Shown here piece after piece: positions 1 through 64,000 of a stretch of 64,000 bases of DNA (position 1 is the stretch's first letter; each line of letters begins with the position of its first letter). Under the pieces are notes generated by a model that had not been told where the DNA came from, made no database searches, and saw only the letters and a program-made list of their open reading frames with translations. Both the position numbers and the translations under genes were made by a program. This stretch comes from Planotetraspora mira (lineage in GTDB: Bacteria > Actinomycetota > Actinomycetes > Streptosporangiales > Streptosporangiaceae): the NCBI RefSeq assembly GCF_016863275.1, contig NZ_BOOO01000009.1, positions 1 through 64,000 on the forward strand, read 5' to 3'.

Positions 1-177
1 CATTTCACGAGAATGGGCGTCGGACAACCAATACCGGCGAGTAATTAGCACGGCAATACGAGAAAGAAGCCCCATTCGCCTAATTTAAAAGAATTGAACA
101 TAATTGTCCGATATACGCCAGAAGCCCGTCCGCAACGGGACGCGACTTCTGCGTAATTGCGTGACAAAATCCGCAAT

Positions 178-369
178 ATGAATGGGGTTGACGGAAGCCT
201 TTCGGGGGTCTTCTATTTCACTCTGAGCCTTGTCAACGCCGGACTCGCACAGGGCAAGGGACGCTCCGGGCTCGCGTGGTGGGCGCTTTCTCTGCTGCTC
301 GGCCCGATCGCCACGCTGCTCATCGTGCTCCTGCCGCGTTTGGAGCCGTACGACCCGGACGACCTCTGA
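178..369 (+). CDS. Small hydrophobic protein, unknown function
   Basis: A 63-residue open frame starting at ATG 178; an in-frame TTG at 157 is possible but less likely. Residues about 10-25 and 35-55 are hydrophobic, separated by a short basic loop containing GKGRSG, and the tail is acidic (PYDPDD). This looks like a small two-segment membrane protein with the membrane-loop-membrane layout common in short actinobacterial hypothetical proteins. No Shine-Dalgarno sequence is obvious. The opposite-strand frame here is low-complexity and not convincing. Function unknown. Confidence 0.45.
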   Translation: MNGVDGSLSGVFYFTLSLVNAGLAQGKGRSGLAWWALSLLLGPIATLLIVLLPRLEPYDPDDL

Positions 370-592
370 CACCGACCGGCCCCCGGACCGGCCCCCACAC
401 GGACACACCCACGAACCGGCCCTCAAACGGACACACCCACGGTCCAACCCCGGACCGAACACCCCCGGACCGGCCCCGGACCCACCTCTGAACACACCCA
501 CCCAGGACCGCCCGCCCGCCGTCCGCCGCCCGAGTCACTCATCCATCACTGCCGCTTATGGATGGACCACGGGTAGCCGGTCATACTGGAGC
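370..592. repeat. Low-complexity C-rich spacer with short degenerate repeats
   Basis: Non-coding stretch between the small membrane protein and the LysR gene. It is dominated by runs of CCGGACCGGCCCC-like sequence and contains two copies of CGGACACACCCACG (about positions 400 and 430) with further degenerate relatives. Frames through it are proline/threonine/arginine-rich shadows. It presumably contains the lysR promoter, but I cannot place one. Confidence 0.5.
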
Positions 593-1492
593 ATGGATTC
601 CGGTCCGCCACTGCGCGATATCGGCTGCTTCGCGCTTGTCGCGCGGCATTTGAGCTTCTCGCGTGCGGCGGCCGAACTCGGCGTCTCGCAGCCTGCGGTG
701 AGTCAGGCCATCGGCAGGCTCGAGCGGTCACTCGGCGTCCGCCTCTTCGACCGGACCAGCCGCGACGTCCGGCTGTCACCCGCCGGAAAGGCACTGCTCC
801 CGGACGCCGAGACGCTCCTTCAGGCCGCCGCGAGGTTCTCCGCCGAAGCGGCCCGCCTGGCCGTACCGGCTGGGCCGGCGATTCGCCTGGCCTATCCCTC
901 ACTCGTCGGGACGCTGGCGGCACGGGTCGCCCGACGGCTGGCACATCGCAGGCCCGCGATCGACGTGGAGTTGATCGCGTCCGGTCGGAGCGATTCTCTC
1001 GCGGCGCTGGCGCAAGGGGAGGTGACGGCGGCCATCGTCGGCACGCCGTTCCCTCTGGGGTTCACGACCGCCGCCCGGTTCCATGTGCCGGTCGCGCATC
1101 TGGCCGTTCCCGCGGGCCATCCGCTCGCCTCCAAGTCCCGCCTGCGTCTCGGTCAGCTCGTACGGCAAAGGATCGTGGTGCCGCGGAACCGCCCGCCAGG
1201 CGGGATGTGGGCCCGGGTCGCCGCCCTGCTGCCCGGCGCCGATCAGCTCCACGTCGTCGCCGGCGACCTCGACGACTTCGCCGCCGCGCTCGACCTCGTG
1301 GCGGCGGGCGCCGGCCTGCTGCCGACGCCGTCCCTGCTGGTCGGCTCCATCCGCCGGCACGACGTCCGCTTCGTGCCGCTGGAGTCCGGAGAGCTCCGGA
1401 TGACCTTCGGGCTCACCTGGGCAGGTGAGCGGGCCTCTCCCGAGCTGATGGCCCTCGTCCAGGCCACCCAGGAATGCCTGTGGACGAGGTGA
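593..1492 (+). CDS. LysR-family transcriptional regulator
   Basis: A 299-residue protein with the classical LysR layout. The N-terminal winged helix-turn-helix (about residues 5-65) contains SFSRAAAELGVSQPAVSQ and the RLFDRTSR wing, and a periplasmic-binding-protein-like effector domain covers about 88-295. The frame is open further upstream, but that extension is proline/arginine-rich low complexity, so ATG 593 with GGAG just before it is preferred. It is convergent with the hydrolase gene that ends 3 bp away. The LysR target is not evident because no divergent gene adjoins it. Confidence 0.9.
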   Translation: MDSGPPLRDIGCFALVARHLSFSRAAAELGVSQPAVSQAIGRLERSLGVRLFDRTSRDVRLSPAGKALLPDAETLLQAAARFSAEAARLAVPAGPAIRLAYPSLVGTLAARVARRLAHRRPAIDVELIASGRSDSLAALAQGEVTAAIVGTPFPLGFTTAARFHVPVAHLAVPAGHPLASKSRLRLGQLVRQRIVVPRNRPPGGMWARVAALLPGADQLHVVAGDLDDFAAALDLVAAGAGLLPTPSLLVGSIRRHDVRFVPLESGELRMTFGLTWAGERASPELMALVQATQECLWTR

Positions 1493-1495
1493 CCT

Positions 1496-2251
1496 CTATA
1501 TGGAGCGCACCGGGTATGTCGAGCGCACCGGGACGAACGCCTGAGAGAAGTGGCCGGGAGCAATGACCGCGGCGCGGCGGAGGAGGGCCAGACGGCTCAC
1601 GACCGCCTGCTCCGGATCCTCGTCGTACACGTAGGTGATCGTCGGATCGGCCAGCTGAACCGGATGGTGCAGCGCGTCGCCGGTCAAAATGTGATCGCCC
1701 ACCTCCACGCACTGGTGCCCCGGTGTGTGGCCGGGGGCGTGCACGATGCGGATGCCCGGTAGGAGCCCCTCATCGCCGTTCACGACCTGGATCGAGTCCC
1801 GCAGCGGCTCGACGACGTCCTGACGCATCGGCCCGGTGACCCAGTCGAGCTCGGCCTGCTGGATCACGTGGCGCGCGTTCGGGAAGACGGGCACGCCGGC
1901 CTCGACGCAGCCGCTCGCGTGGTCGCTGTGCAGGTGGGTCAGCACGACGACGTCCACGTCGTCCGGTCCGACGCCCACATCGGCCAGTTCGGTCAGCAGA
2001 TGGCCGGGCACGGGCGCCCATTCGGCCGCGGGCGAGTCCGTTCCGCCGACCCCGGTGTCCACCAGGACCGTACGGCCTTCCGCCCGCAACAGGTAGCAGT
2101 GGAAGTGGAGCACCCACTCGGCGTCATCGGCGAACGAACCCCCGGGGAACATCTCCGGCAGCGGCTTGCTGATGCGCGTGCCCATGGGCCCTACGGCGTC
2201 GCAGAGCGGGGTTATCTCGACACCGGCCACGATCTTCGACTCGTACGGCAT
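1496..2251 (-). CDS. Metallo-beta-lactamase-fold hydrolase
   Basis: A 251-residue MBL-fold enzyme of the quorum-quenching-lactonase/glyoxalase-II-like group. The zinc ligands are visible: THLHSDH at residues 105-111, HTPGH at 175-179, GD with a following HH at 191-196, and the C-terminal H of APGHF near 234. The length fits a single catalytic domain with no accessory domain. The substrate cannot be read from sequence; lactones, thioesters and phosphoesters are all possible in this family. Its upstream region carries a three-copy 14-bp direct repeat that may be a regulator site. Confidence 0.88.
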   Translation of the reverse strand: MPYESKIVAGVEITPLCDAVGPMGTRISKPLPEMFPGGSFADDAEWVLHFHCYLLRAEGRTVLVDTGVGGTDSPAAEWAPVPGHLLTELADVGVGPDDVDVVVLTHLHSDHASGCVEAGVPVFPNARHVIQQAELDWVTGPMRQDVVEPLRDSIQVVNGDEGLLPGIRIVHAPGHTPGHQCVEVGDHILTGDALHHPVQLADPTITYVYDEDPEQAVVSRLALLRRAAVIAPGHFSQAFVPVRSTYPVRSI

Positions 2252-2283
2252 CGCCCCACACTAGAACGCCCACCGGCCCGATC

Positions 2284-2325
2284 AGAAGGTCACCAGCAGT
2301 AGGTCACCAGCAGAAGGTCACCGGT
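2284..2325. promoter_or_regulatory. Three tandem 14-bp direct repeats upstream of the MBL hydrolase
   Basis: Three head-to-tail copies of AGWAGGTCACCAGC, the third diverging at its last bases, with an exact 14-bp period. They start 33 bp upstream of the hydrolase start codon. The repeated AGGTCACC core suggests a cooperative protein-binding site or slippage-generated DNA. Operator function is inference. Confidence 0.4.
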
Positions 2326-2511
2326 GGATCTCCGATGAGGTCGGCGACGAAAGCTCGCGAAAGAAGATCCCGAAGAACAAGGAAGTCCGGCACCAGGAGC
2401 GGCGTGACCGGACGGTGGCGAGTGACCAGGATCACGCTGAAATCCCCCCATGTGAAAGGCCGTGCGCGGGCCGGACCCGAGTCGGTCACCGGGACGGGCG
2501 ATGATGGGCGG

Positions 2512-3417
2512 ATGCTCGCCGATGTCATCGATCTCCTGCTCTGCCCGGTCTGCGGCGGCCGGTTGACCCTCGGGTCCGGCACGGTCCGCTGCGAGAACGG
2601 GCACGGCTTCGACGTCGCGCGGCAGGGATACGTGAGCCTGCTGACCGGGTCGGGGGTGCCGGGCACGGCCGACACCCCGGCGATGGTCGCGGCCCGCGCG
2701 GACTTCCTCGACCGAGGCCATTACGCCCCGCTCGCGGACGCGGTCGCCGGGTGGTGCGGGACGGCGGACGTCATCGCGGACGCCGGGGCCGGCACGGGCC
2801 ACTACCTGTCGCGGGCGCTCAGCGCGCGTACGGCCGAGCCAGGAACAACGGGGCGTACGGCTGAGCCGGAAGCAGTGGGGCTCACACTCGACGCACGTAC
2901 GGCCGAGCGAGAGACGGTGGGGCTCGCGCTCGACGTCTCCAAGCACGCGCTCAAGCGGGCGGCCCGAGCGCATCCCCGGATCGGAGCCGTGGTGGCCGAC
3001 GTCTGGCGGCCGCTGCCCGTCCGGGACGCGAGCGTCGACGTGCTGCTCAACGTCTTCGCACCGCGCAACGCCGCCGAGTTCGCGCGGATCCTGAAGCCCG
3101 GCGGCACGCTGGTGGTCGTGACCCCCACCGCGGCCCACCTCCGGCCGCTGGTCGACCGCCTCGGCCTGCTCTCCGTCGACGCGGACAAGGACCGGCGGCT
3201 CGAGGAGACCCTGGCAGACCGGTTCGCCATGGCCGTACAGGACGACCTGGAAATCCCGCTGGCGCTGGACCACGAGGCGGTCGAGGCGGTGGTCGGGATG
3301 GGACCGAGCGCCTGGCACACCGGCGGCGAGACACTCGGCAAGAAGATCAGAGAACTGCCCGATCCGGTCCACGTGACGGCGTCCTTCCGCTTGTCCACGT
3401 GGGTGGTACAGAAGTGA
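2512..3417 (+). CDS. RlmA-like 23S rRNA (guanine-N1) methyltransferase
   Basis: A 301-residue protein. The N-terminal zinc motif (C11, C14, C27, H31) followed by GHGFDVARQGYVSLL is diagnostic of the RlmA/TlrB/MyrA family, which methylates G745 or G748 in hairpin 35 of 23S rRNA. The SAM-binding motif ADAGAGTGHY lies near residues 90-100. Some family members give resistance to macrolides; no macrolide cluster is near, so a housekeeping role is at least as likely. Residues about 104-140, just after motif I, hold an unusual insertion of imperfect ARTAE-type repeats. The frame is open upstream, but ATG 2512 gives the conserved N-terminus. Confidence 0.88.
   Translation: MLADVIDLLLCPVCGGRLTLGSGTVRCENGHGFDVARQGYVSLLTGSGVPGTADTPAMVAARADFLDRGHYAPLADAVAGWCGTADVIADAGAGTGHYLSRALSARTAEPGTTGRTAEPEAVGLTLDARTAERETVGLALDVSKHALKRAARAHPRIGAVVADVWRPLPVRDASVDVLLNVFAPRNAAEFARILKPGGTLVVVTPTAAHLRPLVDRLGLLSVDADKDRRLEETLADRFAMAVQDDLEIPLALDHEAVEAVVGMGPSAWHTGGETLGKKIRELPDPVHVTASFRLSTWVVQK
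2827..2937 (+). repeat. Degenerate tandem duplication inside the RlmA-like gene
   Basis: The 14-mer CGTACGGCYGAGCS occurs at 2827, 2854 and 2896 in the same frame. The last two copies head a near-duplicate block of about 42 bp that encodes a second version of the GLxLD segment. The effect is an in-frame insertion of roughly 25-30 residues between SAM motif I and the canonical GLALDVSK strand. Confidence 0.7.
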
Positions 3418-3530
3418 CCTGAGAGCCATATGACGGGAAATTCCCCGCGAACATCAGCGATTTGTCGGCCATTTTCCACTTGTACGGGACATACTTGACC
3501 GCAACCCCGCCGAAGGACAGGGGAGGGCGT

Positions 3531-5291
3531 ATGAAGGCCGAGGAACGCTGGCAGTCCAGGTTCCGGGCACCACGCACGACCCTGCCGATGTGGGCGCGTC
3601 AGTCGCCGCATCGTGCCGTCTACCGCAGCAACGCCTCGGGCGCCTGGGAGATCTACGCCTGGGATCGTTCCACGGGCCAGAGCCGTCAGGTCACCGACCG
3701 TCCCAACGGCACCTCGTACGCTGCCGTCGACCCGACGGGGACCTGGATCTGGTGGTTCGCCGACACCGACGGCGACGAGTTCGGCGTGTGGATGCGGCAA
3801 CCCTTCTACGGCGGCCCCGACGTCCCTGTGGCGATGCCTCCGGGAAACCCGTCCGGCCTCGGTCTCGGAGGCAACGGCGTCGCGGCGGTGGGCCGATCGT
3901 TCCGGGGCGGATTCGACGTCCTGATCACCGAGGGTGAGTCGGAGGCCGTCCCGATCTACCGTCACGACGAGTTCGCCGCGGTCGTCGGCATGTCCCTCGA
4001 CGGATCGCTCGTCGCGATCAACCACAGCGAGCACGGCGACTTCCTCCACCCCGCTCTGCGCGTCCTGAAGACCGACGGCCAGGTCGTCGGCGAGCTCCAC
4101 GACGGACCGGGGAAAGGCGTCACCGGCATCCGGTTCGCCCCGGTGCCCGGCGACCGCCGGATGCTGGTCCTCCACGAGCGCCGCGGCCGCCGCGAGCCGC
4201 TCGTCTGGGACCCCGCCACCGGTGAGCAGCGCGAGATCTGGCTGCGGGTGCCCGGTGAGATCACCTCCGACTGGTACGACGACGGCCGCGCCCTGCTGAT
4301 CATGCACAGCCATCGCGGCCGTACCGAACTGCTGCGGTACGACCTCGCCGGCGGGGGTCTCACGCCGATCGAGAGCCCGCACGGGGTGATCGACGCCGCC
4401 GCCCCGCGTCCCGACGGCTCGGTGGAGTACTCCTGGTCGAGCGCCGCCCACCCCCCGGTGATCAAGTCGAGCAGCGGCCACGTGGTCATCAACCCGGGTC
4501 GTACACCGCCGCCGTCGGTGCCGCTCGAGGACATCGACGTGGACGGCCCCGGCGGCCGCATCCACGCCCTGGTCTCCCGGCCTGAGCGGCTCGTCCCGCC
4601 GTACCCGACCGTTTTCCTGCTGCACGGAGGGCCCGCGGCGCAGGACGACGACTCGTTCCTGCCGGCCGTCGCGGCCTGGGTCGACAGCGGCTTCGCGGTG
4701 ATCCGGATCAACTACCGGGGCTCCGTCGGGTACGGCTCGGCCTGGCGCGACGCCCTCCACGGAGACGTGGGGCACATCGAGCTGGCCGACGTGGCGGCCG
4801 TACGGGACTGGGCGATCGACCACGGCATCGCCGACCCGGAGCGGCTGGTGCTCTCGGGGTCGTCCTGGGGCGGCTACCTCACGCTTCTGGCCCTCGGCAC
4901 CCAGCCCAAGAGCTGGGCGGCGGGGATCGCCGCGGTGCCCATCGCCGACCACGCGGCGGCCTACGAGGACGAGGCCGAGGGGTTGCGGGCCGCGCATCGG
5001 GCCCTGTTGGGCGGTTCACCAGCGGAGCTGCCGGAGAGGTACGCCGCGTCCTCTCCCATCACCTACGCGGACATGGTCCAGGCGCCCCTGCTGGTCCTCG
5101 CGGGGGAGAACGACCCGCGCTGTCCCATCCGCCAGATCGAGAGCTATCTGAGCGTCCTCGCCGACCGCGGCCACGAGGCGTCGGTCTACCGGTACGACGC
5201 GGGCCACGGCTCCTTGGTCGTGGAGGAGCGCATCCGCCAGATGGAGGTCTCGATCGACTTCGCGGTCAGGGCGCTCGCAGCACGAGGATAG
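3531..5291 (+). CDS. S9-family (prolyl oligopeptidase type) serine peptidase
   Basis: A 586-residue protein with an N-terminal beta-propeller-like half (about residues 25-330) and a C-terminal alpha/beta-hydrolase half (about 345-586). The triad can be placed: nucleophile Ser445 in GSSWGGY, Asp528 in GENDPRCP and His559 in DAGHGS. The oxyanion region FLLHGGPA and the NYRGSVGYG signature are typical of acylaminoacyl-peptidase-like S9C enzymes. No signal peptide is seen, so it is probably a cytoplasmic oligopeptidase. The start is ATG 3531, preceded by GGGAGGGC. Its last 26 bp overlap the convergent phosphatase gene. Confidence 0.93.
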   Translation: MKAEERWQSRFRAPRTTLPMWARQSPHRAVYRSNASGAWEIYAWDRSTGQSRQVTDRPNGTSYAAVDPTGTWIWWFADTDGDEFGVWMRQPFYGGPDVPVAMPPGNPSGLGLGGNGVAAVGRSFRGGFDVLITEGESEAVPIYRHDEFAAVVGMSLDGSLVAINHSEHGDFLHPALRVLKTDGQVVGELHDGPGKGVTGIRFAPVPGDRRMLVLHERRGRREPLVWDPATGEQREIWLRVPGEITSDWYDDGRALLIMHSHRGRTELLRYDLAGGGLTPIESPHGVIDAAAPRPDGSVEYSWSSAAHPPVIKSSSGHVVINPGRTPPPSVPLEDIDVDGPGGRIHALVSRPERLVPPYPTVFLLHGGPAAQDDDSFLPAVAAWVDSGFAVIRINYRGSVGYGSAWRDALHGDVGHIELADVAAVRDWAIDHGIADPERLVLSGSSWGGYLTLLALGTQPKSWAAGIAAVPIADHAAAYEDEAEGLRAAHRALLGGSPAELPERYAASSPITYADMVQAPLLVLAGENDPRCPIRQIESYLSVLADRGHEASVYRYDAGHGSLVVEERIRQMEVSIDFAVRALAARG

Positions 5292-6798
5292 CCAGGTCGT
5301 CGGCGCTCGGCTCGGGCGCGAAGTCCTGTACGGCACGGCGGATCCGCTCGGCCACGGCGCGCGCGGACAGGTCCACGCACTCGGACAGGAGCTTGGCCAG
5401 CCCGCCGTCGTCGTCGAGGAGCCGCGAGCCCGACCGCCTCTCCGTCACCCCGTCGGTGACCCCCAGCAGCACGTCCCCCGCCGCGAGATGGACGCTCTCC
5501 TCGCGGAAGTCGGCCTCGGGGAAGACGCCGAGCAACGACTGGGGCTGGGCGACCGTGTCGACCACACCGCTCGGCCGCAGCCGCAACGCCTCGGGATGCC
5601 CGGCGGAGACCAGGCTGATGTCGAGCCCGTCGGCCACGCGGGTGATCTCCCCGTGGAGCAGGGTCAGGAACCTCGCCCGCTCCCCCTCCTCGAGGATGGC
5701 CTGATTCAGCCGGTCGACCACGTCGGCCACGCCGTACCCCTCGCGGGCGAGCAGGCGCAGGGTGTGCCGTGCGAGGCCGGTGACGGCCGCGGCCTCCGGG
5801 CCGGTGCCGCAGACGTCGCCGATGGCGAACCGCCAGACCCCCTCACGCATGGGGAACAGGTCGTAGAAGTCGCCGCCGACCTCGTTCGTCTCGCCTGCGG
5901 GCTCATAGATGACGTGAGAGTCCAGGCCGGGCGTCTTGGGCTCCTCCGGCGGCAGCAGGCTGCGCTGAAGCGCGCGGTTGGCCGCCGCCTGCTGGGCGTA
6001 GAGGCGGGCGTTGTCCATCGCCAGCGCGGCCCTGCGGCCGAGGTCCTCCGCCAGTTGCAGACCCTCGTCGGGAAAGCGGTCCCGCCGTCCCAGGCACATG
6101 ATCCCGAGCCGGCGGCCCCTGGCGGTCAGCGGGAACGCGAGCGACTGCCACTCGCCCATGTGCAGCACCGCGGGGCCCTCCCCCGAGGGCATCTGGGTCT
6201 CGCCCAGGAGATCGCGGAGCGTGTCGATCTGGGCCTCGTCCGCGTGCCAGAGGTAGGCGGGCCGCAGCGGCCCCGCCCCGTGCTCCGCCGTGTAGACCGC
6301 GCACCAGGTCGCGAGACGGGGGACGACGATCTGCGCGATGATCGCCGGGACCATGTCGGGGTCGAGCGTGCCGGCCAGCAGATCGCTGGCGTCCGCCAGG
6401 AATCCGAGCCAGCCCGGACCTGCGGCCGTCTCCGCGACCCATTCGTCGCCCCCGCCCGGCCCGCCGCCGGGCAGGTCGATCCTGGCCCAGCGGGTGCGTG
6501 TCGACGCGGTGAAGGTCACACCCCAGGAGACGGCGTCGGCGGGCGGCCCGTAGGCGGTCGACCCGGACTTCTCCCTGACCTCGACCTGCACGGACTCGCC
6601 CTGGTGGATCCACACGACGTCGAACGGCTCGCCGGACACCTCGGCCACGAGATCACGCGCCAGGCGTTCCGCGTCATCGCATATGGACATGACCGCCCAC
6701 GCGGTCATCACTTCACGAGTGAACCGCACGGCAGCCGGTATGGCCGTCTCTCCTGGCGCGAATGACGCGCCCAGAACGGCACGAGGGGTTGTTGTCAC
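5266..6798 (-). CDS. GAF / PP2C (SpoIIE-type) phosphatase with degenerate kinase-like N-terminus; OsaC-like
   Basis: A 510-residue regulator. Residues about 20-110 resemble an RsbW-type ATPase fold, but the ExxxN ATP/Mg motif reads DLVAEV, so that module is probably inactive. A GAF-like domain spans about 145-270 and a SpoIIE/PP2C phosphatase 285-508 (GGDFYD near 308-313, GDVCGTG near 327-333, SAGHPE, GVTDG). Such proteins dephosphorylate STAS-type anti-anti-sigma factors. It is divergent from the poly-HAMP hybrid kinase, the arrangement I recall for osaC beside osaAB in Streptomyces coelicolor, which suggests a role in osmotic or general stress sigma control. The domain calls are firm; the OsaC equivalence is inference. 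Confidence 0.85.
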   Translation of the reverse strand: MTTTPRAVLGASFAPGETAIPAAVRFTREVMTAWAVMSICDDAERLARDLVAEVSGEPFDVVWIHQGESVQVEVREKSGSTAYGPPADAVSWGVTFTASTRTRWARIDLPGGGPGGGDEWVAETAAGPGWLGFLADASDLLAGTLDPDMVPAIIAQIVVPRLATWCAVYTAEHGAGPLRPAYLWHADEAQIDTLRDLLGETQMPSGEGPAVLHMGEWQSLAFPLTARGRRLGIMCLGRRDRFPDEGLQLAEDLGRRAALAMDNARLYAQQAAANRALQRSLLPPEEPKTPGLDSHVIYEPAGETNEVGGDFYDLFPMREGVWRFAIGDVCGTGPEAAAVTGLARHTLRLLAREGYGVADVVDRLNQAILEEGERARFLTLLHGEITRVADGLDISLVSAGHPEALRLRPSGVVDTVAQPQSLLGVFPEADFREESVHLAAGDVLLGVTDGVTERRSGSRLLDDDGGLAKLLSECVDLSARAVAERIRRAVQDFAPEPSADDLAILVLRAP

Positions 6799-6950
6799 CG
6801 GTTCGTGCTTACCACAGTTCCGCTTGACCCGGGGTAAAACAAGGGGGCACCCCGCGCCACGGATCGTGACAGACTGACAAGGAGTCCGCCCCCCGAAGGC
6901 CGCTGTGCCTCACCTGCGGCGCTAGACCCCCAAGGGGTGAAGGAGGCCAC

Positions 6951-10610
<3,660 letters not shown>

Positions 10611-10613
10611 TCG

Positions 10614-11243
10614 ATGCCTGACCGCGCCAAGGTCCTCCTCGTCGACGACCGAGAGGAGAACCTGATCGCGCTGGAGGCGATCCTCAGCTCGCTCGATGTG
10701 GTCCCCATCCGGGCCAGATCCGGCGAAGAGGCGCTGAAGGCCCTGCTGGCGACCGAGTTCGCGCTCATCCTCCTCGATGTGCGCATGCCCGGCATGGACG
10801 GCTTCGAGACGGCCGCCCACATCAAGCGGAGAGAGCGCACGCGCAACATCCCGATCATCTTCCTGACCGTGGTGGACAGCGCGCCCGACTACGCCTTCCG
10901 CGGGTACGCCGCGGGCGCGGTCGACTACCTCACCAAGCCGTTCGACCCCTGGGTGCTGCGGGCGAAGGTCGCCGTGTTCGTCGAGCTCTACAACATGAAC
11001 CGGCGGCTCGCCGAGCAGGCGGCACTGCTGCGCGAACGGCTTTCCGGCGAGCTGCCGGGTGGCGCGAGCGACCAGGCCGCCGTCCTGCCGGAGCTGTCGA
11101 GGCGGATCACCGCCGTCGAGGAGGAACTGGCCCGGGTCCGCGATCTCGCCCGTAAGACCGCCGACGCGACGATGGAGGGCACGCTCTCCGACCTCTCGGA
11201 CCGCGTCGCCCACCTCCGCGCCGGATTCGACGCCCTCACCTGA
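10614..11243 (+). CDS. Response regulator: receiver domain plus C-terminal coiled coil; OsaB-like
   Basis: A 209-residue protein starting 3 bp after the hybrid kinase, so almost certainly cotranscribed and perhaps translationally coupled. The receiver domain occupies about 1-125, with the phosphoacceptor Asp55 in LILLDVRMPGMDG and the KPFDP switch motif. The remainder is Glu/Arg/Leu-rich, with heptad-like spacing and no DNA-binding helix-turn-helix. This matches OsaB of Streptomyces, a receiver with a long coiled coil thought to act by protein contact. The output partner is unknown. Confidence 0.9.
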   Translation: MPDRAKVLLVDDREENLIALEAILSSLDVVPIRARSGEEALKALLATEFALILLDVRMPGMDGFETAAHIKRRERTRNIPIIFLTVVDSAPDYAFRGYAAGAVDYLTKPFDPWVLRAKVAVFVELYNMNRRLAEQAALLRERLSGELPGGASDQAAVLPELSRRITAVEEELARVRDLARKTADATMEGTLSDLSDRVAHLRAGFDALT

Positions 11244-11302
11244 TCACGGCCGGCGTCGTTTAACCAGTGGAGGACGTGGGGCAGGTCGGACAGGGTGGGT
11301 TC

Positions 11303-12046
11303 ATGGACCGCCAGACGATCAGTGCCATCGCGCACCTCGACCACCCCGTCGCCGCACCGGTGAGTGAGCCGCACCTCGAACGCCTCCTCTCCCTGAGCAG
11401 GCTCGAGACCGGTGCCCGCATCCTCGACCTCGGCTGCGCCGAGGCCTCCTGGACGTTGCGGGCACTCGAGTTGTTCCCCGGGACGAGGGCCGACGGGGTG
11501 GACATCTCCTCGCAGGCTCTGGACACCGCCGCGAGGAACGCGGAGAGCCGAGGCCTCGCCGACAGGATCCGGCTGCACGAGAAGCCGGCGACCGAGTTCC
11601 CCGTCGCCGAGCCGTACGACCTCGTCCTGTGCGTCGGAGCCACTCACGCGTTCGGCGGGCTCACCGCGACCATGGAGGAGGTCAGGCGGTTCCTGCGACC
11701 CGGCGGCCTCGCGCTGATCGGAGAGGGCTTCTGGGAGACGCCTCCCACGCCGCCGCTGCTGCACCGGCTCGGCGCGACCCTCGACGACTACGCCGACCTT
11801 CCCGGCACCGTCACACGCGTGGAGGACGCCGGTTTCCGCGTCGTCTACGGGCACACGAGCGAACTCGCCGAATGGGACGAGTACGAATGGTCCTGGACCG
11901 GCAGCCTGACCCGCTGGGCCCTCGATCACCCCGGCCCGGACGGCGACGCGGCTCTGGCGGCCGCCCTCGACCACCGTGACATGTGGCTGAACGGCTACCG
12001 CGGCGTCCTCGGCTTCGTCACATTCCTGCTCCGCCTCACCGGCTGA
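11303..12046 (+). CDS. Class I SAM-dependent methyltransferase
   Basis: A 247-residue methyltransferase. Motif I is ILDLGCAEA, the acidic loop is DGVDISSQAL and the post-motif is LVLCVGATHAF, followed by FLRPGGLALIGEGFW, a typical Methyltransf_11/25 order. A GTG at 11267 would add 12 residues; ATG 11303, preceded by CAGGGTGGG, fits the family better. No substrate can be assigned, and the neighbours (stress kinase pair, NYN protein) do not suggest a pathway. Confidence 0.85.
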   Translation: MDRQTISAIAHLDHPVAAPVSEPHLERLLSLSRLETGARILDLGCAEASWTLRALELFPGTRADGVDISSQALDTAARNAESRGLADRIRLHEKPATEFPVAEPYDLVLCVGATHAFGGLTATMEEVRRFLRPGGLALIGEGFWETPPTPPLLHRLGATLDDYADLPGTVTRVEDAGFRVVYGHTSELAEWDEYEWSWTGSLTRWALDHPGPDGDAALAAALDHRDMWLNGYRGVLGFVTFLLRLTG

Positions 12047-12079
12047 GCCTCAGCGCCGCGCCCGTCCGCACAGACCGGC

Positions 12080-13444
12080 TCAGCGCCGCGCCCGTTCCAG
12101 GGCATCCCAGAAACCGCGGCGCAGAGCATGGCGGACCTCGTCGTGCAGGAGGAAGTCGATGGGCAACGACGAGCCCTGAAGCAGGCGCGCCTCGAGATCC
12201 GAGGGCATCCTCGGCTTGCGGGCGAGCACCGCCTCCAGCCACAGGGCGGGCGCGTCCTTGGCGACCGAGTCGCCGAAGTCGTGGCCTTCCTTGTGCGCGG
12301 CCTTCACCGCTTCGGCCAGCGTCGTGGTGCCCGCACTCTGGAACGGTACGGGAGCGGGCTGCGGACCGGTGTACGGCCCGAGCGGCGCCGAGTAACTCCC
12401 CGTGCCGGACGAGTAGGAGCCCGCACCGGACGGATAACCCCCGGTGTTACCGGTGTTACCGGTGTTACCCATGTTCCCGGCGTTCCCCATGTTCCCCGTG
12501 TTCGCCGAATACGGGTTCGACACCGGAGGAGCGGTGGGCGGCGCCTGCGTCACCTGCGGCGGAGGGGCCTGCGGCGGCGCGGGAGGAGGCGGTGCGGGCT
12601 GCGGGGGCGGCGGCGTGGGTTGCGGCTCGGGCGTGTACTGCGTGTAAGCGGGCTGCTGCGGCGGCGGAGCCGGAAGAGCCGGCTGGGAGGGCTGCGCGGG
12701 CCGCGCGTGGGCGGCGTTGGACGACCGGCCTCCTGCCTGTGAACCGTTCGCGAGCGGCACCACGCCACCCTGCGAGCCGTTCGCCAGGGGGACCACGCCG
12801 GCGCCCGGCGAGCCGTTGGCGAGGGGCACGACACCGTTGCCCCGCTGCTGGCCGTTCGGCGAGGGCTGGTGATGCTGGCCGTTCCCGGCGGAATGCCCCT
12901 GATCGGCACCGGCGAGGAGATTGACGTACGGGCGGAGATGCCCGGAACCGATCTCGATGAGGTCGTCGCACTCCTGGCGGAGCGTGCGGGAGACCGCCCA
13001 GCTTCCGTCGGCCGCGATGTGCACGACCGTCACCCGGATGCCGAGGTCCTGGGCGTCGCTGACCACCTGGGCGAGATCCTCGTCGCCGCTGACCACCACC
13101 GCGTCGCAGACCGCGTTGTTGCGGGCCAGCGTCATGAGGTCGCGGTGCACCTGGGCGTCGACGCCTTCACGCCTGCCCGGCCGGATGCGGCCCAGACGGA
13201 GCTTGAGACCCGGGATGTCGGCCAGCACGTCGTGCTCAGGGGTTCTGCGCCCCTCGACCGTCGCCTCGTACCAGTAGCAGCGCAACATCGGCAGCCCGGT
13301 GCGCTCGCGCGAAAGGTTGGTCAGGAGTTGCAAAAGGCCGGCGAAGTCCCAGGAGACAGCCTCACGATGACGGGTCCCGTGCACGGCCATCGCGCCGTCA
13401 GCCAGCAAATAGCCGGCATCAACGAACAGCGCACACCGATCCAC
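12080..13444 (-). CDS. NYN-domain (PIN-like nuclease fold) protein with low-complexity tail
   Basis: A 454-residue protein starting at GTG 13444, behind a clear GGAGGAAGG site. Residues 1-170 are an NYN/LabA-type domain with acidic residues expected at the metal site: D9 in FVDAGY, D96 in GVDAQVHRDL and D121/D123 in SGDEDL. About 185-370 is disordered: NGVVPLANGS-type repeats, a Pro/Gln-rich block and an NxGN repeat. The C-terminal 80 residues are again ordered and helical (TLAEAVKAAHKEGH to the end). The family is linked to RNA turnover; the substrate is unknown. The tail may drive clustering or multivalent binding. Confidence 0.85.
   Translation of the reverse strand: MDRCALFVDAGYLLADGAMAVHGTRHREAVSWDFAGLLQLLTNLSRERTGLPMLRCYWYEATVEGRRTPEHDVLADIPGLKLRLGRIRPGRREGVDAQVHRDLMTLARNNAVCDAVVVSGDEDLAQVVSDAQDLGIRVTVVHIAADGSWAVSRTLRQECDDLIEIGSGHLRPYVNLLAGADQGHSAGNGQHHQPSPNGQQRGNGVVPLANGSPGAGVVPLANGSQGGVVPLANGSQAGGRSSNAAHARPAQPSQPALPAPPPQQPAYTQYTPEPQPTPPPPQPAPPPPAPPQAPPPQVTQAPPTAPPVSNPYSANTGNMGNAGNMGNTGNTGNTGGYPSGAGSYSSGTGSYSAPLGPYTGPQPAPVPFQSAGTTTLAEAVKAAHKEGHDFGDSVAKDAPALWLEAVLARKPRMPSDLEARLLQGSSLPIDFLLHDEVRHALRRGFWDALERARR
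12448..12505. repeat. Short tandem repeat encoding NxGN units in the NYN protein
   Basis: Imperfect tandem 9-bp repeats of the type GTTACCGGT, then GTTCCCSSS, give the asparagine/glycine-rich segment of the NYN protein. A second cluster at about 12745-12845 encodes repeated VVPLANGS units with a roughly 40-bp period. Confidence 0.6.
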
Positions 13445-13624
13445 GTGACACCGCCCTTCCTCCGTGGTTTTCCCAGGGTAATGAAACGGGTGATCGTCCG
13501 AGGGGGAATCCCGGCGATTCAGCCCGCGCGCGCACGATGGGGATCTTGTGGGCCCGCGCCCTGGGGTGGGAGTGTTCACGGAGACCGTACCAGTTTGTCC
13601 CCATCTTTCCTTCCCCCTGAACGG

Positions 13625-16033
13625 TTAGGACCATGAGCGGGCGCTGACCGCCACGACCCCGAAGAGCAGGCTGTTCTCCCTGGCCCTCAGACGGAGCACG
13701 GCGTGACGCCCGAGGACGGTGTGAACCGTCTCCACGACGACTCCGCGCAGCCCTCCGGCGGCGTTGGCGCCGGCCGCGTGGGACGAGTGATCGGCCAGCG
13801 CCATCGAGCCGTCCTGCGCTCCGTCGGCCTTCCACACCACGAGATCGATCCGGGCCGGGACGGCCGCCGGGGCGAGCCCCGAGAGCGGCACCTTCAGGGG
13901 TCCCCTGCCGCCCCCGACGACGGTGGCCGTGTCCAGCACCGCCGCCCTGCTGTACGGCCGGCTCCGGTCGGCGGCCAGGACGACCAGGCTCCATCCCGCA
14001 CGTTGCGACGTCCCCCAGCGCATCGACGGGTCGGCGACCCACCATCGGCCGCCGCCCGCCCCGCGGACCAGGGACGTCACGTCCGCGAACGCCTGATAGC
14101 CGTGCTGGATGGGCAGGTCGCTGCCGGCCACCTCGGACGCGTGGACGGTCGCGTAGCGGGCGGACCCCGGCGCCTTCACCCGGACGGCTCCCACGGGCGT
14201 CGTGCCGTGCCCGGTGGCGGACCAGTAGAGGCCGGCCCACAGCACCTGACCGCCCGCGGGCAGATCGAGACGGGCACAACTCGAGCTTCGGGTCGAGGAG
14301 TCCTGGTCGAGGTCCACGGGCACCGCGAGCCGTCCGGCGGCCGGATGGGCCGTCGTCGCCTCGCAGTCGGACGGCACGGGCGAGGAGCTCAGCAGGGTGT
14401 TGCCGGCGGCCCGGGTGGTGACCCGTCCGTCGGCGGCGAAGCGGGCCGTGGCGCCCGAGGTGCGGACGCCCGTGGTGGATCTCGCGGACACGACCTGGCC
14501 ATCCGTCCGCACCCGAACCGCGAGCCCGCCACCCGTGGGAGCGTCGGCGGCGACCGTGACGCGGAGGAAGACGGTGGTCGCCGCCCCGGGGGCCAGCGCG
14601 CCACGCGAGCAGGTCACGACCTTCCCCGCCGTACGGCAGGCCCAGCCGTCCACCGTGCCGACGGGGGCGGCGGCGCCCCGCGTGGCGGCCTCCGTCATGG
14701 CGACTCCCTGAGGCAGGCTCACCGCGGCCTGCAGGTTCCGGGTCTCCGTACGGCCGGTGTTGTGCAGGCGCACTCCGATGATGCCGGGCCTCGCCCGCAC
14801 CAGAGAGCCGAGCGGGTCGATGCTCGCGGCCAGCGTCGAGCCGAGCGGGTCGGGACCACTCCGGTCAGCCGGCCGCCTCGCGACGGGCGCGGACAGGCGC
14901 GAGGGCCTCCCAGCCTCCGGCGACGGCCGCGGCTCCGGCGATCTCCGCGCCTCCGGGGGTTGTCGCACTTCCGGTGGTCTCCGCGCTTCCGGAGACCGTC
15001 GCGCCACCGGTACCTCTCCAGCGGGCTTCTTCCGCGGGGAAGGCGTCGCCCGTGGGGCCACTGGGGGAGACGTCCCCGGACGGACCGCGGGCGTCGGGGA
15101 CGCGGGGAGACGATCGGCTCCCCGCCGGGGTGCCGGTCCCTCGTCGGAGAGCGGCTCGGAGATCAGGATGAACGCGGCGGCGGCCACCGTCGCGGCGACG
15201 CCCAGGACGAGGGCCCTGCGAGGAACCGGCACGCGCCTGAACACGGCCGTGGCTCCGCGTGTGGGGGTGCTCGCGGTCTCACTCGCCCTTTTGAGCTCGG
15301 CCAGGTAACCGTCGATGTGCGGACCGGCGACGAGCTGCCCCACGATCACCCGCAGCCCCTGAGGCACGTCCGCGAGCTCCAGGAAGACCGCCCTGCAGTC
15401 GATGCACTCGGCGACGTGACCGTCCACCACGTGGGCCTCACGCTTGGGCAGGCTGCCCTCGACGTACTTGATGATGTTCGACAGGATCGGGCCGCATTCC
15501 TCGCCCGGACCGCCCTCCCGGTGGAGCTGCAGGTACGCCTGGCGAAGCCCTTCACGGGCGCGGTCGGCGAGCGCCGTCACGCCGCCCGCGGACATGCCGA
15601 GCAACGGGGCGAGGTCACCGGGCCTGGCGCTCTCGACGTCGGCGTGCCACAAGACCATCCGCCAGCGTTCGGGCAACGAGAAGAACGCCCTGGCGAGCAC
15701 CGCCCGTTCCAGCCCGGTCAGCTCGGGATCGACGTAGACGGCGTCGGGGTCGGTCAGGTCGACCGCACCGATGGCGGCGTAACGGCGCACCGCCATGAGC
15801 AGATGGGGCCGGAACGCGAAGACCGGCCCCGCACCCGCCCTGATCAGGTCCAGGATCCCCGCGAACGTCTCGACGAGGGTGTCCTCGACCTCCTCCTCGC
15901 CCTGGATGAACTGCTGGGCGAGCGACCGGGCGGCGACGGCGTGACGCTGGTAGAGCGTGCCGTAGGCCGGGGCGTTTCCTCCCCTTACGGCCTCCAGCAG
16001 CTCCACATCGGTTTGCCGATCTGTTCTACGCAT
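13625..16033 (-). CDS. Sigma-70-like / zinc anti-sigma / transmembrane / extracellular fusion protein
   Basis: An 802-residue single polypeptide joining parts normally encoded separately. Residues about 10-90 resemble ECF sigma region 2 and 110-170 resemble region 4 (SLPERWRMVLWHADV; LAPLLGMSAGGVTALADRAREGL). A zinc anti-sigma motif Hx3Cx2C lies at H206/C210/C213. One membrane helix covers about 274-292. A Pro/Arg/Glu-rich stalk with SPEARRPPE-type repeats leads to a DUF11-like beta domain (about 420-540) and a terminal domain with the VLWAGLYWS signature common in secreted actinobacterial proteins. The start is ATG 16033 (GAGG upstream). It is divergent from pyrE. It resembles the large ECF groups with fused C-terminal extensions; the ligand is unknown. 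Confidence 0.82.
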   Translation of the reverse strand: MRRTDRQTDVELLEAVRGGNAPAYGTLYQRHAVAARSLAQQFIQGEEEVEDTLVETFAGILDLIRAGAGPVFAFRPHLLMAVRRYAAIGAVDLTDPDAVYVDPELTGLERAVLARAFFSLPERWRMVLWHADVESARPGDLAPLLGMSAGGVTALADRAREGLRQAYLQLHREGGPGEECGPILSNIIKYVEGSLPKREAHVVDGHVAECIDCRAVFLELADVPQGLRVIVGQLVAGPHIDGYLAELKRASETASTPTRGATAVFRRVPVPRRALVLGVAATVAAAAFILISEPLSDEGPAPRRGADRLPASPTPAVRPGTSPPVAPRATPSPRKKPAGEVPVARRSPEARRPPEVRQPPEARRSPEPRPSPEAGRPSRLSAPVARRPADRSGPDPLGSTLAASIDPLGSLVRARPGIIGVRLHNTGRTETRNLQAAVSLPQGVAMTEAATRGAAAPVGTVDGWACRTAGKVVTCSRGALAPGAATTVFLRVTVAADAPTGGGLAVRVRTDGQVVSARSTTGVRTSGATARFAADGRVTTRAAGNTLLSSSPVPSDCEATTAHPAAGRLAVPVDLDQDSSTRSSSCARLDLPAGGQVLWAGLYWSATGHGTTPVGAVRVKAPGSARYATVHASEVAGSDLPIQHGYQAFADVTSLVRGAGGGRWWVADPSMRWGTSQRAGWSLVVLAADRSRPYSRAAVLDTATVVGGGRGPLKVPLSGLAPAAVPARIDLVVWKADGAQDGSMALADHSSHAAGANAAGGLRGVVVETVHTVLGRHAVLRLRARENSLLFGVVAVSARSWS

Positions 16034-16196
16034 TGCGACCTCACGATTACGTTGAGTTGCAACGCCATTAATTCCGCAGCGGGTGTCATGGCTAAACCGC
16101 GTACCCGTCTTTACCTGAACGGCCTGTGGTTTCGTGCCCCGTCGCCCGGCCGAGGCCGGAGACGGCTCCGGACGCGCCGGCCGTACGCTGTGCACC

Positions 16197-16733
16197 ATGA
16201 GTGACCGTGAACAGCTGCTTGACGAGATCAAGAACAAGGGGGTCGTGCACGGCCGGGTCGTGCTCTCCTCCGGCCGGGAGGCCGACTGGTATGTGGATCT
16301 GCGCCGGATCACGCTCGACGGCGTGGCGGCCCCCCTCGTGGGCCGGGTGATGCTCGACCTGACCGAGGACCTGGGCTACGAGGCGGTCGGCGGCCTCACG
16401 CTCGGGGCCGACCCGGTGGCGACGGCGATGCTGCACGCCGCGGCGGCCCGCGGCCGCGTGCTCGACGCGTTCGTCGTGCGGAAGGAAGGCAAGGCGCACG
16501 GCCTGCAGCGCCGGATCGAGGGCCCGGACGTCGCAGGCCGCCGGGTGCTCGCGGTCGAGGACACGACGACGACGGGCGCGTCGGTGCTGACCGCCGTCGA
16601 GGCGCTCAAGGAGGCGGGAGCCGAGGTCGTGGGCATCGCCACGATCGTGCACCGCGGCGGAGACGAGAACCTGGCCGCGACCGGCCTGCCGTACCGGTCG
16701 GCCTACACCCTCACTGACCTGGGGCTCTCGTGA
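16197..16733 (+). CDS. pyrE: Orotate phosphoribosyltransferase
   Basis: A 178-residue enzyme converting orotate and PRPP to OMP in pyrimidine synthesis. It shows the PRPP-binding signature VLAVEDTTTTGAS near residues 118-130 and the N-terminal GRVVLSSGREADWYVDLR typical of actinobacterial PyrE. The start is ATG 16197; the upstream extension of the frame is non-homologous. Its 3' end overlaps the convergent membrane protein gene by 23 bp. It is not in a pyr operon here, as is usual in actinomycetes. Confidence 0.95.
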   Translation: MSDREQLLDEIKNKGVVHGRVVLSSGREADWYVDLRRITLDGVAAPLVGRVMLDLTEDLGYEAVGGLTLGADPVATAMLHAAAARGRVLDAFVVRKEGKAHGLQRRIEGPDVAGRRVLAVEDTTTTGASVLTAVEALKEAGAEVVGIATIVHRGGDENLAATGLPYRSAYTLTDLGLS

Positions 16734-17154
16734 CCTTGAACGCCTCGCGTTCCCCCTGCTGACCCGCGGGCCGGGCGGTGCCGTTCTCGAACACCTGCAC
16801 CGTCCCGGCGTCGTCGAGGACCACGTCGAGTTCGGGGTTGAAGTACGAGGCCTGCTCGCCCCGGGCCATGTCACGGTCGATGAGGACGTCTCCGCCCGGC
16901 ACCCGCACGAAGACGGGACAGATGTCGGCCTGGCAGACCACCTGAACGGTGGGCACCTTCTCCGCGGAGGGCTGCTGGGAGGTCGGCGGAGCACTGGACG
17001 CGGCGGGCGCGCCGGGAGGGGTGGCGTCGTCGGAGCTGAGCGAGGAGATCAGCGCCTTCGCACCCACTCCGATCAGTGCCAACAGCACGACGACCGCCAG
17101 GCCGGCTAGCGCGAGCCTGGCGATGCCCAGCGGGTCAGACCGGTGGCGTCCCAC
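16711..17154 (-). CDS. Membrane-anchored extracytoplasmic protein, unknown function
   Basis: A 147-residue protein with a short basic N-terminus, one membrane helix at about 13-36, a Ser/Pro/Ala-rich linker to about 66, and a small beta-rich outer domain (68-147) with two cysteines in VVCQADICPVF that could form a disulfide. The domain resembles the small C-terminal beta domains of RodZ-like or septal proteins in composition only. It starts at GTG 17154. No function is assigned. Confidence 0.7.
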   Translation of the reverse strand: MGRHRSDPLGIARLALAGLAVVVLLALIGVGAKALISSLSSDDATPPGAPAASSAPPTSQQPSAEKVPTVQVVCQADICPVFVRVPGGDVLIDRDMARGEQASYFNPELDVVLDDAGTVQVFENGTARPAGQQGEREAFKVTRAPGQ

Positions 17155-17229
17155 ACTTTGGAGACTAGCGGGTACGGGGGTTCCGGGACGGGGTCATCTC
17201 ACGGCCCCGACCCGGCGGGTGCACAGGAG

Positions 17230-17910
17230 TCAACGCCCGGCGTGATGGCGGCCCTTGGGTTCGGGGACGACCACCCTGCGGCTCTTGATGACCTCTCGGA
17301 CGATGGGGATCAGCGAGAGGGCGATGACGACGAAGACGCCGGGCAGGATGTACTTGTCGATGTTCTCGACCTTGGCGCCCAGGAAGTATCCGACCAGCAG
17401 CAGCGCCTCGACCCAGACGACGCCGCCCACGACGTTCCAGACGAAGAAGCGGCGCGGGTCCATCTCCAGAACGCCCGCCACCGGGTTCATGAAGGTGCGG
17501 ACGATCGGCATGAATCGTGCGGCGACGACCGCCTTGGCGGGGCCGAACTTCTCAAAGTAGAACTCGGCCTTGTCGACGTGTTCCTTCTTGAAGAGCCGGG
17601 AATCGGGCTTCTCGAACAGCTTCCGGCCGAACCTGCCTCCAAGGAAATGCCCGAATTGCGCACCCGCGACGGCGGCGACGGGGGCGAAAATCAGCAGGGT
17701 GGGGAATGAGAGGGGCGCGATCCCGAGCCCCTGCGCCGCGGCCGCGGAGCTGAAAATGCCCGCGGCGACGAGCAGGGAGTCACCCGGCAGAAAGAAGCCG
17801 ACAAGTAGCCCTGTCTCGGCAAATATGATGGCAATAACGCCAATCGTGGCAAGAGGGCCGAGCATGCCCAGCCACCACTTAGGGTCAAGAAGTTCCAAGA
17901 GCACGTCCAC
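17230..17910 (-). CDS. DedA-family membrane protein
   Basis: A 226-residue protein with four to five hydrophobic segments. It carries the DedA/SNARE-associated signatures ETGLLVGFFLPGDSLL near residue 32 and a second-half motif with ARFMPIVRTFMNPVAG, whose Arg residues are conserved in the family. DedA proteins are inner-membrane flippase/transporter-like proteins linked to polyprenyl-phosphate or phospholipid recycling. It is monocistronic by appearance: the upstream gene fba is divergent and the downstream neighbour is 75 bp away. Confidence 0.92.
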   Translation of the reverse strand: MDVLLELLDPKWWLGMLGPLATIGVIAIIFAETGLLVGFFLPGDSLLVAAGIFSSAAAAQGLGIAPLSFPTLLIFAPVAAVAGAQFGHFLGGRFGRKLFEKPDSRLFKKEHVDKAEFYFEKFGPAKAVVAARFMPIVRTFMNPVAGVLEMDPRRFFVWNVVGGVVWVEALLLVGYFLGAKVENIDKYILPGVFVVIALSLIPIVREVIKSRRVVVPEPKGRHHAGR

Positions 17911-18064
17911 GGTGTGAGCCTACCTGTCCCTTATGAGACGAGACTGAGAACCGGCGGGCCCAAGTGCGCCGTTGTGGAATGACCATGAGCCTCGACGCTT
18001 CCCTGACGGGCATGGCCTTGGGGATACTGGCCACCGTTGAACCGTCCAGAAGGAGATGACTTCG

Positions 18065-19087
<1,023 letters not shown>

Positions 19088-19100
19088 TCCGAGGTCAGCC

Positions 19101-19139
19101 GGGAACGGGAGATCATACGCAAATCGATCTCCCGTTTCC
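19101..19139 (+). terminator. Hairpin terminator after fba
   Basis: Arms 19101-19114 and 19126-19139 pair over 14 bp with a single mismatch around an 11-nt loop. There is no long T-run, as is common in high-GC actinomycetes. The position directly after the fba stop and before the next gene supports a terminator. Confidence 0.75.
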
Positions 19140-19181
19140 TGTGACCGATCATTACTCTTTCGGTCTTCCACAGGTAAGACT

Positions 19182-19610
19182 GTGTCCATGGAAACGCACG
19201 AAAACCTCCTTGGCGGTCCGCCGCCGACCCTGCTGCCGGACAACACCGAGGCACGGGAGATGCTCGAGGCAGGCGCCAAGGCGGCCGACGTGGCCGCGCG
19301 CTTCCCCACCTACTCGGCGGCCTGGGCCGCCCTGGCGGACGACTTCTTCACCGCGGGCCATGCCGTGACGTCGTATGCGTTCGCGCGAACCGGTTACCAC
19401 CGGGGGCTCGACCAGTTGCGCCGTGCCGGCTGGAAGGGCCATGGCCCCATCCCCTGGGAGCACGAGCCGAACAAGGGTTTCCTGCGCTGCCTGAACGCGC
19501 TCGCCCGTGCCGCCCAGGCGATCGGCGAGAAGGACGAGGCCGAGCGTTGCGCCCAGTTCCTGCGCGACAGCAGCGCCACGGCAGCTGAGGAGCTCGCCGG
19601 ATCCCGGTGA
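19182..19610 (+). CDS. DUF3151 family protein
   Basis: A 142-residue actinobacterial conserved protein with ENLLGGPPPTLLP at the N-terminus and an alpha-helical body rich in TPR-like alternation (YAFARTGYHRGLDQLRRAGWKG, ARAAQAIGEKDEAERCAQFL). GTG 19182 is 7 nt after AGG; ATG 19188 is the alternative start. Lying between fba and purA matches a recurrent actinobacterial order. The function is not established. Confidence 0.88.
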   Translation: MSMETHENLLGGPPPTLLPDNTEAREMLEAGAKAADVAARFPTYSAAWAALADDFFTAGHAVTSYAFARTGYHRGLDQLRRAGWKGHGPIPWEHEPNKGFLRCLNALARAAQAIGEKDEAERCAQFLRDSSATAAEELAGSR

Positions 19611-19635
19611 CCTTCGCCGCCTCACCTGGCGCGAC

Positions 19636-19664
19636 ACCGCCTCCCGCATTCCGCGGGGGGCGGT
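19636..19664 (+). terminator. Hairpin after DUF3151 gene
   Basis: A 12-bp stem (19636-19647 with 19653-19664, one G-T pair) around a 5-nt loop, 26 bp after the DUF3151 stop codon. It has no T-run. Probably the end of the DUF3151 transcript. Confidence 0.5.
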
Positions 19665-19787
19665 TGCGTCTGCGGCCGCCCCGCCCCGTGACGCGTGGTC
19701 GGCCGGGGATTCCTGAGACGGCGCGCCATGAGCGGCGGCGCCGGAGATCCCCTAAATCGGAATGCTCAGGTAGTCTCTGTTTGCAAG

Positions 19788-19824
19788 AGGCCCTTGTCGC
19801 GCTTGCGTCAGGGGCTTTCGTTTT
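19788..19824 (+). terminator. Intrinsic terminator/attenuator in the purA leader
   Basis: A long hairpin: AGGCCCTTG at 19788-19796 pairs with CAGGGGCTT at 19809-19817 through G-U wobble, extended by an inner CGC/GCG stem around GCTT, then TTTCGTTTT. The structure ends about 6 nt before the purA ribosome-binding site AGGAG at 19831, so no promoter fits between. A TAGTCT -10-like box lies at 19771-19776. A regulatory attenuator is inferred; a terminator of upstream transcription with read-through is the alternative. Confidence 0.6.
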
Positions 19825-19842
19825 GTGCGCAGGAGTAAGACC

Positions 19843-21126
19843 ATGCCGGCTGTCGTTCTCGTGGGTGCCCAGTGGGGCGATGAGGGTAAGGGAAAGGCCA
19901 CCGACCTGCTCGGCGGCGACGTCGACTACGTGGTCCGCTACCAAGGGGGGAACAACGCGGGCCACACGGTGGTGATCGGGGACCAGAAGTACGCTCTGCA
20001 CCTGCTGCCGACCGGGGTGCTCTCCCCCGACGTCGTGCCGGTCATCGGCAACGGCGTCGTCATCGATCCGGGCGTGCTGCTCGGCGAGATCGACGGGCTG
20101 GCCGGCCGGGGGATCGACTGCGACCGCCTGCTGATCTCCGCGAACGCGCACCTGATCATGCCCCACCACAAGGCGATCGACAAGGTCAGCGAGCGGTTCC
20201 TGGGCAAGTCCAAGATCGGCACGACCGGCCGGGGCATCGGCCCCGCCTACGGCGACAAGATCTACCGCGTGGGCATCCGCGTGCAGGACCTCCTCGACCC
20301 CGGCATCCTCCGCCAGAAGATCGAGGCCGCGCTCGCGGAGAAGAACCAGATCCTCACCAAGATCTACAACCGGCGCGGGCTCGACGCGGACAAGGTCCTC
20401 GACGAGTACCTCGGCTACGCCGAACGGCTGCGCCCCCACATCGCCGACACGTCGCTGATCCTGAGCAATGCACTCGACGAGGACAAGGTCGTGCTGCTCG
20501 AGGGCGGCCAGGGCACGCTCCTCGACATCGACCACGGCACCTACCCGTTCGTGACGTCGAGCTCTCCCACGTCGGGCGGCGCGTGCGCGGGGTCCGGCAT
20601 CCCGCCGAACCGGCTCACCCGGGTCATCGGCATCCTCAAGGCGTACACGACCCGCGTCGGCTCCGGCCCCTTCCCCACCGAACTGCTCGACGAGCAGGGC
20701 GAGTGGCTGCGCCAGACCGGAGGCGAGTACGGCGTGACCACCGGCCGCAACCGCCGCTGCGGCTGGTTCGACGCGGTCATCGCGCGCTACGCCACCCGGA
20801 TCAACGGCGTGACCGACTTCTTCCTGACCAAGCTCGACGTGCTGTCCGGTCTCGAGCGGATCCCCGTGTGCGTCGCCTACGACGTGAACGGCGTTCGCCA
20901 CGACGAGATCCCGATGACGCAGACCGAGTTCCACCACGCCACGCCGATCTACGAGGAGTTCCCCGGCTGGCAGGAGGACATCACCAGCGCCAAGACCTTC
21001 GACGACCTGCCGCCCAACGCGCAGGCCTACGTCCGGGCGCTGGAGGAGATGAGCGGCGCTCGGATCTCCGCGATCGGCGTCGGCCCCGGCCGCACGCAGA
21101 CCCTGCAGATCCGTTCCCTGCTGTGA
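19843..21126 (+). CDS. purA: Adenylosuccinate synthetase
   Basis: A 427-residue GTP-dependent enzyme that joins aspartate to IMP, the first step of AMP synthesis. The N-terminal P-loop/catalytic motif [32 protein letters not shown] and the C-terminal [12 protein letters not shown] are all intact. The start is ATG 19843, with AGGAG seven bases upstream. The leader contains a terminator-like hairpin, unusual for this gene. Confidence 0.97.
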
Positions 21127-21226
21127 TTTCCGCAGGCATGTGCCGTACGGGATGTTTTGCGGGCATGCACGCCAGGGACCGGGAGATGCCCGGGGACAAG
21201 CGGCGGAGACAGTAAGGTACGCCGTT

Positions 21227-22153
21227 GTGCACGGATACGTTGAGCTACACGGTCACCGGGGAGCGCGCGGGCTGAGGCCCGAGAACACGCTCCCCGGTCT
21301 CGCGTTCGCGCTGGAGCTGGGTGTCGACGCGTTGGAGTTCGACGTGGCGATGTCGGCCGACGGGCAGCTCGTGCTCACCCACGACCTGATCGTCTCTCCC
21401 GTGACCAGCGCCGACACCGGCATGGCCACGCCGGACGACGAGATGTTCCCCTACGTGGGGAGGCCGATCAACTCGCTGACGCTCGCGCAACTGCGCACGC
21501 TCGACGTCGGCGTACGGCTGCCGCAACGCCCCGACGACGTGTTCGCCCTCACGCAGGTGCCGTTGCCGGACACCCGGATGCCCACGCTGGGCGCGGTGCT
21601 CGGGCTGATCGGCGCCCTCGGGGCGGACAAGGTCCGGCTCAACGTGGAGCTGAAGTCCAATCCCACCCGCCTGGACCTGTCCGCCGACCCGGTCGAGTTC
21701 GCCGAGCGGGTCGTGAAGGAGCTCGACAAGCACGACAAGCTCTCCCGGGCGTCCCTGCTCAGCTTCGACTGGCGCGTCCTGAAGGCCGCCGAGCAGCTGG
21801 TCGACCAGCGGTACGCGCTGATCGAGCGGGTGACGGCGAACCCCGAGTGGATGAACGGGCTCGACCTCGCCGACTTCGACGGCGACATCCCCGCGGCCGC
21901 CGCCGAGGTGGGGGCGACGACGCTTTCTCCCGACCGCGTGCTCGTCGACGAGGCCCTCATGGCCGGCGCGTCCCTGCGCGGCATGCCCGTCGTCGTGTGG
22001 ACGGTCAACGACCCCGAGGAGGCGTCCCGGCTGATCGACATGGGCGCGTCCGCGATCGTCACCGACTACCCCGATCGCATGCGCCGCCTCTGGAAGGCGC
22101 GCAACCTCCCGTTGCCGGAGCCGGTCCGCCCGCTCCGGCACGTCGACGCCTGA
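21227..22153 (+). CDS. Glycerophosphodiester phosphodiesterase
   Basis: A 308-residue GDPD-family enzyme hydrolysing glycerophosphodiesters to glycerol-3-phosphate and an alcohol. It has the catalytic HRGARGLRPENT motif at the N-terminus, EFDVAMSADGQLVLTHD with the metal-binding E/D and second catalytic His, and LNVELK. GTG 21227 (AAGG upstream) is chosen because the frame before it lacks family similarity. There is no signal peptide, so it is cytoplasmic. It is convergent with the ferredoxin gene. Confidence 0.9.
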   Translation: MHGYVELHGHRGARGLRPENTLPGLAFALELGVDALEFDVAMSADGQLVLTHDLIVSPVTSADTGMATPDDEMFPYVGRPINSLTLAQLRTLDVGVRLPQRPDDVFALTQVPLPDTRMPTLGAVLGLIGALGADKVRLNVELKSNPTRLDLSADPVEFAERVVKELDKHDKLSRASLLSFDWRVLKAAEQLVDQRYALIERVTANPEWMNGLDLADFDGDIPAAAAEVGATTLSPDRVLVDEALMAGASLRGMPVVVWTVNDPEEASRLIDMGASAIVTDYPDRMRRLWKARNLPLPEPVRPLRHVDA

Positions 22154-22181
22154 CCAGGTCGTCGTAGGAGGCCTGGGCGCG

Positions 22182-22376
22182 TCACTCCTCGATCGAGAGC
22201 GCTCCGGACGGGCAGAGCTGAACCGCGCGGCGGACCGCCGCCTCGCGGGACGCGGGGGGATCATGATCGAGCACGACCACCGTCCCGTCGTCCTCGCTCT
22301 GGTCGAAGACCTCCGGCACGGTGAGCGCGCACATGCCCGCCCCCACGCATACGCCGGTGTCCGCCTTGATCTTCAT
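22182..22376 (-). CDS. Ferredoxin, small [3Fe-4S]-type, P450 partner
   Basis: A 64-residue ferredoxin starting at ATG 22376, behind GGGAGGAA. The cluster ligands are CVGAGMC and a distal CP near residue 54; the second position of the usual CxxCxxC is Ala or Gly, as in [3Fe-4S] ferredoxins that serve bacterial P450s. It lies 11 bp downstream of the P450 gene and is surely cotranscribed, so it is the presumed electron donor. No ferredoxin reductase is nearby. Confidence 0.93.
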   Translation of the reverse strand: MKIKADTGVCVGAGMCALTVPEVFDQSEDDGTVVVLDHDPPASREAAVRRAVQLCPSGALSIEE

Positions 22377-22387
22377 CGCGTTCCTCC

Positions 22388-23584
22388 CTACCAGGTGACC
22401 GGCAGGCGGTGCACCCCGTAGATGGCCATGTCCGAGCGCATCGGGACGTCCTCGGCCGGCACGGCGAGGCGCAGACCGGGGAAGCGCCGCAGCAGGGCCG
22501 GATAGGCGATGCGCATCTCCGCCCTGGCCAGCTGCTGGCCGAGGCACTGGTGCACGCCGTGCCCGAAGGTGAGATGGCCGTGGACGGGCCGGGAGACGTC
22601 CAGCGTCTCGGCCTCCCCGAACCGCTCCGGGTCCCGGTTGACCACGGCCGCCGCGATGGTCACCGCCTCACCGGCCTTGATCAGATGGCCGTCCAGATCG
22701 ACGTCCTCCAGGGCGGTCCGGATCGGGCCGATGTGGATGATGGTGAGGTAGCGCAGCAACTCCTCGACGGCACCCTCCACGACGGCCGGATCATCGCGCA
22801 CCGCCGCGAGTTGCTCGGGGTTGGTCAGCAGCGCGAACGTGCCGAGCCCCAGCATGTTCGCGGTCGTCTCATGACCGGCGACGAGCAGAAGCAGGCCGAC
22901 TCCGGCGAGTTCCTCTTCGTCCAGCTCTCCTCCGGCCACCAGGCCGCCGAGCAGGTCGTCGGAGGGCTCGGCGCGCTTGCGCCGGACGAGGTCGCGCAGA
23001 TAACCGAGAAGGTCGTCCATCGCGGCCTTGGCCTGCTCCGGCGTCGAGCGCAGGCTCAGCATCACCGCGGAGTCCCGCTGGAACCTCTCCCTGTCGTCGT
23101 ACGGCACGCCGAGCAGCTCGCATATCACCAGCGAGGGGATCGGCATGGCGAAGGCCTGGACGAGGTCGACGGGGCCGCCCTGGCTCTCCATGGCGTCCAG
23201 GCGGTCGTTGGTGATCTGCTCGATCCTCGGCTCGAGCTGCTTCATCCTGCGCACCGTGAACTGACCGGTCAGGAGCTTCCGGAAGCGGGTGTGCTCAGGC
23301 GGATCCATCCGGATGAAGAAGCCGGGCGGCGTCTTGAACTCCTTCATCTTGATCAACCGGTTCTGGATGGGCGGATGGAGGAGCTCGGGCCGGGTGCTGA
23401 ACGAGGGGTGGGCGAGCACCGCACGGGCCAGGGCGTAACCGGTCACGAGCCAGCCCTCGTGGTCGTCCGCATAGATCATCCGGTGGATCGGCGTCTCCTC
23501 GCGGACCCGGGTCAGTTCGTCAGGCGGGTCGAAGGGGCGCTCGCGAGCAGTCGTGTACGTCAGGCCGGGTATCGCCTCTGTCAT
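22388..23584 (-). CDS. Cytochrome P450
   Basis: A 398-residue soluble bacterial P450. The I-helix oxygen-activation motif is AGHETTANM, the K-helix ExxR reads ELLR within VEELLRYLT, and the heme loop is FGHGVHQCLGQQLAR with the cysteine ligand. It resembles the CYP105-like group of actinomycete xenobiotic or secondary-metabolite hydroxylases, but the subfamily is not certain. GGAG precedes ATG 23584. It forms an operon with the ferredoxin; the divergent TetR gene and shared palindrome suggest substrate-induced expression. Confidence 0.95.
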   Translation of the reverse strand: MTEAIPGLTYTTARERPFDPPDELTRVREETPIHRMIYADDHEGWLVTGYALARAVLAHPSFSTRPELLHPPIQNRLIKMKEFKTPPGFFIRMDPPEHTRFRKLLTGQFTVRRMKQLEPRIEQITNDRLDAMESQGGPVDLVQAFAMPIPSLVICELLGVPYDDRERFQRDSAVMLSLRSTPEQAKAAMDDLLGYLRDLVRRKRAEPSDDLLGGLVAGGELDEEELAGVGLLLLVAGHETTANMLGLGTFALLTNPEQLAAVRDDPAVVEGAVEELLRYLTIIHIGPIRTALEDVDLDGHLIKAGEAVTIAAAVVNRDPERFGEAETLDVSRPVHGHLTFGHGVHQCLGQQLARAEMRIAYPALLRRFPGLRLAVPAEDVPMRSDMAIYGVHRLPVTW

Positions 23585-23635
23585 GACTCACTCCTTGTCT
23601 GCTTGTCAGCTTCCTCCACACCTAGCATCATTCGG

Positions 23636-23659
23636 TGCAAATTTGCAATGGATGCAAAT
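23636..23659. promoter_or_regulatory. Candidate TetR operator between P450 and tetR
   Basis: A perfect 12-bp palindrome TGCAAATTTGCA (23636-23647) followed by a third half-site TGCAAAT (23653-23659), in the only AT-rich island of this region. It lies 52 bp from the P450 start and 41 bp from the regulator start, so one site could control both promoters. Binding by the adjacent TetR protein is inference. Confidence 0.6.
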
Positions 23660-23687
23660 ATGATTTGAATGTCGTAAAGTTCAAGTT

Positions 23688-24299
23688 ATGGGCGATGCGG
23701 TGGGCTTGCGGGAACGCAAGAAGCTACGCACCAGGCGAGCGCTGATCGAGGCGGCCCTGCGTCTGTTCGAGGAGAAGGGCTACGAGGAGACGACGGTCGC
23801 GGAGATCACCGCGGCCGTGGACGTCTCGACGAGGACGTTCTTCAGCTACTTCACGAGCAAGGAGGACGTCGTCTTCTTCGACGGCGAGTCCCGGGTCGAG
23901 GCCGCCCTCAAGATGATCGCCGACCGCAGGCCCGCGGAGACCGTCGTCGACCTCCTCCTGCGGGTCACCAGCCACAGCCTCGACGCCGTCAAGGACGCCG
24001 ACCTGACGGTGGAACTGACCCCCGCCCGCCGCCACCTGATCACGACGGTGCCGGCCCTCCGGGCCCGCGGGCTGGACCTGCTGTTCGAGACGCAGCAACG
24101 CCTGGCCGACGCCCTCCACCGGGCCTACGCCGACGAACTCGACCCCATCGAGGCCGCCGCCGCCATCGGGTCCCTCATGGGCGCGGCCCATCTGGCCACG
24201 ACCATCAGCATGGAGCGAGGCGAGACCCCCGAGCAGGTGTGGGCCGCGGGCAGGCGGGCCATGGAAATCGCGATACGCGGCCTATCCTCAATCGGCTGA
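23688..24299 (+). CDS. TetR-family transcriptional regulator
   Basis: A 203-residue repressor. The N-terminal helix-turn-helix (about residues 12-60) contains TRRALIEAALRLFEEKGYEE and VAEITAAVDVSTRTFFSYF. The C-terminal ligand/dimer domain carries the SSXX-type pattern seen in actinomycete TetR_C_17-like proteins. It is transcribed divergently from the P450-ferredoxin operon, so it most likely represses that operon and itself. A C-rich run (about 24300-24330) follows the stop, then the 53-bp repeat array. Confidence 0.92.
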   Translation: MGDAVGLRERKKLRTRRALIEAALRLFEEKGYEETTVAEITAAVDVSTRTFFSYFTSKEDVVFFDGESRVEAALKMIADRRPAETVVDLLLRVTSHSLDAVKDADLTVELTPARRHLITTVPALRARGLDLLFETQQRLADALHRAYADELDPIEAAAAIGSLMGAAHLATTISMERGETPEQVWAAGRRAMEIAIRGLSSIG

Positions 24300-24336
24300 C
24301 CCCCCACCCCCACCCCCACCCCCCACCCCCTCGCGC

Positions 24337-24678
24337 GTGATCATGCACACATTCGCGAACCTGCCCCCTGACCAGCCACCCTCTCCGCCGTGATCATGCA
24401 CACATTCGGAAATCCAGGCCCTGAACAGCCATTTCCCGGTTCGTGATCATGCACATGTTCTGCGGCGGATGCGCTGTGCTGCGGAGAAACCGTTCGTGAT
24501 CATGCAATTGCCTGATCATGAACTGCATTTCCGCAGGTCGAGACCTGCCTCTACGAATCTGTGCATGATCACAAAATGCGTTGTGGCAGGTGGAGGGGCC
24601 TTTCCACGAACCTGTGCATGATCACGCGGAGCGTTCGCGCAGGTCTGTACGGCTCATGCCGAATGTGTGCATGATCAC
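24337..24678. repeat. Symmetric 4+4 array of 53-bp repeats (core GTGCATGATCAC)
   Basis: Four cores in one orientation (GTGATCATGCAC at 24337, 24390, 24443, and 24496 with the last base changed) are followed by four in the opposite orientation (24508 degenerate, 24561, 24614, 24667). Every step within each half is exactly 53 bp, and the halves meet in a near-perfect palindrome with its axis between 24507 and 24508. Each unit also carries weaker conserved blocks (CGCAGGTC about 24 bp in; CGAATGT at the end). It fills the gap between the convergent tetR and corA genes. It is not a known insertion sequence. REP/BIME-like behaviour is inference. Confidence 0.9.
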
Positions 24679-24689
24679 GCCGGGAGGGG

Positions 24690-25811
24690 TCAGAGCCAGC
24701 CGTTGCGGCGGAAGGCTCGGTGCAGCAGCGTGCAGGCCACGATCATGAGGCCGATCACCACGGGATAGCCGTAGGCCGCCCGCAGTTCCGGCATGTGATC
24801 GAAGTTCATCCCGTAGATGCCCGCGATCATCGTGGGGACCGAGATGATCGCGACCCAGGACGAGATCTTCCGCATGTCCTCGTTGGCGAGCGCGTTCGAG
24901 CGGGCCAGCGCGGCCTGCAGGATGGAGTCGGACAACTCGTTGGACGCCTGGACCTGCTCGCACACACGGGACAGGTGGTCGCCGACGTCGCGGAAGTACT
25001 CCCGCATCTCCGACGGGATCATGCGGCGCTGGGGGAGGGCGTTGAACGGCGTCTGCAGGGGGGCGACGGCCCGCTTGAGCTCGAGCATCTCCCGCTTGAG
25101 CTGGTAGATGCGGTTGATGTCGCGAGAGCTGACCTCGGCGAAGACGGCCGCTTCGACCTCTTCGAGCTCGGCCTGCATGAGATCGGCGACCTGGAGGTAC
25201 TTGTCGACGACGTGGTCGGCGATGGCGTGCAGCACACCCGTCGGGCCACGGCCCAGCAGCTTCGGCTTGTCCTCGAGCTTCTCCCGGACGTCGGCGAGCG
25301 GGCAGTGCCTGCCGTGCCGTACGGTCACGACGAAGTCGGGGCCCACGAACAACATGATCTCGCCGGTGCCGATGATCTCGCTGGTGGCGGTCAGCACCTC
25401 GTGATCGAGGAAGGCGACGGTCTTGAGCACGACGAAGATGGAGTCGCCGTACCTTTCGACCTTGGGCCGCTGGTGGGCCTTGATCGCGTCCTCGACCGCC
25501 AGGGGGTGCAGACCGAAGACGTCGGCCAGCCATTCGACCTCGGGCGCCGCCGGCTCGTGCAGGCCGACCCACACGTACGCGTTGGGCAGGGAATTGCCGG
25601 TGTTGTGCGCGCGGACGAGGCTCACGGCCTCCGCGATGCCGTCGGCGGCGACCTTCGTCCCGCCGATGTAGGCGCCGAATTCGACGAGGGACTTGCTCGG
25701 GGGAACACAACCGCTCAGCTTCTCCGGGGGATTGATCACGGACGCGCTGAGACGAGTAGGGATGACCCGGGTGTTCCTAGTGATACGGGGGAAAATCGCT
25801 GAAGAGCGCAT
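24690..25811 (-). CDS. corA: CorA-family magnesium/divalent cation channel
   Basis: A 373-residue protein with a large cytoplasmic N-terminal domain and two C-terminal membrane helices (about 305-330 and 340-365) joined by the signature loop YGMNF. Family proteins form pentameric Mg2+ (also Co2+/Ni2+) channels gated by intracellular Mg2+. The basic tail HRAFRRNGWL is typical. The start is at 25811, with GGGAAGGGA upstream; the first 30 residues are poorly conserved, so an internal start is possible. The 53-bp repeat array begins 11 bp after its stop codon. Confidence 0.93.
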   Translation of the reverse strand: MRSSAIFPRITRNTRVIPTRLSASVINPPEKLSGCVPPSKSLVEFGAYIGGTKVAADGIAEAVSLVRAHNTGNSLPNAYVWVGLHEPAAPEVEWLADVFGLHPLAVEDAIKAHQRPKVERYGDSIFVVLKTVAFLDHEVLTATSEIIGTGEIMLFVGPDFVVTVRHGRHCPLADVREKLEDKPKLLGRGPTGVLHAIADHVVDKYLQVADLMQAELEEVEAAVFAEVSSRDINRIYQLKREMLELKRAVAPLQTPFNALPQRRMIPSEMREYFRDVGDHLSRVCEQVQASNELSDSILQAALARSNALANEDMRKISSWVAIISVPTMIAGIYGMNFDHMPELRAAYGYPVVIGLMIVACTLLHRAFRRNGWL

Positions 25812-25864
25812 GGCGGTCCCTTCCCGCCCGAGCCGGCACGCTCCACGCGCGACGTGATGTCACC

Positions 25865-25874
25865 CCTTATAAGG
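25865..25874 (-). promoter_or_regulatory. Perfect palindrome CCTTATAAGG upstream of corA
   Basis: A 10-bp perfect palindrome with an AT-rich TTATAA centre, 54 bp upstream of the corA start. It could be a -10 region or an operator for corA. Placement is the only support. Confidence 0.3.
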
Positions 25875-25916
25875 CGTGAACTGCCCCTCGGGCTCTGTTG
25901 TGAAGTGGTCGGGAGT

Positions 25917-25935
25917 GCGCACGTCGCACGTGCGC
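25917..25935. promoter_or_regulatory. 19-bp inverted repeat in corA-purD gap
   Basis: GCGCACGT and ACGTGCGC are exact inverted arms separated by CGC. The size and symmetry fit a dimeric repressor site. It could serve either divergent gene. Confidence 0.35.
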
Positions 25936-26064
25936 GAGCACGTACTGACGGGATCACCAGAACTCATCCCGAACCACCTCCAATCGCCACGAGAGGGGAC
26001 GAAGCCTGCCTAAGTTACCACATGCAAGGGTTGGCCGCCTTTTGAGCGTACCCAACCCCCACGT

Positions 26065-26076
26065 GTGATCATGCAC
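26065..26076. repeat. Solitary 53-bp-family core upstream of purD
   Basis: An exact GTGATCATGCAC core, identical to the array cores at 24337-24454, without neighbours at plus or minus 53 bp. Confidence 0.6.
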
Positions 26077-26158
26077 TACTTGTCAAAATCAGCCCGTGCC
26101 TCCCGCGATGCGGCAGCGAGCGGAGCGAGCGCACACGAGCAGGCGCGACAATGGACAC

Positions 26159-27400
26159 GTGCGCGTTCTCGTCATCGGATCCGGGGGCCGCGAGCATGCT
26201 CTGTGCCGCGCCCTGCGACTCGACCCGGCCGTCTCAGAGCTCCACTGCGCCCCCGGCAACGCCGGGATCGCGGAAGTGGCGACCCTGCACTCCGTGACAC
26301 CCACGGACGGGGCCGCCGTCTCCGCTCTGGCCGTGCGGCTGGGTGCCGACCTGGTCGTCATCGGGCCGGAGGCCCCGCTGGTCGCGGGCGTCGCCGACGC
26401 CGTCAGGGCTGAGGGCGTCCCCTGCTTCGGCCCGTCGAAGGAGCCTGCCGCGATCGAGGGCTCCAAGGCCTTCGCCAAGGACGTCATGGTGGCCGCGGGG
26501 GTCCCCACCGCGCGGTCGTTCACCTGCGCGACCGACGACGAGGCCGCCGCCGCGCTCGACGCGTTCGGCCCGCCGTACGTAGTGAAGGACGATGGCCTGG
26601 CCGCGGGCAAGGGCGTCGTCGTGACGAGCGACCGCGACGAGGCGCTGGCCCACGCCCGGGCGTGCGAACGGGTCGTCATCGAGGAGTACCTCGACGGTCC
26701 CGAGGTGTCGTTGTTCGCGCTGTGCGACGGGGCGGCCGCCGTGCCGCTCCAGCCCGCGCAGGACTTCAAGCGCGCCTATGACGGCGACGAGGGGCCGAAC
26801 ACCGGCGGCATGGGCGCCTACACGCCGTTGCCCTGGGCTCCCGGCGATCTGACCGAGCAGGTCATGGCCGAGGTCGTCAGGCCGACGGTCGCCGAGCTCG
26901 CCCGCCGCGGCATGCCGTACAACGGGGTCCTGTATGCGGGGTTGGCCCTCACGAAGGCCGGGCCGCGGGTCATCGAGTTCAACGCCCGGTTCGGCGACCC
27001 GGAGACGCAGGTCGTGCTCGACCGGCTGGCGACGCCGCTCGCGGGCCTGCTGCTCGCCTGCGCGACGGGAGACCTCGCGGCGCACGAACCTCTCCGCTGG
27101 CGTGGCGGCGCGGCGGTGACCGTGGTGGTCGCGGCCGAGAACTACCCGGCGGATCCGGTTAAGGGCGACGCCATCGAGGGGCTCCCGCCGGCGACCCCGA
27201 ACGCGTACGTCCTGCACGCCGGCACCGCCTTCGACGGCGACCGCCTGGTGTCGAACGGAGGCAGGGTGCTCAACGTGGTCGGCACCGGCGCGGACATCGC
27301 GGAGGCGCGGGCGGCCGCCTACGGGGCGCTCAAGAGGATCTCGATGCGCGGCTCCCACCATCGGTCCGACATCGCGCTGTCCGCGGTGGCCGAGGCCTGA
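26159..27400 (+). CDS. purD: Phosphoribosylamine-glycine ligase (GARS)
   Basis: A 413-residue ATP-grasp ligase converting phosphoribosylamine and glycine to GAR, step two of purine synthesis. The conserved N-terminus VLVIGSGGREHAL, EEYLDGPEVSLFAL, DFKRAYDGDEGPNTGGMGAY and FNARFGDPETQ are all present. GTG 26159 gives the family N-terminus; upstream in-frame starts add non-homologous sequence. It is followed 44 bp later by purC, so they probably form one transcription unit. Confidence 0.96.
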   Translation: MRVLVIGSGGREHALCRALRLDPAVSELHCAPGNAGIAEVATLHSVTPTDGAAVSALAVRLGADLVVIGPEAPLVAGVADAVRAEGVPCFGPSKEPAAIEGSKAFAKDVMVAAGVPTARSFTCATDDEAAAALDAFGPPYVVKDDGLAAGKGVVVTSDRDEALAHARACERVVIEEYLDGPEVSLFALCDGAAAVPLQPAQDFKRAYDGDEGPNTGGMGAYTPLPWAPGDLTEQVMAEVVRPTVAELARRGMPYNGVLYAGLALTKAGPRVIEFNARFGDPETQVVLDRLATPLAGLLLACATGDLAAHEPLRWRGGAAVTVVVAAENYPADPVKGDAIEGLPPATPNAYVLHAGTAFDGDRLVSNGGRVLNVVGTGADIAEARAAAYGALKRISMRGSHHRSDIALSAVAEA

Positions 27401-27444
27401 CCCGGGCGGTCTCCGCCTGTGCGGGGCCGAATAAACTCGGCACG

Positions 27445-28293
27445 GTGAAACACCTCCACTCCGGCAAGGTCCGCGACCTGTACGAGACCGACGACGGCCT
27501 GCTGTTGATGGTGGCCTCCGACCGGATGTCGGCGTTCGACCACGTGCTCGAACCAGGCATTCCCGACAAGGGCGAGATACTGACCCGCCTGTCGTTGTGG
27601 TGGTTCGACCAACTCAAGGACGTCGTCCCCAACCACGTCGTCTCGGCGGACGTGCCGGCCGAGTTCGCGGGCCGTGCCGTCCTGTGCCGCAAGCTGCGGA
27701 TGGTGCCCGTGGAGTGCGTGGCGCGCGGGTATCTGACGGGCGGCGGGCTCCTCGAGTACCGCGCCGGCGGCGCCGTCTCCGGCGTACGGCTCCCGCCCGG
27801 TCTCGACAACGGGTCGCGACTGCCCGAGCCGATCTTCACCCCCTCGACGAAGGCCCCGATGGGCCGGCATGACGAGCCGATGACGTTCGACCAGGTCGTC
27901 GATGAGGTCGGCGCCGAGGTCGCGGAGATGCTCAGGCGGATCACGCTCGACGTCTACGCGCGTGGCGCCGAGATCGCCCTCGAGAGGGGCATCATCCTGG
28001 CCGACACCAAGATCGAGCTCGGCTGGGACGCCGACGGCGTGCTGACCCTGGGCGATGAGATCCTGACGCCGGACTCCTCCCGGTTCTGGCCGCGTGAACT
28101 CTGGGAGCCGGGACGGCCGCAGCCGTCGTTCGACAAGCAGTACGTCAGGGACTGGCTGGTCTCCCCCGAGTCCGGCTGGGACCGTAACTCCGGTGAGGCG
28201 CCCCCGCCGCTTCCCGACAAGGTCGTCGAACGGACCCGGCAACGCTATGTGGAGGCATTCGAACGGCTGACCGGATCGGCCTTCAGGAGTTAG
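27445..28293 (+). CDS. purC: SAICAR synthetase
   Basis: A 282-residue phosphoribosylaminoimidazole-succinocarboxamide synthase, which adds aspartate to CAIR in purine synthesis. The signatures KVRDLYE, MVASDRMSAFDHVL, PVECVARGYLTGG and the DTKIELG/EILTPDSSRFW block are intact. The start is GTG 27445. The purD-purC pairing here and purA at 19.8 kb suggest a purine regulon, although the genes are scattered as in other actinomycetes. Confidence 0.96.
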   Translation: MKHLHSGKVRDLYETDDGLLLMVASDRMSAFDHVLEPGIPDKGEILTRLSLWWFDQLKDVVPNHVVSADVPAEFAGRAVLCRKLRMVPVECVARGYLTGGGLLEYRAGGAVSGVRLPPGLDNGSRLPEPIFTPSTKAPMGRHDEPMTFDQVVDEVGAEVAEMLRRITLDVYARGAEIALERGIILADTKIELGWDADGVLTLGDEILTPDSSRFWPRELWEPGRPQPSFDKQYVRDWLVSPESGWDRNSGEAPPPLPDKVVERTRQRYVEAFERLTGSAFRS

Positions 28294-28456
28294 TCACTCC
28301 AGTCACACCCGCATCAGTGGCATGGAGCTCCATCTAGGGCCCTCCGGGGGTTGTTCCCCCGCGAAACGCCCGGGATAGCGGCTACTCTGGGCCGACGGCG
28401 TGGCTGCCGCCATTTTGCGGGTCCCCCACCCTTCCCCCGACTTAGGAGTCTCATTC

Positions 28457-29734
28457 ATGGTTCGTTACCGCGTGCGCGGTGGCAACGTACTGCGTGGAAC
28501 CGCCTTCATCCAGGGCGCGAAGAACGCCGTACTGCCCATGATCGGGGCGGCGCTGCTCGCCTCAGAGGGCCGCACGGTGCTGCGCAACGTACCCGTGATC
28601 GAGGACGTGCGCAGAGCCGTCGAGCTCGCGGAGGCCATCGGCGCCAAAGTGGAGTTCCACGAGACCGAGCGGACGCTGGTGATCGATGCCTCGCGGCTCA
28701 CCAGCCCGGTTCTCCCCGCCCACATCGCGCGACGGTTCCGCGGCTCCGTGTTGTTCGTCCCCGCCCTGCTGCACCGGCTCGGCGAGGCGATCATCGAGGG
28801 CATCGGCGGCTGCAACCTCGGCAGCAGAAACCTGGACTTCCACTACCTCGGCTACAAGCGCCTCGGCGCGATCGTGGACGAGGGTGAGAGCGTCATCCAC
28901 ATCAAGGCGGCCGGGCTCCTCGGCGCTCCGCTTTACCTCGACACGCCCTCTCACACGGGCACAGAGAACCTCATCATGGCCGCGGCCCTCGCCAAGGGCA
29001 CCACGATCATCGAGAACGCGGCGCTGGAGCCCGAGGTCCTCGACGTGATCGGGATGCTCTCCCGCATGGGCGCCAAGATCAGCGGTGGCGGCACCGGCTT
29101 CATCACGGTCGAAGGCGTCGACGAGTTGACCGCGGTCGAGCACACCGTGATGCCGGACCGGCTCGACGCCGGCGTCTTCGCGATGGCCGCCGCCATCACG
29201 GGCGGCGAGGTGAACCTCGTCGGCGCCTCCCTCGAGCACCTCGGCGTCGTCCGGTGGAAGCTGGAGCAGATGGGCGTCGAGTTCGAGACCGACGGCGCGG
29301 TCCTCCACGTCCGGCGCGACCGTAACCTCCGGCCGATCAACGTGATCACCGACACCTACCCGGGCTTCGCGACCGACCTGCAGTCGCCGCTCATGACGGT
29401 GGCCTGCCTCGCGGACGGCTCCAGCTACATCCACGAGCGGATCTTCGACGGGCGCTTCGCGCTCGCGGGAGAGCTCAACAAGATGGGAGCCCAGATCGAG
29501 GTCGACGGCAGCCGCGCGGTGGTCCACGGACCCACACCGCTGCACGGCACCGAAGTGACGGCTCACGATCTGCGATCCGGAATCGCACTCGTGCTGGCCG
29601 GTCTGGCCGCCGATGGAGAGACGACGATCGACTCCGGATATCTCATCGATCGCGGACACGCTGCCCTCGCTCAGCGTATGCAGGCGCTCGGCGCAGATGT
29701 GGAACGGGAAATTTCCCCTTTGAGTGAGGGCTGA
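28457..29734 (+). CDS. murA: UDP-GlcNAc 1-carboxyvinyltransferase (MurA family)
   Basis: A 425-residue enolpyruvyl transferase, catalysing the first committed step of peptidoglycan precursor synthesis. It has the N-terminal GAKNAVLP motif, the fosfomycin-target cysteine in IGGCNLGSRN, and C-terminal DLRSGIALVLAGL. It begins at ATG 28457 with AGGAG upstream. Several segments (RRFRGSVLFVPALLHRLGE, HYLGYKRLGA) differ from the usual actinobacterial MurA, so this could be a second paralogue; the rest of the genome is needed to tell. The retained cysteine implies normal fosfomycin sensitivity. Confidence 0.88.
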   Translation: MVRYRVRGGNVLRGTAFIQGAKNAVLPMIGAALLASEGRTVLRNVPVIEDVRRAVELAEAIGAKVEFHETERTLVIDASRLTSPVLPAHIARRFRGSVLFVPALLHRLGEAIIEGIGGCNLGSRNLDFHYLGYKRLGAIVDEGESVIHIKAAGLLGAPLYLDTPSHTGTENLIMAAALAKGTTIIENAALEPEVLDVIGMLSRMGAKISGGGTGFITVEGVDELTAVEHTVMPDRLDAGVFAMAAAITGGEVNLVGASLEHLGVVRWKLEQMGVEFETDGAVLHVRRDRNLRPINVITDTYPGFATDLQSPLMTVACLADGSSYIHERIFDGRFALAGELNKMGAQIEVDGSRAVVHGPTPLHGTEVTAHDLRSGIALVLAGLAADGETTIDSGYLIDRGHAALAQRMQALGADVEREISPLSEG

Positions 29735-29891
29735 GTTCAGAAACCCATTTATCCGCGTCGACCAGCGGAAACATTACATTTCCCGGAACCACCGGCCCCT
29801 CGCAGAATGGCATTCGGCAAATCCGGGCGTGACATTACGGCCTTAACAAGCGATCGTTCCAAAGAGAACCACAACAACGAGGGCACGTGGG

Positions 29892-31238
29892 ATGGGACGA
29901 ACATTGGTCGAACGCACGGAAGAGACTCCGCGCGGGTCGCGCCTGAGCGCGGGGACGCCGGACCTCACCATCGGAGTGGTGGGGTCGCACGACCTCGTCG
30001 AGCGGGTGATGCTCATGGGGCATGCGGCGGCTCCGGTACCTTGCCGGTTGGTCGCCGCCGCCTACCGGGACGAGCAGGAAGCGGCCGACAAGGTGACCCG
30101 GCTCGGTCCCGGCGTGGACGCCTGCCTGTTCGCCAGCCCGGTCCCGTTCGAGCTGGCCCGGCGGGCGGGGGTGCTGACGGTGCCCGCGACGCATGTGCAA
30201 CTCGGCGGTGCCGCTCTGGTCTCGGCGATCGCGCGCGCGATGCTGGACGACCGCATCGATCCCCGGCGGGTGAGCATCGATGTGCTGAGCCGATCGGAGA
30301 TCGACGAGGCGTACTCGGATCTGAACCTCCCCTCGGGGGATGTCCACAGCCGGGACGAGCCGGGGGCCACGGGAACCATCACGGCCTTCCACGAGCGGCT
30401 GCTGCGTCAGGGCGTCACGACGGGCGTGCTCACGTGCGTCCAGGGAGTCGCCGACCGGCTGGCCGCCGCGGGGATGCCGGCCATCCCGATCCGGCCGACG
30501 TCGGCCGCGATCCGCTCCGCCCTGCACACGGCGGGCCTGCTGGGCGCCCGGCACCGGCTGGAGGAGTCGCAGCTCACCGTCATCCTGGTGGAGGTGCCGA
30601 CACTGCGCGAGCCCGTACGGCGGGCCTCCCCGCGTTACTGGCGCGACGAGTTGCGACTGTCCCTGCACCGGTTGCTGGTCCAGGAGGCCAACCGGATCAA
30701 CGCGAGCGTGTGGCCCATCGACGACCACAGCTATCTGGTGGTGGCGACCAAGGGATCGATCGCCGCGGCCACCGACGGCTTCCGGGTCCTGCCGTTCGCG
30801 GCCAGGATCCGCGAGGAGCTGGGGCTGGCCGTCGAGGTGGGTGTGGGCATGGGCCGTACGACCCATGACGCCGAGACCCACGCACGGGGCGCGCTGACCC
30901 GGAGCCAGGGCGGCAAGCAGGCGCAGGGCTTCGCGGTGGACCGCGAGGGCAGGGCGCTCGTCCCGCCGCCCCGGATGCCGCCCCAGTCGGGCGGGCAGGC
31001 CAAGCCCAGAGGCGTCGAGGTGCTCGCCCGCCTGGCCGCCAAGCTCGAGGGTGGGGACACGGTCGTGGACGCGGAGGGTGCGGGGCGCATGCTCGGCGTC
31101 ACGCCCCGCACGGCTCGGAGGTTGTTGCGCACGCTGGTCGACGAGGGACTCGCGTGGCCGCTTCCGCCGAACCGCACTCCGCAGCCCGGCCGGCCGCGTC
31201 AGCTCTATCGGCTCATCGTGGAGAAGCTGAGCCGCTGA
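29892..31238 (+). CDS. Regulator-like protein with C-terminal winged helix, unrecognised
   Basis: A 448-residue protein starting at ATG 29892. The N-terminal part (about 25-190) is alpha/beta with a Rossmann-like first strand (DLTIGVVGSHDLVERVM). A middle part (about 225-330) has the alternating pattern of a GGDEF/nucleotide-cyclase-like or GTP-cyclohydrolase-III-like fold (LTVILVEV, NRINASVWPIDDHSYLVVA, VEVGVGMGRTTHDAE) but no GGDEF motif. The last 75 residues look like a winged helix (AGRMLGVTPRTARRLLRTLVDEG). I do not recognise the family; a ligand-sensing DNA-binding regulator is plausible. Its monocistronic position gives no pathway clue. Confidence 0.75.
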   Translation: MGRTLVERTEETPRGSRLSAGTPDLTIGVVGSHDLVERVMLMGHAAAPVPCRLVAAAYRDEQEAADKVTRLGPGVDACLFASPVPFELARRAGVLTVPATHVQLGGAALVSAIARAMLDDRIDPRRVSIDVLSRSEIDEAYSDLNLPSGDVHSRDEPGATGTITAFHERLLRQGVTTGVLTCVQGVADRLAAAGMPAIPIRPTSAAIRSALHTAGLLGARHRLEESQLTVILVEVPTLREPVRRASPRYWRDELRLSLHRLLVQEANRINASVWPIDDHSYLVVATKGSIAAATDGFRVLPFAARIREELGLAVEVGVGMGRTTHDAETHARGALTRSQGGKQAQGFAVDREGRALVPPPRMPPQSGGQAKPRGVEVLARLAAKLEGGDTVVDAEGAGRMLGVTPRTARRLLRTLVDEGLAWPLPPNRTPQPGRPRQLYRLIVEKLSR

Positions 31239-31303
31239 CCGTGCCCGCCTAGCGGCCGACCCAGGCCGGGATCGTCCGGCTCTGGGAGATATTGTCATGC
31301 GCC

Positions 31304-32248
31304 ATGGGGAAGAACGGTCGTGACATCCGGGTCTGGTTGGCGCTCGCCGCGGTCTATGTCGTGTGGGGATCGACGTATCTCGCCATCAAGTTCGCCACCG
31401 AGAGCATCCCTCCCCTTCTGAGCGGTGGGATCCGGTTCATCACGGCCTCGCTGATCCTGGGCACGGTGCTGCTCGTCCGCAAGGGGTTCGCGGCGTACCG
31501 GATCACCTGGCGGGAGTTCGGCGGCGCCGCGCTCGTCGGGCTGCTCCTGCTGACCGCCGGCAACGGCATGGTGGCCCTGGCCGAGCAGTACATCTCCAGC
31601 GGCCTGGCCGCTCTGCTCGTCGCGTCGGTGCCGTTGTGGCTGATCGTGCTGAGGACGGTCGTCCGCGACCGGCCGCACGTGCTGACGATGGCCGGCGTGC
31701 TCGTGGGCTTCGTCGGCGTGGCGGGGTTGTCACTGGGCGGCGGGACGTCGGCGGGCACCGTCGGAATCGTCGTGATCCTGCTGGCCTCGGTGTCCTGGTC
31801 GCTCGGCTCGTTCCTGTCGCCGCGGATCCCGATGCCGAAGGATCCGTTCATGGCCAGCACCATCGAGATGGTCGCCGGAGGCGCGGGTCTCCTGCTGCTG
31901 GGCACCTCGTTCGGCGAGCACCTCGACATCGCGGCCGTGACCGGGCGCTCGTGGCTGGCCGTCGCCTATTTGGTGGTCGCCGGATCGCTCGTCGCGTTCA
32001 CGTCGTACGTGTGGCTTCTGGGGAACGCGCCGATCTCTCTCGTGTCGACCTACGCGTACGTGAACCCGGTGGTGGCGGTGCTCCTCGGGATGGTCGTCGT
32101 CGGCGAGCAGGTGACGCACGGCATGCTGCTCGCCGGGGCCCTCATCGTGGTCGGCGTGGCCCTTGTGGTCTCCACCGAGCGACACTCGCCGGCGGTTGAG
32201 GCGGATGCCTCGTCACCTCGGGTCGGCTCCCCGGAACCCCGGACATGA
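31304..32248 (+). CDS. EamA/DMT-family transporter
   Basis: A 314-residue integral membrane protein with ten predicted helices in two EamA repeats (about 10-145 and 155-295). It shows the RhaT/YdcZ-type AAVYVVWGSTYLAIKFA start and YAYVNPVVAVLLGMVVVGEQVT near the end of the second repeat. Members export amino acids, metabolites or drugs; the substrate cannot be inferred. ATG 31304 is preferred over an upstream TTG. It is convergent with the aminotransferase gene. Confidence 0.9.
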   Translation: MGKNGRDIRVWLALAAVYVVWGSTYLAIKFATESIPPLLSGGIRFITASLILGTVLLVRKGFAAYRITWREFGGAALVGLLLLTAGNGMVALAEQYISSGLAALLVASVPLWLIVLRTVVRDRPHVLTMAGVLVGFVGVAGLSLGGGTSAGTVGIVVILLASVSWSLGSFLSPRIPMPKDPFMASTIEMVAGGAGLLLLGTSFGEHLDIAAVTGRSWLAVAYLVVAGSLVAFTSYVWLLGNAPISLVSTYAYVNPVVAVLLGMVVVGEQVTHGMLLAGALIVVGVALVVSTERHSPAVEADASSPRVGSPEPRT

Positions 32249-32263
32249 GCCTCCACAGGCCGG

Positions 32264-33322
32264 TCAGCCCCTGAACTCCTCGGCGACGGCGAGGAAGACG
32301 TCGTTGGCCTCCACGTCGCCGATCGAGACGCGCGCGCCCTCCCCCGGGAAGGGACGGACGGCCACGCCGCTTGCGGCGCAGAGGTCGGAGAACTCCATGG
32401 TGCGGTCACCGAGACGCATCCACACGAAGTTGGCCTCGGTAGGCGGCACCGTCCAGCCCTGTGCGATCAGGGACTCCCGCACGCGGGTCCGCTCCTTGAC
32501 GACGGACTCGACGCGCTCGAGCAACTCGCCCTCGGCGTCGAGGGACGCCAGGGCCGCCGCCTGAGCGAGGTGGTTGACCGCGAACGGCAGTAACGTCTTC
32601 CTGACGGCCGCCGCCACCGGCGCATGGCCGATGAGGTAGCCGACCCGCAGCCCCGCCAGGCCGTACGCCTTGGAGAACGTCCGCAGGACCGCCACGTTGG
32701 AGCGGTCACGGTAGAGGGTCAGCCCGTCGGGCACGTCGGCGTCCCTGACGTACTCCCGGTAGGCCTCGTCGAGGACCACCAGCACGTTCTCAGGCACCCG
32801 GTCGAGGAAGCGCCGCAACTCGGCCGTGCGGTTGACCGTGCCGGTCGGGTTGTTCGGGTTGCAGACGAAGATCAGGCGCGTCTCCGGCGTCACCGCATCC
32901 GCCATGGCGTCGAGGTCATGGGTCTCGTCCACGAGCGGAACCTCGACCGACACCACTCCGGCGAGGCTGGCGAGCGTCGGGTAGGCCTCGAAGGACCGCC
33001 AGGCGTACATCACCTCGGCCCCCGGCTCCCCGACGGTCTCCAGCAACTGCTGGGCCACCGCCACCGATCCCCCGCCCAGGGCGACATGGTCGTACGGCAC
33101 GCCGTACCGCGCCGCGATCGCCTCGGTCAGCTTCACCGAAGCCGGATCGGGATAGCGATTGACCTCGCCGGCCGCCTTCGCGATCGCCTCGACGACGGAG
33201 GGCAGCGGCTCGTACGGGCTCTCGTTGGAGGAGAGTTTGAACGACCGGCCTTCTGCGGAAACCACGGTCTTGCCCGGCTTGTAGGCCGGCATCGTGTCGA
33301 GGATCGCACGGAATCGAGGCAT
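32264..33322 (-). CDS. hisC: Histidinol-phosphate/aromatic aminotransferase, PLP-dependent
   Basis: A 352-residue class I/II aminotransferase of the HisC family. It shows [13 protein letters not shown] at the N-terminus, [17 protein letters not shown], and the PLP lysine in [15 protein letters not shown]. Actinomycetes usually carry several HisC-like enzymes; without his genes nearby this one may be an aromatic or phosphoserine-type aminotransferase, so the symbol is provisional. AAGG precedes ATG 33322. Confidence 0.85.
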
Positions 33323-33427
33323 GTTCTTACCTTAGGAGATGGGTGGGAGAGCATCGCAACCCGCCGGGATTCGGCGGCTTGGAGCGGGCTTGGGCCGAGT
33401 TCCGACCTCCGGCCCGATTCGTCATGA

Positions 33428-34597
33428 TCACGACCCTGCCGGCTCCGCTGCGGGACGAGGAGTCGCGTCGCGGCCGGATCCACCCGCGCGGGCCAGGTGG
33501 CCGTCCGCGCTGATCGAACGGTCGAGTGCCGCCTTCAGAGGGCGCTGCAGGGGCTTCTCCACCAACCGGTGCACCGCGAAAGCGACTCCGAGAGCGATCA
33601 TCACGATCACCGGCAGGGCCAGCCGGTGGCCCAGCGGCTCGTGCAGCCAGCCGATGAGCAGGAAACCGACATGGTGGTGGAACAGGTACAGCGGGTAGGT
33701 CAGCGCTCCCAGCGTGGTCAGCCACCGCCAGTCGACCCGGTCGAACACGCCGACGGCCACCAAGATCATGAGCACGAAGATGAGGGTGATGACGCCGGCC
33801 AGGAGGGCGGACCCCAGCCCGCTCCCGAAGCGGTCCACGGCGGCCGAACCGGTCCTCAGCTCCTGGATGACGCCCAGCGCCCAGGCCAGGCCCACGAACA
33901 GCCAGAGCAGGAGCGACCCGCCGAAGCGGTGGATCAGGAACAGCGCCATGCCGCCGATGAAGTACGGCGCGCTGTAGGGGACGAGCACCGCCTTGATCAG
34001 ACTCGAGTTCACCTGCTGGGCGAAGACCATGAGGATCACCCAGATGCCGAGGAACGCCAGGCACCGGCGATAGGTGATGCCGATCGCGGCGAAACACATC
34101 ATCAGGACGTAGAAGACCAGTTCCGGCCACAGCGTCCAGTACACGATCTCCAGGTCACGTATCCGCAGCCCGTTCTGCATCATGGTGAGGTTGGCCAGCA
34201 ACTCGGTGAAGGTGGGCCGATGATCGGTGATCAGACCGCCGAGTGCCAGCCCGCCGAGGAGGATCACACTCGCCCAGTACGCCGGGTAGAGTCGCGCGAT
34301 CCGCGAGGAGGCGAACGCGCCGGGGCTGCGTCCCCACGCGCTCATCAGGATCACGAAACCGCTGATGACGAAGAACAACCGCACGCCGTACACGCCGAAC
34401 ATGGTGACCGTGCTCAGAGTAGGGAACGCATGCGTGGTGCCCCAGGCTCTCGTCTCCGTGTAATGAAAGAGCACCACCATGAGTGCGGCGCAGAATCGGA
34501 GCAGGTCGAGAACTCGCAACCGTCGCGAGTTAGCCACTTTGACCGACAAATCGGAAGTACGTGGCAAATCAGAAATAGGGGGCGCCGTGTCCAGCAT
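33428..34597 (-). CDS. Acyltransferase-3 family membrane protein (OafA/YrhL-like)
   Basis: A 389-residue protein with about ten membrane helices. The N-terminal signature RVLDLLRFCAALMVVLFHY carries the conserved Arg and catalytic His of acyltransferase-3 proteins, and HRLVEKPLQRPLK near the C-terminus is the typical closing motif. These enzymes O-acylate surface sugars or lipids, fitting the polysaccharide region that follows. The first 25 residues before the membrane core are not conserved and an inverted repeat abuts the start codon, so the true start may be internal. Confidence 0.9.
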   Translation of the reverse strand: MLDTAPPISDLPRTSDLSVKVANSRRLRVLDLLRFCAALMVVLFHYTETRAWGTTHAFPTLSTVTMFGVYGVRLFFVISGFVILMSAWGRSPGAFASSRIARLYPAYWASVILLGGLALGGLITDHRPTFTELLANLTMMQNGLRIRDLEIVYWTLWPELVFYVLMMCFAAIGITYRRCLAFLGIWVILMVFAQQVNSSLIKAVLVPYSAPYFIGGMALFLIHRFGGSLLLWLFVGLAWALGVIQELRTGSAAVDRFGSGLGSALLAGVITLIFVLMILVAVGVFDRVDWRWLTTLGALTYPLYLFHHHVGFLLIGWLHEPLGHRLALPVIVMIALGVAFAVHRLVEKPLQRPLKAALDRSISADGHLARAGGSGRDATPRPAAEPAGS

Positions 34598-34617
34598 GTG
34601 CCGGAATATATCGGCAC
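34598..34617 (-). promoter_or_regulatory. Inverted repeat abutting acyltransferase start
   Basis: GTGCCG (34598-34603) and CGGCAC (34612-34617) flank an AT-rich 8-nt centre (GAATATAT). It lies immediately upstream of the annotated start codon, where a ribosome-binding site would be expected. It could be an operator overlapping a TATATT-type -10 region. Confidence 0.35.
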
Positions 34618-34653
34618 TGCCATCTTAGTAGGAAAGCGCCCAGAGGGGACGCG

Positions 34654-35310
34654 CTAGACGCGGAGCATGGGGGGGTGAAGCAGCACAGCGGGGCCGCGGC
34701 GGTGGAGCATGGCCGGCCGGCCGCCGTCCCTGGTCGTGGTGTGCCCGGTGGGCATGAGGAAGCCCTCGGTCTTGGTCACCTTGCGGTGGAAGTTGCGCGG
34801 GTCGAGTGGGCGCCCCCACACGATCTCGTAGACGCGGCGCAACTCGGCGACGGTGAACTCGGGTGGACAGAAGGCGGCGCCGAGCGAGGTGTACTCCAGC
34901 TTGGCCCTGGCCCGTTCGACCCCGTCGAGCATGATCCGGCGGTGGTCGAACGCCATGTCCGTCAGTGAGGCGACCGGCTGCCAACTCATGTGCGCCTCGG
35001 TCGAGGCCGGCAGGTCGGGAGCGAGCCCGAGGTAGGCCACGCTGACCACCCGCTGACGCGGGTCACGGTCGGGATACCCGTACGTCTGAAGTTGTTCCAG
35101 ATGGACGGGGACACCAGGCAGTCCCGCGCGTTCGGCCAGGACGCGGCCGGCCGCGGCGGGCAAATCCTCCTCCAACTGGATGAACCCGCCCGACAGTGCC
35201 CAGCGGCCTTCGTACGGCGGCTTGTTCCGCCGCCATACGAGCGCGCTCAACTCCTGGCTCCTGACAGTGAGGACGACCAGATCCACGCTGACCGGTATTC
35301 GCGGGATCAC
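34654..35310 (-). CDS. NrtR-like Nudix-domain transcriptional regulator
   Basis: About 218 residues. The N-terminal half is a Nudix-like domain (VDLVVLTV, WALSGGFIQLEEDLPAAAGRVLAERAGL), in which the Nudix box is degenerate: the REUXEE core reads VLAERAGL. The C-terminal winged helix (FTVAELRRVYEIVWGRPLDPRNFHRKVTK) is the DNA-binding part typical of NrtR, the ADP-ribose-responsive repressor of NAD metabolism. It lies just downstream of the DUF4434 gene in the same direction. The start is uncertain (GTG 35310 or GTG 35319), with no clear ribosome-binding site. No NAD-synthesis genes are adjacent. Confidence 0.8.
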   Translation of the reverse strand: MIPRIPVSVDLVVLTVRSQELSALVWRRNKPPYEGRWALSGGFIQLEEDLPAAAGRVLAERAGLPGVPVHLEQLQTYGYPDRDPRQRVVSVAYLGLAPDLPASTEAHMSWQPVASLTDMAFDHRRIMLDGVERARAKLEYTSLGAAFCPPEFTVAELRRVYEIVWGRPLDPRNFHRKVTKTEGFLMPTGHTTTRDGGRPAMLHRRGPAVLLHPPMLRV

Positions 35311-35320
35311 GGAAGGCACG

Positions 35321-37147
35321 CTACACGCCGTTGTCGTAATAAACCGGTTCCGCCGCCTTGCGGCCGTCCGCCGAGGTGATCTCGACCTGCACCCAGGTGT
35401 TCTTCGGGACGGCGGCCCAGTCGAACGGGACCCACACCTTCTCCGCGCCCTGGGGGAGTCCGGCGATCGGCGTGGTGTCATGCCAGCCGACCTTCGCCGA
35501 GTCGATCTTTCGCGGCTCCTTGAGCGTGCTCCAGGACACGCTGACCACGGCGTCACCGAGGTGGTAACCGGTGATCTGCAGCCCGTCCTGGATCTGCCGC
35601 GACTGTCTGCTCGCAGCGATGGGAATCGGCCGGTCCCAGTCCTCGGCGATCTGCTTCGACAGCGGCGGCGATCCACAGGTGTAGAACCCGTTCCACATGT
35701 AAGAGATGATCTTCGAGACGTACGGCCCGGCCAGCGTCACCTGGGTGTCGAGTCGCGGCTTGTTGATGTTGCCGCGGTAATCCTGGTCACCGCAGCGCCC
35801 GACCGCGGTCGGCTGGAACGCCTCCAGGTTGGCCCAGAGTTGGACGTTCACGCCCTCCTTGGCCAGTTCCTCGCGCGCGACGGACATCGCCGCGAAGTAC
35901 CCCCGGGTCGCCGCGTGGTAGGCCTTGGCGTACGTCGTGTCGCCCACGATGGGCTTCAGCCGCGAGTCCACCGGCTGGTCCGTCCAGTTCGGCCAGAACA
36001 GGCCCAGCTTGCCGGTGCCTCTGCCGTCCTGGGGCGCGATGATGTCCACACCGGTCTTGGCGAGGACCTTGAAGCCCTCAGCCACCTGACCCGGCGTCGG
36101 AGAGTAGCTGTACTTCTTGCGGGCGTCCATGTACGGGCTGACCATGATCGGCACGCCCGGCATCTCCTCGCGGACGACGCGGTTCTGCGCGCTGTACACC
36201 TGGAGCGTCCCCACCCGATCCGGTTCGGGCCAGTTCCTCAGTGCCAGCTCATAGGTCTGATAGACGCCACCCAGGGACGCACGCCCCTTGAAACGCATGG
36301 CGTAATCGCGCGTGACCCGCCGGGTCAGGTCAGTGAGGGGACCGATGTGCCGTACGTCGGCCTGGAATGTATCCGCATCGCGCGGCGAGGGGGGAAGTGA
36401 GGGGAAGACCTTGATGCCGAACCGGTCACCCAGGTCCAGCAGTTTGCTGAGGCTGTCCGTCGCGCCCCCGGAGACCAGGATCAGGTCATAGCCGGTTCCC
36501 TTGGAGAAGTCACAGGTGGCGTTGTCCGCCCCGTCCGGCAGGACGATCAGCCGATAGAACACCGAGGTTCCGACAGTGATCTTGTGCTCCATCGACGGGC
36601 AACTGAAGACGCCGGGGCCGAACCGCTCATCGGTGTCGTAGGCATAGGTGCGGAGGATCTTGTTGCCGGGGTTGGCGGCCTTGAGGTCCTTCTCCGCCGC
36701 CCGCACACAGGTGAGCCCGTTCTCCTTGCACGCGCCGTAACGAGCGTCGGGCTTGGCCTTCTTCTTCGGACCCTCCGTCAGGACCCTGCCCTGGGAGTCG
36801 ACCTCGCGCGGCGAGAGCTTGAATCCGAACCGTATGACCGTGTCGCCACCGATTTGGTGGACTCCCTCGAACTGGCGCTGCCAGGTGCAGGGGTCCTTCT
36901 CCGGCATCACCCAGAAGCCGGTCACCGGATACGCCACAGGCGACGGCGCAGCGGAGGTGCCACACGGATCGGCACTCGGACTTGGGCTGGGGCTTGGACT
37001 GCGACTCGTTGGGCCCTTGGAGGCGGTCGATCCAGTCGTCCGTACTTCGGCGACGCGGGAATCCCAGGCGTCATGCCGGAAGACGGTCACGGCGACGGCG
37101 ACGCCGAGAAGAACCACCACGCCCAGAACTACAGAAAGGCCGCGCAC
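35321..37147 (-). CDS. DUF4434-like secreted or membrane-anchored glycosidase-fold protein
   Basis: A 608-residue protein with an N-terminal signal anchor (about 3-22), then a Ser/Pro repeat linker (SPSPSPSPS) and a large extracytoplasmic domain. The middle (about 75-420) resembles the DUF4434 TIM-barrel: VTGFWVMPEKDPCTW, IKVFPSLP, YQTYELALRNWP, VDIIAPQDGRG, VQLWANLEAF. The end (about 490-608) looks like a beta-sandwich. Cysteines in this outer part may form disulfides. It probably acts on a surface glycan; the catalytic residues are not assigned. The neighbouring glycosyltransferases support the polysaccharide link. Confidence 0.75.
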   Translation of the reverse strand: MRGLSVVLGVVVLLGVAVAVTVFRHDAWDSRVAEVRTTGSTASKGPTSRSPSPSPSPSADPCGTSAAPSPVAYPVTGFWVMPEKDPCTWQRQFEGVHQIGGDTVIRFGFKLSPREVDSQGRVLTEGPKKKAKPDARYGACKENGLTCVRAAEKDLKAANPGNKILRTYAYDTDERFGPGVFSCPSMEHKITVGTSVFYRLIVLPDGADNATCDFSKGTGYDLILVSGGATDSLSKLLDLGDRFGIKVFPSLPPSPRDADTFQADVRHIGPLTDLTRRVTRDYAMRFKGRASLGGVYQTYELALRNWPEPDRVGTLQVYSAQNRVVREEMPGVPIMVSPYMDARKKYSYSPTPGQVAEGFKVLAKTGVDIIAPQDGRGTGKLGLFWPNWTDQPVDSRLKPIVGDTTYAKAYHAATRGYFAAMSVAREELAKEGVNVQLWANLEAFQPTAVGRCGDQDYRGNINKPRLDTQVTLAGPYVSKIISYMWNGFYTCGSPPLSKQIAEDWDRPIPIAASRQSRQIQDGLQITGYHLGDAVVSVSWSTLKEPRKIDSAKVGWHDTTPIAGLPQGAEKVWVPFDWAAVPKNTWVQVEITSADGRKAAEPVYYDNGV

Positions 37148-37194
37148 GCTCGAACACTACCGCCCGTCGAGTAAGACAAATCGCATCCGGCGCC

Positions 37195-38283
37195 TTAACT
37201 CTTGACGCCCGCCCACTCCTCCAGGTGACTGACGAACCGTGGCGCGGAGTTCGGCCAATGGTGGTTCGCCCGTGCGGCGGCGTAGCCGCGCGCGCTCGTC
37301 CCGGCACGCTCCACCGCGTCGTCCCGCAGTCGGAGCACGGCCCGCGCGATGGCCTCGGCGTCCCGCCAGGGGACCACCGTCCCGGACCGGTAACGTTCCA
37401 CGAGCTCGACGGCCCGTGGTGACGGCGTCGTGATGACCGGAACGCCGTGTGCCATGTATTCGACGATCTTCGTGGGCATGGAGTGGCGGTAGTTCGGCTC
37501 GTCGTGCAGGAGCGATAGCCCGGCGAGCGCACCGTCGAGCCGCTTCAGAGCCTCGTCGTTCGGCATGAAGTCACGCCATTCGAGGATGCCCTGCTCGACC
37601 GCCTCCTTCAGGATCGGCCGGGTCCTCGGATCGGCGTACCCGATCAGCTCGACCGCCACCTTGTTCCGCTGGAGGATCCTGGCCGCCTCGACGGCCTCGT
37701 GGACTCCCCGGGCCTCCGATAACCAGCCGAGATAGACGACTCGGTCGTCCCCGGAGGGGCTGACGTGGTCGGGCACCCAGGTGTCGTTGGGGACCACCGG
37801 GTGAGGCCGGCGGAACCGTCCCGTGTACGCGCTCTCGGCGAGCAGCAGGTGCAGGTGGCGCTCCGCCGTCCCTTCCATCAACCGGGCGAGGAAGCGCACC
37901 GGCGGACGGAGGAAGGCGGGGAGCCACGGCTTCAGCGACAGTGTCGCCGGAGTGTCCTCGTGCACGTCCCAGACGACGGGCGGGCGCTTGCGCACCCCCG
38001 CCACCGCGAGCAGCAACTCTGGGTCGTGGATGAGCGCCAGGTCGACGCGGCCGCGCATGCTCTTGAAGAGCCGGCGCGCGGCCCGTACGGCCGTGACGCG
38101 GCGCCGTTCCGCGGCCCGGGGCAGGTCGACACCTGTCACCCAGGAACGTGGAACGGCGCCGCGCGCGGTGTACGGCGCGGCATACGTGACCTCATGACCG
38201 GCATCGACCAGCGCGCGGATCTGCCGGTGCAGGATCCGGGCGTCTTCGGGGTGATGGACCACCGTCATGACGAGCACGTGCAC
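37195..38283 (-). CDS. Glycosyltransferase, GT4-like (GT-B fold)
   Basis: A 362-residue glycosyltransferase starting at GTG 38283, preceded by a GGGGGG site; the frame continues upstream into the dehydrogenase gene, but that part is a shadow. The N-terminal acceptor domain begins VHVLVMTVVHHPEDARI, with a VVWDVHED strand end. The C-terminal donor domain shows VVYLGWLSEARGVHEAVEAA and HSMPTKIVEYMAHGVPVITT, the nucleotide-sugar EX7E-region equivalent. It is 13 bp downstream of the sugar dehydrogenase gene, so the two form an operon. Confidence 0.88.
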   Translation of the reverse strand: MHVLVMTVVHHPEDARILHRQIRALVDAGHEVTYAAPYTARGAVPRSWVTGVDLPRAAERRRVTAVRAARRLFKSMRGRVDLALIHDPELLLAVAGVRKRPPVVWDVHEDTPATLSLKPWLPAFLRPPVRFLARLMEGTAERHLHLLLAESAYTGRFRRPHPVVPNDTWVPDHVSPSGDDRVVYLGWLSEARGVHEAVEAARILQRNKVAVELIGYADPRTRPILKEAVEQGILEWRDFMPNDEALKRLDGALAGLSLLHDEPNYRHSMPTKIVEYMAHGVPVITTPSPRAVELVERYRSGTVVPWRDAEAIARAVLRLRDDAVERAGTSARGYAAARANHHWPNSAPRFVSHLEEWAGVKS

Positions 38284-38296
38284 GAAACGGACCCCC

Positions 38297-39559
38297 CTAC
38301 AACCGCTCGACGCGATCGCTCGTGGTGAGCACGCCCCGCGTGTCGAGCACAAGGTTGGACCGCTCCTCGATGAGGTCGAGGTCGAACACCGAGTGCTGCT
38401 GGAGCAGGACGGTGACGTCGGCCTTCGCGAGGGCCTCGGCGAGATCGGCCTCGCGCGGAATCGGGGCCCCGTTGACCGACCACTCCTTGACGTACGGGTC
38501 GCAGAACGAGAGCTCGGCCCCCAGTTCCAGCAGTGCCTCCGCCACGGGGATCGCGGGCGTCTCCCGTTCATCCGCGATGTCCGGCTTGTACGTCACACCG
38601 AGGAGCAGCACGCTGGAGCCGTTCACCGGCTTGCGCGCCTGGTTCAGCAGTCGCTGCACGCGAGTCGTGACGTACGACGGCATCCGCTCGTTGATCTCCT
38701 GCGCCAGCTCGACGAACCGGAACGGGTAGCCCAGCTTGCGGACGGTGTACGACAGGTAGGACGGGTCCACGGGGATGCAGTGGCCGCCCACGCCCGGGCC
38801 GGGAAGGAACTTCTGGAACCCGAACGGCTTGGTCGAGGCCGCCTCGATGGACTCCCACAGGTTCACGCCGAGCTCGTCGCAGAAGATGGCCATCTCGTTG
38901 ACCAGAGCGATGTTGACGTGGCGGTAGGTGTTCTCGAGCAGCTTGGCCATCTCCGCCTCACGCGTGCCGCTCACCGGCACCACGCGCTCGACGAACTGTC
39001 CGTAGAAGGCGCTCGCCCTGTCCTTGCAGGCGCTCGTGTACCCGCCGACGACCTTCGGCGTGTTGCGCAGCCCGAACTTGGCGTTGCCGGGGTCGATCCG
39101 CTCCGGCGAGAACGCCAGGTGGAAGTCGACGCCCGCGACGAGCCCCGACTTCTCCAGGATCGGCCGTGCGACCTCGTCCGTGGTACCGGGCCAGGTGGTG
39201 GATTCGAGAACCACGAGCGTCCCCCGCTGGAGGTGCTCGGCCACGGTCCGCGTCGCGCCTTCGACGGCCGACAGGTCGGGACGGTGGTCCTCGTCAAGGG
39301 GAGTCGGCACACAGATGACGATGGTGTGCGACTGTGCCAGCACCGACGCGTCCAGGGTGGCGGTGAAGCCACCCGAGATCATTGCGTCGAGATCGGCGTC
39401 GGTCAGGTCGTCGATGTACGAACGACCTGCGTTCAGCGCGTCGACCTTACGAGGGTCGACGTCGAGACCTGCAACCCGGAGCCCGGCGGCCGTGGCCTCT
39501 TTGGCCAACGGCATGCCCACATAGCCCAACCCGATGATCGTGAGATCGAAGCCGGTCAC
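38297..39559 (-). CDS. wecC: UDP-sugar dehydrogenase, probably UDP-ManNAc dehydrogenase
   Basis: A 420-residue NAD-dependent nucleotide-sugar dehydrogenase oxidising C6 to a carboxylate. The N-terminal Rossmann motif is TIIGLGYVGMPLA, the catalytic cysteine lies in GVGGHCIPVDPSYL, and LLLGVTYKPDIADERETPA marks the UDP-binding domain. The sequence resembles the WecC/WbpA/TuaD group. The nearby UDP-GlcNAc 2-epimerase makes UDP-ManNAc the likely substrate, giving UDP-ManNAcA, but UDP-GlcNAc or UDP-Glc cannot be excluded. GTG 39559 is chosen (AGGTAG upstream). Confidence 0.87.
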   Translation of the reverse strand: MTGFDLTIIGLGYVGMPLAKEATAAGLRVAGLDVDPRKVDALNAGRSYIDDLTDADLDAMISGGFTATLDASVLAQSHTIVICVPTPLDEDHRPDLSAVEGATRTVAEHLQRGTLVVLESTTWPGTTDEVARPILEKSGLVAGVDFHLAFSPERIDPGNAKFGLRNTPKVVGGYTSACKDRASAFYGQFVERVVPVSGTREAEMAKLLENTYRHVNIALVNEMAIFCDELGVNLWESIEAASTKPFGFQKFLPGPGVGGHCIPVDPSYLSYTVRKLGYPFRFVELAQEINERMPSYVTTRVQRLLNQARKPVNGSSVLLLGVTYKPDIADERETPAIPVAEALLELGAELSFCDPYVKEWSVNGAPIPREADLAEALAKADVTVLLQQHSVFDLDLIEERSNLVLDTRGVLTTSDRVERL

Positions 39560-39657
39560 GACGCTACCTGGGTGTAGAGACAACACTTCATGGTTGCAAA
39601 GGCTATCCCAAGCTAGCACCAAGAATGCCTAAACCGGCGCATCCGTATTTGGGGGGA

Positions 39658-41301
39658 TTATCTGGATTCGGTCAGGATCTCGTAGATCCCACGGTACGTC
39701 CGCGCGAGACTACTCCAGGTACGCCGGGCGGCCACCTCGGCCCTGCCCGCCTCACCCATGACACGCCGCCGCTCCGGGTCGTCACGCAGGGCTGCGAGAG
39801 CCTTCGCGAAGGCCTCCGGGTTGCCCGGCGGCACCAACAAGCCGGCGCCGTCGGCGCCCACGAGCTCGGAGAGCGCCGGGAGGTCGCTCAGGACCACCGG
39901 CTTGCCGAGCGCCATCGCCTCGACCGGCTTCAGCGGAGTCACCAGACGACAGACCCGCAGATCCTCACGGGGGCAGGCGAAGATGTCGATCGCCGCCTGC
40001 GCCTGGAGCGCCTCGTCGGGACCCACCCGTCCGGGCAGGAGGGCGATGTCCCGCAGGCCGAGACGCTCCACCTGGGCGAGCAGTGCGGGCCTCTCGGCGC
40101 CGTCGCCGACGATGAGGACCCGCACCGGCGTACCGGCATCCCTGAGCAGGGCGGCGGCGCTCAGCAGGGTCGCGAACCCCTCATAGCCCACGATGCTCGA
40201 CACCGACCCGACGACGATCTCGTCCTTGGCGATGCCGTACATGTCGCGGAACGCGGAACCGTCGTAGTTCGCGGTGAGCAACGCGTCGTTCACGGCGTTG
40301 GGTGCGAGGTGGATGCGGTCCCGGGGGACGCCACGCTCGACGATCTCGGCGGCCATCGTCTCGGCGAGCGTGACGACCGCGTCGGCCTCGCGCATGATGT
40401 GCGCCTCGCGATCGCGCTGCATGACATGGCGCTCGCTGCCGATGCGGACCGGGTCCCTGGACGTCCAGGTCTCCTCGAGGAAGCCGCGCACCTCGTAGAC
40501 GAACGGGGTGCCGGTGCGCTCACGCACGGCGAGCGCGACCGAGCCGTTGCGATGGTCGGTCGCCGCGTGCAACACCTGCGGCCTGAGGGTCCGTACGAGC
40601 TCCGACACGTCGGCCGCGCCGCGGATCATGCGGCCCCTGCTCTCGAACGGGATGTCGCCCTTCGGCAGCAGCCGGTAGTAGGGCACGCCGTCGATCTCCT
40701 CGTACGGCGTGGCCTCGGTGTGCCCCTGGAGCATCGGCCAGCCCCAGCTCGTCACGACGTGGGGGTCGAGCCCCTCTTCGGCCTGCGCCGTGACGATGCG
40801 ATGCGTGCGGACGGTGTAGCCCGCCTGCGTGTACGGCAACGCGTTGGTGACCATGTGCAGAACCCGGCCGGCCACGCGCTCACCCATGATGACCCTGGGC
40901 TTGGGCGGGATGGGGTCGGCCCCGATGGCCGCCTTCTCCCCCTCGTAGTACGCGATCCGCTTACGGACCAGCGGCCACTTGGTGCGCGGCCGCAGCAACT
41001 CGACGGCCTCCGTCATACGTCCGGCCTCGAACTCGGCCTTCGCCTTGTCCAGGGCCGGGCTCATGATCCTGTGCACCGTCAGCCTGGCGGACTGGGTCAC
41101 CCAGCCCACCATCGGGCGCATCCGGGTCGGCATCGCGTCGGCGGCGGCATGTGCGACCCGGGCGGGGTCGGACGTGACCTTGCTCACGAATATTCGTGAG
41201 ACGACGACGGGGTTCTTCACTAAGCCACGAAGAAACCCGCGAAAACCGGCCTTCGCCGACTTAGCTGAGACCTTGGATGGCTTGATGGCCTCGGATTCCA
41301 C
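39658..41301 (-). CDS. Glycosyltransferase, GT4-like
   Basis: A 547-residue GT-B glycosyltransferase. An N-terminal basic/helical extension (about 1-165) precedes the catalytic part: VLHMVTNALPYTQAGYTVRTH is the donor-proximal glycine loop, FVYEVRGFLEE follows, and PLKPVEAMALGKPVVLSDLPALSELV is the C-terminal EX7E motif. The extended N-terminus may bind membrane or partners. It starts at GTG 41301. It is divergent from the 2-epimerase gene, with only 56 bp between them for two promoters. Confidence 0.88.
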   Translation of the reverse strand: MESEAIKPSKVSAKSAKAGFRGFLRGLVKNPVVVSRIFVSKVTSDPARVAHAAADAMPTRMRPMVGWVTQSARLTVHRIMSPALDKAKAEFEAGRMTEAVELLRPRTKWPLVRKRIAYYEGEKAAIGADPIPPKPRVIMGERVAGRVLHMVTNALPYTQAGYTVRTHRIVTAQAEEGLDPHVVTSWGWPMLQGHTEATPYEEIDGVPYYRLLPKGDIPFESRGRMIRGAADVSELVRTLRPQVLHAATDHRNGSVALAVRERTGTPFVYEVRGFLEETWTSRDPVRIGSERHVMQRDREAHIMREADAVVTLAETMAAEIVERGVPRDRIHLAPNAVNDALLTANYDGSAFRDMYGIAKDEIVVGSVSSIVGYEGFATLLSAAALLRDAGTPVRVLIVGDGAERPALLAQVERLGLRDIALLPGRVGPDEALQAQAAIDIFACPREDLRVCRLVTPLKPVEAMALGKPVVLSDLPALSELVGADGAGLLVPPGNPEAFAKALAALRDDPERRRVMGEAGRAEVAARRTWSSLARTYRGIYEILTESR

Positions 41302-41357
41302 GGCGTGACCGTACCATAGGCTCCGGATTGCCCCAGGCTTACATGAAAGGCGAGGTA

Positions 41358-42485
41358 ATGGCGGAGAACGCCCTTGTTCTACACGTGCTGGGCGCCCGGC
41401 CCAACTTCGTCAAAGCGGCCCCCGTGGTCAGCGCGCTGGCCGAACTCGGAGTGCGGCAGGGCATCGTTCACACCGGCCAGCATTACGACGCTCTCATGTC
41501 GGACGTCTTCTTCGCCGACCTGGGCCTGCCCGAGCCCATCGCCAATCTCGGCGTCGGTTCGGGAACACACGCCCGGCAGACGGCGGCCTTGCTGACCGGC
41601 CTCGAAGACGTCATGACGGAGCACTCCCCGTCGCTCGTCGTGGTCTACGGCGACGTGAACTCCACACTGGCCGCGATCCTCGTCTGCGCGAAACTGCACG
41701 TGCCGACGGCGCATGTGGAGGCGGGCCTGCGCTCGTTCGACCGGGACATGCCCGAAGAGGTCAACCGGGTCGTCACCGACGCGCTCGCGGACCTGCTGTT
41801 CGCCACCTCGCCGGAGGCCCTGTCCCACCTGGCCAACGAGGGTGTGGACCCGGCGAGGGTCCATCTCGTCGGCAACCCGATGATCGACAGCCTTTTCTCG
41901 GCGCTGCCCAAGCTCGACCCCGCACCGATCCAGGAACGCCTGGGCCTGTCCGGCCGCTATGCCGTCGCCACGCTTCACCGGCCGGCCAACGTCGACGACC
42001 CCGAATCGGCACGCGAACTCGTGAACGCGGTGGCGGAGGTGGCCGAGCAGGTGCCGCTCATCGTGCCGCTGCATCCCAGGGGACGCGGGCGGCTGGCCGA
42101 AGCCGGGCTGGTCGACGGGCCGAACATGAAGATCATCGATCCGCTGGGCTACGTCGACTTCCTGTCCCTCGTGCGAGGCGCGGCACTGGTCGTGACCGAC
42201 TCCGGCGGCGTGCAGGAGGAGACGACCATGCTCGGCGTCCCCTGCCTGACCATCCGTCCCAACACCGAACGGCCGATCACCGTCACGCACGGCACCAATC
42301 GGCTGGTCACCCCCGCCTCGCTGCCCGCCGCCGCGGGCAAGTCGCTGGCGGACGGCGCCACCACGCCGAGCGGCGAACTTCCCCCATTGTGGGACGGCGC
42401 GGCCGGCCCTAGGATCGCGCGGGTGATCGCGGCCTGGCTGCGGGGCGACAACCTTTCCCCTGCGGCCAAAGGCAAGGTCGGCTAG
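41358..42485 (+). CDS. wecB: UDP-N-acetylglucosamine 2-epimerase (non-hydrolysing)
   Basis: A 375-residue enzyme interconverting UDP-GlcNAc and UDP-ManNAc. It shows LGARPNFVKAAPV at the N-terminus, VVYGDVNSTLA, HVEAGLRSFDRDMPEEVNR, the catalytic GNPMIDSL region and TDSGGVQEETTMLGVPCLTIR. ATG 41358 follows AAAGGCGAGG. With the wecC-like gene it would supply ManNAc or ManNAcA for a surface polymer such as a teichuronic-acid-type glycan. Confidence 0.94.
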   Translation: MAENALVLHVLGARPNFVKAAPVVSALAELGVRQGIVHTGQHYDALMSDVFFADLGLPEPIANLGVGSGTHARQTAALLTGLEDVMTEHSPSLVVVYGDVNSTLAAILVCAKLHVPTAHVEAGLRSFDRDMPEEVNRVVTDALADLLFATSPEALSHLANEGVDPARVHLVGNPMIDSLFSALPKLDPAPIQERLGLSGRYAVATLHRPANVDDPESARELVNAVAEVAEQVPLIVPLHPRGRGRLAEAGLVDGPNMKIIDPLGYVDFLSLVRGAALVVTDSGGVQEETTMLGVPCLTIRPNTERPITVTHGTNRLVTPASLPAAAGKSLADGATTPSGELPPLWDGAAGPRIARVIAAWLRGDNLSPAAKGKVG

Positions 42486-42554
42486 CTCCCGTGCACGGCA
42501 GCACGAAGGTGGCGAGGGCCACCGCACGACAGATCTTCCTTAGGGGGACGAAGC

Positions 42555-44612
42555 ATGGCTGAGAATCCAGACCCGCCACGTTTTCAGCGGCTCGGCCCCG
42601 CGAACTGGCTGCCTGAGGAACGCAAGATCATTGAGCGTTACGAGCAGCGGATCCGCGAGCTGGAGTTGAAGCTCGCCGGCAAAGAGGCCCGCGCGGAGTA
42701 CGCGGTCTGGAAGCTCAAGGCCACCCAGGTCCGGCGCCCCTACCGGGTCGTGCAGGCGCTCGCGGGGGCTGCGAAGTCGGCGGATTTCGTCCGCCTGCCG
42801 CGGGACCTGGGCAGGGCCATCAAGGGACGCAAGAGCCCCAAGCCGCCCTTGCCGGTGGTCGAAGCGGTGGCGCGCGTCAAGGGGCGGGCTCCCAAGGTGG
42901 AGATCCCCACTCTGCAGTGGCCTGACGGCCCCATCGTGCGGCCCGACATGCGCGTCGCCGTGATTTTGGACGACTTCTCCCGCATGGCATTCCGCTACGA
43001 GTGGGACCAGATCGAGTTCGGCCTCGACGACTGGCGAGAGGTCTTCGCCGACAAGCGCCCCGAGATGCTGTTCTGCGAATCGGCCTGGCACGGCAACGAG
43101 ACCAGATGGCGCTACCAGATGACCGGCACCAACGCTCCCAAGCAGGAGCTCCGCGACCTCATCGCGTGGTGCAAGCAGGAGGGCATTCCCACGGTCTTCT
43201 GGAACAAGGAGGACCCGCCCAACTTCGATCTGTTCATCGACACGGCCAAGCTGTTCGACTACGTGTACACGTGCGACGGCGACATGGTGCCGAAATATCG
43301 TGAAATTGTGGGTCACGACCGGGTGGGAGTCCTGCAGTTCGCGGCCCAGCCGCGGATCCACAACCCCATCCAGACCCGCGAGGGCCGGCCGTACGACATC
43401 GTGTTCGGCGGCATGTACTTCCGGGACAAGCACCCCGAGCGGCGCGAGCAGATGGAGACGATCCTCGCCCCGGTCCGCAAGCTCGGCCTGCACATCTTCG
43501 CCCGCAACGGCACGGTGGACGACAAGTACGCGTGGCCCGAGGAGTACGTCCCCCACATCGTGGGCGAGCTTCCGTACGAGCAGATGCTCGCCGCGTACAA
43601 AATGTACAAGGTCTTCCTGAACGTGAACTCGGTGATCGACTCGCCGACCATGTGCGCCAGGCGGGTCTTCGAGCTGTCGGCCTGCTCGACCACCGTGCTG
43701 TCGGGCTGGTCCCGCGCGATCGAGGAGACCTTCGGCCCGCTCGTCCCCATCGCCCGCACGGAGGAGGAGGCCTACAACCGGGCGCTGTACTTCATCAACA
43801 GCCCCGAACTGCGGGCCCGCCAGGGGCACCTGGCCATGCGCGAGGTGTTCGACAAGCACCTGTTCTCCCACCGGGTCGACCAGATCCTCGCCGATGTCGG
43901 CCGGCCGGTCGTCCCCCGGTCACGGTCGGTTTCCATCGTCCTGCCGACCAACCGGCCCGGCCAGATCGACCACGCGATCAGCCAGGTCGCGCGACAGCGG
44001 CACCGCAACCTGGAACTCGTGCTGGTCCTGCACGGCCTGTCCGAGGACACGAACGTCATCAGGGACAAGGCGCTGGCCGCGGGCATCCCGGCGGTCAAGG
44101 TGCTGAAGGCCGACCGTTCATGGACGTTGGGCGAGGTGCTCAACCACGGGATCGCTCACGCCGAGGGTGAGCTGATCTCCAAGATGGACGACGACAACCT
44201 CTACGGCGAGCACTACCTGTCCGACCTTCTGCGCGCCTTCGACTACAGCAATGCGGAGATGGTGGGCAAGGGCGGGCATTACACCTACTTCGCCCACCAG
44301 GACGTCACCGTGTACCGCCTCCCCGGGCTTGAGCACCGTTACACGCATCTCGTCCAGGGCGGGACGATCACCGCCAAGGCCGATCTCATGCGGTCGATGC
44401 TCTTCGAGCCGGTCAACACCGGCGAGGACACCCGCCTGGTACGGCGCTGCCAGGAGGAGGGCATCCCCATCTACTCGGCCGACCGGTTCAACTTCGTCTA
44501 CATGCGCAACTCCGACGCCGCCGCCCACACCTGGCAGGCCGCCGACCACGTGCTGACCCGGAACGCCCAATTCTCCTTCGTCGGCAACCCGGAAGCCCAC
44601 GTAATGCTCTGA
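42555..44612 (+). CDS. Two-domain glycosyltransferase: CgeB-like GT-B fused to GT2
   Basis: A 685-residue bifunctional-looking protein. After a short coiled coil (about 20-50), residues about 130-450 form a CgeB/DUF3880-type GT-B module (AVILDDFSR, FWNKEDPPNFD, IVFGGMYFRDKHPERREQ, FELSACSTTVLSGWS). Residues about 460-685 are a GT2 (GT-A) module (SVSIVLPTNRPGQIDHAISQ) with the metal-binding DDDN in ISKMDDDNLYGEHYL and EDTRLVRRCQEEG. Two transferase active sites suggest synthesis of an alternating disaccharide or addition of two different sugars. AGGGGGACG precedes the ATG. It is downstream of and co-directional with wecB. Confidence 0.9.
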   Translation: MAENPDPPRFQRLGPANWLPEERKIIERYEQRIRELELKLAGKEARAEYAVWKLKATQVRRPYRVVQALAGAAKSADFVRLPRDLGRAIKGRKSPKPPLPVVEAVARVKGRAPKVEIPTLQWPDGPIVRPDMRVAVILDDFSRMAFRYEWDQIEFGLDDWREVFADKRPEMLFCESAWHGNETRWRYQMTGTNAPKQELRDLIAWCKQEGIPTVFWNKEDPPNFDLFIDTAKLFDYVYTCDGDMVPKYREIVGHDRVGVLQFAAQPRIHNPIQTREGRPYDIVFGGMYFRDKHPERREQMETILAPVRKLGLHIFARNGTVDDKYAWPEEYVPHIVGELPYEQMLAAYKMYKVFLNVNSVIDSPTMCARRVFELSACSTTVLSGWSRAIEETFGPLVPIARTEEEAYNRALYFINSPELRARQGHLAMREVFDKHLFSHRVDQILADVGRPVVPRSRSVSIVLPTNRPGQIDHAISQVARQRHRNLELVLVLHGLSEDTNVIRDKALAAGIPAVKVLKADRSWTLGEVLNHGIAHAEGELISKMDDDNLYGEHYLSDLLRAFDYSNAEMVGKGGHYTYFAHQDVTVYRLPGLEHRYTHLVQGGTITAKADLMRSMLFEPVNTGEDTRLVRRCQEEGIPIYSADRFNFVYMRNSDAAAHTWQAADHVLTRNAQFSFVGNPEAHVML

Positions 44613-44628
44613 TCACCGCCCTGACGCC

Positions 44629-44686
44629 TGAACCCCTGCCTCTCGGCTGCGATCACGTGTGATCACGGCGGAGAGGCAGGGGTTCA
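44629..44686. terminator. Bidirectional terminator containing repeat-family relic
   Basis: A perfect 16-bp stem (44629-44644 with 44671-44686) lies between the convergent glycosyltransferase and flotillin genes. Its 26-nt loop holds a second inverted pair, GATCAC/GTGATC at 44651-44664. The sequence after GTGATCAC (GGCGGAGAGG) matches the inner part of the 53-bp repeats at 24.3 kb, so this may be a minimal head-to-head pair of that family acting as terminator. Confidence 0.75.
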
Positions 44687-44692
44687 TGTCGT

Positions 44693-46186
44693 TCAGGCGG
44701 GGTTGACGGGCTTGACTGGGGCCGCTGGCGGTTCGGAGCCGTTGACGCCCGCGGGCCCTTGCTTGGCGAGCAGGGACCGGGCCAGTCCGAGGCCGGTGCC
44801 ACCCAGCGTCAGGGCCTTGGCCAGCATCTCCTCGATCCCCTGTGCGCCGTTCAGCACGACCATGTGGTCGATGTTGCCGAACGCCTTGGAACCCGCCTCC
44901 ACGATCTGCGGCCAGTTCTCGGCGAGTTGCTGCGCGATGACGGCCTCCTGGTTCTCGGCGAGGGCCTCCGACCGTGCCCGGATCGCCTCGGCCTCGGCGA
45001 GACCACGGGCCTTGGCGGACTCCGCCTCGGCCAGACCGCGGGCCCTCGCCGCCTCCGCCTCCGCGAGACCGCGGGCCTTCGCCGCCTCCGCCTCACCGAC
45101 TCCGGTCGCCTTCGTCGCCGCCGCCGCGGCCTCTCCGCGAAGCCGTACCGACTCGGCCTCGGCGGCCGCCGCCTGCTTGACCTGAGACGCCTGAGCCGCC
45201 GCGCGGAGCTCCGTCTCCCTGGCCTCCGCCTCGGCCTGCGCGATGCGCGCGTCCCGCTCGGCCTGAGAGAGCGTCACGGTCTCGTACGCCTTGGCGTCGG
45301 CGGGCTTGCGAACCTGGGACTGCAACCGCTGCTCGGCCAGCTGGGCCTCGAGCTCGGCGGCCCTGGTCTCCTGGACGACGACCTCCTGGCGAGCGGTGGC
45401 CTCCGACAAGGGCCCGGCCTGCCGCGACTTGGCCGCGGCCTGATCGACGTCGGCCTGGTATCCGGACTGCTGGATCTGAGATTCACGGATGGCGGCCGCC
45501 TTCTTCGCGGCGGCGATCTGCTCGGCCTCGGTCGCCTCCTGGTCCCGCTGCGCCTGGGCGATCCGCGCCGCGGCGGCGATCTTGGCGGCGTACGGCTTGC
45601 CCAGGTTGATGATGTAACCGGTCTCGTCGTCGATCTCCTGGATCTGCAGGGAGTCGACGACCAGGCCCAGCTTGCCCATCTCGTCGGCGGCCGAGCTGCG
45701 GACCTCGGCCGTGAGCCGCTCGCGGTTGAGGATGAGGTCCTCGACGGTGAGGTTGCCGATGATCGAGCGAAGGTGGCCGGTGAACAGCTCGTGGATCGCG
45801 CTGTTCATGAACTCCTGCTGGTCGAGGAAGCGCCGGGCCGAGTTGGCGATGCTGGCGAAGTCGTCGCCCACCTTGTAGATCACAACGCCCCGCACCTGGA
45901 CGGGGATGCCCTGCTGGGTCACACAGGACACCTGCAGGTTCGATACCCGGCTGTCGAGCCGGAGCCGGCGCGCGGTCTGGAACCCCGGCATCACGGCGGT
46001 GCCCTTACCTGTGACGATCTTGAAGCCCAGGCTGTCGGCGAGGTCGTTCCTCGACCGGGCGCCGAGACCCGAGATGATCATGGCCTCGTTCGGCTCGGCC
46101 ACCCGCCAGACGGCCTTGAACAATAAGACGATGACGACGAGGGCGACGATGATCGCGCCACCCAGAACAGCGATCTCCGTAGGCAT
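44693..46186 (-). CDS. floT: Flotillin/SPFH-domain membrane scaffold protein
   Basis: A 497-residue flotillin-like protein. An N-terminal hydrophobic hairpin (about 5-25) is followed by an SPFH/band-7 domain (about 28-190) and a long Ala/Glu/Arg-rich coiled coil. The coiled coil contains repeated AKARGLAEAEA-type 11-residue units (about 370-410) before a conserved C-terminal segment. Flotillins organise membrane microdomains with NfeD-type partners. The gene immediately upstream, 30 bp away, encodes an NfeD-like domain, supporting the call. The gene symbol is by family analogy. Confidence 0.9.
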   Translation of the reverse strand: MPTEIAVLGGAIIVALVVIVLLFKAVWRVAEPNEAMIISGLGARSRNDLADSLGFKIVTGKGTAVMPGFQTARRLRLDSRVSNLQVSCVTQQGIPVQVRGVVIYKVGDDFASIANSARRFLDQQEFMNSAIHELFTGHLRSIIGNLTVEDLILNRERLTAEVRSSAADEMGKLGLVVDSLQIQEIDDETGYIINLGKPYAAKIAAAARIAQAQRDQEATEAEQIAAAKKAAAIRESQIQQSGYQADVDQAAAKSRQAGPLSEATARQEVVVQETRAAELEAQLAEQRLQSQVRKPADAKAYETVTLSQAERDARIAQAEAEARETELRAAAQASQVKQAAAAEAESVRLRGEAAAAATKATGVGEAEAAKARGLAEAEAARARGLAEAESAKARGLAEAEAIRARSEALAENQEAVIAQQLAENWPQIVEAGSKAFGNIDHMVVLNGAQGIEEMLAKALTLGGTGLGLARSLLAKQGPAGVNGSEPPAAPVKPVNPA

Positions 46187-46216
46187 GCGAGCCTCCGCGA
46201 CGTGGGGAGTGGAAGG

Positions 46217-46426
46217 TCAGACGACCGCGCGAGCGACGTAGACCGTGCGTGGCGGTGAATACTCCACGACAACGATGATCGACCCCACCGGAATCTCTTC
46301 GTCGGGCACGCTCGGATAGGCGTAGAACGCCTCGACCCCCCCGCGGATCGGCACCATCACCTCGCCGACAAGGCCTGGGCCGATCTTGCCCGTGACTCTG
46401 CCCTGTCTCCCGACCACCCGTGTCAC
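46217..46426 (-). CDS. Stand-alone NfeD-like OB-fold domain protein
   Basis: A 69-residue protein beginning at GTG 46426. The pattern RQGRVTGKIGPGLVGEVMVPIRGGVEAFYA...PVGSIIVVV matches the C-terminal beta-barrel (OB) domain of NfeD proteins, without the protease or membrane parts. It is upstream of and co-directional with flotillin, the usual NfeD-flotillin pairing. It has no membrane segment of its own and would have to be recruited by flotillin. The similarity is recognised by pattern only. Confidence 0.7.
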   Translation of the reverse strand: MTRVVGRQGRVTGKIGPGLVGEVMVPIRGGVEAFYAYPSVPDEEIPVGSIIVVVEYSPPRTVYVARAVV

Positions 46427-46579
46427 CCCGTCGTCTTCGCATTCACTGCGAATACGCAGGCTACTCGCCGGAAACCGAAACGTCAGTATTCGTAGGAGAT
46501 GTAACGGCGTGTCTGCCGTACGACTTTCAGGCGATTCACATGTGCCCAGGTGAACCGCGTTGCGCCCATGTAGAAGGTC
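46427..46579. other. Spacer between NfeD-like gene and acyltransferase
   Basis: A 153-bp gap with no convincing ORF; the frames here are short shadows. It is presumed to carry the promoter of the NfeD-flotillin operon. Confidence 0.4.
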
Positions 46580-47692
46580 TCACCCGTGTACGGCAGGCTC
46601 GCGGGAGTGCACGCTTTCGCCGTCGCTCGCAGCCGGCGCCGCGGATGGCTGCGAGCCCGCCTTGGTACGCGACTCCGGCCGCCTGAGCTTGGTGAAGGCC
46701 CAGGACATGTTCGGTTCGACCGCCCAACTGGTGAGGCGCCGGACAGGCGGCGTACAGAGCACGGTCGCCAGCACCAGGCCGAAGACGATCACCAGCGTGA
46801 CACCGAGCGGGTTGTCGAGCCGGCCGTAGAACCGTTCGACCATCTTGACCACGAAACCGTGCAGCAGGTACGCGTACATGGTCGCGGCACCCAGCCCGGT
46901 GAACCACATGCGGCGCCGCGGCGTGATCGCGATGAAGGCCGCCACCAACAACGCCCCCGCCACCAGCAGGGCGAGCCGGATGAGGCTGCCGCTCAGATCG
47001 TCCACGCCGATCTGTGAGTTCGCCTGCCGCCAGCGGATCCACTCGGTCGGCACCTTCATGTGCACGGCGAAGGCGACAACGAGCCCCACGAGCAGGACGG
47101 CCGCTCCGGCGAGCCTCGCCCACCGCTGTCGCAGGATGTCGAGATGCTCCGGCTTCAGCATGAGGCCGAGGACATAGAACGGCAGCAGGGCGAGCGTGCG
47201 GTTCATGGACAGCTCGTCAGGCAACGCGCTCGTCCCCGACAGGAGCGACAGGCCCACCGCGACCACCAACGGCCACCGCAACTGCTGCCACACCGGCGTG
47301 GAAAGCCGCCACAGGAAGAGCGACATCAGGAACCACGTCAGGTAGTACGGATCGAGCAGGCTGATCTCCAGCTTGCCGTACAGAAACAAACGCGGCAGCG
47401 AATAGGCGACCTCGAAGATCACGTACGGCACGGCGAGGCCGCTGATGAGCTTCCGCGCCTTACCTGCAGAGAACGTGAAATTTCGTGACAAATAGCCGCT
47501 GATAACAATGAAGAGCGGCATGTGAAACAGATAGATGTAGAAGTAGAGGGCGTGCGCGCCCTTCACATCCCGCAGATTCTCGATGAGGTGGCCACAGACC
47601 ACGAGAAGGATGGCCAGGTACTTGGCGTTGTCCAGGAGGGGGTCCCGAGCGGACGTGCCAGGCTTCACAGAGGCGGCGGGAGACGCGGTCAC
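46580..47692 (-). CDS. Acyltransferase-3 family membrane protein
   Basis: About 370 residues from GTG 47692; a GTG at 47770 would add 26 poorly conserved residues. It has some ten membrane helices. The start of the core, DPLLDNAKYLAILLVVCGHLIENL, has the catalytic His of fucose-4-O-acetylase-like acyltransferase-3 proteins, and FHMPLFIVISGYLSRNF is the second signature. The C-terminal tail is hydrophilic. It probably O-acylates a surface glycan made by the preceding cluster. The 53-bp repeat array lies directly upstream. Confidence 0.87.
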   Translation of the reverse strand: MTASPAASVKPGTSARDPLLDNAKYLAILLVVCGHLIENLRDVKGAHALYFYIYLFHMPLFIVISGYLSRNFTFSAGKARKLISGLAVPYVIFEVAYSLPRLFLYGKLEISLLDPYYLTWFLMSLFLWRLSTPVWQQLRWPLVVAVGLSLLSGTSALPDELSMNRTLALLPFYVLGLMLKPEHLDILRQRWARLAGAAVLLVGLVVAFAVHMKVPTEWIRWRQANSQIGVDDLSGSLIRLALLVAGALLVAAFIAITPRRRMWFTGLGAATMYAYLLHGFVVKMVERFYGRLDNPLGVTLVIVFGLVLATVLCTPPVRRLTSWAVEPNMSWAFTKLRRPESRTKAGSQPSAAPAASDGESVHSREPAVHG

Positions 47693-47774
47693 GGTGCCGG
47701 ACCCTACCGACTGCGCGTATGTCGTGATAGGTAACGGCGAACAAATTTTGCCGTAACCCTCATCGACCACTCCA

Positions 47775-47945
47775 CTACGTGATCACAAACTGAATATTCG
47801 CAGCTCAGGCCGTATTCATACGAATTCGCGCATGATCACGAACCGTGGTTTCGCAGCTCAGTCGTCATCTTTCCGAATGTGTGCATGATCACGCACCATG
47901 ATTGCGCAGGTCGGAGGGGCTTTCTCCGAAGGTGTGCATGATCAC
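47775..47945. repeat. Four-copy direct array of the 53-bp repeat
   Basis: Cores at 47775 (degenerate), 47828, 47881 and 47934, all in the GTGCATGATCAC orientation and each exactly 53 bp apart. The inner blocks CGCAGSTC and CCGAATGT recur at the same offsets as in the 24.3-kb array. The sequence after the last core (ATGATCACGCGGGAGGGGT) nearly matches that after the 24667 copy. It lies at the 3' side of the SDR gene and upstream of the acyltransferase gene. Confidence 0.88.
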
Positions 47946-47988
47946 GCGGGAGGGGTGGGTGGTGCGGTGCGGTGCGCCTGAGCGGGGG

Positions 47989-48795
47989 TCACAGGGAGCA
48001 GGCGGTCTGGCTGGCGGACCAGAGGGCCTCGGCGAGCCGGGGATCGGTCATCGTCCGGGGCACGGTCGCGGGGACGTTCTTGACGAAGAACCGGCCCGGG
48101 TGGCCGACCCCGTCGGCGTGGGTGACCAAATGGACGATCCTGTCCGCCCCCGCCTCCGGCGGCTCGCTCATTCCCGGCACGACCGTCAGGAACTTCATGA
48201 AGAACGTGCCCGCGGCGAAGCCCGTGTTGAGGACGCCGGGATGCAGACAGGTGGCCGCCAGCCCGCGGTCGGCGAGCGCGACGGTGAACAGGGCGTTGGC
48301 CTGTTTGGTGTCGCCGTACTGCAGCCATCCGCTCCACCGGCGCCGATCCCTGGACAGGTCGGCCGGATCCAGGCGGCCCGTCCTGGCCGCGCGCGACGAG
48401 GTCGTGACGACCCGCGCGGACGACTCCTTCAGGCGGTCGAACAGCAGGTTCGTCAGGAGGAACGGAGCCAGATGATTGACCTGCATCATGAGCTCGTGCC
48501 CGTCGGCCGTCCGCTCCCGCCGGGTCGTCATCACGCCCGCGTTGTTGACCAGGACGTCGATGCGTTCGTAGCGGGCGAGCAACTCGTCCGCGAGTCTCCG
48601 GACGTCGTCCAGGACCGCGAAGTCGGCCTGGAACGTGCCAGGCGCGGTTCCGGTGGCGGCGGCGACTTGATCGGCCACCGCTGCCAGCCTGGCGGGGGTA
48701 CGCCCCACGAGCACTAGTTGGTGCTCCCGCTTTGCGAGTTCAAGCGCCACAGCAGCACCGATTCCGGCACTGGCCCCAGTAAGCACTGTAATCAT
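47989..48795 (-). CDS. Short-chain dehydrogenase/reductase
   Basis: A 268-residue SDR of the retinol-dehydrogenase-like group. It has the cofactor motif TGASAGIGAAVA at the N-terminus, NNAGVM, Ser in VTTSSRAAR, and the catalytic YGDTK (YxxxK). The Arg in GRTPARL after strand 2 suggests NADP(H). ATG 48795 follows GGAGG. The substrate is unknown; the neighbours do not help. Confidence 0.9.
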   Translation of the reverse strand: MITVLTGASAGIGAAVALELAKREHQLVLVGRTPARLAAVADQVAAATGTAPGTFQADFAVLDDVRRLADELLARYERIDVLVNNAGVMTTRRERTADGHELMMQVNHLAPFLLTNLLFDRLKESSARVVTTSSRAARTGRLDPADLSRDRRRWSGWLQYGDTKQANALFTVALADRGLAATCLHPGVLNTGFAAGTFFMKFLTVVPGMSEPPEAGADRIVHLVTHADGVGHPGRFFVKNVPATVPRTMTDPRLAEALWSASQTACSL

Positions 48796-48906
48796 CAGGA
48801 CCTCCACTGCGCCAGAACTGTATCGGTGCTAGTCTCCTATGCGATCTTCCGGAGGTGCATTTCCCCATAAATGCGGCGTGAGCCTCCACGCACTGCAGGA
48901 GTGGCC

Positions 48907-51552
48907 ATGGGTTCCAGAAACCGGTCGATTCGGTTCAAGATCTTCTTGTTACTACTGCTCCCATTGCTCATGCTGAGCGCTTTGTGGGGATTTGTCCTTA
49001 AGCTCACGGTCGGCGACGGCGTCGCCCTCCTCCAGGCCAAATCGTTGTACGACTCGATCGGCGTGACCTCCGCCGACCTCGGCCTGCACATCCAGGCCGA
49101 GCGTGCGCTGACCATCCGCATGCTCAGCGCGAACCAGACGAGTTCGTCCGCGGTCACCACGCAGCAGGCCAAGACCAGCTCCGCGGCCGACACCTTCACC
49201 AAGGCCGTGCACGAGCAGGAGGACGGGGGCGCCCTCGGCGGCGACCTCAAGGCCCCGCTGGACGCCCTGCTCGCCTCGCTCGACCGCCTGCCGTCGATCC
49301 GCGAGTCCGTCACTCTCGGCAAGTTCGACCGGCTCGAGGCGATGAACGCCTACAACGGGGTCATGGACGAGTTGTTCGGGCTCTACGACCGCCTCGTCTC
49401 GGTGCCCGACCTGTCCATCTTCCAGCAGGCCAGTGCCATGCAGGCGATGGGCAACGCCTACGAGATGATCGCCCGCGAGGACGCCCTGGTCCGCGGGACG
49501 ATCATGAGCGGCGGCAGGCTGACCCGCGACGAGCACAAGGCCTTCACGGAATGGGCCGCCGACCGCCGGTTCATCTACCAGAAGTACCGGCCGATCCTCA
49601 AGGGCGGCATGCGGCAGCCGTACGAGGACGTGCTGAACTCCCAGACCTTCGACCGGTTCGCGACGCTCGAGGACGGCGTCGTGACCGCGACCACCGGCAG
49701 CCTGTACGCCATCGACCGTGACAAGTGGGCGCCCACCGTCGACTCCCTCAACGCCCGGCTGGACACGGCACGCGTCAAGGCGTCCGACGCGCTCACGACG
49801 GAGGCCACCTCGGCGGCCGGCGCCATCGTGACCCGCATCGCGATCGCCGGCGGGCTCGGCCTGCTGGCGATCCTGGCCACGATCGTCTTCTCCGTCCGCT
49901 TCGGCCGCCGCCTCGTCGGCGACCTCGCCGGCCTGCGCGGGGCCGCGCTCGACCTCGCCGATGTACGGCTTCCCGATGTCGTGGACCGGCTCCGCCGCGG
50001 CGAGGACGTCGACGTCGACGCGGCGGCGCCGCCGATCAAGGCGACCGGCTCGAGCGAGGTCGTGGACGTCGCCAACGCGTTCGGCACGGTGCGGCGCACA
50101 GCCGTGGAGGCCGCCGTCGGCCAGGCCAACCTGCGGCGGGGCGTCAGCCAGATGTTCCTCAACCTGGCCCGTCGCAAGCAGAGCCTGCTCCATCGCCAGC
50201 TGACCCTCCTCGACTCCATGCAGCGCCGGTCGGCGGACCCCGAGAGCCTGGAGGACCTCTTCCGGCTCGACCACCTGACCACGCGCATGCGCCGGCACGC
50301 GGAAGGCCTGATCATCCTCTCCGGCGCCACGCCCGGCCGCTCCTGGCGCAAGCCGGTGCCGGTCATGGACGTGGTCCGCGCGGCGATCTCCGAGGTCGAG
50401 GACTTCACCCGCATCTCCCTGCCGACGATGCCGAACGCCTCCGTGACGGGCTCGGTCGTGGCGGACGTCGTCCACCTGCTGGCCGAGCTCCTCGAGAACG
50501 CGACGGTCTTCTCCCCGCCGCAGACCAAGGTGCTGGTGCGCGGCGAGGTCGTCGCCAACGGACTGGTCATCGAGATCGAGGACCGCGGTCTGGGCCTGTC
50601 GCCCGAGGAGTACGCCGACATCAACGAGCGGCTGGCGAACCCGCCGGAGTTCGACCTGGCCGACAGCGACCGCCTCGGGCTCTTCGTGGTCGGCCAGCTC
50701 GCCGCCCGTTACGGCATCGGCGTGTTGCTGCGCGGCTCGCCGTACGGCGGCACGACCGCGATCGTGCTCATGCCGCGGGCCCTGGTGGCCGACGACGGAT
50801 CCCCTGCGGCGATCACCGGCTCCGTGGCCCATGCGACGGGCGTGGGACCCGGCGCCAGGCGGGCCATCACGGCGCCGGTCACCGCGGAGGTGACCGAGCG
50901 GGAGGCGATCTCCGAGCTCGCGCTCTCCCAGGGCGCGGCTCCGGAGACCGCGGCCTCCCCGGCTGCCGATCAGTCCAGCCCGGACACCTCGCCGTTCTTC
51001 ACACCCGCCGCGCTGCGGACCGAGGCCGTCCCCTCCGCGGCGCGCGACGACCTGCCCGAGAGCGAGCCGGCACCCGGTCTGCGGGCGGTGCCACAGGACT
51101 CCCCTCTCGTTCCCGGCCTCGACGACAAGCGGATGGGCGCGTTCGCGGACCTCTCGGGGGGCGGCCCCGGCGCGGGTTCCTCGAACGGATCCACCGTCAA
51201 CGGCCTTCCCGTCCGCGAACGCACGACGCGCGGCCGCACGGTTCACGAAGGCGCACCCCACGCGGACCTCGCCAGGCCGCCGGCGGCCGGCGCCTCCAAC
51301 GCGAACGGCACGCACGCGGGATTGCCCCGGCGCGTACGGCAGGCCAATATCGTTCCTCAGCTCCGCGACGGGTCGCAGCCGCTGGGCGCTCCTACGCCGG
51401 ACCCCGAGGAGCGATCGCCGGAAGAGGCCAGGGCCATGTTCTCCGCCTTCCAGGCGGGCGGACGGCGTGGCCGCGAGGACTCCGAGCAGCCGGAAGGCAA
51501 CGAGTACGGAAGCTTCGCAAACAACACGCATGGCGAGAAGGGTGACGAATGA
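48907..51552 (+). CDS. cvnA: Conservon sensor kinase-like protein, NIT domain (CvnA)
   Basis: An 881-residue membrane protein. Membrane helices lie at about 8-32 and 303-328, flanking an outer nitrate/nitrite-sensing (NIT)-type helical domain. A HAMP-like linker follows, then a helical segment (MFLNLARRKQSLLHRQL) and an ATPase domain (about 495-625; LLENATVFSPP as N-box, IEDRGLGLSPEE as G1). The last 250 residues are Pro/Ala/Gly-rich and disordered. This is the first gene of a conservon, whose CvnA-D proteins form a membrane complex reminiscent of eukaryotic GPCR signalling. GGAG lies 5 nt before ATG 48907. Confidence 0.93.
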   Translation: MGSRNRSIRFKIFLLLLLPLLMLSALWGFVLKLTVGDGVALLQAKSLYDSIGVTSADLGLHIQAERALTIRMLSANQTSSSAVTTQQAKTSSAADTFTKAVHEQEDGGALGGDLKAPLDALLASLDRLPSIRESVTLGKFDRLEAMNAYNGVMDELFGLYDRLVSVPDLSIFQQASAMQAMGNAYEMIAREDALVRGTIMSGGRLTRDEHKAFTEWAADRRFIYQKYRPILKGGMRQPYEDVLNSQTFDRFATLEDGVVTATTGSLYAIDRDKWAPTVDSLNARLDTARVKASDALTTEATSAAGAIVTRIAIAGGLGLLAILATIVFSVRFGRRLVGDLAGLRGAALDLADVRLPDVVDRLRRGEDVDVDAAAPPIKATGSSEVVDVANAFGTVRRTAVEAAVGQANLRRGVSQMFLNLARRKQSLLHRQLTLLDSMQRRSADPESLEDLFRLDHLTTRMRRHAEGLIILSGATPGRSWRKPVPVMDVVRAAISEVEDFTRISLPTMPNASVTGSVVADVVHLLAELLENATVFSPPQTKVLVRGEVVANGLVIEIEDRGLGLSPEEYADINERLANPPEFDLADSDRLGLFVVGQLAARYGIGVLLRGSPYGGTTAIVLMPRALVADDGSPAAITGSVAHATGVGPGARRAITAPVTAEVTEREAISELALSQGAAPETAASPAADQSSPDTSPFFTPAALRTEAVPSAARDDLPESEPAPGLRAVPQDSPLVPGLDDKRMGAFADLSGGGPGAGSSNGSTVNGLPVRERTTRGRTVHEGAPHADLARPPAAGASNANGTHAGLPRRVRQANIVPQLRDGSQPLGAPTPDPEERSPEEARAMFSAFQAGGRRGREDSEQPEGNEYGSFANNTHGEKGDE

Positions 51553-51956
51553 CCGGCAAAGCGACGTCGACCGGCGAGCTCAACTGGCTGCTCGACGATC
51601 TCATCAGCAGGGTCGCCGCCGTCCGCCAGGCGGTGATCCTCTCCACGGACGGCCTCGTCGTCGGAGCGTCCCAGGGCCTGAGCCGGGAGGACGCGGAGCA
51701 TCTGTCCGCCGTCGCCGCCGGCTTCCAGAGCCTGGCACGCGGCGCGGGGCGTCACTTCGGCGGCGGCGAGGTGCGTCAGACCATCGTCGAGATGGAGTCG
51801 GCGTTCCTGTTCGTGACGGCCGCCGGGCAGGGCACCTGCCTTGCCGTGCTCGCGGCGTCCGACGCGGATGTGGGCCACATCGCCTACGAGATGGCCATGC
51901 TCGTCAAGCGTGTCGGCCAGCACATCTCCACGAGCCCGCGGCGGTCCCCGTCATGA
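51549..51956 (+). CDS. cvnB: Roadblock/LC7-domain protein (CvnB)
   Basis: A 135-residue Roadblock/LC7 (MglB-like) protein: LNWLLDDLISRVAAVRQAVILSTDGLVVG at the start, then GGGEVRQTIVEM and FLFVTAAGQG. Its ATG overlaps the cvnA stop (ATGA), showing translational coupling. Roadblock proteins act as partners or activating factors of Ras-like GTPases, here CvnD. Confidence 0.95.
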   Translation: MTGKATSTGELNWLLDDLISRVAAVRQAVILSTDGLVVGASQGLSREDAEHLSAVAAGFQSLARGAGRHFGGGEVRQTIVEMESAFLFVTAAGQGTCLAVLAASDADVGHIAYEMAMLVKRVGQHISTSPRRSPS

Positions 51957-51969
51957 AGCGGGGCGCCGT

Positions 51970-52338
51970 ATGACGGGGCCGCGCTGGATGGACGAGGAGG
52001 CCGGACCAGTCGTCCGGCCTTTCGCCCTGACCGGGGGCCGAGCACGGTCCTCCGGTGACAACCTCGATCTCATCGCCATGGTGAGGTCGACCGGAACGCC
52101 TCCGCACGGTGACACGACCATCGGTCCCGAGCAGCGGCGGATTTTGGAGATCGCGCGCTCGGGGGCGTCGGTCGCGGACATCGCATCCGACGTCGACCTG
52201 CCACTCGGCGTGGTCCGCGTACTGATCGGAGATCTGCACGACCAAGGGCTGATCGTCGTACGGCCTCCGGTCACGGTCGCGCCGCAGCCCAGCGAGCGCA
52301 TTCTCAAGGAAGTGATCAATGGCCTTCGCGCCCTCTGA
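51970..52338 (+). CDS. cvnC: DUF742 protein (CvnC)
   Basis: A 122-residue DUF742 protein. It has the typical VVRPFALTGGR near residue 15 and a C-terminal winged-helix-like half (ILEIARSGASVADIASDVDLPLGVVRVLIGDL). It lies 13 bp after cvnB and overlaps cvnD by 20 bp. The role in conservons is thought to be an adaptor between sensor and GTPase. Confidence 0.94.
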   Translation: MTGPRWMDEEAGPVVRPFALTGGRARSSGDNLDLIAMVRSTGTPPHGDTTIGPEQRRILEIARSGASVADIASDVDLPLGVVRVLIGDLHDQGLIVVRPPVTVAPQPSERILKEVINGLRAL

Positions 52339-52894
52339 CGAGCCGGTCGCTCTGAAGATCCTCGTCGCCGGCGGCTTCGGCGTCGGCAAGACCACGCTGG
52401 TCGGCGCCATCAGCGAGATTCGTCCCCTGCGCACCGAGGAGGTCTTGTCCGACCGCAGTGTCGGTGTGGACGACATCGACGGGGTGGAGGGGAAGACCAC
52501 CACCACCGTGGCGATGGACTTCGGCCGGATCACGATCCGGGAAGGCCTCGTGGTCTACCTGTTCGGCACCCCCGGGCAGGAGCGCTTCTGGTTCATGTGG
52601 GATGAGTTGTCCTACGGCGCCCTGGGAGCGGTCGTGCTGGCCGACACCCGTCGCCTGACGGACTGCTTCCCGTCCATCGACTACTTCGAGCAGCGCGGCA
52701 CGCCGTTCATCGTCGCCGTGAACTGTTTCGACGGCGCGGAGCGCCACGAGCCCGACGACGTGCGGGTCGCACTCGACCTCGATCCCGAGGTCCCGGTGCT
52801 GCTCTGCGACGTCCGCAGGCGGGCGTCGGCCAAGGTGGTCCTGGTCACTCTGGTCGAGCACGCGTTGAAGACCCTGACGGCCGCCCAGCGCTGA
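52319..52894 (+). CDS. cvnD: Ras-like small GTPase (CvnD)
   Basis: A 191-residue GTP-binding protein. The P-loop is GGFGVGKTT, switch II is FGTPGQERFWFM, and the guanine-specificity loop reads VNCFD, where NKxD has changed as is usual in CvnD proteins. It starts within the end of cvnC. It completes the cvnABCD operon; no P450 or extra gene is appended, and the next gene is convergent. Confidence 0.95.
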   Translation: MAFAPSDEPVALKILVAGGFGVGKTTLVGAISEIRPLRTEEVLSDRSVGVDDIDGVEGKTTTTVAMDFGRITIREGLVVYLFGTPGQERFWFMWDELSYGALGAVVLADTRRLTDCFPSIDYFEQRGTPFIVAVNCFDGAERHEPDDVRVALDLDPEVPVLLCDVRRRASAKVVLVTLVEHALKTLTAAQR

Positions 52895-52895
52895 A

Positions 52896-53639
52896 TCACG
52901 CAGCGAGCTTCGGGGGCCCCGCGGACGTCAGGGCCCCCGAAGCGCCCGCCGGGTCCAGCGGCCGCACAGCGGCCCGCTCCCCGACGGTCACGAACCGGCG
53001 CCGCCGCACATCGGCCACCTCTCGCAGCGTCCCCGCCCACGTGAGCCGCAGCAGCCGTACGGCGAGCACCAGGAGAACCGCCACCTCGGTGCCGAGGAGA
53101 AGCCGTTCGACCAGGCCGACCATCACGCCGTGCCCCGGCAGCGCCACGTAGGTGATGGCCGCGAGGCCCAGCCCGCCGGCCAGCGCGAGCCACTCCACCG
53201 GCCGCGCCGCCGGGCTCCATCGCTCGTCCTGCGCCAACCGCCCGACCAGGAGTGTCGCCGCGGCCGGAAGGCTCACGAAGGCGGCCGCCGACAGAACGAG
53301 GTGCACGGCGGTCGCCCAGCCGCGCCCCGCGCCCGCGGCCGTCGTCGGCACGAACGCCGCCGCCATGAGCGACATGCTCCAGACGATCATCAAGATGCGC
53401 GGCCAGCCCTCGACCGGGGCGCGCACGGCGCGCATTCCGGCCAGCAGCGCCAGAGACGAGAGCCCGAGGACCGCCATGGCCGCCTCGATCCCGACGCCGC
53501 GGTCCAGTGAGGCGTACTCGCTGATCGTCATCGTGACCGGGTCGAGGGCGGAGTCTCCTGCCACCTGAGCCGTGACCACGTAGATCACCGCGAACAGGAT
53601 GCCGCCACAGGCGATCACGGGATAGAGCCTCTTGACCAT
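52896..53639 (-). CDS. DUF998 membrane protein
   Basis: A 247-residue protein with about six membrane helices, matching the DUF998 pattern (DPVTMTISEYASLDRG, then MRAVRAP and a final hydrophobic pair). ATG 53639 is preferred; an upstream start at 53705 would add a hydrophilic, non-homologous lead. The last 15 residues are encoded within a strong terminator hairpin shared with the convergent cvn operon. The function of this family is unknown. Confidence 0.8.
   Translation of the reverse strand: MVKRLYPVIACGGILFAVIYVVTAQVAGDSALDPVTMTISEYASLDRGVGIEAAMAVLGLSSLALLAGMRAVRAPVEGWPRILMIVWSMSLMAAAFVPTTAAGAGRGWATAVHLVLSAAAFVSLPAAATLLVGRLAQDERWSPAARPVEWLALAGGLGLAAITYVALPGHGVMVGLVERLLLGTEVAVLLVLAVRLLRLTWAGTLREVADVRRRRFVTVGERAAVRPLDPAGASGALTSAGPPKLAA
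52907..52943. terminator. Perfect 13-bp hairpin between cvnD and DUF998
   Basis: GCTTCGGGGGCCC (52907-52919) and its exact complement (52931-52943) around an 11-nt loop. It starts 13 bp after the cvnD stop but lies inside the 3' coding end of the convergent DUF998 gene, so it terminates cvn transcription while encoding the DUF998 tail. Confidence 0.7.
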
Positions 53640-53771
53640 GTCTCGAGGATCCCGCGAGTGGGTGCGTCCGGGCATCCGGGTAAACGCCCAAGATGTCCCG
53701 GACACACCCTCAGGGTCGCCTCAGGGTAGGTGTTTCCGCCCTCGCCTCCGGCAAGGCACGCCGGGGCCGCT

Positions 53772-55136
53772 CTAGAGGTCGCTCGCTTCCCGGTAACGGT
53801 CGCGGAGCCCCTTGGTGACATCGGCCTCGTAGAGCTCGGTGTCCGCCGCCTCCCAGCGAGGAGGCTCGGGAGCACCCGAGACCAGCCACGCCGCCTGGCG
53901 GGCCGCCCCGTCCGCGACGTACTCACCCGGGCTCGGCACCAGCACGGGCGCGCCGAACACGGTGGGAGCGATGCGCCTGACCGCCTCGGACCGGGCTCCG
54001 CCGCCGATGAGCAGCACCCTGTTCGCCGTGAGCCCGAGCGCGTCGAGCGCGTCGGCGAGGCCGCAGAGCATGCCCTCGACGGCCGCGCGGGCCAGGTGCT
54101 CGGGGGTCGCCGTGGCCAGCCTCAGCCCGTGCAGCGAACCCGTCGCGTCAGGCCGGTTCGGCGTGCGCTCCCCTTCCAGGTACGGCACGAGCACCAGGCC
54201 GTCGGCACCGGGCGGAGCCTGCAGAGCCAGGTCGCTGAGCTGTTCCTGGGTGACCCCGAGCATGCGGGCGGCCGCCTGCAGCACTCGGGCCGCGTTCAGC
54301 GTCGCGACCAGCGGCAGGAACCGTCCGGTCGCGTCGGCGAACCCGGCGACCGCTCCCGAGGGATCGGCCGACGGCAACTCCGCGACGGCGAACGCCGTAC
54401 CCGATGTGCCGATCGAGACGACGACGTCTCCGGGCCCGATGCCGACTCCGAGCGCGGCGGCCATGTTGTCGCCCGTGCCCGGCGCGAGCCGTACGGCGCC
54501 GGCGACACCGGCCTGCTCCGCCGGACCGAGCACGCGCGGCAGTGCCGGGGTGGCGCCCATCGCCATCTGGAGGAGATCGGTCCGGTAGGACCCGGTCGCG
54601 GGCGACCAGTAACCGGTGCCGGAGGCGTCTCCCCTGTCGGTGGTGATCTCGGTGGGCCGCCCGGCGAGCTTCCACGTCAGCCAGTCGTGCGGAAGGCAGA
54701 CCGAGCTCGTACGGCCCGCCTGCGCGGGCTCCTGCTCGGCCAGCCACCGGAGCTTGGTCACGGTGAACGACGCGACGGGAACGCTGCCGACGGCGGCGGC
54801 CCACTTGTCCGGGCCGCCGAGCTCGGTCACCAGATCGGACGCGGCCCGGGCGGAACGGGTGTCGTTCCACAGAAGCGCGGGCCGCACGACCTCGCCGTCC
54901 TCGTCGAGGCACACCATGCCGTGCTGCTGGGCGGCCACGCTCAGGGCCTCGACGTCGTCGAGGCCTCCGGCCTGGTCGATCGCCGTCCGCAGCGCCGCCC
55001 ACCACGCGTCGGGATGAACCTCTGTCCCGTCCGGATGCGTGGCGCGCCCTTCACGCACGAGCGCGCCCGTCTCCGCGTCGCGGATCACCACCTTGCAGCT
55101 CTGGGTCGAGGAGTCGACCCCCGCCACGAGGCTCAC
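53772..55136 (-). CDS. xylB: Xylulokinase
   Basis: A 454-residue FGGY-family kinase phosphorylating D-xylulose. Motifs: [16 protein letters not shown] (N-terminal phosphate loop), [40 protein letters not shown] and [18 protein letters not shown] 55136 is chosen, with GGAGG nine bases upstream. It lies 85 bp downstream of xylA in the same direction, so they form an operon under the divergent xylR. Confidence 0.94.
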
Positions 55137-55201
55137 GATCGTCCTCCAGCCCCGATCGTCCCCGCGCACGTCGTCCGTGCGGGTGCACGTCCCACGAGCG
55201 G

Positions 55202-55231
55202 ACGCCTCATCCGCGCACGCCTCATCCGCGC
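55202..55231. repeat. 15-bp tandem duplication over the xylA stop codon
   Basis: Two perfect copies of ACGCCTCATCCGCGC. The duplication covers the xylA stop codon and duplicates it just downstream, leaving the protein unchanged. Confidence 0.6.
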
Positions 55232-56367
55232 ACGCCGAACAGGTGCTCCAGGGCGAGCTGGTTCAGGTGGGTGAAGTGGAAGCCGCGCTCGGCCGCCGCG
55301 TCAAGGTCGAAGTCGTCGTTGAACAGGTCCGCGACCGTCTCGCCCTCGGCCATCGTCGGCACGGCGATCTCGGTCACCCGGCTGGCGGCGAGCGCCTCCT
55401 GGACCTCGGGGTCCGCGCGGAAGGCCTTCGACTTCTCCTTCAAGATGAGGTAGGTCCGCATGTTGGCGGCGGCCGAGACCCAGACGTCGGCGGCGTCGTC
55501 GGTGCGCAGCGGCTTGTAGTCGAAGTGCCTGGGGCCCTCGTAGCCGCCGTTCTCCAGGAGGTCGACGAGGAAGAACGCGTTCTTCACGTCGCCGTGCCCG
55601 AAGATCAGGTCCTGGTCGTACCTCGGGCCGTGCTGGCCGTTGAGGTCGAGGTGGAAGAGCTTGCCCTGCCACAGTGCCTGGGCGATGCCGTGCGCGTAGT
55701 TGAGGCCCGCCATCTGCTCGTGGCCGACCTCGGGGTTGAGGCCCACCATCTCGGGGTGCTCGAGCATGCTGATGAGGCCGAGGGCGTGCCCGATGGTCGG
55801 GAGCAGGATGTCGCCCCGCGGCTCGTTCGGCTTGGGCTCGAGCGCGAAGCGGATGTCATAGCCCTTGTCGATCACGTACTGGCACAGGATGTCGAGGCTC
55901 TCCTTGTACCTGTCCAGGGCGGCCCTGACGTCCTTGGCGGCGTCGGACTCCGCACCCTCGCGGCCACCCCAGCACACGTAGGTCGTGGCACCCAGCTCGG
56001 CGGCGAGGTCGACGTTGCGCATGACCTTACGCAGCGCGTAACGGCGTACGTCGCGGTCGTTGCTCGTGAAGCCGCCGTCCTTGAACACCGGGTGGGTGAA
56101 CAGGTTCGTGGTCGCCATCGGCACCTTGAGCCCGGTCTCCGCGAGAGCCTTCTTGAAGCTCTCGATGGCCTTGGCCCGGTCCGGCTCGACCGCGAGCAGG
56201 TCGTCGTCGTGGAACGTCACGCCGTAGGCGCCCAGCTCAGCAAGCCGGTGAACGCTCTCGACCGGGTCCAGCGGCGCCCTGGTCGCGTCACCGAAGGGGT
56301 CGCGCGCCTGCCAGCCCACTGTCCACAGCCCGAATGTGAACTTGTCCTCGGGAGTGGGGGTGTACAT
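55222..56367 (-). CDS. xylA: Xylose isomerase
   Basis: A 381-residue class I xylose/glucose isomerase. Catalytic and metal-binding motifs are visible: GVTFHDDDL with the ring-opening His, [21 protein letters not shown] and HLDLNGQ. ATG 56367 follows AGGAGG. It is divergent from xylR, with a palindromic operator between. The first enzyme of xylose use, converting xylose to xylulose for XylB. Confidence 0.97.
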
Positions 56368-56381
56368 GTTCGCCTCCTGAA

Positions 56382-56402
56382 TTAGTCTACGTTGTGGACT
56401 AA
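56382..56402. promoter_or_regulatory. XylR operator candidate
   Basis: TTAGTC (56382-56387) and GACTAA (56397-56402) are exact inverted arms with a 9-nt spacer, 15 bp upstream of the xylA start and next to its ribosome-binding site. ROK-family XylR sites in Gram-positives have this TTAGT-type half-site. It can control both xylA and the divergent xylR. Confidence 0.7.
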
Positions 56403-56474
56403 ATATCGGACTCCGCGTGCGGCAGGTCAAGTGGCTCATGTCTACGATTTCAATTCCCGGCCCCGGAGGGTGTG

Positions 56475-57737
56475 ATGGCACAGGCCGTACGGCATGACGC
56501 GATGCGCGCGCGGAACCTGGCACTCGTCCTCGGGGAGGTGAACGCCAGGGGTTCGCTGACGCGTGCCGCGTTGGCCGAGATCACCGGACTGACCAAGACG
56601 ACGGTGTCCAAGCTGGTGGCCGACCTGATCGAGGCCGGGCTGGTGGTCGAGACCGGCGCCGTCCGTGACGGCGAGCGCGGCCGGCCCGGCGTGGTGGTCC
56701 GCGTCAGCGGCGAGCACGTGGCCTCGGTCGGTCTGGAGATCAACGTCGACTACCTCGCGGTACGCGTCGTCGATCTGTCCCGCACCGTACGGCTCCGCCG
56801 TACACAGGCTGTGGACAACCGATTCGCACAGCCTGGGGATGTCGTCGCGCTCCTCCGGGATCTGGCCCTCAAGGCTGTGGACGACGCTGTGGACATGGGG
56901 TTGCGCGTGGTGGGCGGAGTCCTCGCCGTCCCCGGCCCGGTCGACCAGCGGACCGGGACCGTGCACAACGCCCCCAACCTCGGCTGGCGTGACGTGCCCG
57001 TGGCGGCGCTGCTCGAACTGCCCTTCCCCGTCCAGGTCGAGAACGAGGCGAACCTGGCGGCGTTGGGAGAGTTGTGGTTCGGGTCGGGCCTGTCCGACTT
57101 CCTGCACGTCTCGGGGGAGATCGGCATCGGCGCCGGCCTCGTCGTCCGCGGCCGCCTGTTCCAGGGATCACACGGCTTCGCGGGCGAGTTGGGCCATGTG
57201 GTCGTCTCCCCCGACGGCCCCGCCTGCCGGTGCGGCGGCAAGGGCTGCCTGGAGCAGTACGCGAGCCAGGACGCCCTCGCGGCCGCGACCGGCCTCCCGC
57301 CGGGCGCGGGCCCGCACGGGAACGGCGCCCAGCGGACGGGTGCACAAGCAGGCGGCGCCTCCGGGAACGGCACGCAGGCGACGCCTGGCGGCACCACGGC
57401 CGGGGACATCTCGTGGATCGTCTCGCGACTGGAGGCCGGGGACGCGGCCGCCCTGGCGGCCTGCGAGCGGGCCGGGTGGGCGCTCGGGGTCGCCCTGTCC
57501 TCCGCGATCAACCTGGTCGACCCCGACACCATCGTCCTCGGCGGGATTTACGGCCCCCTCTTCCCCTGGATCGGCGAGGCGGTGGCCGCCACGCTGACCT
57601 CCCGCCTCGGCCAGATGCGCGACGCGGTGCCCCCCGTCGTGGTGTCACGGCTCGGCACAGAGGCCGCCGCGCTGGGCGCGGCCGGTCAGGTCATCCAGCG
57701 CGTCATCGCCGACCCCGCCGCCCTGCTGCAGACCTGA
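56475..57737 (+). CDS. xylR: XylR, ROK-family repressor
   Basis: A 420-residue ROK-family regulator. The winged helix (about 15-75) contains [25 protein letters not shown]. The ROK sugar-binding part has [47 protein letters not shown] and the zinc cluster [13 protein letters not shown] Gly/Asn/Thr-rich insertion (about residues 280-310) is unusual for ROK proteins. ATG 56475 has GGAGGG at the right distance; GTG 56472 is in frame just before. The xylA-side context makes xylose the likely inducer. Confidence 0.92.
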
Positions 57738-57761
57738 ACACCCCCGGGAAGCCCGTGGGTC

Positions 57762-57974
57762 TCACAGGCCCGAGGGGTCACGGCCGACGCTGATCTCCTC
57801 TGCGATCCGGCGCAACTCGGCCTCGTCGAGGCGGGGCGTGCCCGGCAGGGTGCTGGCGAGCGCGGACACCACCTGGTGGAACGGCTCGCCGGCATGGCGG
57901 CGCGCCACGTCGTGCACGGCCCGGAACAGGACCATGTTGGCTTCACGCTCTCGCGAGACTCTGTCGGCGGCCAT
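57762..57974 (-). CDS. Small conserved hypothetical protein
   Basis: A 70-residue protein starting at ATG 57974, behind GGGGGAA. It is helical and charged (ADRVSREREANMVLFRAVHDVARRH, then LDEAELRRIAEEIS). No known domain is recognised. It is convergent with xylR and divergent from the VOC gene. Confidence 0.6.
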   Translation of the reverse strand: MAADRVSREREANMVLFRAVHDVARRHAGEPFHQVVSALASTLPGTPRLDEAELRRIAEEISVGRDPSGL

Positions 57975-58094
57975 GATGAGTTCCCCCTCTGTCGGCTCCC
58001 GTCCGGAGGTCACCGTACGGCCTGGCCCCGACAGTTTCCGGGAACGCCGCTCGCGGTAGAATTAGTTGAGAGTTCAAGAGTGCGAGGAGGGGTC

Positions 58095-58598
58095 ATGCCG
58101 ATCCAACGTCTCAACCACGCGGTGCTGTACGTCCGCGATGTGGCGCGCAGTGTCGCCTTCTATCAGGAGGCGCTCGGCTTCCGCGTGGTCAACTCGTTCC
58201 CGGGAGCGGCGTTCCTGCAGGCCTCCGGATCGACGAACGATCACGACCTCGGCCTCTTCCAGATCGGCGCGCAGGCGGGGCCGTCCGCGGCCGGACGTTC
58301 CACGGTGGGGCTCTACCACCTCGCGTGGGAGGTGGACACGCTCACCGAACTGGAGCGCATCTCGGCGAAGCTCACGGAGATGGGCTCGCTGGCCGGGGCC
58401 TCCGACCACTCCACCACCAAGGCGTTGTACGCCAAGGACCCCGACGGGATCGAGTTCGAGGTGTCCTGGCTCGTCCCCGCCGCCCTGCTCGACGAGGAGA
58501 CCCTCGCCGGCCGCTCCCACATCAGGCCGCTCGACATCCCGAAGGAACTGGAGCGATACGGAGCGCAGACCCGCGGCGGCGTCGGCGTATCCATTTAG
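58095..58598 (+). CDS. VOC (glyoxalase/dioxygenase) superfamily protein
   Basis: A 167-residue protein with two beta-alpha-beta-beta-beta modules. Candidate metal ligands are H8 in RLNHAVLYV, the His of LYHLAWEV, and Glu in GIEFEVSW. The layout fits catechol-2,3-dioxygenase-like or glyoxalase-like single proteins. The substrate is unknown. GAGGAGGGG precedes the ATG. A partial inverted repeat (TTGAGAGTTCAA, 58066-58077) upstream may be a MarR-type site. Confidence 0.87.
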   Translation: MPIQRLNHAVLYVRDVARSVAFYQEALGFRVVNSFPGAAFLQASGSTNDHDLGLFQIGAQAGPSAAGRSTVGLYHLAWEVDTLTELERISAKLTEMGSLAGASDHSTTKALYAKDPDGIEFEVSWLVPAALLDEETLAGRSHIRPLDIPKELERYGAQTRGGVGVSI

Positions 58599-58642
58599 CG
58601 CAGGAGCGCCCCTTCTCGCCGCAAAACGGTTCCCAGCGGACA

Positions 58643-58663
58643 AGATCACAATTATCGTGATCT
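58643..58663. promoter_or_regulatory. Inverted repeat upstream of DUF574 methyltransferase
   Basis: AGATCAC and GTGATCT are exact inverted arms with AT-rich spacer AATTATC, 37 bp before the methyltransferase start and 45 bp after the VOC stop. It fits an operator overlapping a promoter. Confidence 0.45.
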
Positions 58664-58699
58664 CGACCAGCGCGCCGCGAAGCGATCAGGGATGGGCCC

Positions 58700-59557
58700 G
58701 TGCCGGACAGAGACCACGCTGTGACGTCCACCGATACTCCGAAGGACAACGCGCGATCCCCCGTGGACACGACGAAACCGAGCATCTCGCGGGTCTACGA
58801 CGTCATGCTCGGAGGCAAGGACAACTTCGCCGTCGACCGCCAGGTGGCCGAGATGGCGTTGCGGATCGCCCCCGACGCGCCGGCCGCCGCCCGGGCCAAC
58901 CGTGACTTCCTGAAGCGCGTGGTCCGCCATCTCGCACGGGACACCGGCGTCCGGCAGTTCCTCGACATCGGCTCGGGCCTGCCGACCCAGGGCAACGTGC
59001 ACGAGATCGCCCAGGAGTTCGCCCCCGATGCGCGCACGGTCTACGTCGACATCGACCCGATCGTGCTGGCCCACGGCCGGGCGATCCTGGCCAAGGACGA
59101 CCGCACCACGGTCATCGAAGCGGACATCCGCGATCCGGGGTCGATCCTGGGCCACCCGGAGGTCACCAGGCTCATCGACTTCAGCCAGCCGGTGGGCCTG
59201 CTGCTCTTCGCGATCCTGCATCACCTGAACGACGACGAGGACCCGGAAGGGACGGCCGGGCGCTACCGTGACGTGCTGGCCCCGGGCAGCTACCTCGCCA
59301 TCTCGCACTTCCACAATCCGGGCGCCAGTCATCCCGAGGTGTCCGCCCAGGCCACCTCTGCCGAGAGGTTGTTCAACGAGAACCTGGGCACCGGGCGGTG
59401 GCGCACCCACGACGAGATCGTGTCCTATTTCGGCGACCTGGAGCTCCTTGACCCGGGGCTCGTGCCGCTCGCGGAATGGCAGCCGGAACCGGACGTCATT
59501 CCCGAACAGGGCATCACCTATCACACCTTCGTAGGAGGCGTCGCCCGCAAGGCGTGA
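58700..59557 (+). CDS. DUF574-family SAM-dependent methyltransferase
   Basis: A 285-residue protein of the actinobacterial DUF574 (PF04672-type) family. It shows SISRVYDVMLGGKDNF at the N-terminus, LDIGSGLPTQGNVHE as motif I, YVDIDPIVLAHGRAIL and FAILHHLNDDEDP. These proteins are very common in Streptomyces and relatives, often near regulators; their substrates are not settled. GTG 58700 is used; GTG 58721 is an alternative. A STAS gene follows 107 bp later. Confidence 0.9.
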   Translation: MPDRDHAVTSTDTPKDNARSPVDTTKPSISRVYDVMLGGKDNFAVDRQVAEMALRIAPDAPAAARANRDFLKRVVRHLARDTGVRQFLDIGSGLPTQGNVHEIAQEFAPDARTVYVDIDPIVLAHGRAILAKDDRTTVIEADIRDPGSILGHPEVTRLIDFSQPVGLLLFAILHHLNDDEDPEGTAGRYRDVLAPGSYLAISHFHNPGASHPEVSAQATSAERLFNENLGTGRWRTHDEIVSYFGDLELLDPGLVPLAEWQPEPDVIPEQGITYHTFVGGVARKA

Positions 59558-59664
59558 CGCACCCCCCGCCAGGGAGATCGTTGCGCACATCGGTTGACAG
59601 GCGTCGTCACGGGCGATGATGCTCGAAATGGTCCCGCCCCACGAGAGGAAGGCGGCGCTGCCCG

Positions 59665-60012
59665 ATGGCGAAGGTCAATGGACGCCCGTCGACGGCTTCG
59701 ACGCCGGACGTCCTCTACACGGACGCGCAGCTCAACATCCGGTGCTCGGGCCGCGGCCACATCCGGCTCAGCGGCCAGATCGACGTGACGAACAGCGACG
59801 CCGCGATCAAGGCCCTGCTGCTCCTGTACGGCGGAAAGCAGGCCCCGACCTGCGACGTCGGCGACCTGGAGTTCATCGACCTCTACGGCCTGCGCACCCT
59901 CGCCCTGCTGTCCGACGACCCGGTCGACCATCCGGTACGGCTGCGCAACGTCCAGCCGGGGCTGGAGCGCGTCCTCGAACTGCTCGACTGGCCCACCTTC
60001 GCGATCACTTAG
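59665..60012 (+). CDS. STAS-domain protein lacking the phosphoacceptor serine
   Basis: A 115-residue anti-sigma-factor-antagonist-like protein (SpoIIAA/RsbV fold). The characteristic helix-start motif, usually FIDSSGL, reads FIDLYGLRTL, so the phosphorylated Ser is missing. Such a protein could be a constitutive antagonist or a non-enzymatic binding module. It begins at ATG 59665, behind GGAAGG. A T-rich terminator follows at 60136. The DUF574 methyltransferase is just upstream. Confidence 0.85.
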   Translation: MAKVNGRPSTASTPDVLYTDAQLNIRCSGRGHIRLSGQIDVTNSDAAIKALLLLYGGKQAPTCDVGDLEFIDLYGLRTLALLSDDPVDHPVRLRNVQPGLERVLELLDWPTFAIT

Positions 60013-60135
60013 GCGATCCTCCGCCAGGACTCACCCATCTGCCCGTTTTCTGGACCGGTGCGAGTTTCCGCCGCGGCCGATGGAGGAAAGGTAGAAGGGA
60101 CGGCTTCACGGCCGCCTGAACACACGTCACACAAG

Positions 60136-60164
60136 TCCGCCCAGCTCGGGCGGATTTCATTTTT
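60136..60164 (+). terminator. Rho-independent terminator
   Basis: TCCGCCC (60136-60142) pairs exactly with GGGCGGA (60148-60154) around AGCTC, followed by TTTCATTTTT. A classical intrinsic terminator, rare in such GC-rich DNA, ending the STAS transcript and insulating the ATPase gene. Confidence 0.85.
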
Positions 60165-60217
60165 CGGACCCCCCGGTTCGTGCCAGGAGGGGTCATGACT
60201 GACATGCGGGCGGGCGG

Positions 60218-63200
60218 ATGTTGCTGACCCGCGTGCTCACGACGTCGGCCGCACTGCTGCGTGGCGTGTTGCCCGACCCCCTCAAGGACGTCCTGCCGTG
60301 CCCTCGCCAGATCAGGCCCTGCCCCGCCGGCCTGCGGATCGACGTGCACGGCATCGGAGCCCCCGGCACCGAGCGCTCGGCCGAGCGGCTGGAGAAGCAG
60401 CTGTGCGCCGTCCCCTACGTGGAGCGGGCGGAGGTCAACGGGCGCCTCGCCTGCGTCTTCGTCGGATGCGACCCCGAGGAGGTCGACCAGGACGAACTGC
60501 TGGCGATCGTCACCGAACTCGACGAACAGGAGGAGCGCCCGCACCACACGCCGATCCGGCTGGCCGAGGAGCACCTCCGCGCGACGATACGTCTGGCCGC
60601 CGGCGTGACGGGCATCGGGCTGGTGTTCGCGGGCAGGGCGGCGCAGCTGCCACGGCTCACCCCTGCCGTCCCCGCACTGCTGCATCTGGCGCACTCCACG
60701 CCGATTCTGCGCGAGGAACTGGACCGGCGCCTCGGCCGCCGCGCCACGAACGCCATGTTCACCACGGCGACCTTGATCACGCAAACGCTGACGCTGCGCC
60801 CGATCGGGCTGCTCGTGCACTCGTTCGTGTCCTCCGCACGTTACGTCGAGGCGCGAGCGGGTCGACATGCCTGGGAGTCGCTTGAAGAGCGGCTGGCCCG
60901 TCAGCCGGGCGCCTACCGTCACATCAGGACGGCGGCGCGGCCGCGGCCGTGCCCCCGGCCCCATGGCCCGATCGAGCGCTACGCGGACGTGGCGAGCCCG
61001 GTGGCGGCAGGCGGGTACGCCGTCACACGGATCGTCACGCGCAGCAACCAGCGGGCCCTCGCCATCCTCATCTCCGCGACGCCGAAGGTGGCCGGCGTCT
61101 GTCGCGACGCCTTCGCGGGAGCGGTGAGTCGCGCGCTCGGGCAGCGCGACTCCCTCGTCTTCGAAACCGAAGCCCTGCGCCACATGGACCGCGTCGACAC
61201 AGTGATCTTCGATGCCGACAGCGTCACCACCGGTTCGTGGACGATCGACCGGCTCGTGCCTCTCGGCAACGGCATGGACACCGGCGAGCTCTACGCCCGG
61301 CTCTACTCACTGATCGACTTCACCGATCCGGCCGGGCCCTGGACCAGCGAGGACATGGTCGTCGAACCACTCACCGACCTGGACAGGCACCTCCCGGAGG
61401 AGGCCGCGGCGTGGCGCCGGCGCGGGCTGCGTCCCGTCGGAGTCACGCGCGGAGGCCGCCTGGTCGCCGTCGCCGGGCTCGCCCACGAGATCGACCCGAT
61501 GGCGGAAACCGTGATCGCCACTGCCAAGGCGTCCGCGACGACGGTGATGCTCGCGGGAGACGATGAAGGGCTCGCCCAGCGACTCGGCATCGAGCGGCTG
61601 GTTCCCGGCGGCCCCGATCTCGGTGACACGGTCCTCGAACTGCAGTCCGAGGGTCACTGCGTCATCGTGGTGTCACGAGGGTCCGGTCAGGGCCTGGTCC
61701 AGGCCGACATCGGCGTCGGCGTGATGGACGAATCGGGGACCGTGCCCTGGGACGCCCACGTGGTGGGTGAGCTGAGCGGCATCCATCTGCTCTTGAGCTG
61801 CCTGCCCAGAGCCGTGAGCGTCAGCCGCAACGGCGTACGGCTCGGCGCTGCGGCGGGCGTCGTCGGCGGCCTGCTGGCGATCGCGAGCCCGGAGGAGACG
61901 TCCCTCCACCGAGGGCAACTCGTGAGTGCCGGCGTGTCGACGATCGCCCTCCTGCTGGGCGAATGGGCCGGGCGCAGCGCCGGGCGCGTCCCGGTTCCAC
62001 TCCGCGCCGACACCACGCCCTGGCACGCCATGTCGGCCAAGGACGTCCTGTCCCGCCTGCGCTCGTCCACCCACGGGATCGCCGAGACGGAAGCCGTAGA
62101 GCGCCGGGTCGCCACGGGAGACGGCGGGGAGCCCGAGGGGCCGCCGTCACTGGTGCGCACGACGTTCGAGGAGCTGGCGAACCCGCTGACCCCCGCTCTG
62201 GCGGCCGGGGCGGGCATCTCGGCTCTGGTCGGATCGGTCCTCGACGCCATGCTGATCGGCAGCGTCATGATGATCAACGCCCTCCTGGGCGGCGTGCAGC
62301 GGTCCCGGGCCGACCGTGCGCTGAACCGGCTCACCGAGGCCACCGCCATTCGTGTACGGCTCCGCCGCCCCGAGGGGACGGTGGAGGCGTCCATGGAGGA
62401 CCTGGCTCCCGGCGACGTGATCGAGTTGCGCGCCGGCGACGCCGTGCCGGCCGACGGGCGCGTGATCAAGGCGGTCGGCCTCGAGGTCGACGAGTCGACC
62501 CTCACCGGCGAGTCGCAGCTGGTCACCAAGACGGCGGCGCCCACGGTCGCCACCGCGGTCGCCGACCGGAACTCGATGGTGTACCAGGGCACGACGATCG
62601 CGGCGGGCAGCGGCCGTGCCGTGATCGTCGCCACAGGCGAGATGACGGAGTCGGGGCGCAGCGCGATGCTCGCGGGAGCGCCCAGCCCGCCGACAGGCGT
62701 CGAACTGCGGCTACGCGAGCTGAGCAGCCGGATCCTCCCCGTGTCGATCGCGTCCGGGTTCCTGCTGCTGGTCATCGACCTGTTCCGGGGACGTCCCCTG
62801 TCCGCCGCGCTCACGCCGGCGGTGAGCCTCACCGTGGCGGCGGTGCCCGAAGGTCTCCCCTTCGTGGCCACCGTCGCGGAGCTCGCCGCGGCCCGGCGAC
62901 TGTCGAAGCGCGCCGCGCTGGTGCGCAACCCGTCCACGATCGAGGCACTCGGCCGGGTGAACGTGTTGTGCTTCGACAAGACCGGGACGTTGACGGAGGG
63001 GCACATCAGCCTGCGCTACGTGTCCGACGGCCGGGAGGGCGGCCCCACCGACGCTCCGAATCCGGCACTGAAGCGGATCGTCGCCGCTGCGGTGCGCGCC
63101 AGTCCCAAGTCAGGTGGCGGCCGGGTCATCGCCCACCCCACCGACCAGGCGGTCGTGGACGGCGCCGAGCGGATGGGCGTGACCCCGGAAGAGGGGCTGA

Positions 63201-64000
63201 ACACGTGGAAACGCGTCGACGAGCTGCCCTTCGAGCCTGGACGCGGCTACCACGCCGTGCTCGGTCTCACGGAATCGGGACACCTGCTCAGCGTCAAGGG
63301 CGCGCCCGAGATCGTGCTCACCCACTGCACCACGATGTTCGACGGGACACGACAGGTGCCGTGTGACGAGGCCGCGCGGCGGGAGCTGGAGCGCGAGGTC
63401 GACAGGCTCGCGCACCAGGGGTACCGCGTCCTCGCCGTCGCCCAGCGGCCTGCCTCCGACCGCCGTGACCTCGACGAGTCACGCATCGACGACCTCTGCT
63501 TCCTGGGCTTCCTCGGTCTCGCCGATCCGGTGCGCCCCACCGCGGCGGAGAGCGTCGGCCGGCTCAGGCGCGCCGGCGTACGGATCGTCATGGTGACCGG
63601 AGACCATCCCAGCACCGCGGAGGCGATCGCCGCCGAGCTCGGTGCGCTCAACGGTGGACGCGTCATGGCGGGCCCCGAGCTCGACGAGATGGACGACGAA
63701 ACGCTGACGAAGGCGCTCCCCGAGGTGGTGGTGTTCGCCCGGGCGACCCCGGCCCACAAGGCGCGGATCGTCACCTGCCTGCGCCGGGCCGGAGAGGTCG
63801 TCGCCGTCACCGGCGACGGCGCCAACGACGCCCCCGCCATCCGCATGGCCGACGTGGGCATCGCCCTGGGGACGCGCGCCACTCCCGCCGCCCGCGGCGC
63901 CGCCGACCTCGTGGTCACCGACGACCGGATCGAGACGATCGTCGACGCGATCGTCGAGGGCCGCGCGATGTGGGCCTCGGTCAGGGACGCGCTGAGCATC
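60218..64000 (+). CDS. Large P-type cation-transporting ATPase, CtpI/CtpH-like (partial, runs off window)
   Basis: Starts at ATG 60218 and stays open to the window end (1261 codons so far). Residues about 45-110 resemble a heavy-metal-associated fold without CxxC. A first half follows with degenerate P-type features: a phosphorylation site reading IFDADSVTTG, D332, instead of DKTGT. The second half is complete to the end: TGES 763-766, PEGLP 877-881 in the membrane, DKTGT with D920, KGAPE, MVTGDHP and GDGANDAP at 1199. Mycobacterial CtpI/CtpH (about 1600 residues) have this size and PEGL signature. The transported ion is unknown. Confidence 0.9.
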   Translation, partial: MLLTRVLTTSAALLRGVLPDPLKDVLPCPRQIRPCPAGLRIDVHGIGAPGTERSAERLEKQLCAVPYVERAEVNGRLACVFVGCDPEEVDQDELLAIVTELDEQEERPHHTPIRLAEEHLRATIRLAAGVTGIGLVFAGRAAQLPRLTPAVPALLHLAHSTPILREELDRRLGRRATNAMFTTATLITQTLTLRPIGLLVHSFVSSARYVEARAGRHAWESLEERLARQPGAYRHIRTAARPRPCPRPHGPIERYADVASPVAAGGYAVTRIVTRSNQRALAILISATPKVAGVCRDAFAGAVSRALGQRDSLVFETEALRHMDRVDTVIFDADSVTTGSWTIDRLVPLGNGMDTGELYARLYSLIDFTDPAGPWTSEDMVVEPLTDLDRHLPEEAAAWRRRGLRPVGVTRGGRLVAVAGLAHEIDPMAETVIATAKASATTVMLAGDDEGLAQRLGIERLVPGGPDLGDTVLELQSEGHCVIVVSRGSGQGLVQADIGVGVMDESGTVPWDAHVVGELSGIHLLLSCLPRAVSVSRNGVRLGAAAGVVGGLLAIASPEETSLHRGQLVSAGVSTIALLLGEWAGRSAGRVPVPLRADTTPWHAMSAKDVLSRLRSSTHGIAETEAVERRVATGDGGEPEGPPSLVRTTFEELANPLTPALAAGAGISALVGSVLDAMLIGSVMMINALLGGVQRSRADRALNRLTEATAIRVRLRRPEGTVEASMEDLAPGDVIELRAGDAVPADGRVIKAVGLEVDESTLTGESQLVTKTAAPTVATAVADRNSMVYQGTTIAAGSGRAVIVATGEMTESGRSAMLAGAPSPPTGVELRLRELSSRILPVSIASGFLLLVIDLFRGRPLSAALTPAVSLTVAAVPEGLPFVATVAELAAARRLSKRAALVRNPSTIEALGRVNVLCFDKTGTLTEGHISLRYVSDGREGGPTDAPNPALKRIVAAAVRASPKSGGGRVIAHPTDQAVVDGAERMGVTPEEGLNTWKRVDELPFEPGRGYHAVLGLTESGHLLSVKGAPEIVLTHCTTMFDGTRQVPCDEAARRELEREVDRLAHQGYRVLAVAQRPASDRRDLDESRIDDLCFLGFLGLADPVRPTAAESVGRLRRAGVRIVMVTGDHPSTAEAIAAELGALNGGRVMAGPELDEMDDETLTKALPEVVVFARATPAHKARIVTCLRRAGEVVAVTGDGANDAPAIRMADVGIALGTRATPAARGAADLVVTDDRIETIVDAIVEGRAMWASVRDALSI

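Follow-up and report, generated by a model that had tools for sequence, protein, structure and literature searches.

Behind eukaryotic rRNA genes, TTF-I binds Sal boxes that serve as protein-roadblock terminators, and roadblocking by DNA-bound proteins is also known in bacteria. In actinobacteria, MIRU are intergenic tandem units of about 50–100 bp that may overlap stop codons; the units are near-identical and occupy about 40 loci. The REP/BIME families, in turn, are tagged GTAG or CGTC (PMC3733652).

The arrays reported here were first noticed in a 64-kb stretch of Planotetraspora mira DNA, referred to below as the window, and they resemble each of these systems in part. Like REP/BIME, for which termination is among the roles proposed, they comprise hundreds of dispersed extragenic copies, often behind genes and clustered in both orientations, and are patchy between species; unlike REP/BIME, they have a strict 53-bp step and free spacers, and the same core occurs in distant families. 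Like MIRU, the Planotetraspora arrays are intergenic and tandem, and some overlap stop codons, but what is kept is limited to a short core plus two blocks, arrays number ~200, and opposed pairs occur. Their position behind the stop codon is that of intrinsic terminators, including the bidirectional ones between convergent genes, whereas the array strand in Planotetraspora has no structure in excess of that in shuffled sequence. As with Sal boxes and TTF-I, oriented multi-copy putative protein sites lie behind a gene and might act as a one-way polymerase stop; the bacterial arrays, however, stand at many unrelated genes, and the likeness is an analogy only. No published description of the core or of the 53-bp repeat was found in the searchable open-licence literature, and Rfam 15 gave no match at the gathering score across positions 20000–30000 of the window.

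Repeat arrays in the window

The earlier note had described eight 12-bp cores at exact 53-bp steps, four per strand, between convergent genes, and this description agreed with the core start coordinates and the gene assignments. The left array (24337–24507, plus strand) has cores at 24337, 24390, 24443, and 24496; it lies behind the 3′ end of a TetR-family regulator gene (23688–24299, plus strand; PF00440, E = 2.4e-15) and is oriented away from it. The right array (24508–24678, minus strand), with cores at 24508 (degenerate), 24561, 24614, and 24667, lies behind the 3′ end of a CorA-like Mg2+ transporter gene (24690–25739, minus strand; PF01544, E = 5.3e-59), again oriented away from the gene, whose stop is at 24690 and which may have a longer form starting at 25811. 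The arms meet without a gap at 24507/24508. Relative to GTGATCATGCAC, six of the eight cores are exact; the core at 24496 has a GCAA end (one mismatch), and the innermost minus-strand core at 24508 reads TTGCCTGATCAT (three mismatches). When GTGATCATGCA was searched in the window at ≤1 mismatch, 12 matches were obtained against 0.61 expected from shuffles, a count reached in 0 of 100 shuffles.

Two further blocks recur at fixed offsets, as had been proposed, and both proved real. The TTCG block is exemplified by ATTCGC at 24351–24356 (plus strand), 15 bp past the core start, and the second block, GACCTG/CGCAGGTC, by a copy at approximately 24642–24649 (minus strand), between the cores at 24614 and 24667, which reads GACCTGCG on the minus strand and CGCAGGTC on the plus strand. 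The plus-strand interval from the TetR stop codon to the first core (24300–24336) is C-rich, as is typical of Planotetraspora arrays, in which C-rich DNA precedes the first core.

A second array at about 47776–47946 (minus strand) has cores at 47776 (degenerate), 47829, 47882, and 47935, all on the minus strand, behind an SDR gene (47989–48714); it is kept in Planotetraspora silvatica and in sp. A-T 1434. A lone exact core at 26065–26076 (plus strand), with CCCCACGT just before it, is a doubtful member of the set. The CorA and purD-like genes on either side of it are divergent, and repeats of this family are seldom located in such a region.

Unit structure and helical spacing

From 120 units, the consensus C-GTGATCATGCACA-N2-TTCG-N13-(Y)GACCTGC-N12 was derived, after which the next core follows. 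The terminal core of each array is without the TTCG and GACCTGC blocks, and an array is therefore [unit]n plus a bare core, with 2–6 units. Of the 613 spacings measured between same-strand cores across the genus, 532 equal 53 bp exactly, and most of the others are 52, 54, 21, 30/31, 42, 62, 95, or 105 bp. For spacings outside 52–54 bp, phase at 10.5 bp was non-random when each occurrence was counted (n = 46, p ~1e-5) and weakly so when each distinct spacing was counted once (p = 0.096). The suggestion that a protein array sits on one helical face is consistent with these values, since 53 bp is close to five turns and the exceptions lie mostly near whole helical turns.

Copy number and position relative to genes

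The earlier note had proposed a genome-wide search, and further copies were abundant in P. mira and its relatives. The 9.03-Mb P. mira genome holds 739 copies of the 11-mer GTGATCATGCA (373 + 366) and 316 + 307 copies of the 12-mer core, with 0 copies of a reversed-sequence control. Using our own gene calls, 40 arrays of 2–6 units were counted in 859 kb, from which ~200 arrays are extrapolated for the genome. TGATCA pairs at the 53-bp step number 165–700 per genome in five genus genomes and in sp. A-T 1434 (G062); the relatives compared were Planotetraspora kaengkrachanensis (G001), P. silvatica, P. thailandica, P. phitsanulokensis, and sp. A-T 1434.

Coding sequence holds only 2 of 135 exact cores. 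Mapped against gene ends, the directional core recurs at 53-bp intervals past stop codons: in most arrays the outermost core starts between −4 and +60 bp relative to the stop, with the array oriented away from the gene, and at offset −4 the TGA of GTGATC is the gene's own stop codon. Convergent intergenic regions are the commonest site, and divergent promoters are nearly free of arrays. Tandem gene pairs also harbor opposed pairs and reversed single arrays, and the direction rule is loose there, with 13 tandem loci carrying opposite arrays against 19 carrying same-orientation arrays. A partition site, one of the roles first considered, is unlikely for ~200 arrays at gene 3′ ends, and a CRISPR array was rejected on layout and spacers, as the spacers hold conserved blocks and the ~200 dispersed loci run in both directions.

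The exact 4+4 mirror symmetry did not hold up as a property of the element. Elsewhere there are 2–6 units per arm, with unequal arms, single arms, or opposed pairs whose centre gaps range from 11 to 131 bp. Dyads thus have no fixed centre geometry, and for this reason the close symmetry about 24507/24508 is regarded as accidental. At 24337–24678 each convergent gene has its own separate, oriented array, two in all, and the symmetric layout is not the functional element.

Conservation between species

Aligned DNA of P. mira and P. kaengkrachanensis is ~90% identical. Over aligned units, core columns 0–9 differ in 0–5%, the TTCG block in 3–15%, and the GACCTG block in about 12–32%, whereas array spacers differ in 44%; convergent intergenic DNA without arrays, taken for comparison, is 71% identical. 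Array locations are the same in the two species, except for one locus that has other sequence instead. Among the named species the array was kept in 55 of 59 comparisons, and against sp. A-T 1434 in 8 of 12, with array length differing between species by whole units. Because cores, the 53-bp step, and positions are kept beside spacers that differ by 44%, core and spacing are under selection, as is position; the unit is thus constrained, as had been suspected.

Within P. mira, variable unit positions are 40% identical inside one array and 37% between arrays, far from the near-identical tandem units that characterize MIRU. The closest-matching spacers often sit in opposite arms of one dyad, and sharing of spacers between opposite arms implies that the arms exchange sequence; such reuse points to exchange within the locus or to duplication with inversion. 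In several opposed arrays on contigs C1 and C2 (clusters 16/17, 25/26, 27/28, 30/31, and 34/35), spacers are 88–96% identical across arms.

Spacers common to the arms of one dyad would also be expected if the arrays were REP/MITE-like selfish repeats, moved by a transposase or recombinase other than RAYT, found at 3′ ends as insertions elsewhere are harmful, and with cores held intact by copy exchange. Such a proliferating element is the main rival to a terminator, though an unlikely one. Array positions are nearly fixed between species, the 53-bp step is strict, and the cores are unchanged beside nearly saturated spacers, which whole-unit copying would not yield. Membership of REP/BIME in the strict sense, also raised in the earlier note, was not sustained. 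The repeats are high-copy, extragenic, and mostly behind genes, but Planotetraspora units are directional, with hairpins equal to shuffled sequence, where a palindromic unit of 20–40 bp would be expected; palindromic core pairs do exist in the relatives G028 and G093. The consensus carries neither a GTAG nor a CGTC end tag (definition in PMC3733652). The RAYT (Y1) transposase proposed as a search target was not found in P. mira or the other high-copy genomes: PF01797 gave no match in G000, G001–G003, G062, G187, G093, G053, G028, G054, G327, G386, G445, or G534, a search that a very divergent enzyme could escape, and was present in G004 and G121. Opposed arrays enclose ordinary genes only, with no transposase, and an autonomous mobile element between them was accordingly rejected. 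Phage origin was likewise discarded, as IMG/VR gave 26 single matches and no arrays.

Hairpins and base composition at gene ends

Where a gene end is followed by an array in its own orientation, the strongest 45-nt hairpin was −17.2, equal to that of shuffled sequence (−17.2, n = 133); at array-free ends it was −23.6 versus −20.2 shuffled (n = 437, p = 8e-19). Same-orientation ends thus have no hairpin, and the same was seen in G327 and G062, whereas tandem ends with only an opposite-pointing array keep theirs (−21.6, n = 13). Part of this absence is geometric, because the array occupies the space after the stop. Behind single tandem arrays a strong hairpin occurs downstream in 3 of 12 cases, and mostly there is none. 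In one ortholog pair, the array is matched at the same place in P. thailandica by a terminator with a 16-bp stem; no general replacement emerged from the array-absent orthologs, of which 1 of 8 had a clear hairpin. C exceeds G on the array strand both in P. mira (+0.087 versus −0.004, p = 2e-7) and in G327 (+0.236 versus +0.029, p = 4e-7).

C-rich, hairpin-free ends, together with Rho in all tested genomes, would suit termination by Rho alone, with unstructured C-rich RNA as the loading site and the core as an RNA pause or recognition signal, no DNA-bound protein being involved. This account is improbable. Genomes without arrays have Rho equally, a Rho site has no need of a constant 11-bp core or of 53-bp spacing, and the direct arrays of G386 show no C excess (n = 2). 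A Rho dedicated to the arrays was rejected, as genomes with and without arrays alike have Rho together with a second Rho-like match. That second, weaker match to the Rho RNA-binding domain lies at G000 C59:6130-6288, and equivalents are present in all Streptosporangiaceae searched. Strict spacing, the helical preference, and a constant, non-palindromic core fit a protein bound to DNA better than a signal in the RNA.

Many phased, protein-like sites at ~1 array per 25 kb, most commonly between convergent genes, could also belong to a chromosome-architecture or topology element, such as a site for a nucleoid protein, gyrase, or an SMC-related protein, located where supercoils accumulate from convergent transcription. 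We regard this as still less probable, as single arrays stand behind tandem genes, direction goes with the nearest stop, hairpins are replaced in one direction only, and close relatives are without arrays.

Oriented arrays as candidate terminators or insulators

The arrays lie behind genes and exclude other terminators there, in part for the geometric reason given above. The absence of hairpins at same-orientation arrays, the P. thailandica ortholog, and the excess of C over G together lead us to infer an oriented terminator or insulator, and of the functions listed in the earlier note a termination/insulation element is the best candidate given the hairpin pattern at gene ends. The locus in the window would then consist of two oriented copies of a dispersed 3′-end element, a putative hairpin-free terminator or insulator array acting as a protein roadblock, perhaps with Rho; we hold this tentatively, at a little short of an even chance. 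Both the bound protein and the termination activity are predicted from sequence. A candidate sequence-specific DNA-binding protein would occupy the cores on one helix face, and the multi-copy protein–DNA block would halt RNA polymerase coming out of the gene, with Rho possibly aiding release on C-rich, unstructured RNA. Two arrays that face each other would act as a barrier in both directions, separating convergent genes, or a gene from its neighbor.

A broader claim, possible but with the chances clearly against it, is that the arrays represent a new bacterial terminator class, neither hairpin nor plain Rho site, in which oriented, multi-copy sites phased at five helical turns replace intrinsic terminators at ~200 gene ends, the protein is dedicated and horizontally spread, and the 11-bp core is its site across several actinobacterial families. 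If the terminator reading holds, some actinobacteria would terminate many genes at arrayed protein-binding sites rather than at RNA hairpins. Actinomycete engineering would then gain insulators, polymerase roadblocks and helical phasing could be studied in a natural setting, and the arrays would point strongly to a widespread candidate DNA-binding protein. Were they selfish instead, the strict 53-bp period of these scattered repeats, with constant cores beside nearly saturated spacers, would still demand explanation.

Distribution of the core in other actinobacteria

Across the class, 395 genomes were covered, and in most of them the 11-mer does not rise above background, with 0 to about 20 copies per genome and usually <8; the same holds for the genomes sampled from the phylum's other classes. 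It is amplified inside the family in G093, G053, G028, G054, and G187, and in the distant genomes G327 (413 copies), G386 (328), G534 (106), and G445 (90). Copies outside Planotetraspora also have C-rich DNA before the core, but the tails differ, the steps are uneven, or the core lies in perfect hairpins; spacing is irregular in G327 and G386. Amplification can be patchy within one genus, with 328 copies in G386 versus 0 in G342. Nothing speaks more strongly for the selfish repeat described above than this patchiness, which would be odd in a terminator that the cells need; the occurrence of the same core with other tails in distant families and the inverted core pairs of G028 and G093 can be added to it.

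A short core common to several taxa, with lineage-specific tails, hundreds of copies, and in some genera inverted pairs behind genes, also recalls the DNA-uptake signal sequences of naturally competent actinobacteria. Uptake sequences are common inside genes, which is at odds with the rarity of exact cores in coding sequence noted above, and strict 53-bp clustering serves no role in uptake; we consider this origin highly improbable.

In G028 (L234, L242, and L258), perfect inverted core pairs recur at a fixed step of 37/38 bp, and in G093 (L259–L270) at steps of 29, 39, 49, and 58 bp; here the same core forms perfect hairpins, as in intrinsic terminators, and the pairs look like two-way terminators. 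Samples of the negative genomes G342 and G068 contained no core dialects. The dialect GTGATC[T]TGCA was found in G187, G054, and G121, where GTGATCTTGCA is amplified alongside GTGATCATGCA. Several core dyads of G327 C1 (L287–L306; for example near 35.5, 150.8, and 286.6 kb) have another intergenic inverted repeat, CAGAATGCTGGGTT ... CCAGCATTCTG, at their centre, and CAGAATGCTG, taken from this repeat, has 28 copies in 400 kb.
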